Positions 1 through 20,611 of a stretch of 20,611 nt of DNA are shown here, one piece after another (the first letter of the stretch is position 1; each line of letters starts with the position of its first letter). The stretch is from IMG/VR virus record IMGVR_UViG_3300009103_000189, positions 1-20,611 of that record. One strand, 5' to 3'. The DNA comes from a virus. The notes beneath the pieces are model-generated. The model saw only the letters and a list, made by a program, of their open reading frames with translations. It was not told where the DNA came from and did no database searches. A program made the translations under genes and the position numbers.

Positions 1-909
1 GTTGTACGTCCTTTTCCTTGAGCTAATATCAATACCAAACAATTTATCAAAAAGTTCTACATAACCATCAACTGTTTTTCCCTGTGCATTTTTTTCGCGT
101 TCAAAATTAACACCACCCTTTTGACCAAACTGTTTAACATCATCAACCTTTAGAGATACCTTAACATCAACAGGCATCAACTTACCCTTATCATTTGTAA
201 TACGGACAAAAGTATCAACCTTAGTAGTGGTCTGTCCCATTCCGGGCAAACTACCAACACCATCTGATATTATTTCTATTTGATCATATCTCTTATTTTC
301 ATATACCATCTTTGTCCATTTTTTTACAGTTTCATGATTTGCATATGCTACCGAAGATTGTGCATAACCATTCAATGCTGCTCTACTTTTTCTATCAATC
401 AAAAAATTTAAATTAGCGGGTGCCAAAGATATGTATAACTTCACATCATCCTTTAATGATATACCTTTATTTTCAGCTTTTACATTTTTTTCAATTTTGG
501 CACCGCCCTTTACTTTTTCTGTTTTTCTTATGCCATTCAAAACTTTGAATACATCTGCCACAGACACATCTGTATTTCTATTTGTAAAACGACAAAAAAT
601 TGCAGCAGCAAATACACCTTCGGCAGTGTCTCCCATATTTGCGGTAACTTTTGGTTTGCGTATTTGACCAAATGTATATACCTTTCCATCATCACCCAAA
701 AATGTCAAATTGATGGCTTCTCTATTTTGTCCAGCATTTACCAATTTCAAAAATTTATCTAATGCTTTTTTATCTTTTGATCCAACCATCTTCGTGGAAC
801 TAACCTTAAATTTTCCAGCAGCAAACATATCTGCAACAGATGGTGCATACTTTTCAATCTTTAATCCAGTAGTACCAGATAATGGTTGAGTTGATTGAGT
901 AATTTCCAC
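1..909 (-). CDS. Large protein of unknown function, C-terminus beyond window
   Basis: An open frame runs from a GTG at 909 off the low end of the window, giving 303 codons with no stop. The start is set by an AAGGGG Shine-Dalgarno sequence seven bases upstream. The product is mixed alpha/beta-looking, lysine-rich and without an obvious signal peptide or membrane segment. It contains a stretch DTAEGVFAAAIFCRF near residue 92 and several GDDGKVYTFGQ-like beta-turn segments. I do not recognise a catalytic motif. It is preceded by a perfect T4 late promoter (938-945), so it is probably expressed late, with virion, lysis or packaging-stage genes. Its place after gp41 and the deaminase gives no further clue. 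Confidence in the gene is high; its function is unknown. Confidence 0.85.
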   Translation of the reverse strand, partial: MEITQSTQPLSGTTGLKIEKYAPSVADMFAAGKFKVSSTKMVGSKDKKALDKFLKLVNAGQNREAINLTFLGDDGKVYTFGQIRKPKVTANMGDTAEGVFAAAIFCRFTNRNTDVSVADVFKVLNGIRKTEKVKGGAKIEKNVKAENKGISLKDDVKLYISLAPANLNFLIDRKSRAALNGYAQSSVAYANHETVKKWTKMVYENKRYDQIEIISDGVGSLPGMGQTTTKVDTFVRITNDKGKLMPVDVKVSLKVDDVKQFGQKGGVNFEREKNAQGKTVDGYVELFDKLFGIDISSRKRTYN

Positions 910-937
910 AGACAATCCCCTTAAAACAATACAATAT

Positions 938-945
938 TATTTATA
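938..945 (-). promoter_or_regulatory. T4-type late promoter TATAAATA
   Basis: The minus strand reads TATAAATA, an exact match to the T4 late promoter element recognised by gp55-RNA polymerase. The TAA stop codon of the deaminase gene (941-943) lies inside the motif. Transcription would start near 930 and drive the large gene beginning at 909, leaving a leader of about 20 nt with its SD. Confidence 0.75.
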
Positions 946-1363
946 AAAGGCAATGGTTTCCTACACCATCCTGAGAATAAATTACATCCCTTATTCCAAA
1001 GGTCGCAATGGCACGCTGGCATCCAAGACACGGCTTTGAATTTCCCCATGTCAACTGCTTGCCCGGTCCATTTGAATCATACTTGATGCGGCATACATAT
1101 AATGACGCCTTCTCCAAGTCATCCTCAGAAATTTGTCTCAATGCATTCTTGATGGCATCCGTCTCTGCGTGAAGAAAGATGGCATCATCATGATCCGAAA
1201 ACCGAGAATGAAATGGATGAGACTTTTTCTGATTGACGCCATAAGACACAACCTGATTTTTATAGACTACCGCAGCAGCATGGCGAGCGCCAGTCCGATT
1301 CATGTCTTTGTCGAGATCGCGAGCAATATCTGCAAGTGTCTCCAATATCTTTTCTTTTTCCAT
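941..1363 (-). CDS. Deoxycytidylate (dCMP)-type zinc deaminase
   Basis: 140-residue member of the cytidine/deoxycytidylate deaminase fold. The zinc-binding and proton-relay motif HAETDAIK (H and E) lies mid-protein, and the second zinc motif PCLGC near residue 113 supplies the two cysteines. Such enzymes hydrolyse (d)CMP to (d)UMP, feeding dTMP synthesis. T4 gene cd is the functional analogue but is longer (about 190 aa). The frame is open to an ATG at 1399, but that codon lies inside the hairpin at 1380-1419. The ATG at 1363 (product starting MEKEKIL) is preferred, although its SD is weak. The exact substrate (dCMP, CMP or a base) cannot be settled from sequence. The dUTPase elsewhere in the window fits a pyrimidine-pool role. 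Confidence 0.85.
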   Translation of the reverse strand: MEKEKILETLADIARDLDKDMNRTGARHAAAVVYKNQVVSYGVNQKKSHPFHSRFSDHDDAIFLHAETDAIKNALRQISEDDLEKASLYVCRIKYDSNGPGKQLTWGNSKPCLGCQRAIATFGIRDVIYSQDGVGNHCLL

Positions 1364-1379
1364 AACAAACCCATAATAA

Positions 1380-1419
1380 AAACCCAGAGCCTGGGTCATA
1401 TGACCTAAACTCTGGGTTT
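1380..1419 (-). terminator. Intrinsic terminator-like hairpin after the 62-aa gene
   Basis: The minus strand forms AAACCCAGAG / CTCTGGGTTT, a perfect 10-bp stem, with the smaller palindrome GGTCATATGACC (1394-1405) nested in its loop. The stem is followed by TTATTATG, a weak U-tract. It lies between the 62-aa gene stop (1443) and the deaminase start (1363), and fits an attenuator or terminator. Confidence 0.65.
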
Positions 1420-1442
1420 ATTCAGTTATTCAAATGCAATGA

Positions 1443-1631
1443 TTAGACTCCGGGGTCGTTAGAAGCCTTACCGACATTTGCACCAAGCATGTTGATAATG
1501 TTCAAAACAAAATCAACTGCCTTATTATCAGCTTCATTAGGTGTCAATGTAGCAACGAGTGAAGCTACACCAACAATCTGAACAATGATCTCAAGGATCG
1601 CACTGATATTTACACCTGTTAGAAAGTCCAT
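1443..1631 (-). CDS. Small hydrophobic protein, possible holin-like
   Basis: 62-residue protein with one strongly hydrophobic segment (residues about 8-30, AILEIIVQIVGVASLVATL) and a more amphipathic second half (VDFVLNIINMLGANVG). The ATG at 1631 has a strong AAGGAG SD. It is followed by a clear hairpin terminator and preceded by a short hairpin and a degenerate late-promoter match, so it may be an independently controlled late unit. Size and hydrophobicity are compatible with a holin or other small phage membrane protein. No positively charged C-terminal tail is present and the endolysin is not adjacent, so the role stays open. Confidence 0.8.
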   Translation of the reverse strand: MDFLTGVNISAILEIIVQIVGVASLVATLTPNEADNKAVDFVLNIINMLGANVGKASNDPGV

Positions 1632-1650
1632 AATTCATCTCCTTGTAGTA

Positions 1651-1690
1651 AGTGTATTTGATCAAAAACACTACAATACTACTATTTAGT
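1651..1690 (-). promoter_or_regulatory. Degenerate late promoter (ACTAAATA) plus leader hairpin
   Basis: ACTAAATA at 1683-1690 matches the last six bases of TATAAATA and overlaps the gp41 stop codon (1686-1688), as canonical late promoters do elsewhere in this window. It is followed by a small inverted repeat at 1651-1672 (AGTGT / ACACT around TTTGATCAAA) before the SD of the 62-aa gene. Low confidence: two of eight promoter bases mismatch. Confidence 0.3.
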
Positions 1691-3053
1691 CAACGATCAA
1701 TTCAGAGAAGTCCCTTCCGTTCCCTCGGGGAGTATTTAATTCATCATCCTGAATCAAATCATCCTGTGCATCATCTTCACAATCAAACAAACGCATCTTT
1801 GAGCGATCCACACCCAAAACAAATCTTCTATTTCTTGTGATATCCGAATAACGATTTTTCAATTGCTTGACCATAATTTGATTCAACTCATCCAACTCAT
1901 CTGTCCGAATCAACGCAAGAAAAAGATCCGCCGTTGCAGGAAGACCAAAACTCTCAGCCACATTCTCCATCGAAACGTCTGTACTGGATGCACCTGTTCG
2001 ATTGATCTGCGTTGCCGTCACAATAGGAACAACAAGTTCCACTGCCAAACCACGAAGTTCTTCGGCAATACTTTTGATCTTCTCATAGCTGTTTACATTT
2101 GCTCCTTTGTAAATCACAGATTGACAAAGATTGATATAATCAATAAAGATCAAACTAGGAACAAACTTTCGCTTCATGGCAAGCTCCTTCACCAAATGAC
2201 GAAAATGCCCCGCTCCAGCTTGCACTGTTGGATACTCTTTTATAATCAACTTACCTGTTGTTTTGTGTCGAATATCTGAAATCTTTTTATCATAAATCTG
2301 CTTCGGCAAACTCTTCAAATCTGCCATTGACACATTCATTAAATTCGCATCAATCCTCTCAGAGATTTTCTCTTCTGACATTTCCAACGTAATGTAAAGA
2401 ACATTATGCCCGGTCGTCATGGCACTCGCTGCCATGTGACACATTGCCAAGGTCTTACCTGCACCCGGCGATGCCATCAGAACATTCAATGTTTTATTCG
2501 TCAATCCACCTTCAGTGATGTCATTCAACATTGTCAAATCAAAAGGAATATGATCTTCTTTTCTCCTATAATACTCATATCGTTCCGACGCATCTTCAAG
2601 ATAATCATGACCAATATGTGAATCAAAAGAAACAGAAAGAGCTTCGGTCAAAAGACTCGGAATAGATCCCTTATCCTTCTTTGTCTTCCCATCCAAAATT
2701 TCAATCGACTCCATGATTGAATTATAGATTGCCTTATCCTGACAAAACTTTTCTGTCGTATCAATCAACCATTTTTCATCATAATCAAAATCTGCCTTAT
2801 CAATTTCATTGATTATATCAACAGCCTGATCAAATTCCTTTCCAATGTTGCTCTTTTCATTGAGTTCAATAACCAAAGAATCTGCCGTAGGATTACTATT
2901 ATACTTATTCACATAATCAATAATGGCACCGAATACAATTCTCTCTACTCTGTCATGAAAATACTCACTCTTGAGAAAGGGGACTGTCGATTTTATAAAA
3001 GACTCGTCTTTCAAAAGACTCGTCAATATCACCTTCTCCGTCCGTACTGTCAT
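1686..3053 (-). CDS. 41: DnaB-family replicative helicase (T4 gp41-like)
   Basis: 455-residue hexameric 5'-3' helicase that unwinds the fork and supports primase. The N-terminal DnaB-like helical domain (about residues 1-150) is followed by the RecA-like ATPase domain, with Walker A ASPGAGKT near residues 194-201, Walker B LIFIDYINL near 300, and TQINR. Length is close to T4 gp41 (475 aa). The ATG at 3053 is chosen; a TTG two codons upstream (3059) is an alternative and has better SD spacing (AAGGA). The N-terminal region starts its family-like sequence at residue 3, so the start is secure within two codons. The gene overlaps the preceding gene by about 89 nt, unusually long. Its position after uvsX matches T4-like core order. 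Confidence 0.95.
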   Translation of the reverse strand: MTVRTEKVILTSLLKDESFIKSTVPFLKSEYFHDRVERIVFGAIIDYVNKYNSNPTADSLVIELNEKSNIGKEFDQAVDIINEIDKADFDYDEKWLIDTTEKFCQDKAIYNSIMESIEILDGKTKKDKGSIPSLLTEALSVSFDSHIGHDYLEDASERYEYYRRKEDHIPFDLTMLNDITEGGLTNKTLNVLMASPGAGKTLAMCHMAASAMTTGHNVLYITLEMSEEKISERIDANLMNVSMADLKSLPKQIYDKKISDIRHKTTGKLIIKEYPTVQAGAGHFRHLVKELAMKRKFVPSLIFIDYINLCQSVIYKGANVNSYEKIKSIAEELRGLAVELVVPIVTATQINRTGASSTDVSMENVAESFGLPATADLFLALIRTDELDELNQIMVKQLKNRYSDITRNRRFVLGVDRSKMRLFDCEDDAQDDLIQDDELNTPRGNGRDFSELIVD

Positions 3054-3372
3054 AATCAACTCTCACTTCCTTTGCAATATTCTCTTGAACAATATCAAGC
3101 AGAATATCCACTAATAATTTATCAAAACTTTCCTTCATTACATCAGGATACTCTACATCCCGAATCTCTTCTGGAATATGAATCACTTCAAAGTGATACT
3201 CAACTGTGGGTTGTTCATCCTCACTCTCTGCCTTTTTAAATCTAAAATCGCCATACTTATAAACTAATCCGGTAAACGGACCCGATATAATCTCAATTGC
3301 ACCCTCTTCATTATCATCTGGATCAGGCACCAACTTATAATAATCTTTAATCTCACTACTCTGTTCCCACAT
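2965..3372 (-). CDS. Conserved-position hypothetical protein between uvsX and gp41
   Basis: 135-residue acidic protein starting MWEQSSEIKDYY. The frame is open to 3429, but AAAGGAG seven bases before the ATG at 3372 selects this start, giving a 17-nt overlap with the uvsX end. No catalytic motif or membrane segment is visible. It has a beta-rich first half (GAIEIISGPFTGLVYKYGDF) and a helical acidic second half (KLLVDILLDIVQENIAKEV). Its C-terminal coding end overlaps the gp41 start by about 89 nt in another frame. A small protein commonly sits between uvsX and gp41 in marine T4-like phages. A role in recombination or helicase loading is only inferred from location. Confidence 0.8.
   Translation of the reverse strand: MWEQSSEIKDYYKLVPDPDDNEEGAIEIISGPFTGLVYKYGDFRFKKAESEDEQPTVEYHFEVIHIPEEIRDVEYPDVMKESFDKLLVDILLDIVQENIAKEVRVDYDSTDGEGDIDESFERRVFYKIDSPLSQE
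3050..3059 (-). promoter_or_regulatory. Possible RegA-type element at gp41 start
   Basis: The decamer TTGATTATGA spans the gp41 initiation codon and is identical to the decamer at the gp44 start (11737-11746). RegA of T4 binds AU-rich initiation regions of replication genes, so a shared element at two replisome genes is suggestive. Weak evidence: the motif is short and AT-rich. Confidence 0.3.
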
Positions 3373-4390
3373 CATCCGTCTCCTTTTGTGCAGAACCATA
3401 TAAAAATTCTTTTTGACATGCTTCGTCAATCCTATCTAGTAAATCTTTTGTAAAAATATTATCTGCATTTTTTATAATATGACTCGAAAAATGTTTGTTC
3501 CCATCCGGCAATTCAATCTTATTTGACACCTTCTTAAAAATCTCATGATCAACAGCAAGGTCAATCAAACCATAATGCCGATCAAGGCCTGTATCATACC
3601 GAAGGATCACATCAACCATCTTATTTTCCACAGTCAAACGAGACTTATAATTACGACAATGAATAACATTACCAACAACGTCTGTCCCAACCTTTTCTTT
3701 TCTCTTGGACAGAAAAACAATATTGTCGGCAGAATACTTTAAACCACTACCACCAGCAAGTTCCTTTGTCGGATACATACTGCCAATGCTGTCATAAGTA
3801 TGATTAGTAACAATCATCGGAATGCCCAACTTTCCCAACTGAATAGTCAACACACGAAATGCACCCTTAATCATGGGTGCCCGTGTCATATCACGCTTGT
3901 CCGATCCAGCAGTCACATCCGAAACTTCTTTTGTTGTAGACAACTGCCCAAGGCTATCTAGACAAAATAACAATGGATGACGATCACTCTCAGGAGTCTC
4001 TTCTACTCTCTTGAGAATAATCATTGCCTGTGTACGAAACTCTTCTACCGTAGACACCGGAAGCATCGTCACGCGCCTGCTGTCAATTCCCCTTTCGTCA
4101 AGCATTGTACTAGTAATTGCAGATTCACTCTCAAAGAAAATGACACCGCCCGTTGGATTGTCTTTAAGAAATTGACGAACAATGCCCAAAAGAAAATACG
4201 TCTTTCCTGTTGCAGACTCACCAGCCAATGCAGTAATCTTATTACCCGGAAGTCCCTTGTAAATAGAACCCGAAATCAACGCATTCAAAATATAAGAACC
4301 CGTATCGGTATAAGAAGTCACATCTGCATACTGATCAACAAACGGATTCACCTTACTCAAGTCACCAAGAAAATCAAATGTTCCACTCAT
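3356..4390 (-). CDS. uvsX: UvsX RecA-like recombinase
   Basis: 344-residue strand-exchange ATPase of the T4 UvsX type, which forms the presynaptic filament for recombination-dependent replication and repair. Walker A GESATGKT is at residues 57-64, and the Walker B-like segment LLFCLDSLGQL is near 145. TNHTYDSIGSMYPTKELAGGSG follows the family's DNA-binding loop 2 region in two parts (TNHTYDSIG, then ELAGGSG). C-terminal residues 290-344 are acidic and helical, as in UvsX. The ATG at 4390 lies three bases after the glutaredoxin stop. Length is close to T4 UvsX (about 390 aa), slightly shorter. Next gene overlaps its end by 17 nt. Confidence 0.95.
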   Translation of the reverse strand: MSGTFDFLGDLSKVNPFVDQYADVTSYTDTGSYILNALISGSIYKGLPGNKITALAGESATGKTYFLLGIVRQFLKDNPTGGVIFFESESAITSTMLDERGIDSRRVTMLPVSTVEEFRTQAMIILKRVEETPESDRHPLLFCLDSLGQLSTTKEVSDVTAGSDKRDMTRAPMIKGAFRVLTIQLGKLGIPMIVTNHTYDSIGSMYPTKELAGGSGLKYSADNIVFLSKRKEKVGTDVVGNVIHCRNYKSRLTVENKMVDVILRYDTGLDRHYGLIDLAVDHEIFKKVSNKIELPDGNKHFSSHIIKNADNIFTKDLLDRIDEACQKEFLYGSAQKETDDVGTE

Positions 4391-4393
4391 CTA

Positions 4394-4654
4394 CTAAAAT
4401 CCTCCTTCTCCAACACCACCTTGATGGTTTTCAATATATTCTACAAGGTCCGCATATCCACCAATTAAATCTTTATCTTTAAATATCTTTGGTACAGATG
4501 GAGTTGTATTATGTTCATTAATCAAATTAAAAAACTCTTCTTTGGACAACGACTCTGGAATTTTAAGTTCTTCATATACAATCGAATGGCGATACAACAA
4601 ATCCTTTGATTTATCACACCACCTACAGCCGTCTTGTGTAATTATTCTAATCAT
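4394..4654 (-). CDS. Glutaredoxin-like thiol-disulfide protein
   Basis: 86-residue thioredoxin-fold protein. The dithiol active site CRWC is at residues 10-13 after the first beta strand. The cis-proline segment TPSVPKIF is near residues 50-57, and the GGYADL glutathione-binding turn follows, all typical of glutaredoxins. T4 NrdC is the functional analogue, reducing ribonucleotide reductase, but no reductase gene is in this window. The start overlaps the ClpP-like stop as TAATG, so the two are probably translationally coupled. The C-terminus ends in a short glycine-rich tail (GGVGEGGF), unusual for the family. Confidence 0.9.
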   Translation of the reverse strand: MIRIITQDGCRWCDKSKDLLYRHSIVYEELKIPESLSKEEFFNLINEHNTTPSVPKIFKDKDLIGGYADLVEYIENHQGGVGEGGF

Positions 4655-5262
4655 TAGTACAACTCCTTTATTGTATCACAAATACCATACCGTTTTGCTT
4701 CCTTCGCGCTCAACCAAACATCATGCGGAGGAAGCAAAATTTCACGAACTTTTTTTTCTGTCATTCCAGTACACTTCATATAATGATTTGTGATTTGTTT
4801 CGATGTCAATTCAAATGCCTTATTTGCAGTAACCAATTCATGTTCCTTTCCCCATTTACCCCACGAATACTGATGAGACAATATGGAAGTATTTGGTGTC
4901 ATTACTCTATGACCAACTTCTCCTGCCATAAAAATCATCAATGCAGCACTGGAAACCTCTCCTAAACCAACTGTATGAATTGGTACACCAGAACCTTTCA
5001 TTGTATCAATCAATGCAAATGCATCCGTAACACTTCCCCCTCCAGAATTCAATACCAATATCAACTTTTCAAATTGAGACGATGACAGATTATTTTTAAA
5101 GATCCATTCTATGACAGGCTTTACTGAGTCTGCCTTAATATCATCCATGATCATCATCATCCCAAACTTCTCTAAACCATCAGCTTCACCACCAAACAAT
5201 GCCGACATTGCTTCACCCACATTCGAGGATTCAATGTCAATCTCTTCTTGATATTCAGTCAT
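4654..5262 (-). CDS. ClpP-like serine protease
   Basis: 202-residue protein with the ClpP/crotonase fold. The catalytic triad can be placed: Ser105 in GEVSSAALM (equivalent to the GxxxS turn), His130 in ILSHQYSWG (family: HQ), and Asp181 in PHDVWLSAKEA (family: D-x-FLSAxEA). The substrate-binding strand LNSGGGSV lies at 72-78. The open frame extends to 5313, but the ATG at 5262 overlaps the gp43 stop as ATGA and is preferred. A processing propeptide is not evident. Phage ClpP-like proteins may act as maturation proteases or interfere with host Clp. Between gp43 and glutaredoxin, coupling to a head gene is absent, so the substrate is unknown. No Clp ATPase is seen in this window. Confidence 0.88.
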   Translation of the reverse strand: MTEYQEEIDIESSNVGEAMSALFGGEADGLEKFGMMMIMDDIKADSVKPVIEWIFKNNLSSSQFEKLILVLNSGGGSVTDAFALIDTMKGSGVPIHTVGLGEVSSAALMIFMAGEVGHRVMTPNTSILSHQYSWGKWGKEHELVTANKAFELTSKQITNHYMKCTGMTEKKVREILLPPHDVWLSAKEAKRYGICDTIKELY

Positions 5263-7838
5263 ACAAAAAACCTTTCTAGGGAACCAGTTCGTTCCGCCTT
5301 CCAACCAACACAATCCAACACCACTTTAATTGGATCAAGAAATGCCTTAACAAATTGCTTGTCATAATCAACATAACCTTCCAAACAAAACTCATTTGGA
5401 AGCTCATTTACAATTGAGATAACTGGCGATTTAACAGGATTAGGAATCTTCAAATACAAGAACTTAATTTTATCACCATCAATTATCCTTTGATACTGTA
5501 AACCCAACGACTTCTCCTTAATCAAATTATTATAGATAATAGACCCCTTTACATGAATAGGTGTATGCTTTATATAGGTATCTCCATCTGTATATTTCTC
5601 AATACCATTAACACCACGAGGAAACGCAACATCCTCCGCAGGGAGAGACATAAATTCATCACGAAATTTATCCACATATCCAATCACATCATCTTCGGTT
5701 CCATTCATGATAACCATCAATGTCTCTTTAATCTTATCACGACACACTTCCGGCGTAGAAGACTTGACTGCCTCCAATCCCATAATTTTCAATTTAGGTT
5801 CCGTATATCGAACTCCTTCATTATCATACACATTTAGAACATATCGCTTTTTGGCAGTCCACAATCCTCTTGAAGCAATTGCTTCTCGCTTCATTGACAT
5901 TTTCTGTTCATATGCATTCATATAATCAGCCAATTCATCATAACACGAATCAATAAACGGTTCAATTTTTTCTGTGGCAACCTTATCAAGAAAATTAACA
6001 ATCTTATCTATCGACTCTAATGAAAATGCCCCCTCTGGAAATATCTTATCTACTAATTTTTCCATTGTGACATAAATCGAATCTGTATCACTGGCTACAA
6101 TATAATCAACATCCTCTGTTTTTAGAATGTGGTTCATATAGTCATTGACTCTCTTCTCAATCCAACGAATTGACAACTGACCAGTCTTGGTAACTGCCGT
6201 GGCAATGCGAATATCAAAAAACCGAAAGTATTGATTACCCAACGCACCATAGGCACTATTCAACTGAACCTTTCGGGCAAGCTGATCGTTATTGTGCTTG
6301 GAAATCAAATTCAAATACTTCTGCTTTTCTGCTCCTGTTGCACTCTCTGCCAACTGCTGACATTCAAGCATCTTCTTCTTAGAAGAATTTCGCTTATTGT
6401 AAAGATCCTCCAGAATCTCAGGAAGAAACCCTTGCGAATCTCGCTTGAAAAACATGATATTTGGAGTAACCGTAAGATTATCCCGCTTCAATAGCGATGT
6501 GTCAAACTCCTTATCAATAAGTTTATCATAACTGGCAATAGTGTCCCAAGGACCGCGCTTCAAAGAATCAACAAGATCCTTATTTGCCCTTTCCTCTGGA
6601 ATCATTTTCTCAGGACTCAGGTTATACTGCATCATCAAGTGAGGATACAGAGAGTTCAAATCAAAAGAAACAACCCAGTTATGAGCGCCCACTTGAGGTT
6701 CCTTGACATAGGCACCCTCAAACTGAAAATTCTTGTCGGCACTCTTTCGAGGAGGCAGCACGATGTTCTTCTTGCGAAGATGATGATAACAAATGCTATC
6801 CCACATACGCACCTGCGAAAATACATCACCCAAATTAACCTTGGCTGAATACGCAAGTGCGACTGCCATCTCAATCAACTTCATCTTGTTTTCAAGACGA
6901 TCAACAAGCTCCACATCCTTTACGTTATACTCAATGAACTTATGGTAGTCCCTCTTGTACAACGTATGCAAACTACCAAACTCAGAATACGAGAGCTTAC
7001 TCTCTCCAAGTTCTACATTTGCAATATAGTCAAGCCGATAGCTTTCTCGATTGATATATGTAAACTTCTTATACAGCTCCAGATAATCAAGGACCGAAAT
7101 CCCACTCAACTCAACAGAAATCTGATCTTTACCATAACCTGCATAGAATCTACGAATAGATGCAAACCGCCACGGAGACAAACTTCGTGCAATCTTTTGA
7201 TTGAACAGACGCTCCAGACGATTATACAAATAGGGAATATCAAACCCGCTCACATTCCACCCAGTAACAATATCAGGAGAATGTTCCATCCAGCAATCAA
7301 GAAATCGAACGAGTAGATCATCTTCATCTTCACATGAAATATACTTAATGTCCCTGTCCGCAAGTGTCTTTTCAATTTGACAATCCTCTGGTTCATCAAA
7401 ACCAAAGACATAAAAGTCATCATTAAACTTTACTGCAATTGAAATGACAGCAGATCCGGCTGTCTCTACATTCGGAAACCCCTCATCAGACGCAACCTCA
7501 ATATCAATATTGGCAATGACCAATTTATTCATATCATATTCAACATCACCAGGATACATGTCCCCAATGAAACAATATGCAAAATTATCATTTCCGTATA
7601 TCTCGTAATTAGAGACATCCTTATACTGATCTATAAAATCGCGAGTTTCTCTAATACCTCCAGGCTGAAATGACTTTACCTTTCTACCATTCAGCGTCCT
7701 GTACTTAGAGTCTTCTTTTGTCGGAAGAAACAATGTCGGAGAATACTTCTCTCGTCTCCGAAATCGCTTTCCATTATCATCAACACCACGGAAAAGAATA
7801 TCATTTCCAGTGGCTTTCACATTCGTATAAAAATTCAT
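5259..7838 (-). CDS. 43: Family B replicative DNA polymerase (T4 gp43-like)
   Basis: 859-residue polymerase with 3'-5' exonuclease, close in length to T4 gp43 (898). Exo I is NIDIEVAS with D112 and E114, the same numbering as T4. Exo II is GWNVSGFD (D200), and Exo III is YNVKDVE (D308). Polymerase motif A is SFDLNSLYPH (D393), motif B is QLNSAYGALGN (about 525-535), and motif C is SDTDSIYV (D584, D586). The KKRY motif follows near 670. All catalytic carboxylates are intact, so the enzyme should be active with proofreading. The C-terminus ends in a likely clamp-binding peptide, SLERFFV, ending in aromatics like the T4 gp43 tail. ATG at 7838; SD is weak (GGAAAT). Confidence 0.98.
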   Translation of the reverse strand: MNFYTNVKATGNDILFRGVDDNGKRFRRREKYSPTLFLPTKEDSKYRTLNGRKVKSFQPGGIRETRDFIDQYKDVSNYEIYGNDNFAYCFIGDMYPGDVEYDMNKLVIANIDIEVASDEGFPNVETAGSAVISIAVKFNDDFYVFGFDEPEDCQIEKTLADRDIKYISCEDEDDLLVRFLDCWMEHSPDIVTGWNVSGFDIPYLYNRLERLFNQKIARSLSPWRFASIRRFYAGYGKDQISVELSGISVLDYLELYKKFTYINRESYRLDYIANVELGESKLSYSEFGSLHTLYKRDYHKFIEYNVKDVELVDRLENKMKLIEMAVALAYSAKVNLGDVFSQVRMWDSICYHHLRKKNIVLPPRKSADKNFQFEGAYVKEPQVGAHNWVVSFDLNSLYPHLMMQYNLSPEKMIPEERANKDLVDSLKRGPWDTIASYDKLIDKEFDTSLLKRDNLTVTPNIMFFKRDSQGFLPEILEDLYNKRNSSKKKMLECQQLAESATGAEKQKYLNLISKHNNDQLARKVQLNSAYGALGNQYFRFFDIRIATAVTKTGQLSIRWIEKRVNDYMNHILKTEDVDYIVASDTDSIYVTMEKLVDKIFPEGAFSLESIDKIVNFLDKVATEKIEPFIDSCYDELADYMNAYEQKMSMKREAIASRGLWTAKKRYVLNVYDNEGVRYTEPKLKIMGLEAVKSSTPEVCRDKIKETLMVIMNGTEDDVIGYVDKFRDEFMSLPAEDVAFPRGVNGIEKYTDGDTYIKHTPIHVKGSIIYNNLIKEKSLGLQYQRIIDGDKIKFLYLKIPNPVKSPVISIVNELPNEFCLEGYVDYDKQFVKAFLDPIKVVLDCVGWKAERTGSLERFFV

Positions 7839-7853
7839 AATATATTTCCAAAT

Positions 7854-8372
7854 TTAATCGTTTGCTAATTCTAATTTAGAAACCCGAACCTCCAACTCAC
7901 CAATACGAGTCTCTAAATCATCAACTTCTAAATCGCTTTGTATTGCTCCAAATTTATCTAAACTCAAAACTGTTTTGTAATCAAACACCGGACAATCTTT
8001 GACAGACACTTCATTATGACCATGAAATGTGACATCCGGTATTTGTTCATTTATATCCTCACACAACTCGCGAAGTGTGTTGAACTGTCTCTCTGTAAAA
8101 TCATCAACCTTTAATCCCGAAAGACAAATTGCAATAGTTCCAACATTGTTACCCTTTTGGGCAGCAGGAGATAATTCTAATTTACGACCAATTTGCAACT
8201 CTCCAACAGAAGTAATATAAAAATGATAACCAATATCTTTCCAACCTAATTTTTTGTGCCACCCACGAACAACATCAACATCATCATGAAGTGGATTTGA
8301 TGATGCAGAACAATGAATAAACACACGATCTATTGATCTCTTTGGTCGTTTAAAACTGTATTTCTTTTTCAC
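7854..8372 (-). CDS. N-acetylmuramoyl-L-alanine amidase (endolysin)
   Basis: 172-residue Amidase_2 / T7-lysozyme-type zinc amidase that cleaves the bond between muramic acid and the stem peptide. Zinc ligands are H20 (FIHCSAS), H119 (HGHNEV) and C127 (KDCPVF); the general-acid pair Y49 (GYHFYI) and K125 matches T7 Y46 and K128 by spacing. The start is GTG at 8372 with a GGGGG-type SD. No signal peptide, so a holin is needed. Residues about 148-170 form a short heptad helix (LETRIGELEVRVSKLE) that may oligomerise, unusual for this family. It sits in a replication block but has its own late-type promoter (8435-8442), consistent with late lysis expression. Confidence 0.93.
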   Translation of the reverse strand: MKKKYSFKRPKRSIDRVFIHCSASSNPLHDDVDVVRGWHKKLGWKDIGYHFYITSVGELQIGRKLELSPAAQKGNNVGTIAICLSGLKVDDFTERQFNTLRELCEDINEQIPDVTFHGHNEVSVKDCPVFDYKTVLSLDKFGAIQSDLEVDDLETRIGELEVRVSKLELAND

Positions 8373-8391
8373 AAACTACCCCCTATAAGAA

Positions 8392-8420
8392 GGGGAGGGG
8401 AGTATAAAACCCCCCTCCCC
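8392..8420 (-). terminator. GC-rich 9-bp hairpin between hsp20 and amidase
   Basis: A perfect inverted repeat GGGGAGGGG / CCCCTCCCC with an 11-nt loop. On the minus strand it is followed by TTCTTAT, a poor U-tract. It is very stable and sits about 14 nt downstream of a late-type promoter and 20 nt upstream of the amidase GTG. It could stop hsp20 transcripts or act as a stabilising 5' hairpin of the late amidase mRNA. Confidence 0.6.
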
Positions 8421-8434
8421 CGAACGAATAATGA

Positions 8435-8442
8435 TATTTATC
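8435..8442 (-). promoter_or_regulatory. T4-type late promoter variant GATAAATA
   Basis: Seven of eight bases match TATAAATA. The hsp20 stop codon TAA (8438-8440) is inside the motif. It would drive the amidase gene, which is expected to be late, through the hairpin at 8392-8420. Confidence 0.55.
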
Positions 8443-8917
8443 CGTTCAACGTCTGCGGACCTTCCGCAGAGACACCATTAATATCAATTACACGAACCTT
8501 ATCTTCTTCAGGCGTGACGTTCTTCAATGAAATTACGAGAAGACCATTCGTAAACTCGGCTCCAATAACCTCAACCGTAGGACTAAGTGTCCACACACGT
8601 TTGAAATTACGGGCTGCAATTCCTTGATGAACATACACAGCAGAATCGGCACCATGATCCTTCTCGGATTCAACGGTGAGAACATCTTCCTTCACCGTAA
8701 CCTTAATGTCGTTTTCTGTAAATCCAGCAAGGGCAATCTCAATAGCAAAGCTATCGGAATTATCATTCCTTACAATATTGTAGGGAGGATATGACGCAGC
8801 CTGTCCTGTTCCAACACTGGTCGAAAGTAGTCGATCAAAAATCTGATCAAATCCCAAAAGGAATGGATCACTACGAAGTTCATTAAAAATACTCGGTACT
8901 CTTCTAGTTGTAACCAT
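8438..8917 (-). CDS. hsp20: Small heat-shock protein Hsp20 (IbpA-type)
   Basis: 159-residue alpha-crystallin chaperone. The N-terminal arm contains RRVPSIFNELRSDPFLLGFD, typical of IbpA-like proteins; the alpha-crystallin core spans about residues 45-145, with AIEIALAGFTENDIKV and the FKRVWTLSP strand. The consensus IxI motif is present near the C-terminus as VRVIDING. It is an ATP-independent holdase. Hsp20 genes are recurrent in marine T4-like phages, where they may protect virion or replication proteins. ATG at 8917 with AAGGAG SD seven bases upstream. That SD is paired in a ROSE-like hairpin (8925-8942), so translation may be heat-regulated. It lies in a 128-nt leader, the longest intergenic gap of the block. 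Confidence 0.95.
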   Translation of the reverse strand: MVTTRRVPSIFNELRSDPFLLGFDQIFDRLLSTSVGTGQAASYPPYNIVRNDNSDSFAIEIALAGFTENDIKVTVKEDVLTVESEKDHGADSAVYVHQGIAARNFKRVWTLSPTVEVIGAEFTNGLLVISLKNVTPEEDKVRVIDINGVSAEGPQTLNG

Positions 8918-8924
8918 CTTATTT

Positions 8925-8942
8925 CTCCTTATTTAAAGCGAG
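8925..8942 (-). promoter_or_regulatory. ROSE-like RNA thermometer hairpin over the hsp20 SD
   Basis: The leader RNA can fold CUCGCUU / loop UAAAU / AAGGAG, six pairs with a single bulged G, covering the whole Shine-Dalgarno sequence. The anti-SD strand contains UCGCU, the UYGCU signature of ROSE thermometers that control bacterial small heat-shock genes. Two further hairpins lie upstream: CCGA-UUG-UCGG (near 8970-8981) and GAGAU-AAAAC-AUCUC (ends overlap this one and would compete with it). AUCU / AGAU can extend the stem to the start codon. Function is inferred from sequence logic only. Confidence 0.55.
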
Positions 8943-9000
8943 ATGTTTTATCTCTTTTTTATTAAACAAACCCGACAATCGGCATTCGTCTAATACCTAA

Positions 9001-9027
9001 AAGATAACCCCCATTACAGTTTGTCAA
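9001..9027 (-). promoter_or_regulatory. Possible host-sigma promoter for hsp20
   Basis: The minus strand has TTGACA (9022-9027), a perfect -35, with TATCTT (9001-9006) 15 bases downstream, shorter than the ideal 17. The same stretch also reads CTTG-N16-GTTATCT, close to the heat-shock sigma-32 pattern of alphaproteobacteria. It overlaps a hairpin (9007-9034), so one of the two readings may be accidental. Confidence 0.3.
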
Positions 9028-9034
9028 GTGGGGT
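9007..9034 (-). terminator. Possible terminator after the nuclease gene
   Basis: CCCCA / TGGGG (plus an outer A-T pair) with a 15-nt loop, followed on the minus strand by TTATCTTTT. It lies 12 nt after the nuclease stop codon. The long loop and overlap with a candidate promoter lower confidence. Confidence 0.4.
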
Positions 9035-9045
9035 CATCATAAAAA

Positions 9046-9399
9046 TCATCCTTGATATTTTGTGGCGTATCCCTCATTTAATAACATTTCATTTACTGAA
9101 ACTGCCGCAGTAGTACCTGTCTCAACCCAAAGCTCAGCAATAATTCTTCCATACTTTCCTCGATCATTATACTTCTTTACTTTGATAATACAATCATTGG
9201 TCGAATATCCAAGAATTTCAAGCAATCGTTGCTTTGCCCGGAGTCCTTCTTCCTTCTCTTCTCCACGAATCTCTGGTGTATTTATCCCAGCCAAACGAAT
9301 AGCCTGATTATTTAACCAGACACCAAAACCAAGATCAATGTCTGCTCTAACTGAATCACCATCATAGACACTAACTATTTTTGCTCGGTACTCATACAT
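9046..9399 (-). CDS. Staphylococcal-nuclease-like (SNase/thermonuclease) protein
   Basis: 117-residue OB-fold nuclease. Motifs are VYDGDSVRAD (D13, D15; calcium ligands), IRLAGINTPE with R35 and E43 at the same positions as in staphylococcal nuclease, and GKYGRIIAEL with the second arginine R85 (R87 in SNase). The SNase calcium ligand D40 is N40 here, a substitution also common in phage homologues; it may lower activity. No signal peptide, so it acts in the cytoplasm, perhaps on host nucleic acid or in DNA turnover. The ATG at 9399 is preferred over the in-frame TTG one codon earlier. It sits seven bases after the regA stop. Confidence 0.9.
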   Translation of the reverse strand: MYEYRAKIVSVYDGDSVRADIDLGFGVWLNNQAIRLAGINTPEIRGEEKEEGLRAKQRLLEILGYSTNDCIIKVKKYNDRGKYGRIIAELWVETGTTAAVSVNEMLLNEGYATKYQG

Positions 9400-9408
9400 C
9401 AAAATAAC

Positions 9409-9837
9409 CTACTTTTTTTTATTGCCAATATTATATTTAGCAACCAGATTCCAATCGCTCTTATCTCTGTGCGTAATTATTTTAATTTGCCCGAGGGGAA
9501 CAACTGGTTCAGAACTCTTATTGACATCAACCAAACTCAACAATCCCCATTCTGCCAACAAATTTACAATAGTATTTCTACGCCCAAGATCATTTTCATT
9601 GAAATTAGAATTCTTTCCATCCAATGCAAAGAGTTCCTTGAAGTGGACAATATAATATTTCCCACGCTTATGAAGTATATGACAGGACTGATAGAGTGTT
9701 TTTTCTTTACGGCTTGCAATTCCAATACGAGTTAATGTCTCTCGTATTTTCAAGAAATCCTCTTCTTGTGCTAATTCAACTTCAACTAAAGTAGTTAAGT
9801 CAACTGGAATTGGTTCGTTTTTTGGTTCGCTTTCCAT
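9409..9837 (-). CDS. regA: RegA translational repressor
   Basis: 142-residue RNA-binding repressor that shuts off translation of replication genes by occupying their initiation regions. The match to T4 RegA (122 aa) is clear through EDFLKIRETLTRIGIAS, LYQSCHILHKRGKYYIVHFKE (cited as two parts), RRNTIVNLLAEWGLL, and the end WNLVAKYNIGN. It has about 24 extra N-terminal residues rich in E and P and a short lysine tail. The frame is open to a GTG at 9849; the ATG at 9837 is chosen, leaving a 38-nt overlap with gp62. The gp62-regA order is as in T4, where the genes are translationally coupled. A candidate target is the gp44 start. Confidence 0.95.
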   Translation of the reverse strand: MESEPKNEPIPVDLTTLVEVELAQEEDFLKIRETLTRIGIASRKEKTLYQSCHILHKRGKYYIVHFKELFALDGKNSNFNENDLGRRNTIVNLLAEWGLLSLVDVNKSSEPVVPLGQIKIITHRDKSDWNLVAKYNIGNKKK

Positions 9838-10219
9838 TTTGAAATCCACCTCTCTTCAATGTTTCATGAATAAGAGATAGCTGTTCACCCGTCAACACCT
9901 TCGCAATTTCGTGAGCCTTTCTATAATTACAAGAATAATACTCCTTAATCGCATCAATGTCATCATTCTTTTCAGGCTTCAACCATCTCGAAAACCGCTT
10001 TTTTCTCCTAATACTATTTAGCAGATAATCATTCTGCAAACGGTTGTCCAGATGTCCCCGAAGGTTTAGTTCATTTGCATAAAGAACTGTATCAGGAAAA
10101 TATGACATTGTACGATTGACCACAAAAGGTACATATTCCTTTTCTGTTTGCGGATCATCTTCTATTAGATTTTTCTTACTTAGATTAATCGCTGTCAGAA
10201 AATCACCCAATTTTGCCAT
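9800..10219 (-). CDS. 62: Clamp-loader small subunit (T4 gp62-like)
   Basis: 139-residue protein. Position (after gp44, before regA) and the pattern PFVVNRTMSYFPDTVLYANE, LDNRLQNDYLLNSI then RRKKRFSRWLK match gp62 of T4-like phages, which joins four gp44 subunits to load gp45. It is shorter than T4 gp62 (187 aa) but similar to marine relatives. The ATG at 10219 overlaps the previous stop as TAATG with a GGAG SD, and the gene overlaps regA by 38 nt. The C-terminal basic tail (GKRTKKRTNSS) is a lineage-specific feature. Confidence 0.88.
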   Translation of the reverse strand: MAKLGDFLTAINLSKKNLIEDDPQTEKEYVPFVVNRTMSYFPDTVLYANELNLRGHLDNRLQNDYLLNSIRRKKRFSRWLKPEKNDDIDAIKEYYSCNYRKAHEIAKVLTGEQLSLIHETLKRGGFQNGKRTKKRTNSS

Positions 10220-10650
10220 TACACATCTCCTTTAGGCCAGACCAATTCATCATCTTTTGTTCTAAGGTCTGCAACAGGAACATCATCATATGCAGTAATG
10301 CCGGGAGCTTTTTTTGCACGTTCCTTATAAACATCTCCATTTTCTCCACACTTCTCATCCTCATACGAAGCAATCTGCCTCCGATAGAGTTCCTGCTTGA
10401 CACACTCAAGCACACCAATCACTGCATTATACTTTTCGTAATTCGCTTCACCCGAAAAATCCCGACTCCAATAATCACACAAACGAGTGATGATGTAGTT
10501 CAGTGTTCCGGGGTGAGTTGCCATGTGACTATGACTTACACTATCCCTGAGTGTATCCAGCTTATGAAGGAACTTGGACAATCCAGACATACCAGTGAAG
10601 TCTGCATCATGATCAATCAACTCACGTTCTTTCTTATGAATATACGGCAT
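10219..10650 (-). CDS. DUF6899-like conserved hypothetical protein
   Basis: 143-residue protein beginning MPYIHKKERELID, with GTLNYIITRL, the conserved block GVLECVKQELYRRQIASYED and then ENGDVY. This pattern is what I recall as the DUF6899 family of phages and bacteria; members are short and of unknown function. Here the protein is longer, with an insertion at residues 15-45 (histidine-rich SVSHSHMATHPG) and a C-terminal extension after ENGDVY. ATG at 10650 with AAAGGA SD. Inserted between gp44 and gp62, which are adjacent in T4, and coupled to gp62 by TAATG, so it is co-translated with loader genes. Confidence 0.8.
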   Translation of the reverse strand: MPYIHKKERELIDHDADFTGMSGLSKFLHKLDTLRDSVSHSHMATHPGTLNYIITRLCDYWSRDFSGEANYEKYNAVIGVLECVKQELYRRQIASYEDEKCGENGDVYKERAKKAPGITAYDDVPVADLRTKDDELVWPKGDV

Positions 10651-10665
10651 TATATAATTCCTTTC

Positions 10666-10788
10666 TTATCCAGCAATATGCTGAAAACAATAAAACGCCG
10701 ACAAATCATTATCTCGACATTCATCCCATTGACACTTAGTATAGGTAAGTGACAAACCAATTAGTATTGCAATTATAATCCATCTCAT
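10666..10788 (-). CDS. 40-aa membrane-anchored small protein
   Basis: A 40-codon frame starting two bases after the gp44 stop, with GGAG about 10 bases upstream of the ATG. It begins MRWIIIAILIGLSLTYTKCQ, a signal-anchor or lipoprotein-like hydrophobic start. Three cysteines follow (K-C-Q at 19, E-C-R at 24, Y-C-F at 34). It fills the gap between gp44 and the DUF6899-like gene almost exactly, and the spacing fits the operon. No function is recognised. Confidence 0.6.
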   Translation of the reverse strand: MRWIIIAILIGLSLTYTKCQWDECRDNDLSAFYCFQHIAG

Positions 10789-10789
10789 T

Positions 10790-11740
10790 TTACTTGTACT
10801 CCAATTCTACCATTAGTTCCGTCAAACATGCAACCAAATTCAATTCCAAGTCGGCAACAAATGCAGACTTATATTGATAGTCTGCAATTAAAATTACTGC
10901 CTGTGGAATACTCTGTGGCTTAACATTACCATACAACCCATCATAAACCAAACGAAAGATTCGTGACGGATCATCATCAAGATTCTCCACCACCCACTTC
11001 CGCATGTTCTTGAAGTTCTTCTCCTTCAAGTGCTTCATGAGATCCTTGATGGACTGCTCCGTGATAGTCGTCAGAATGCCCGCATCAATATCACCAGACA
11101 CAGAATATCGCTGCAACTCATTAAGCACTCGCCGGAAGTCAGGAAAGTATTTGGTAATAAGTTCAACAAGAACCGTTTCATTAAATGTCACAGACTCATT
11201 TTCTAGAATCTCAATAATTCGCTTGAGCAAATTCATCGCGAGCTTCGGGCGATCCTTCTTGGAAAACCGAAAATCAATAACACTGCACCGACTATGAATC
11301 GGCTCAATGATACGATTCTTGTAATTACAAGTAAAGATGAACCCACAGTTCTTAGAGAACTCTTCAATAAACCCACGAAGTGCAGGTTGAGTTGATTGTG
11401 GATTAAGATAATCTGCCTCATCAATAATAACAATCTTCCGCTTTCCGGTAGAAGTAAAACTCATTGTAGAAGCAAAATTTCTCACATCATTACGAAGCGT
11501 GTCAATATTTCCACTTTCACTGCCATTAATAACAATATAGTCCACATCCATCTGCTCACACAGTGCCCGTGCAACTGTCGTCTTACCAACACCTGCGGTC
11601 CCTGAAAGAAGAAGATTTGGAATATCACCATTTGAAACGAACTCAAGAAAAGTATCCTTCAGCGAATCGGGAAGGATACAGTCCTCGATAGTTCGGGGTC
11701 GATACTTTTGACTCCAAATAAAATCATCACGAAGTTTCAT
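10790..11740 (-). CDS. 44: Clamp-loader AAA+ ATPase (T4 gp44-like)
   Basis: 316-residue AAA+ ATPase, nearly the length of T4 gp44 (319). With gp62 it opens and loads the gp45 clamp. YRPRT at 13-17 is the RFC box, Walker A GTAGVGKT is at 47-54, Walker B IIDEADYL is near 113, and HSRC (arginine finger motif) follows. The frame is open to 11779, but that ATG lies in the hairpin at 11775-11813. The ATG at 11740 matches the family N-terminus. GAGG is 11 nt upstream; a TTG at 11746 is a possible start. A T4-like RegA operator overlaps the start. Separated from gp45 by a porin gene, unlike T4. Confidence 0.96.
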   Translation of the reverse strand: MKLRDDFIWSQKYRPRTIEDCILPDSLKDTFLEFVSNGDIPNLLLSGTAGVGKTTVARALCEQMDVDYIVINGSESGNIDTLRNDVRNFASTMSFTSTGKRKIVIIDEADYLNPQSTQPALRGFIEEFSKNCGFIFTCNYKNRIIEPIHSRCSVIDFRFSKKDRPKLAMNLLKRIIEILENESVTFNETVLVELITKYFPDFRRVLNELQRYSVSGDIDAGILTTITEQSIKDLMKHLKEKNFKNMRKWVVENLDDDPSRIFRLVYDGLYGNVKPQSIPQAVILIADYQYKSAFVADLELNLVACLTELMVELEYK

Positions 11741-11758
11741 AATCAAATTATCCTCATT
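11737..11758 (-). promoter_or_regulatory. Candidate RegA operator at gp44 start
   Basis: The gp44 initiation region reads AAUGAGGAUAAUU then UGAUUAUGA. The known T4 gene 44 RegA element, as I recall it, is AAUGAGGAAAUUAUG; the same AAUGAGGA core, AAUU and UUAUG are present here with about seven extra bases between. The TTGATTATGA part recurs exactly at the gp41 start. RegA is encoded two genes downstream. Confidence 0.45.
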
Positions 11759-11774
11759 TATTGTTTTATACCAA

Positions 11775-11813
11775 AACACCCCCCCAGAGAAAGAATATCT
11801 CTGAGAGGGTGTT
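11775..11813 (-). terminator. 16-bp hairpin between porin and gp44
   Basis: The minus strand folds AACACCC-TCT-CAGAGA / loop TATTCTT / TCTCTG-GGG-GGGTGTT, 16 continuous pairs with two G-U wobbles, followed by TTGG. It lies after the porin gene and after a late promoter (11841-11848), before the gp44 SD. Strong stem and short U-run make it a terminator or 5' stabiliser. Confidence 0.7.
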
Positions 11814-11840
11814 CGGTGGGGGTTCAGCGTCTTACATATA

Positions 11841-11848
11841 TATTTATA
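11841..11848 (-). promoter_or_regulatory. T4-type late promoter TATAAATA upstream of gp44
   Basis: Exact TATAAATA on the minus strand, 28 nt past the porin stop. Predicted start near 11834, giving a transcript that meets the 16-bp hairpin (11775-11813) after about 20 nt and then the gp44 gene. A late promoter before a clamp-loader gene is not obvious functionally. Confidence 0.6.
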
Positions 11849-11876
11849 ACGATTTTACTGAATATTGAAATATTTT

Positions 11877-12896
11877 TTAAAACGCAAACTGAATTCCTGC
11901 CAAAACCCCATCACTTGTAACGCCAAGCAATTCATCATTAAAATATGATACTGTCAACTTGGTGTTTGTCTTCTCATCAAAGATAAGATTTACACCAGCA
12001 TCCCAACGCTCTTGCTCTCCATCTTGCGAACCATCAAACTGGAAATTCTGATAACGAACAAAAGGCTGCGGTGTTACTCGCTTACCAAGAGTATTATTAA
12101 GAGTAACTGCTCCAGTGACATATCCACCCAGACCCTCATTAATTCCAATACCAGGAACATAATGAGCGCCATCAAGATCATACTTGAAAAACCCACCACT
12201 CAAATCAACAGTTCCAACTTTATCAACATTTCGACTGAACGCTGCATCTAGATTCCATCCAAAGAAATCAGAAGATCCAGACAAATCAGCATCATTCTGT
12301 GTCTGAAATGCAAAACCCAGATTGACACCTTCAATCTCGGTATCCAAACGACCGGCAATCAATGCATTATTGGTTTCAACACCTTCAAATACACCAAACA
12401 AATAATTCACAGTAGATACACTACCATAAACTTCTGCACCATTCAAACGACCATATCCATTTACCGAAGGATACTTCTGGACAACTGTGGGACCATCCCA
12501 AGCAATCTGCCCATATACGTCATTTAGACCAGCTCGATCCTGTGGAGCCAAAAATCGACCTGCCTTTACTCCAGATACAAAATCAAATGTAGGAACATCA
12601 ACACTAATTACCGCATCGAGAATATCAACGTCATTTGTGCTGGTTCCATCATACTGAACTGCAACATCGGCAGAAATACCATACGAAGTATCTACACCAA
12701 AGGCAAGTCGAGAATTATCCACGGCAAACTCGTCCGTATCAGAATCAACATCTGCACGAACGCCACCATTTACTGTAATTGAATTGCCAATAGTAACACC
12801 CTTACCCTTCTTATCCTTCGCAAAGGCTTCCGTTCCAACGAACAGACACAGAGCAACTACCAGCGTCATCATCATATATCTAATATTACCACTCAT
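11877..12896 (-). CDS. Outer-membrane porin-like beta-barrel protein
   Basis: 339-residue protein with a Sec signal peptide (basic R6, hydrophobic 8-20, likely cleavage after AFA at 24-26). The remainder shows alternating strands rich in G, D, N and aromatic residues, and terminates in AGIQFAF, the C-terminal phenylalanine signal for Bam insertion. GVKAGRFLAPQDRAGL and the repeated two-residue-periodic strands resemble phosphate-selective porin O/P and other 16-18 strand porins. ATG at 12896 has GGAG eight bases upstream. It has its own late promoter (12969-12976) and flanking hairpins, and separates gp45 from gp44. Pore selectivity cannot be read. Likely acquired from a bacterium; no truncation visible. 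Confidence 0.85.
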   Translation of the reverse strand: MSGNIRYMMMTLVVALCLFVGTEAFAKDKKGKGVTIGNSITVNGGVRADVDSDTDEFAVDNSRLAFGVDTSYGISADVAVQYDGTSTNDVDILDAVISVDVPTFDFVSGVKAGRFLAPQDRAGLNDVYGQIAWDGPTVVQKYPSVNGYGRLNGAEVYGSVSTVNYLFGVFEGVETNNALIAGRLDTEIEGVNLGFAFQTQNDADLSGSSDFFGWNLDAAFSRNVDKVGTVDLSGGFFKYDLDGAHYVPGIGINEGLGGYVTGAVTLNNTLGKRVTPQPFVRYQNFQFDGSQDGEQERWDAGVNLIFDEKTNTKLTVSYFNDELLGVTSDGVLAGIQFAF

Positions 12897-12917
12897 AACA
12901 TGATCTCCTTGTTAAAA

Positions 12918-12948
12918 AAACACAGACCGGAACATCCGATCTGTGTTT
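12918..12948 (-). terminator. Intrinsic terminator-like hairpin in front of porin gene
   Basis: AAACACAGA / TCTGTGTTT (9 bp) plus an inner CGG / CCG after one mismatch, loop ATGTT, then a T7-run (TTTTTTT) on the minus strand. This is a good rho-independent terminator for gp45 transcripts, yet it lies downstream of the late promoter at 12969 and 20 nt before the porin start. Confidence 0.75.
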
Positions 12949-12968
12949 CTTATTGTAACAGTTTAGGT

Positions 12969-12976
12969 TATTTATA
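12969..12976 (-). promoter_or_regulatory. T4-type late promoter TATAAATA upstream of porin
   Basis: Exact TATAAATA on the minus strand, directly after the gp45 TAG stop (12977-12979). Predicted start near 12962; the transcript would begin just before the hairpin at 12918-12948 and lead into the porin gene. Confidence 0.75.
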
Positions 12977-13702
12977 CTACTTAAAAACTGTAGAAAACGT
13001 AGTTTCCGAAGCTACCCAATATTCCAAAGAAATATCCTCATTGATAAAATGTGCCAGACCGCCATTATTGGCAAGTCGTACATCATAATTACCCGAAAGA
13101 ATCTTTAGATTATTGACCATAAAGGTTGCCTTATATTCATCAAATTCATTAGATGCCTTGAATTCATCATCGAATACAACAGACTCATCATCAATATCCA
13201 AAAGAAATGAGTTTGATGATGTCGGAGTTGACATATCCATTACACGAACAGACAAAAGACCATCAAGAACACAAACAACCACATGAGGGACACTCAAAAC
13301 CCCAGCAGCCTTCATCAACATCTTAATATTACTCTGACTCAAATTAAATTGAATCATGGGCTTATCATACTTAATAACACCTCCACTTCCCTCAGGGGGA
13401 TTTCTCCACAAACTCGGATCACTATAATTGTATACAAAATTCTTATTACCGTCTCCACTTACCACAACCTGACTTTCCATAAAGGTAAAATCAGGTTCAT
13501 CAAAAAGGCTCACTGCACTCAAAAACTGCCTTAGATTATAAATCCCACAATCTACAGAAAACTTATCAGGAACAACTGCTCGTGCCAAAATTGACTGAGC
13601 TTCTGAAATAGTCTTAATTTCAGAACCCGCCTTCAACATAATAGAATCGTTGATCGACGAAAAGTTATCCAGAATTGCGAGTGTATCTTCATTGATTTGC
13701 AT
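12977..13702 (-). CDS. 45: Sliding clamp, DNA polymerase processivity factor (T4 gp45-like)
   Basis: 241-residue homotrimeric clamp (T4 gp45 is 228 aa). The N-terminus INEDTLAILDNFSSINDSIMLKAG aligns with T4 SKDTTALLKNFATINSGIMLKSG (shown only by its conserved LxNFxxINxxIMLKxG pattern). DCGIYNLRQFLSAVSLF matches the T4 DVAIYDLNGFLGILSLV strand pattern, and FMVNNLKILSGNYDVRL matches FIINMANMKMQPGNYKLLL. In T4, gp45 is also the mobile activator of late transcription, relevant to the TATAAATA promoters here. The open frame extends to 13729; ATG at 13702 (MQINEDTL) with GGAG nine bases upstream is preferred, overlapping the DUF3310 end by 14 nt. Confidence 0.93.
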   Translation of the reverse strand: MQINEDTLAILDNFSSINDSIMLKAGSEIKTISEAQSILARAVVPDKFSVDCGIYNLRQFLSAVSLFDEPDFTFMESQVVVSGDGNKNFVYNYSDPSLWRNPPEGSGGVIKYDKPMIQFNLSQSNIKMLMKAAGVLSVPHVVVCVLDGLLSVRVMDMSTPTSSNSFLLDIDDESVVFDDEFKASNEFDEYKATFMVNNLKILSGNYDVRLANNGGLAHFINEDISLEYWVASETTFSTVFK

Positions 13703-13988
13703 TATTTTGATCTCCATCATTAAGTTCACTAAAATGCATCAATAGTAAAATATAATGCATTGCTTTCAATAAGTCAAGTTTATTTTTGCCTTTTTTCCTT
13801 CCATACCGTGCGATGTACTTCATTGCATTCCCTTGACAAAAATGCTCTGCAACACCGATTGAATTTAGTAAGTCTTGAATCTGAGTACCATTATCATCAG
13901 CACCAACGTAATGTTGATTATATGTCTGCTCAATATAATCCTTTACCATTTCCAAATTTTCTAATTCATCATATTTCCACATAATCAT
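13689..13988 (-). CDS. DUF3310 (SaV-like) small phage protein
   Basis: 99-residue protein. The C-terminal half carries the DUF3310 signature EHFCQGNAMKYIARYGRKKG followed by LDLLKAMHYILLL. DUF3310 is widespread in phages and is sometimes annotated as a nucleotide kinase; that function is not supported by a visible P-loop. A variable N-terminal half precedes it. ATG at 13988 overlaps the previous stop as ATGA; a second ATG lies two codons later. Linked upstream of gp45, suggesting a role near replication, inferred only. Confidence 0.85.
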   Translation of the reverse strand: MIMWKYDELENLEMVKDYIEQTYNQHYVGADDNGTQIQDLLNSIGVAEHFCQGNAMKYIARYGRKKGKNKLDLLKAMHYILLLMHFSELNDGDQNNANQ

Positions 13989-15013
13989 TTCTTCGCTGAT
14001 TTCTTCGCTGCCTTTCTCTTTTTCCTTCTCTCTTCTGCTTCCTTTCGTCTTCGTTCAGCACGAGTTGCAAGTTGTTCTTCATTTATCTTAGGAAACGGGA
14101 TCGGTTCCTGCGGAGGTTGAACCTGTGGAGGCTGAATATCCAAAGGCTTACCTGATCCTGCCATCTTGGCAACAGGCTTATCAATCACTCCACCATGAGA
14201 AGCATTCGGCAACTGTGCAATTGCAGGAAGATTTCCGGCAAACACATAGGAACCAATATGCTGAAGTTGCATCCACGGACACATCCATACCTTGAAACCA
14301 ATCTTTCTCGACCACTGACAGAACATGTAATCCTCAGACAAATAACGTCGAGACTGCGGGTCGATGATAGTGTCAAAGAATGCAGTAATCTCGCGAGAGC
14401 CATCAAAGTGTTCCGAGCGATTATGATCGGGAAGATATGCAGCAATATCCTTATATGCCTCGGCATACTTTTCAAATACATGTCGCTGAATACACATGAA
14501 CCCGGTGCCACCTTCCAACACCTCTACCGGCTCACCGATTGCCATACGTTGCGATCCGCCAACTGGATTAAAAACAAAGTCTCCAACATACTGCTCAAGT
14601 GAAGCAGGATTTCCATCCGGCGGAATACCATACTCTACGGCAGCAGCAATACGTTCCCATGCAATACACTTCTTTGGATACGGACCACAGACAATATCCT
14701 TATCAGAATCTTTATCAGCAAGTGCTACCATCGCCAGAACATCATGTGGATTAAACCCAATGTCACTATCCAGAAAAACCAAATGAGAAAATCCTGATCT
14801 AATAAACTCATCACAAATATAATTCCTTGCTCGCGTAATCAGACTCTCATTAAACAAATAAAAGAAACGAAGTTCGATTCCCATATTGGCACACATGGCA
14901 GCAAGGTCATTTGTTGCCTTGGTATACATACCATGACACTGACCACCATACATCGGAGTACCAACGAAAATCTTCTTCTTTCTCATTTCCTCCATAGATA
15001 CTTCTAATTTCAA
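13985..15013 (-). CDS. Glycosyltransferase-like protein (GT-A fold)
   Basis: 342-residue protein. Residues 13-90 resemble a GT-A Rossmann domain: KIFVGTPMYGG, then ATNDLAAMC, RARNYICDEFI, and the metal-binding DxD as VFLDSDIGF (D82, D84). GGTGFMCIQRHVF and SEDYMFCQWSRKIGF are the typical GGxG and ED motifs of phage GT2-like enzymes. The last 40 residues are highly basic (RAERRRKEAEERRKKRK), probably disordered and possibly binding nucleic acid. TTG at 15013 is chosen because AAGGAG lies exactly seven bases upstream; an ATG at 14995 lacks this. Acceptor substrate is unknown: phage DNA, capsule or LPS modification are options. Confidence 0.8.
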   Translation of the reverse strand: MKLEVSMEEMRKKKIFVGTPMYGGQCHGMYTKATNDLAAMCANMGIELRFFYLFNESLITRARNYICDEFIRSGFSHLVFLDSDIGFNPHDVLAMVALADKDSDKDIVCGPYPKKCIAWERIAAAVEYGIPPDGNPASLEQYVGDFVFNPVGGSQRMAIGEPVEVLEGGTGFMCIQRHVFEKYAEAYKDIAAYLPDHNRSEHFDGSREITAFFDTIIDPQSRRYLSEDYMFCQWSRKIGFKVWMCPWMQLQHIGSYVFAGNLPAIAQLPNASHGGVIDKPVAKMAGSGKPLDIQPPQVQPPQEPIPFPKINEEQLATRAERRRKEAEERRKKRKAAKKSAKK

Positions 15014-15031
15014 TTCAATTCTCCTTTTTAA

Positions 15032-15547
15032 TCATTCCCCAGTAGAACCAAAGCCACCCTTTCGTTCAGTAGTCCTCACAGGTCTTTCGTCAGTTTCCCT
15101 AATCAAATAACTCTGATGAACAACCAATTCACCTTGAGCAATTCTCTGATTATGTATAATCTTTTTTGGGCGAGGAGAAATATTGGTCATAGAAACAAAA
15201 ATTTCTTCCTTATAATCTGAATCAATAATTCCTTCCTGATTCGCAAGAGTCAATCCAGACTTAAATGAAAGTCCAGATCGAGGATGCAGACGAACAGAAT
15301 GTCCTGCCGGAATATCCACGATCAATCCAGTGGGAATCAACATCCGTGTTCCCGATCCAAACAAAACTGATCGTTCATTTTCATCCACAATATTCGTTGT
15401 CCAGATATAATTATCATGAGACTTCAATTCTTTCCCCGGAATCAAATATGCCGAAATATCAAAACATGCTGATTCTGGTGTTGCTCGGGTCGGAAGTACC
15501 ACATCATCATACATCTTATAGAACTTCAAAATTCCCAATCCACGCAT
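15032..15547 (-). CDS. dut: dUTP diphosphatase (dUTPase)
   Basis: 171-residue trimeric dUTPase. All five motifs are present: I ESACFDISAY, II HPRSGLSFKSG, III EGIIDSDYKEEI (uracil/sugar-binding region), IV RIAQGELV, V RKGGFGSTG (glycine-rich, closing over the phosphates). It converts dUTP to dUMP and diphosphate, preventing uracil incorporation and supplying the dTMP precursor, complementing the deaminase gene near the low end. T4 uses the unrelated gp56, so this is a host-type replacement. An insertion of about 25 residues after motif I (KELKSHDNYIWTTNIVDENE) is longer than usual. Confidence 0.93.
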   Translation of the reverse strand: MRGLGILKFYKMYDDVVLPTRATPESACFDISAYLIPGKELKSHDNYIWTTNIVDENERSVLFGSGTRMLIPTGLIVDIPAGHSVRLHPRSGLSFKSGLTLANQEGIIDSDYKEEIFVSMTNISPRPKKIIHNQRIAQGELVVHQSYLIRETDERPVRTTERKGGFGSTGE

Positions 15548-15550
15548 AAT

Positions 15551-15736
15551 TTAATTAAACCTCTTTATATAATCAAGAACCAAACCAAAATTCGCCAGAG
15601 CATATGCTCCAAATGTAACTGCCATTCCGACTTCATTCTGCCGAAGATAGGCAATCATCTGTCCTATATATAACGCACCAGCAAGTATTAAAGGCCAATA
15701 CGAATCTGCCATTGCTTTTAATACTATATCAATCAT
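15551..15736 (-). CDS. Small two-helix membrane protein
   Basis: 61-residue protein starting MIDIVLKAMADSY, with two predicted membrane helices (WPLILAGALYIGQMIAYL at about 14-31 and AVTFGAYALANFGLVLDYI at 38-56), ending in KRFN. The open frame starts at 15754, but GAGG six bases before the ATG at 15736 selects this start, overlapping the preceding stop by 8 nt. The two-helix hairpin topology is compatible with a class II holin, an alternative to the 62-aa protein for partnering the amidase, but it is not next to the endolysin. Confidence 0.75.
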   Translation of the reverse strand: MIDIVLKAMADSYWPLILAGALYIGQMIAYLRQNEVGMAVTFGAYALANFGLVLDYIKRFN

Positions 15737-16142
15737 CTTCTTCCTCTTCTTCATCCACTCCTGGGATGTATCCTTCCATCAAATCCGTCCAGAGTTGAGC
15801 GTAGACAATACCAAACTCGGGACCATGATCACCATATTTAAGCGTCTTCGCCTCTTCTACATGTGGATCACCTGACCATGTATATATATGGGCGAGTTCA
15901 TGAATGGCAACAACCATACACAAATCTCGCCCATGAGGTGTCTTCATGTACTTTGAATCTAAAGCAAGTTCAAAATATTGTTTCTTACCAGAACCCTTGA
16001 GTTCAGCATGACCAAAGCAATCAACAAAATCGACAAATACAACCTTAATTGGAAAAGATGAAACATGCCCCAAGACTTCTGCATATTTTACTATATCTCG
16101 GATTGCCTTACGACCCAATGTATTTTCTTTTGTCAATGCCAT
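15729..16142 (-). CDS. HExxH putative metallopeptidase (SprT-like)
   Basis: 137-residue protein with the zinc-binding motif HELAH at 81-85 and a likely third ligand H106 in GDHGPEFG, the arrangement of small SprT/wss-type and related phage metallopeptidases (HExxH...HGxxF). The N-terminal part RKAIRDIVKYAEVLG is helical and the C-terminus is a run of acidic residues (VDEEEEEDD). Catalytic residue E82 is present. Target is unknown; small phage proteins of this type may act in protein-DNA crosslink or host protein cleavage, inferred only. Confidence 0.75.
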   Translation of the reverse strand: MALTKENTLGRKAIRDIVKYAEVLGHVSSFPIKVVFVDFVDCFGHAELKGSGKKQYFELALDSKYMKTPHGRDLCMVVAIHELAHIYTWSGDPHVEEAKTLKYGDHGPEFGIVYAQLWTDLMEGYIPGVDEEEEEDD

Positions 16143-16144
16143 AT

Positions 16145-16618
16145 TTACCTTCCACGAACCAATGAAGTTTGAGTTTTATCACACAAGGGACACACAAAAG
16201 TAAAACTGTCTTCGCCATATGCATTCTCTTGCACATCAACAAAATCAACTTCAAGTGTGTCTTGCCATACATCACAAGTTACACACCAACATTCTGTATA
16301 CGGTCTTTCCATTTGTTTCCCACCCGCACATTTAAAAGCTGACGTGATCTTCGGTTGAAATACTGGAATAAACGGATTGGGCTTGAATGTATATCCACCA
16401 CTATGACCACACCTACACACAAATTGACAGGTCATTTGACGAGGATTTGTTGCATCTGCATAATGCATGATCGTCATTTCCTCCATCATTTCCTCAGTTA
16501 CATATTCCGTATTGCATTGCGTACATTTCAATTTTAAATCCAAGAGCAACGACTTTACAAGAACATCTCGATTTTCTTCGGGTGTTCCAATTACCTTTTG
16601 GAGTTCTTCAATATTCAC
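16145..16618 (-). CDS. Multiple zinc-ribbon protein
   Basis: 157-residue cysteine-rich protein. Cysteine pairs are visible as CTQC, CRCGH, CWCVTC and CPLC, plus C in KCAGG, suggesting two or three treble-clef or ribbon zinc sites. No enzymatic motif. The open frame runs through the neighbouring tRNA-Leu gene up to 16720, but the residues MAELVYAGDLKSP that result are a tRNA read as protein, a well-known artefact. GTG at 16618 with AAAGGA SD is the likely real start, 22 nt after the tRNA. It may bind nucleic acid or protein. Confidence 0.8.
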   Translation of the reverse strand: MNIEELQKVIGTPEENRDVLVKSLLLDLKLKCTQCNTEYVTEEMMEEMTIMHYADATNPRQMTCQFVCRCGHSGGYTFKPNPFIPVFQPKITSAFKCAGGKQMERPYTECWCVTCDVWQDTLEVDFVDVQENAYGEDSFTFVCPLCDKTQTSLVRGR

Positions 16619-16640
16619 ACGTTTTCCTTTATTTGAAAAA

Positions 16641-16726
16641 TGGTGCCGGGTGCGGGGATCGAACCCGCATGACCAAAGGTCGGGAGATTTTAAGTCTCCT
16701 GCGTATACCAATTCCGCCAACCCGGC
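16641..16726 (-). tRNA. tRNA-Leu (anticodon UAA)
   Basis: 86 nt with a long variable arm (CCCGACCTTTGGTCAT) typical of leucine tRNA. Acceptor GCCGGGT / ACCCGGC closes, T-arm GCGGGTTCGATCCCCGC, anticodon stem GGAGA-CTTAAAA-TCTCC. The CCA end is encoded. It decodes UUA, rare in GC-rich hosts but frequent in this AT-rich phage. Confidence 0.95.
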
Positions 16727-16739
16727 ATAAAATCATTAT

Positions 16740-16952
16740 TCATTTATTCTTTCGGATTTCCTTCCGTTGTTTCGCCAACACAAATCTACGTTGTTGACGA
16801 TTTAGATATACGAGATCCTCAGGCAAAAGATCCTTCCAAGCATCGTCTTGCAAATATAAACGCTTATGCTCGGCACGAGAATCAGCCCGTTTCATTGCGA
16901 GGGCTCCGTGATAATTAGCATTCTTTTTAGCTGCCTTTATTTTCATTTTCAT
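16740..16952 (-). CDS. Small basic hypothetical protein
   Basis: 70-residue lysine/arginine-rich protein (MKMKIKAAKKNANYHG, then NRQQRRFVLAKQRKEIRKNK cited in part). The open frame starts at 16979, but the ATG at 16952, overlapping the previous stop as TAATG with a GGAAAG SD, is preferred. Highly basic composition suggests nucleic-acid binding or an unstructured protein. It lies directly before the tRNA-Leu gene. No family recognised. Confidence 0.7.
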   Translation of the reverse strand: MKMKIKAAKKNANYHGALAMKRADSRAEHKRLYLQDDAWKDLLPEDLVYLNRQQRRFVLAKQRKEIRKNK

Positions 16953-17140
16953 TATATTTCTTTCCTGTTCTTTTCCCAATCAATATTCAGTGCCTCACAG
17001 GACACCAGAGCTTCGTGATACCAATCAAACTCGGCAACGTCACGCTTGATCTTATACAACCCAATGTTCAAGGCTGTCTCATCATATTCAAACACTTCAT
17101 ACTTTTCAGTTTCGCTATTATGCTTAAATCCAAATTTCAT
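16952..17140 (-). CDS. Small hypothetical protein
   Basis: 62-residue soluble protein starting MKFGFKHNSETEKYEVFEY. The ATG at 17140 has GGAAAA in SD position; the longer frame (to 17173) is rejected because it overlaps the 45-aa gene upstream. It contains one cysteine and two tryptophans (FDWYHEALVSC, DWEK). No motif recognised. Stop overlaps the next start (TAATG), so the two are co-translated. Confidence 0.7.
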   Translation of the reverse strand: MKFGFKHNSETEKYEVFEYDETALNIGLYKIKRDVAEFDWYHEALVSCEALNIDWEKNRKEI

Positions 17141-17153
17141 ATTTTTTCCTATC

Positions 17154-17291
17154 CTAACCCCGAAGAGTATCAATCAATTGCTTCAACTGCCGAATGCATT
17201 CACGAATATCCACATGTTCTTCCGTATCCTTTGATACGGGTGTTTCTGTTTCATATTCGTAAACACCACACAACTTACACATTACAGACAT
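17154..17291 (-). CDS. 45-aa CxxC small protein
   Basis: 45-codon frame MSVMCKLCGVYEYETETP..., ending RQLKQLIDTLRG. A single CKLC knuckle is the N-terminal half of a zinc-binding pair; the second pair is absent, leaving only C32 (RECI). ATG at 17291 with GAAGGA SD eight bases upstream. It lies just downstream of the tRNA block and before the 62-aa gene. May dimerise around zinc; function unknown. Confidence 0.6.
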   Translation of the reverse strand: MSVMCKLCGVYEYETETPVSKDTEEHVDIRECIRQLKQLIDTLRG

Positions 17292-17318
17292 AACCACATT
17301 CCTTCTTTAATTTTTAAA

Positions 17319-17395
17319 TGGCGGGGCGAGCGGGACTTGAACCCGCAACTTCCGGCTTGACAAGCCGATGCTCTAACCAATTGAACTACCGCCCC
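17319..17395 (-). tRNA. tRNA-Asp (anticodon GUC)
   Basis: 77 nt, acceptor GGGGCGG / TCGCCCC, discriminator G, CCA encoded. Anticodon arm TCGGC-TTGTCAA-GCCGG, T-arm GCGGG-TTCAAGT-CCCGC. Follows tRNA-Trp by the spacer TTTTTTA. Confidence 0.95.
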
Positions 17396-17402
17396 TAAAA
17401 AA

Positions 17403-17478
17403 TGGCAGGCTCGGGAGGACTTGAACCCCCAACCACCGGATTTGGAGTCCGATGCACTACCAATTGTGCTACGAGCCT
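17403..17478 (-). tRNA. tRNA-Trp (anticodon CCA)
   Basis: 76 nt, acceptor AGGCTCG / CGAGCCT, discriminator G, CCA encoded. Anticodon loop CTCCAAA gives CCA. T-arm GGGGG-TTCAAGT-CCTCC has one non-Watson-Crick pair. Separated from the ncRNA upstream by TTTTTT. Confidence 0.93.
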
Positions 17479-17484
17479 AAAAAA

Positions 17485-17598
17485 TGGTCGGGACAACCGA
17501 TTTGCAAAAAGTACCCACCCGGTATAACTCCGGCGCTATTAGGTTCCGAGTTTTATCCTAATAGACTTGGATTATCCGTAAAAGGATAACCGTGGGTT
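17485..17598 (-). ncRNA. Unrecognised 114-nt cloverleaf-like RNA ending in CCA
   Basis: It occupies one slot of the tRNA array with the same T6 spacers before and after, and ends GACCA. Folding by eye (numbering from its 5' end): P1 ACCCAC (2-7) / GTGGGT (81-86); P2 GGTTATCC (8-15) / GGATAATCC (22-30) with one bulge; P3 CTATTAGG (35-42) / CCTAATAG (56-63), perfect 8 bp with a 13-nt loop; P4 CCGG (66-69) / CCGG (77-80) with a 7-nt loop. This is a cloverleaf with four-way junction spacing like tRNA (P4 abuts P1), but no anticodon-size loop and no T-loop consensus. A 28-nt 3' tail follows, with TCGG / CCGA. I do not recognise the family. It could be a tRNA-like stable RNA akin in position to T4 RNA C/D. 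Confidence 0.6.
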
Positions 17599-17604
17599 AA
17601 AAAA

Positions 17605-17680
<76 letters not shown>

Positions 17681-17683
17681 ATA

Positions 17684-17759
17684 TGGTGGACCCTCTGGGA
17701 ATCGAACCCAGAACCTTGGGATTAAAAGTCCCCTGCTCTACCAATTGAGCTAAAGGTCC
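17684..17759 (-). tRNA. tRNA-Lys (anticodon UUU)
   Basis: 76 nt, acceptor GGACCTT / GGGTCC (with wobble), discriminator A, CCA encoded. Anticodon loop CTTTTAA gives UUU; T-arm CTGGG-TTCGATT-CCCAG. Reads AAA/AAG, abundant in this AT-rich phage. Confidence 0.94.
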
Positions 17760-17766
17760 GTATCTA

Positions 17767-18081
17767 TTATTCTTCCTTCTCAATTTGTCCGTACAACAAA
17801 TTAAGTTCTAACATACGTTGAACCGCAGGCATTTTACGAAAATTAATCATGTCTTCGGATTCAGGACGATAACCATAAACTTCTTTATGGACATCGGAAT
17901 ATCTCTCAACATCATCGCGAAGCTCAAGTTCATCAGCAATCTGAATTAATGCTTCGCCAGCATATGTATGACGTGATGCCTCAATGATCGCTGCATCGCG
18001 AAATGACCATTTAAATTTTTCATCAAACATCAATTTAAGTGCCGCACAATAAATGTCGTGCATAACATCTTCGTCAAACAT
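17767..18081 (-). CDS. Hypothetical protein in tRNA cluster
   Basis: 104-residue, acidic, mostly helical protein (MFDEDVMHDIYCAALKLMFDEKF, shown in part; then SFRDAAIIEASRHTYAGEAL, ending LLYGQIEKEE). ATG at 18081 with a strong GGAGG SD. It lies between tRNA-Lys and the structured RNA at 18114-18215, so that RNA is in its 5' leader and could regulate it. No motif recognised; no membrane segment. Confidence 0.8.
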   Translation of the reverse strand: MFDEDVMHDIYCAALKLMFDEKFKWSFRDAAIIEASRHTYAGEALIQIADELELRDDVERYSDVHKEVYGYRPESEDMINFRKMPAVQRMLELNLLYGQIEKEE

Positions 18082-18113
18082 TCAATACCTCCAATGAATG
18101 AAATTAAAATTGA

Positions 18114-18215
18114 GGTCTGCCTCCCTCGTCACAGGGAGGCTTCCTCTGTTGGCGATTTCGCTGCTGTTTCACCCTGACTGGTAGATGTGACGATCTCGCA
18201 GGTTTGGTGCAGACC
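18114..18215 (-). ncRNA. Structured RNA with complementary hexaloops (candidate riboswitch or sRNA)
   Basis: A closing stem GGUCUGC (18209-18215) / GCAGACC (18114-18120), 7 bp, encloses two hairpins. Hairpin A is AGAU-CGUCAC-AUCU (18183-18196). Hairpin B is GCCUCCCU-GUGACG-AGGGAGGC (18119-18140), perfect 8 bp. The loops CGUCAC and GUGACG are exact complements, extending to 8 nt with the flanking bases (UCGUCACA / UGUGACGA), so a kissing-loop is likely. CCUG / CAGG and CAC / GUG can add a stem around hairpin A, and GCG-AAAU-CGC a small third hairpin. A competing hairpin UUGGU-CUGC-ACCAA (18204-18217) breaks the closing stem, as in a switch. Lies between tRNA-Arg and the 104-aa gene. Not a family I recognise. 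Confidence 0.65.
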
Positions 18216-18251
18216 AACTACGGTTCGCGCAGGAATTGTCATTAAGTCGAA

Positions 18252-18328
<77 letters not shown>

Positions 18329-18335
18329 ATTTGAA

Positions 18336-18656
18336 TTAAATCACACAACTGCAAATTTCAAATTCAATGTCATCCATACCCAGTGGAACGGAAATCTTGC
18401 CCGAACCACCACACTCAGGACAGTCGTTATCAGCAAGAAATATCCCCGATTCCCATTTTTCTACCTGCTCGACATATGCCTCAGAATAATACGAATCATC
18501 ATCAGGATCAAAGGCATCAGCAAAGAAACTATTCATGTCGGCTCGCACTGCATTAAGTGCAAGAATCAACTTCGTCTTATTAATCTTACCAAGGTCAGCA
18601 GTTTCTACAAAGTCATCTACAGGTGCCAGAATTTCATCAATTATCGTTTTCTTCAT
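18336..18656 (-). CDS. Hypothetical protein with CPECGGSGK zinc knuckle
   Basis: 106-residue acidic protein. The only motif is CPECGGSGK near residue 84, one repeat of the DnaJ-type CxxCxGxG cysteine motif, with a partner pair CSC near the end (FEICSCVI), which together may bind one zinc. ATG at 18656 with GGAG SD; the frame to 18671 is rejected. Overlaps the upstream gene by 20 nt. Not a DnaJ; no J-domain. Function unknown. Confidence 0.75.
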   Translation of the reverse strand: MKKTIIDEILAPVDDFVETADLGKINKTKLILALNAVRADMNSFFADAFDPDDDSYYSEAYVEQVEKWESGIFLADNDCPECGGSGKISVPLGMDDIEFEICSCVI

Positions 18657-18867
18657 TTTTAATCTCCTCATTTACTCCAAACAATCCACAAACCTTGGTG
18701 CGAACACCGGGTGGAAGTGGAAAATATTCATCAAACACCCACAGGTCTGCTTCTGCTCTTGTCGGAAAGGGTCCGTGATAGTGAACTACCTCTTTTGTTT
18801 CCCAATCAATGTTATTATTTTTCACTTCCACAATGTATTGATACTCTTTATTCATAGCTTTATTCAT
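18637..18867 (-). CDS. Hypothetical protein
   Basis: 76-residue soluble protein starting MNKAMNKEYQYIVEVKN, with aromatic residues (YHGPFPTRAEADLWVF). It looks like a small beta-rich fold, the TRAEADLW segment resembling other phage small proteins, but I do not recognise a family. ATG at 18867 overlaps the preceding stop as ATGA and has AGAAGG SD; the frame to 18885 is not needed. Confidence 0.75.
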   Translation of the reverse strand: MNKAMNKEYQYIVEVKNNNIDWETKEVVHYHGPFPTRAEADLWVFDEYFPLPPGVRTKVCGLFGVNEEIKNEENDN

Positions 18868-19067
18868 AGTACCTTCTGCTGCCATCCTCCAAACTCAGTA
18901 AACATCTTAGACTCAAGTTCACCAAAAACCTTTGCGATCATGTGTTCCACCATATCCTTATCATCAGGTGAAATCTCATCACACGCTTCTGCACTATGTA
19001 GGTCATCCTGCATCGAGTGCCAGACTTCCAGAGTTGCCTTTTCAAATTGCTCAAACGTAACCATCAT
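18864..19067 (-). CDS. Small helical hypothetical protein
   Basis: 67-residue, mostly helical, acidic protein starting MMVTFEQFEKATLEVWHS. No cysteine motif or membrane segment. Several ATG codons (19079, 19067, 19064) are possible; 19067 is chosen because it follows the preceding stop closely with GAGAGGGA upstream, though spacing is long. Function not recognised. Confidence 0.65.
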   Translation of the reverse strand: MMVTFEQFEKATLEVWHSMQDDLHSAEACDEISPDDKDMVEHMIAKVFGELESKMFTEFGGWQQKVL

Positions 19068-19068
19068 T

Positions 19069-19290
19069 TTAATTATCATCCCTCTCAATTATTTCAAAAT
19101 TTGGATCATTTGTGGCTGCCACAAATCTCCAATCACCACTACCATCCAATGCTTCCAATCGAAACCACGGACCAGTTGCTTTTGTTGGAAAATTGACAGT
19201 CGGCGTAATTCGTTTCACCAACCACCACTCACCATGCTGTTGAATACGATTCTTTCCGTGTCTTGTTTTTCCCTTGAGTTTAATTTTCAT
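19069..19290 (-). CDS. Small basic/aromatic hypothetical protein
   Basis: 73-residue protein with a basic N-terminus (MKIKLKGKTRHGKNRIQQHG) and an aromatic middle (WWLVKRITPT, GPWFRLEALD, GDWRFV). The WWLVKR...GPWFRLEAL...WRFV pattern suggests a small beta-barrel; the ORF fits a phage family I do not name. ATG at 19290 has GGA six bases upstream; an ATG at 19296 is an alternative. Overlaps the preceding gene by 11 nt. Confidence 0.7.
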   Translation of the reverse strand: MKIKLKGKTRHGKNRIQQHGEWWLVKRITPTVNFPTKATGPWFRLEALDGSGDWRFVAATNDPNFEIIERDDN

Positions 19291-19471
19291 TTTCATTCCA
19301 TTCAATAAACCTCGGACCACGCCAACGCTGGTATCCCAGCTTGTACAAAGCAAAGCGAATTGCCCGAGAGGGTTTCATGCGATCATAAACATTGGCCGAA
19401 AGCTCCCGGCTAATCTGATTATAAACACTTTCAATTTCGGGACATGTATTTGAATACGGTCTGATTTTCAT
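19280..19471 (-). CDS. 63-aa hypothetical protein
   Basis: 63-residue, basic, arginine-rich protein (MKIRPYSNTCPEIESVYNQ, DRMKPSRAIRFALYKLG). ATG at 19471 directly follows the stop of the cysteine-rich 57-aa gene (TAA-ATG), with AAAGG in SD position. No recognised motif. Part of the tightly packed small-gene operon. Confidence 0.7.
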   Translation of the reverse strand: MKIRPYSNTCPEIESVYNQISRELSANVYDRMKPSRAIRFALYKLGYQRWRGPRFIEWNENEN

Positions 19472-19645
19472 TTAATCACTCACCTTTTTCATTTTATCTT
19501 CAATGATAGAATTGACTTCCAACCTTGCCGGAATGACTACATTCTCATTACAGACTCCGCAGCAGCGACCTTCAATTTCAACCGGATCGGGATTGTGACC
19601 GTAACCACCGATCACATATTCCTTACAAATGACACACTTCTTCAT
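19472..19645 (-). CDS. 57-aa cysteine-rich zinc-binding protein
   Basis: 57-codon frame: begins MKKCVICKEYVIGGYGHNP, then RCCGVCNENV, ending KMKKVSD. CVIC and CCGVC form a four-cysteine zinc ribbon with GYGHNPDP between, a pattern common among small proteins of aquatic phages. AAGGAAG SD seven bases before the ATG at 19645; the stop lies directly before the next gene. Probably zinc-stabilised; function unknown. Confidence 0.8.
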   Translation of the reverse strand: MKKCVICKEYVIGGYGHNPDPVEIEGRCCGVCNENVVIPARLEVNSIIEDKMKKVSD

Positions 19646-20185
19646 TTAGCGACTTCCTTTTACCTTTTTCCATCCATCGAGGATATACTTCATCCTACCA
19701 CGCAATCCACTATTTCCTTTATCCATTTCATCATGAAGAACTTCCATTTCCTTCATGAACACCTTCGCGAACTTTAGATCGTGAAGCATAATGCTATCGG
19801 CATTGTGAAGCAAATCTGCATACTTGATCGTCTGCACCTTTTCACTTACCTGTGCAAGCCGAACCGCTTCAATTCCCTTTCGCTTGGCGCGGTTCAAACC
19901 GGGAAGCTCCAGCTTAGTCAAATCACGAACCATTCCGCCGATGACGCGACCAAACTTACCAACAACATCCTCATACTCAGCAGGCGTATCTTCAATCACA
20001 TCATGAAGCAAAGCGGCAGCGTGCATATCAGGATCTTCAATACCGTAACTCAAAAGCATTTCTGCCACAGCAACAGGATGCGTGATATATGCTTCTCCGG
20101 TATACTTTCGTTCCTGACCTTCATGCATCATTGCGGCATACACAAGAGCATCCCGAGTCACTGCATTTTCATAAATTGTTTTCAT
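19646..20185 (-). CDS. HD-domain hydrolase, MESH1/SpoT-like (p)ppGpp hydrolase candidate
   Basis: 179-residue single HD domain. Metal and catalytic residues fit the RelA/SpoT hydrolase family: H21 (MHEGQERK), H61-D62 and E65-D66 in LLHDVIEDT, and D124 in IKYADLLHNADS. The THPVAVAEML segment also matches the MESH1 YINHPxxVA motif. The family hydrolyses (p)ppGpp to GTP/GDP, or NADPH in animal MESH1. No synthetase or TGS domain follows, so this is a stand-alone small alarmone hydrolase type. The frame is open to 20209; the ATG at 20185 with AAAGG SD is chosen. Could counter host stringent response; inferred. Confidence 0.88.
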   Translation of the reverse strand: MKTIYENAVTRDALVYAAMMHEGQERKYTGEAYITHPVAVAEMLLSYGIEDPDMHAAALLHDVIEDTPAEYEDVVGKFGRVIGGMVRDLTKLELPGLNRAKRKGIEAVRLAQVSEKVQTIKYADLLHNADSIMLHDLKFAKVFMKEMEVLHDEMDKGNSGLRGRMKYILDGWKKVKGSR

Positions 20186-20189
20186 TTTC

Positions 20190-20492
20190 TTACCTTTCCA
20201 AAAGCTCAAAAATCTTCCGAATACCCTGCTCCATTTTTACGCGAGCAGAGACGTTTGCCGAATGAACCTTGATAACGCTCGGAAGAACACCACCATTGAA
20301 TGCGCGTTCTTCCATCCAAAGAACTACATCATAACCCGTTCCAATTCCAATATCATCACCAAGATCATGATCAAGTGAAATTGCAGAAACATTTTCCGTT
20401 TGCAGCAATTCAATTGCCTCGGTAGGAGTCTTGACGAGAACCCACCCAACAGGCGGGGTTCGTTCATCGTCAAGATATACCTTCATCATCAT
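20190..20492 (-). CDS. Cyclic-phosphate-processing receiver-like (cPPR) protein
   Basis: 100-residue protein of the response-regulator receiver fold. The pattern VYLDDERTPPVGW, EAIELL, ISLDHDLGDD, GYDVVLWMEE and VHSANVSAR is the signature of the cyclic-phosphate processing receiver domain; DDER and DHD supply acidic residues, and HSAN replaces the switch region. Such proteins are proposed to act on cyclic-phosphate nucleotides or RNA ends. Three ATG codons in a row (20492, 20489, 20486) make the start ambiguous; AAAGAGAG precedes. Start overlaps the preceding stop as ATGA. Next to the HD hydrolase. Confidence 0.8.
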   Translation of the reverse strand: MMMKVYLDDERTPPVGWVLVKTPTEAIELLQTENVSAISLDHDLGDDIGIGTGYDVVLWMEERAFNGGVLPSVIKVHSANVSARVKMEQGIRKIFELLER

Positions 20493-20611
20493 TCTCTCTT
20501 TCCAATCGTTTTGAGAACCACCACCCGATTGATGTGGTTTTGATCGTGATTACCCGGATTATAAGTATCCGTGGCATGACGCTTGATAGTCGCCTTGACT
20601 ACATAGCAAGT
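20489..20611 (-). CDS. Partial hypothetical protein, N-terminus beyond window
   Basis: The last 40 codons of a gene entering from the high end, beginning TCYVVKATIKRHATDTY and ending RVVVLKTIGKRE. The stop overlaps the start of the cPPR gene as ATGA. Not enough sequence to assign. The string HATDTYNPGNHDQNHINRVV is polar, with three histidines. No motif recognised. Confidence 0.7.
   Translation of the reverse strand, partial: TCYVVKATIKRHATDTYNPGNHDQNHINRVVVLKTIGKRE

Follow-up and report, generated by a model that had tools for sequence, protein, structure and literature searches.

A ROSE-like two-hairpin element in the hsp20 leaders of T4-like and related phages, with thermosensing inferred

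The hsp20 leader of the window

Does a phage control the synthesis of its own small heat shock protein by temperature? The question is raised by a leader in IMG/VR record IMGVR_UViG_3300009103_000189, the analysed stretch of which (20,611 nt) is called the window here. It represents part of the genome of a T4-like marine phage. According to Pfam matches, its minus strand carries the genes of gp44, gp62, a DUF6899 protein, RegA, an SNase-domain protein, Hsp20, an amidase-domain protein and a family B DNA polymerase of the gp43 type. The DNA of its regA gene is similar to cyanophages, and six tRNA genes (Leu, Asp, Trp, Asn, Lys, Arg) lie at 16641-18328 on the same strand. The gene that would be regulated, hsp20 (8438..8917, minus strand), encodes a small heat shock protein of 159 aa (PF00011, HSP20, E 1.2e-15) and starts with the AUG at 8917-8915. 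A short Hsp20 piece had no match in the plasmid collection. All window features described below are on the minus strand.

The first-pass annotation had proposed a ROSE-like RNA thermometer in front of this gene, in which the complete Shine-Dalgarno (SD) sequence is paired with CUCGCUU around a bulged G. This pairing is exact in the sequence. Hairpin II (8925..8942) consists of the anti-SD strand CUCGCUU (8942-8936), the loop UAAAU (8935-8931) and the SD strand AAGGAG (8930-8925), and stands 7 nt 5' of the AUG (8917). It has six pairs (C8942-G8925, U8941-A8926, C8940-G8927, C8938-G8928, U8937-A8929 and U8936-A8930), and U8943-A8924 might lengthen it by one more. The UCGCU taken for the UYGCU signature of ROSE elements is found within the anti-SD strand at 8941-8937, where the bulged G8939 faces AGGA. 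The core CTCGCT...AGGAG is also that of E. coli ibpA: between CTCGCTTTAAATAAGGAG in the window and CTCGCTGATTTCAGGAG in ibpA, the six-base strand and AGGAG are identical. At 37 C the minimum-energy fold of the leader includes hairpin II and the centroid is without it; the folding energy is -18.8 kcal/mol versus -11.3 kcal/mol in shuffles (z -3.1), and only one of 200 shuffles folds as well.

Hairpin I (8960..8995), on the 5' side, has the form UAUUAGACGAAU-(bulged G8983)-CCGA / UUG / UCGG-GUUUGUUUAAUA. It is very stable in the 37 C minimum-energy fold and is supported by compensatory changes in relatives. The window and its relatives have in common the core YGCC...GGG, which most of the relatives' hairpins I contain. 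Within the window, a YGC/GG motif with a bulged G occurs in both hairpins, at 8984-8982/8972-8971 and at 8940-8938/8928-8927. The window meets three criteria of the ROSE class: a small heat shock gene with the element in its 5' UTR, a U(U/C)GCU strand that pairs imperfectly with the SD and leaves a G bulged, and two to four hairpins with the SD in the 3'-most one. The fourth, translation that increases on warming as the SD hairpin melts, is inferred for the window by analogy. The first-pass annotation had also called upstream hairpins typical, and the two-hairpin layout is like that of the short Pseudomonas elements (PMC3669281) and like that of Rfam ROSE_3.

A third structure is specific to the window. 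The mini-hairpin GAGAU/AAAAC/AUCUC (8940..8954; arms 8954-8950 and 8944-8940) competes with hairpin II for the anti-SD strand, and it had been suggested to give an alternative fold with an open SD. The pairing itself is present. However, in the ViennaRNA prediction the SD is not freed, as CUUU pairs with GGAG, and the mini-hairpin is absent from all 41 leaders of the nearest relatives (0/41). The open-SD fold was therefore rejected.

Where does the leader begin? Measured to the previous ORF it is 128 nt long (9045-8918), as had been stated. A candidate promoter, with no mapped start, lies 5' of hairpin I at 9001..9027: TTGACA (9027-9022), a 15-nt spacer and TATCTT (9006-9001). At the equivalent place, relatives L002 and L014 have TTGACA-N17-TATCTT/TACCTT. 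Because hairpin I normally begins just behind the promoter, the functional leader is probably about 80 nt rather than 128. Among 67 phage leaders, 38 carry TAAATA, the core of a T4-like late promoter, within 40 nt 5' of hairpin I, against a mean of 4.5 and a maximum of 11 in 500 shuffles; it is mostly 3-6 nt away from the hairpin. With TAAATA so close, a transcript would begin at the base of hairpin I and its leader would be little more than the element. This suggests, in the absence of a mapped start, that where TAAATA precedes the element the hsp20 mRNA starts with it. In Prochlorococcus phage P-HM1 the annotated GTG start of hsp20 is at the 5' end of the element (L052:532-585). The likely start is the AUG 51 nt downstream, behind the SD, so that the annotation probably gives the protein 17 residues too many.

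Conservation and covariation among related leaders

Is this arrangement kept in other phages? A protein search of IMG/VR gave 44 relatives of 83 to 35% identity. Leaders could be taken for 41 of them, the other three matches starting at most 32 bases from a contig end. YGCUU is found shortly before the SD in 41/41, so that absence of the UYGCU strand in close relatives, set in advance as a refuting condition, was not observed. The anti-SD strand is CTTGCTT or CTCGCTT in the 16 nearest, TTCGCTTGAAAGGGG in a freshwater group and CTCGCTTAAAAGGAG in L043 and L044, and the loop of hairpin II varies in both sequence and length (AATT, TTTTT, TTAT, GA).

A wider set was made by adding 12 annotated phages (cyanophages, Pelagibacter phages including the 55-kb HTVC115P, and the Pseudomonas jumbo phage Deifobo), 240 more IMG/VR loci and 80 loci of bacterial genomes. 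From 377 loci, 370 had a start and 362 a leader of at least 60 nt (283 phage, 79 bacterial). Of the 283 phage leaders, 260 have UYGCU within 45 nt of their 3' end. Twenty of the remaining 23 have ACGCUU or GACGCUU, and L055, L359 and L056 (S-B68) deviate otherwise. Most of the leaders with ACGCUU or GACGCUU carry GGAGGU(U/C), with which the bulged-G stem forms again, its register shifted and its U-A pair now A-U. L138 (NZIV01000027.1, labelled as a Neomarinimicrobiota MAG) has at a contig end an Hsp20 that is 61% identical to that of Pelagibacter phage Mosig; it is probably a phage contig binned with a bacterium.

For counting, the phage leaders were dereplicated to 79 that are less than 75% identical, and a hairpin was required to have YGC opposite the GG of the SD, a bulged G and at least 5 bp. 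Genes of the same loci with a good SD (99 after dereplication) served as controls. Such a hairpin is present in 77/79 phage hsp20 leaders, one of them spurious (L350), versus 3/99 control genes; with at least 6 bp the numbers are 72/79 versus 2/99. The two failing leaders are those of Deifobo, which has a TTGCG variant, and of L359. In bacterial hsp20 leaders the hairpin is found in 42/57 versus 2/27 controls. The gene hsp20 is second in its operon in L350 and L359, where the element (L350:691-750, L359:681-741) precedes a small upstream ORF of 79 and 71 aa, respectively, without a Pfam match.

Do the paired bases change together? A covariance model of the two-hairpin structure, R1, was built from 18 phage leaders, and pairs were counted on 86 R1 matches, ten of which lie outside hsp20 leaders. 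Over the whole structure 90.3% of the cells are paired versus 72.7% in shuffles, 185 cells are altered on both sides versus 58.8, and the covariation is 0.443 versus 0.175, a value reached by none of 500 shuffles (0/500), with slid controls at 0.104 or lower. Since the alignment was made to fit the model and the leaders share ancestry, a kinship that the statistics ignore, these figures should be taken as support and not as probabilities. Most of the signal comes from hairpin I, in which 7/8 modelled pairs have compensatory changes and which RNAalifold recovered from the seed alignment unprompted. Hairpin II was not recovered by RNAalifold from that alignment. As the SD side hardly varies, its covariation is confined to the outer pairs, which occur in compensated U-A/A-U and C-G/G-C/U-A versions. 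When 5' and 3' arms were swapped between leaders (n=76), pairing was reduced in 1000/1000 permutations (mean 7.05 vs 5.85 bp).

At E<=0.01, R1 finds the hsp20 leader in 72/79 sources, including 54/61 that were not in the seed. On 12 complete phage genomes it matches the hsp20 leader in 11, with one match elsewhere; the leader it misses is that of C48C1, in which the element is visible by eye. A second match in HTVC008M (111728) precedes an S-layer domain protein and is without a YGC strand; it was treated as false. Among large IMG/VR records, 12/13 have matches. Of the ten matches outside hsp20 leaders in the 79-source search, four looked like chance (L002:2375, L100:331, L085:881, L359:1145), two are on the upstream cistron (L350:691, L359:681) and one is on dnaK (L111:1956); the others are L099:3057, L350:1633 and L057:1334. 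Six of the 80 bacterial loci are matched at E<=1e-4. Two are gammaproteobacteria (44 bits), two are Bacteroidetes, one belongs to the Legionellales and one is a MAG contig of probably viral origin. Scores on the hsp20 leaders of gammaproteobacteria and Bacteroidetes range from 44 to 24.5 bits, and the E. coli ibpB leader is matched with 16.5 bits (E 0.007).

The window's own copy of the element is an outlier. It scores 16.4 bits under R1 (E 0.003 for the window alone, 0.035 in the 79-source search) and 11.5 bits (E 4.9) under Rfam ROSE_3 (RF02523), short of the gathering threshold of 43. Both scores are low because extra sequence, the mini-hairpin, separates hairpins I and II. ROSE_3 aligns both hairpins in the phage leaders L360 (39.9 bits, E 7.3e-5), L050 (26.8 bits) and L057, and also in bacterial loci, always below the cut-off of 43; no phage leader tested reached that score, L360 being the best. 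The Rfam search of the window and L020 gave nothing above threshold. The best weak Rfam match of the window, freshwater-2 (RF02980; 22.3 bits, cut-off 49.9), was discarded, its alignment being without the anti-SD pairing. A second weak R1 match in the window (3466-3511, 13.5 bits) is only a hairpin-I-like UUGCC...GGGAACAA ahead of an AUG.

Other chaperone genes, temperature and rival explanations

There is a further question, whether the element is restricted to hsp20. Twelve viral dnaK loci were available, and R1 matches the dnaK leader in six of them, the other six being without a match. The highest score belongs to L388 (585-639, 41.8 bits), a 100-kb contig that also has a T4-type gp23 capsid gene (E 7e-100). 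L385 follows with 30.2 bits, the hsp20 leader on the same contig being matched as well (L385 matches 956-1003 and 2927-2981), then L389 with 19.8 bits, and L379, L380 and L384 with 15 bits (near 950-1003); L379 is the same contig as L111. In L404 (IMGVR_UViG_3300051212_000842), a 14.6-kb contig with the gene order dnaK, groES, groEL, hsp20, R1 elements stand before dnaK, groES and hsp20 (271-332, 2265-2317 and 4189-4260, minus strand), and TATAAATA is directly 5' of the hsp20 element. This contig has genes for a phage exonuclease, an endolysin and a ribonucleotide reductase. Neither a capsid nor a terminase gene was found on the fragment, so its viral nature rests on IMG/VR and on the phage-type genes. 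We lean slightly towards a general picture in which many T4-like and related phages carry a heat-shock set controlled by RNA thermometers, with ROSE-type elements, often transcribed from late promoters starting at hairpin I, gating hsp20 almost universally and dnaK and groES in some phages. If so, such phages would adjust their chaperone supply to temperature or protein misfolding after transcription, without depending on the heat-shock sigma factor of the host.

How might such a leader work? The SD of bacterial ROSE elements is blocked by the U(U/C)GCU strand, and on warming the SD hairpin melts whereas hairpin I persists; a Pseudomonas element from which a G of this strand had been removed was locked closed (PMC3669281 for both). 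By analogy with these elements, at low temperature the (C)UYGCUU strand of hairpin II would lie on the whole SD with one bulged G and block the ribosome, and on warming the weak bulged-G stem would open and Hsp20 would be made, with the stable 5' hairpin I possibly serving as a folding or stability module. The phage would then have heat-gated chaperone synthesis without a protein sensor. Energy folding does not settle the point. ViennaRNA gives for the window a probability of unpaired GGAG of 0.02 at 5 C and 0.27 at 42 C, without a sharp opening of the SD, and in the set of 79 leaders the SD is more hidden than in control genes, its response to temperature being flat. The leader of E. coli ibpA is a verified thermometer and has an equally flat profile, and the calculation is therefore uninformative, rather than negative, on thermosensing. 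That translation of the phage Hsp20 is temperature-gated is inferred from the six-base strand and the AGGAG that the window and ibpA share. On this analysis we regard it as quite probable that the hsp20 leader is a ROSE-like element of two hairpins that controls translation, thermosensing being an inference.

The main rival, or complement, to thermosensing is self-repression by Hsp20. The leader might be a sensor of aggregation instead of, or alongside, a thermometer: phage Hsp20, like E. coli IbpA, would bind its own structured leader and repress translation, and misfolded proteins of phage or host would titrate Hsp20 and free the mRNA. In gammaproteobacteria, IbpA acts through the 5' UTR to repress its own mRNA, for which Arg93 is needed (PMC10474464). 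The window protein has an equivalent of Arg93 (GIAxRxF; R, R, V at 93/97/98), and so, by pattern, have 74/79 representative phage Hsp20s; among the five pattern-negative ones, L047 and L375 have R by eye, L050 and L055 have K, and L346 is non-R by the pattern alone. This conservation may reflect relatedness only, because Arg93 is common in alpha- and gammaproteobacterial IbpAs generally (PMC10474464). There is also no binding evidence for any phage Hsp20, and self-repression alone does not explain why the same element stands on dnaK and groES. We consider such a sensor, in place of the thermometer or beside it, possible but less likely than not; as a second input through the leader it would be compatible with a thermometer.

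Could the leader be inherited but idle, captured together with a host hsp20 and retained merely because ribosomes bind it well, with no temperature control that would be of use to a lytic phage? Infections by phages are brief and the temperature of the sea changes little, and homologous leaders do occur on bacterial hsp20 genes. However, compensatory changes keep the pairing across cyanophages, pelagiphages and podovirus-sized phages, among leaders that share less than 75% identity, and the element is also found on dnaK, on groES and, when hsp20 is second (L350, L359), on the upstream cistron, all of which makes an idle leader improbable.

Still weaker is the idea of a DNA element, in which TTGCTT/CTCGCTT would be a middle-promoter box of the T4 MotA type, or the loop sequence TTTAAATA a T4 late promoter overlapping the SD. 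TTGCTT resembles the MotA box, and the window loop TTTAAATA differs by a single letter from TATAAATA. The criterion of a middle promoter, a MotA box with a -10 box at the usual spacing, is not met in the window sequence: at that spacing, the -10 box would overlap the AUG and the start site would be inside the gene. In some clades, moreover, ACGCTT stands in place of UYGCTT and the SD strand carries the U that fits it. The loop is free to differ in sequence from one relative to another, and late-promoter cores stand 5' of hairpin I instead (38/67 leaders, shuffle mean 4.5), so that this reading has very little left in its favour. Chance complementarity to a purine-rich SD, conceivable in so far as pyrimidine-rich stretches easily arise near an SD, is refuted for practical purposes by the comparison of 77/79 hsp20 leaders with 3/99 controls and by the 41/41 nearest relatives with a leader. 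The ROSE-like control element thus remains our preferred reading. The leader can fold into the hairpin that blocks the ribosome in bacterial RNA thermometers, and the element precedes nearly all of the related phage chaperone genes that were examined, so that phages probably have chaperones of their own gated by temperature or stress.

Significance and comparison with known systems

No ROSE-type element in a phage was found described in searches of the open-access PMC literature; the present one is apparently the first, the ROSE kind itself being known. The gene hsp20 is among 25 genes common to all 16 marine cyanophages compared in PMC3037559, and the element is therefore probably widespread in nature. 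If the hsp20 leader is a thermometer, temperature-gated translation would be general in some of the ocean's most abundant viruses, and there would be a direct and testable link from water temperature or protein stress to phage reproduction. The leaders also form a large natural collection of two-hairpin ROSE variants in which heat sensing by the bulged-G stem can be studied, and the dnaK and groES cases would take ROSE elements beyond small heat shock genes.

How does the element compare with thermometers already known? Only three from phages are listed so far in a 2024 paper (PMC11182007): the lambda case, for which Altuvia 1989 is cited, SPbeta blyA and a Caudoviricetes sigma70 gene. They are phage-encoded like the hsp20 element, but none is on a chaperone gene and each is a single case; their translation is temperature-dependent, while that of the hsp20 element is only inferred to be so. 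The lambda gene is cIII, and none of the three is known to be of the ROSE type. The cyanobacterial hsp17 thermometer also belongs to a small heat shock gene, in organisms that are hosts of cyanophages. The hsp17 thermometer has a single hairpin with a 1x3 bulge, whereas the cyanophages have the ROSE type (host genes were outside the comparison).

Among ROSE elements, E. coli ibpA has the identical anti-SD/SD core CUCGCU...AGGAG, with more hairpins 5' of the SD hairpin than in the phage element. Both hairpins align with Rfam ROSE_3, including UGCC...GGGU and ACUCGCU...AGGAG, but no tested phage leader attains the gathering score of 43, and the window stays at 11.5. The Pseudomonas ibpA thermometers are short two-hairpin ROSE-like elements (Krajewski 2013, PMC3669281). 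The phage element differs from them in being phage-encoded, in the YGCC...GGG core of hairpin I with its bulged G, in the third mini-hairpin of the window and in a temperature response that is only inferred. What it has in common with them is a leader about 60 nt long before a small heat shock gene, a stable hairpin I, a hairpin II that pairs the SD with U(U/C)GCU, and a start codon left unpaired.

Follow-up and report, generated by a model that had tools for sequence, protein, structure and literature searches.

A structured non-tRNA RNA candidate inside the tRNA array of a T4-like phage

The tRNA array and the predicted fold of RNA X

The DNA analyzed here, referred to as the window, is the whole 20.6-kb IMG/VR record IMGVR_UViG_3300009103_000189 (20,611 nucleotides), which comes from an uncultured virus. 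Its B-family DNA polymerase shows about 50% identity to the enzyme of T4-like cyanophages, and we take other proteins of the ORF list to be encoded by further replication genes; the window is that of a T4-like phage. The six tRNA genes that ARAGORN finds in it (Arg, Lys, Asn, Trp, Asp, and Leu) share the minus strand. Read 5′ to 3′ on this strand, part of the array runs tRNA-Lys, tRNA-Asn, a 114-nt segment that we call X, tRNA-Trp, and tRNA-Asp. From tRNA-Asn through tRNA-Trp, every CCA is followed by TTTTTT, including the CCA of X. The sense strand of the gap between tRNA-Asn and tRNA-Trp holds no ORF of at least 35 codons.

An earlier note on this DNA had placed a cloverleaf-like, CCA-ended RNA at 17485–17598, and these coordinates are right. 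X reads from 17598 to 17485 on the minus strand, the same strand as all six tRNAs. The T6 spacers described for it are there, with TTTTTT on both sides, and the ViennaRNA MFE fold returns the same four helices of the four-way junction that had been drawn (Table 1). P4 abuts the 3′ strand of P1 without a linker, and in the window this strand is followed by ACUUUUU. Compared with 200 dinucleotide shuffles, the MFE fold of the 114-nt segment has a z score of −2.54 (5 of the 200 as stable). The z score falls to −3.44 for the 92-nt core and to −4.18 for the homologue described below, with no shuffle as stable in either case. A kissing interaction between the P3 loop (AACU) and the P4 loop (AGUU) was considered and rejected, as it is lost in the homologue (AGAU). 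Pairing between UUUU of the P2 loop and AAAA of the P3 loop is possible in both phages but trivial, as it amounts to 4 A-U pairs.

Table 1. Positions in the window of X, its predicted parts, and the adjoining tRNA genes. L006 is the related viral record that carries the homologue of X.
Feature	Position	Strand	Evidence
tRNA-Asn(GUU), upstream neighbour of X	17605..17680	−	ARAGORN, Rfam
tRNA-Trp(CCA), downstream neighbour of X	17403..17478	−	ARAGORN, Rfam
Core of X: four-way junction and following U-run	17507..17598	−	z −3.44; L006 homologue
P1 5′ strand, ACCCAC, 6 bp with 17518–17513	17592..17597	−	MFE; identical in L006
P1 3′ strand, GTGGGT	17513..17518	−	MFE, alignment
P2 hairpin, 8 bp, GGTTATCC/GGATAATC, loop TTTTAC	17570..17591	−	MFE, alignment
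P3 hairpin, 8 bp, CTATTAGG/CCTAATAG, 13-nt loop ATAAAACTCGGAA	17536..17564	−	MFE; stem identical in L006
P4 hairpin, 4 bp, CCGG/CCGG, 7-nt loop AGTTATA	17519..17533	−	MFE; stem identical in L006
Tail ACTTTTTGCAAATCGGTTGTCCCGACCA, 28 nt, not conserved, weak hairpin 17498–17486 before T6	17485..17512	−	no L006 counterpart

A homologue delimits the conserved unit

Eighty related loci were gathered by using a conserved glycosyltransferase-like protein as the query. Among them, the sole homologue of X lies at 4814–4908 of L006 (IMGVR_UViG_3300007770_000065). The two settings differ: X stands between tRNA-Asn and tRNA-Trp in the window, and between a short ORF and tRNA-Leu in L006, where tRNA-Lys and tRNA-Asp come before X. 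From AACCCAC through GTGGGT, the two sequences are nearly identical; on both flanks, the alignment breaks down. Since homology starts and stops at the P1 helix despite these different surroundings, the conserved unit ends at P1; judged from the two sequences, it is the four-way junction, with a U-run after it in both phages.

Within the junction, the two phages differ by six substitutions and one indel, and all 26 pairs are kept in L006. Two substitutions fall in the P2 helix with pairing kept (from window to L006, G-U to G-C and U-A to U-G, each one-sided), and the other four fall in loops or linker. The P3 loop has one change (UCGG to UCGC) and the P4 loop two, while P1 gains a seventh pair in L006 (AACCCAC/GUGGGUU). 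When six substitutions of the same kinds were placed at random, all 26 pairs survived in 3.9% of trials (P = 0.039). The stems, whose loss in relatives would have spoken against the earlier note, are thus kept, in the one homologue found. Because no two-sided compensatory change separates the two members, which are about 90% identical, this is consistency of the pairs and not covariation, and the predicted structure of X rests mainly on energy and consistency. A cmsearch score of 115–120 bits was obtained for both members, with a model derived from these same two sequences.

The blast match between the two phages gives 89.8% identity for X, compared with 84.5% for tRNA-Asp and 78.6% for tRNA-Lys; the ORF adjoining X has 51.5% protein identity in the same pair. 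The higher identity of X than of the tRNAs would reflect either strong constraint or recent exchange.

The CCA-ended tail of 28 nt is present in the window, but L006 has no such tail: there, TTCTTTTTTT stands between GTGGGT and tRNA-Leu. The 114-nt unit originally proposed is not supported, as the homologue retains the four-way junction and the U-run and not the tail; with the tail missing from L006, the real unit would measure about 86–92 nt and be flanked by U-runs. The suggested pseudoknot fares similarly, since UCGG of the P3 loop and CCGA of the tail are indeed complementary in the window while L006 has UCGC and no tail. In the MFE fold, the tail forms its own hairpin (GGUUG-UCC-CGACC). 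This hairpin is followed by AUUUUUU, a terminator-like pattern that occurs at chance frequency (3 found, 2.0 expected).

We compared the tail, right-anchored, with the tRNA 3′ ends of relatives. The best match was tRNA-Pro, with 10 of the 18 positions before CCA; it is weak taken by itself, as this score is reached by 2% of shuffled tails against tRNA-Pro and by 13% against any tRNA end. As a clear tRNA 3′-end fusion of that kind exists in another relative, L008 (see below), the tail is probably a remnant of a tRNA-Pro 3′ end. Recombination in these arrays leaves tRNA 3′ ends with their CCA and T-runs, so the CCA of X is most likely incidental.

Family searches and other RNAs of the arrays

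X was described in the earlier note as a non-tRNA RNA, and it is indeed left uncalled by ARAGORN and by Rfam cmscan at E values up to 10. At gathering cut-offs, Rfam 15 finds only tRNAs in the window, and the tRNA model (RF00005, gathering cut-off 29 bits) has no match on 17485–17598 at E up to 10. The sRNA rydB (RF00118) was rejected as an assignment. Its model gives the only Rfam match of L006 X, a weak and local one over P4 and the P1 3′ strand (18.9 bits, E 0.12), far below its gathering score of 50; X of the window gives no match at E up to 10, and the needed pairing (GACCC) is absent from the window.

The distribution of X was searched in several ways. Model R1, run over 47 related viral records, found X in one, L006 itself. 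Nothing comparable came up when 50,697 phage records were searched by BLAST. A host origin of X was considered and rejected, as blastn gave no match in E. coli genomes or plasmids and R1 none in two bacterial classes, represented by 289 and 274 genomes; the R1 result has little weight, given its stricter filters and the lack of a positive control. Of the exact-pattern scans of viral contigs, three gave the L006 contig alone and one gave nothing; the exact-pattern scan of genome contigs gave no X. A looser scan of genome contigs returned at least 119 stretches, many of them in GC-rich bacteria, which we judged to be chance matches. Searches with the proteins adjoining X yielded no further X. 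X is thus rare and sporadic. It is probably a real small RNA and apparently an undescribed one, as far as a literature search limited to open-access papers goes.

The closest precedent in position is the tRNA cluster of T4, in which RNAC (species 1, 139 nt) and RNAD (species 2, 119 nt) are annotated on the tRNA strand. Both are late RNAs validated by Northern blot, and their function was unknown as of 2022 (PMC9697503). The likeness pointed out in the earlier note holds: X, too, is a non-tRNA RNA of similar size that a T4-like phage encodes among its tRNAs and on their strand. The RNAs are not homologous, however. The best score of R1 was 5.6 bits with filters off, with no same-strand match inside either T4 RNA. 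RNAC folds differently and bears a T-arm-like hairpin (CCGGGUUCGAAUCCCGG); neither its fold nor this hairpin is seen in X, and the fold of RNAD also differs from that of X.

Two further structured RNA candidates were observed in the window phage and its relatives. The first, Y, lies downstream of tRNA-Arg in the window (18228–18112, minus strand) and aligns with L008:6180–6350, where its homologue spans 6192–6342. All 25 pairs of a hand-made structure are kept between the two, six of them changed on both sides, although the structure was drawn from the same two sequences on which it is scored, which flatters it. A 6-bp loop-loop interaction (CGUCAC/GUGACG) is conserved, and sliding the partners gives none. 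Y has no significant Rfam match and no good blast match in the phage records. Statistically, Y is better supported than X. The second candidate, Z, is found beside tRNA-Leu/tRNA-Pro at L008:7735–7870, at about 600–740 of L009, and at L002:5626–5782. Its long complementary segments GTGGTAG/CTACCAC, GGAAAAGAT/ATCTTTTCC, and CCAAATG/CATTTGG are invariant, and it has no blast match in the phage records.

At L008:7660–7725 and L009:529–594, the 5′ part of Y is fused to a tRNA-Leu 3′ end (CCCGCACCCGGCACCATTTTT). The two are joined at a shared AGTCCCG, and this chimera is a recombination scar in the array.

The tRNA-Leu(UAA) of L006 (about 4915–5254) is split in its anticodon by an insert and was missed by ARAGORN. 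The insert matches the group I intron model with 49.6 bits (gathering score 50, E 1e-11) and apparently sits after U34, presumably the site of cyanobacterial tRNA-Leu introns. Elsewhere in the relatives, the ROSE_3 RNA thermometer scores above gathering at L006:18145–18211 (47.3 bits) and L008:14859–14924 (48.3 bits). It has no match at gathering in the window, whose ORF 8438–8917 we take to encode a small heat-shock protein.

Possible roles of X

Starting from the observed location, strand, predicted fold, homologue, and conservation boundaries of X, we give about an even chance to its being a small stable phage RNA that is excised from a polycistronic tRNA transcript and acts in trans. X would then be a separate gene for a small non-coding RNA, about 86–92 nt in length, and one unit of the tRNA array. 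It would be co-transcribed with the tRNAs and freed from the precursor at the U-rich spacers by the enzymes that release its neighbours. The RNA would fold compactly, with P1 stacked end to end on P4, and the two 8-bp hairpins P2 and P3 could lie side by side. By analogy with T4, it may persist as a stable, probably protein-binding RNA acting in trans, as the T4 non-tRNA RNAs are likewise supposed to do. We favour this explanation because the fold exceeds chance in both members, because X is more similar between the phages than the matched tRNA-Asp and tRNA-Lys with all of its pairs intact, and because it combines the absence of a long sense ORF with U-rich flanks like those of the tRNAs and a precedent in T4. 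A regulatory or decoy role is possible, and putative. What is supported of the earlier reading is the structured non-tRNA RNA inside the tRNA array; its CCA end, its pseudoknot, and its 114-nt unit are not.

The main rival to an RNA acting in trans is a role in cis within the tRNA operon, which we consider possible, though clearly less probable. X could serve as a processing landmark, as a block to 3′-to-5′ exonucleases that guards the upstream tRNAs, or as a weak or conditional terminator. X stays inside the tRNA array in both phages, and its P1, of 7 bp in L006, is followed there at once by UCUUUUUUU; in the window, ACUUUUU comes after P1, and the tail hairpin has AUUUUUU behind it, which fits a terminator pattern. 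However, apart from the non-conserved tail of the window, our pattern scans gave no above-chance intrinsic terminator at X, and similar T-runs follow many tRNAs in arrays without X. Moreover, the tRNA that comes after X is not the same in the two phages, and a conserved four-way junction is superfluous for a terminator.

It is rather improbable that X is non-functional, a recombination scar or a decaying RNA gene in a fast-rearranging array. Its sporadic occurrence, the differences between the arrays of relatives, the resemblance of the window tail to a tRNA remnant, and the clear scar formed elsewhere by the Y and tRNA-Leu parts would all suit such an origin. Against it, the core is conserved beyond the adjacent functional tRNAs, its conservation ends at helix ends, and not one pair is broken.

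A tRNA mimic or decoy, whose CCA would be recognised by aminoacyl-tRNA synthetases, the CCA-adding enzyme, or an anticodon nuclease, is very unlikely. X does share with tRNA four helices around a junction and a 7-nt loop on the last hairpin, and the abutting P1 and P4 somewhat resemble the acceptor/T-arm stack; the tRNA-like CCA end and T6 context are seen in the window only. The tRNA model gives X no score at E up to 10, and T-loop, D-loop, and anticodon arm are all lacking. The CCA does not end an acceptor-like helix; it closes the 28-nt tail beyond P1, apart from that helix. As L006 has neither this tail nor the pseudoknot, the main support for the mimicry first suggested is gone.

Small structured RNAs directly beside tRNA genes of gut phages include the HDV-like theta ribozymes, which show that such RNAs can have a processing role (PMC10879173). 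Theta ribozymes occupy the same kind of place as X, fold into a nested double pseudoknot with a catalytic C in J4/2, and cut at the tRNA 3′ end; that X is a self-cleaving ribozyme of this type that frees tRNA ends is nevertheless scarcely credible, as our own nested-pseudoknot descriptor (run without a positive control) found no HDV-like fold in X of either the window or L006, no Rfam ribozyme matches at E up to 10, and X is separated by U-runs from tRNAs that encode their CCA.

The reading of X as a stable RNA acting in trans can be widened, tentatively and with considerable doubt, to the arrays themselves. Those of this T4-like group may form a platform for several structured RNAs that have no relation to one another, namely X, the kissing-loop RNA Y, and Z. 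These RNAs, X being one family among them, would be acquired, lost, and reshuffled between tRNA genes like cassettes, and would act in trans against the defences or the RNA enzymes of the host. X is unrelated to RNAC and RNAD yet occupies an equivalent genomic place in a distant T4-like phage. Together with the two further candidates in the window phage and its relatives, it suggests that such tRNA arrays may regularly host non-tRNA RNAs. Annotation by ORFs and tRNAs overlooks RNA genes such as X, and the question of non-tRNA RNAs in phage arrays becomes a comparative and testable one.

Follow-up and report, generated by a model that had tools for sequence, protein, structure and literature searches.

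The pRNA of phage phi29 is about 120 nt long and has two hairpins with mutually complementary loops; its rings use loops that are complementary to each other and not to themselves. In T4, the stable RNAs rnaD (species 2 RNA, 119 nt) and rnaC (species 1 RNA, 139 nt) are encoded directly after tRNA-Arg, with rnaD beginning 1 nt past the tRNA. The roles of rnaC and rnaD were described as unknown in a 2010 review (PMC3014915), and both were validated by Northern blot as late RNAs in a 2022 study (PMC9697503). In a T4-like phage evolved on a single semi-permissive host, every line acquired an identical single change in the rnaD region (PMC12685909). GOLLD and ROOL are phage RNAs found near tRNA islands, which assemble into cages through intermolecular kissing loops (PMC12286853). 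Here, a structured RNA in the tRNA array of an uncultured T4-like phage, termed RNA A, is described and compared with these systems.

The DNA analysed (20,611 nt; the window) is a 20.6-kb IMG/VR fragment of a T4-superfamily phage. Its DNA polymerase is of the T4 type (best cultured match about 50% identical, in cyanophages), and UvsX, a DnaB-like helicase and a dUTPase are also encoded. Another gene has its nearest proteins in Stenotrophomonas phage DLP_6, Caulobacter phage Cr30 and Sinorhizobium phages phiM12 and phiN3, which makes an alphaproteobacterial host plausible; the cyanophage-like relatives suggest a marine origin. The main genes lie on the minus strand, and the tRNA array runs in the order Arg, Lys, Asn, Trp, Asp, Leu. 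In two other T4-like phages, L008 and L006, ROSE_3 RNA thermometers scored above the Rfam threshold (L008:14859-14924 and L006:18145-18211), directly 5′ of genes resembling small heat-shock proteins; these thermometers hint at a rhizobial-type host.

RNA A maps to positions 18112-18232 of the minus strand (about 121 nt, ends approximate) and is predicted to be a structured non-coding RNA consisting of two hairpins with complementary loops; no ORF of at least 40 aa overlaps it. Hairpin I (18150-18231) is an irregular rod of six short helices, P1-P6, spanning 82 nt, with P1 (UG.GCGR/YCGCCA) outermost and the loop CGUCAC at its tip. It is separated by a 3-nt spacer, ACA, from hairpin II (18112-18146), which is made up of P7 (GAGG/CCUC) and P8 (8 bp), capped by the loop GUGACG, and followed by a T-rich stretch. 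The initial annotation had placed a structured RNA of about 102 nt at 18114-18215. The two hairpins were found as proposed, but the RNA is larger and has a different fold, and its 5′ side extends by 17 nt or more, to 18232. Folding 18114-18215 alone yields the closed structure first drawn, but the 5′ side of the molecule is missing from this 102-nt piece, whose energy z-score on the minus strand is -2.3. The fold of 18235-18108 is different and more stable (z = -2.9, with 0 of 200 shuffles as good). The plus-strand fold of the region was rejected, its z being only -1.2.

BLAST in related loci gave no match, and a homologue came to light on inspection of the tRNA arrays in the closest relatives. 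It lies at L008:6211-6334, in another uncultured T4-like phage, and is 66% identical to RNA A. The common fold of the two consists of the long irregular rod with loop CGUCAC and the second hairpin with GUGACG. The minimum free energy (MFE) structure of each sequence folded alone approximates this common structure, with hairpin I present in both. From the untouched MAFFT alignment of the two sequences, RNAalifold returned 31 pairs, with 8 two-sided changes and none broken. After two gaps were moved by hand, 35 pairs were obtained (20 unchanged, 4 with one-sided and 11 with two-sided changes, 0 broken); as the gaps were fitted to the hairpin stems and the adjustment favours the structure, both counts are reported. 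In the control, 19-29 pairs were broken when the 3′ partners were displaced by 1-4 columns. The two-sided changes are found in P1, P2, P4, P5 and P6 of the rod and at 5 of the 12 pairs of hairpin II, where none is broken. Each of the four one-sided changes swaps a Watson-Crick pair for G.U or the reverse, which is neutral only on the tRNA strand. The linker CAACAGA is conserved. Thus, the proposal of a structured RNA was borne out on the minus strand, with compensatory changes at 11 of 35 pairs of the transcribed RNA, as looked for in a conserved structured RNA. Among the elements in which covariation had been suggested as a check, the hairpin stems carry two-sided changes, the closing stem discussed below shows no compensation, and the loops are invariant and thus uninformative.

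The 5′ part of RNA A is also partially duplicated at L008:7660-7715 (and at L009:529-584). The duplicate is joined through the common AGTCCCG to the 3′ terminus of a tRNA-Leu copy, which suggests recombination inside the array.

Known families and further members were then searched for. With Rfam 15, only tRNA scored above the gathering threshold in the window, and the best non-tRNA match to RNA A at E up to 5 had E = 3 and lay on the opposite strand; no ribozyme family was matched. This agrees with the earlier statement that the RNA belongs to no known class. Together with the compensatory changes in the homologue, the Rfam result supports the assignment of RNA A as a real structured RNA outside known classes. 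BLAST of RNA A against cultured phages and plasmids gave no match. The covariance model of RNA A, R1, recovered only the two known members from 81 loci and the whole records of 20 viral contigs. RNA A was found neither in 385 genomes (one alphaproteobacterial class sample, stricter filters) nor in seven cultured T4-superfamily phages. Four degenerate DNA patterns run on IMG/VR and one on GTDB genome contigs, which as exact patterns may miss diverged homologues, gave matches outside L008 that had neither the other motifs nor the fold. A run of 82-nt matches, initially promising, proved to be one unrelated sequence family. Collecting phages through the 104-aa and 111-aa genes flanking the locus brought no additional phage. 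By comparison of the sequences, RNA A is solidly placed as a new RNA family with two members. It is absent from other close relatives and thus appears to be dispensable.

The flanks named in the initial annotation, tRNA-Arg and a 104-aa gene, were confirmed. On the minus strand, tRNA-Arg (UCU; 18252-18328) ends 19 nt before RNA A and the 104-aa gene (17767-18081), whose product is without a Pfam or PHROG match, lies 3′ of it, the full order being 111-aa gene, tRNA-Arg, RNA A, 104-aa gene. In L008 the order is 111-aa homologue, 104-aa homologue, tRNA-Thr, RNA A, tRNA-Arg, with tRNA-Arg 8 nt downstream of the RNA, and in L006 a 104-aa homologue occurs without RNA A in front. RNA A thus starts 19 nt past a tRNA and adjoins tRNA-Arg in both phages that carry it, but it is followed by a gene in the window and by a tRNA in L008. 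These gene orders indicate that RNA A tracks the tRNA array and not one gene, and the 19-nt position after a tRNA in both phages favours an independent RNA that would be processed together with the tRNAs. RNA A is therefore probably a small non-coding RNA gene in its own right, located in the phage tRNA array and acting in trans during infection. It would be transcribed with the tRNAs and probably released by tRNA-processing nucleases. The comparison of the two copies shows that it folds into a long rod next to a short hairpin rich in GC. Its complementary hexaloops could then kiss, locking the molecule or joining copies. Action in trans during infection would be as supposed for T4 rnaC and rnaD, and adapting to the host or countering host defences is the most plausible guess at the role.

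The reverse complementarity between the two loops, CGUCAC (18192-18187) and GUGACG (18132-18127), is exact and can be extended to 8 nt, as had been noted from the sequence, and in the MFE fold of the minus strand each loop sits at the tip of a hairpin. An 8-nt inverted repeat alone is weak evidence, as 5.6% of shuffles have one. Two MFE hairpin loops with at least 6 nt of complementarity, in turn, were found in 2 of 3000 dinucleotide shuffles of the window RNA, and likewise for the homologue. All six positions are complementary in both RNA A and the L008 copy, and the hexaloops are unchanged between the two while the stems beneath them vary. Since invariant loops show no covariation, a kissing contact is what we infer from them. 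RNA A thus has two perfectly complementary terminal loops, as seen in kissing-loop and oligomeric RNAs. A special form of the stand-alone RNA would be one that assembles with itself, its loops pairing between molecules to give dimers, rings or bigger closed assemblies resembling those of phi29 pRNA or GOLLD/ROOL. Loops that are mutually but not self-complementary follow the logic of the pRNA ring, and the fold suggests that intramolecular pairing may be hindered by the clear difference in length between rod I and the shorter hairpin II. GOLLD and ROOL, near phage tRNA islands, likewise assemble by intermolecular kissing loops (PMC12286853). However, bending of the rod at its internal loops could suffice for an intramolecular contact, and RNA A is very small next to GOLLD and ROOL, so that self-assembly is regarded as unlikely. 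It is likewise rather doubtful that RNA A forms a ring or closed homo-oligomer through its hexaloops during infection, as a tiny counterpart of pRNA or GOLLD/ROOL. If it did, the tRNA arrays of T4-like phages would be a general home for self-assembling, host-acting RNAs.

The switch envisaged in the initial annotation consisted of a 7-bp stem closing the two hairpins and a hairpin, UUGGU-CUGC-ACCAA (18204-18217, minus strand), that competes with it. When the true 5′ end is included, the closing stem has a base-pair probability of about 0.003 in the window RNA, where it costs 5.2 kcal/mol, and of 0 in L008. In the homologue one of the stem's 7 pairs is lost and, of the 6 retained, two persist only as G.U; none of the changes is compensatory. 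Instead, the 3′ strand of this stem takes part in the pairing GAGG/CCUC, which reads GAAG/CUUC in the homologue and has one pair changed on both sides. Both sequences could also form the competing hairpin, again with one pair changed on both sides, but it is a possible minor alternative fold at most (probability about 0.1 in the window RNA and about 0.001 in L008; 2.2 and 4.7 kcal/mol above the MFE), and its bases fit the more stable rod as well. The closing stem thus lacks the conservation, compensation and probability of a switch core, and the conserved, mutually exclusive stems of a riboswitch are not seen. The presence of RNA A 5′ of the 104-aa gene in the window, with the start codon 31 nt past the structure, and the existence of an alternative hairpin would fit a leader of this gene that acts as a riboswitch or translational switch. 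A cis-regulator would always lie in the leader of the gene it regulates, whereas in L008 the 104-aa homologue is upstream of RNA A with tRNA-Arg downstream, and in L006 it has no RNA A before it. With the proposed switch stem also unsupported, regulation of the 104-aa gene in cis is improbable, and the riboswitch part of the earlier suggestion of a riboswitch, ribozyme or regulatory RNA is not supported.

Alternatively, hairpin II and the T-rich stretch AATTTTAATTT that comes after it in the window could serve mainly to end or trim the transcript of the tRNA array, and in L008 a GC-rich hairpin followed by CGTTTTT scores as terminator-like. The window copy was not detected as such a site, a tRNA comes 8 nt later in L008, and the conserved 82-nt rod and CAACAGA linker would be superfluous for a processing or termination element, to which little credence is thus given. 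A self-cleaving ribozyme of unknown class, for which the compact fold, a putative tertiary contact and a place within a polycistronic RNA needing cuts could speak, is very improbable, as no Rfam ribozyme family was matched even at E up to 5.

Further structured RNAs are predicted in these arrays. RNA B (17513-17597, minus strand; z = -2.6) is unrelated to RNA A and lies between tRNA-Asn and tRNA-Trp. It has three hairpins closed by ACCCAC/GUGGGU, with complementary UUUU/AAAA shared by loops 1 and 2, and is about 90% identical in L006:4812-4909, where every helix is kept with little variation. RNA C was not found in the window and occurs in L002 (5648-5768), L008/L009 (L008:7757-7876) and L022 (3746-3866). 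Its hairpin CCAAAUG-AGUGGUAG-CAUUUGG has a loop that pairs with a 3′ CUACCAC as a pseudoknot, in which 3 of 7 pairs show two-sided changes in L022. Rfam searches gave no match of note for RNA B and no meaningful match for RNA C; both are, as predicted from their sequences, additional unclassified structured RNAs of these tRNA arrays. L006 also has an odd tRNA-like sequence in the place of tRNA-Arg (L006:3999-4075), with acceptor stem, T arm, CCA and a UCU anticodon-like stem and without the usual D arm. At L006:4914-5253 there is a tRNA-Leu(UAA) with an intron in the anticodon loop, group I-like by eye, which was missed by ARAGORN and at which no Rfam family reached the gathering score.

RNA A resembles phi29 pRNA in its length of about 120 nt and its complementary loops, but has no Rfam match to it and sits among tRNAs; to our knowledge, DNA packaging in T4-like phages needs no pRNA. 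With GOLLD and ROOL, in which kissing loops are abundant, RNA A has in common that it is a structured phage RNA near tRNAs (PMC12286853). These RNAs are several times larger, and RNA A has no Rfam match to either. A homology with rnaD was suspected from the common motifs AAACCG and ACAGCAG and was ruled out on the sense strand by covariance models in both directions: R1 gave at most 8.9 bits on T4-type loci and none at rnaD, and R2 gave no sense-strand match at RNA A and one marginal match of 15 bits on the opposite strand of L008. BLAST of rnaC against the window gave no match, rnaC being otherwise compared through R1 only. The rnaD core, in which one long stem comes after a 5′ hairpin, is unlike RNA A in having no complementary loops. 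In position and size RNA A is nonetheless like rnaC and rnaD, a small RNA of about 120-140 nt encoded beside tRNA-Arg where a T4-superfamily phage has its tRNA cluster. These results suggest that distant T4-like phages also keep small RNAs of conserved fold, unrelated to rnaD, at the same place in the array. Whether tRNA arrays are a store of trans-acting phage RNAs or rnaC and rnaD are a peculiarity of T4 can thus now be tested.
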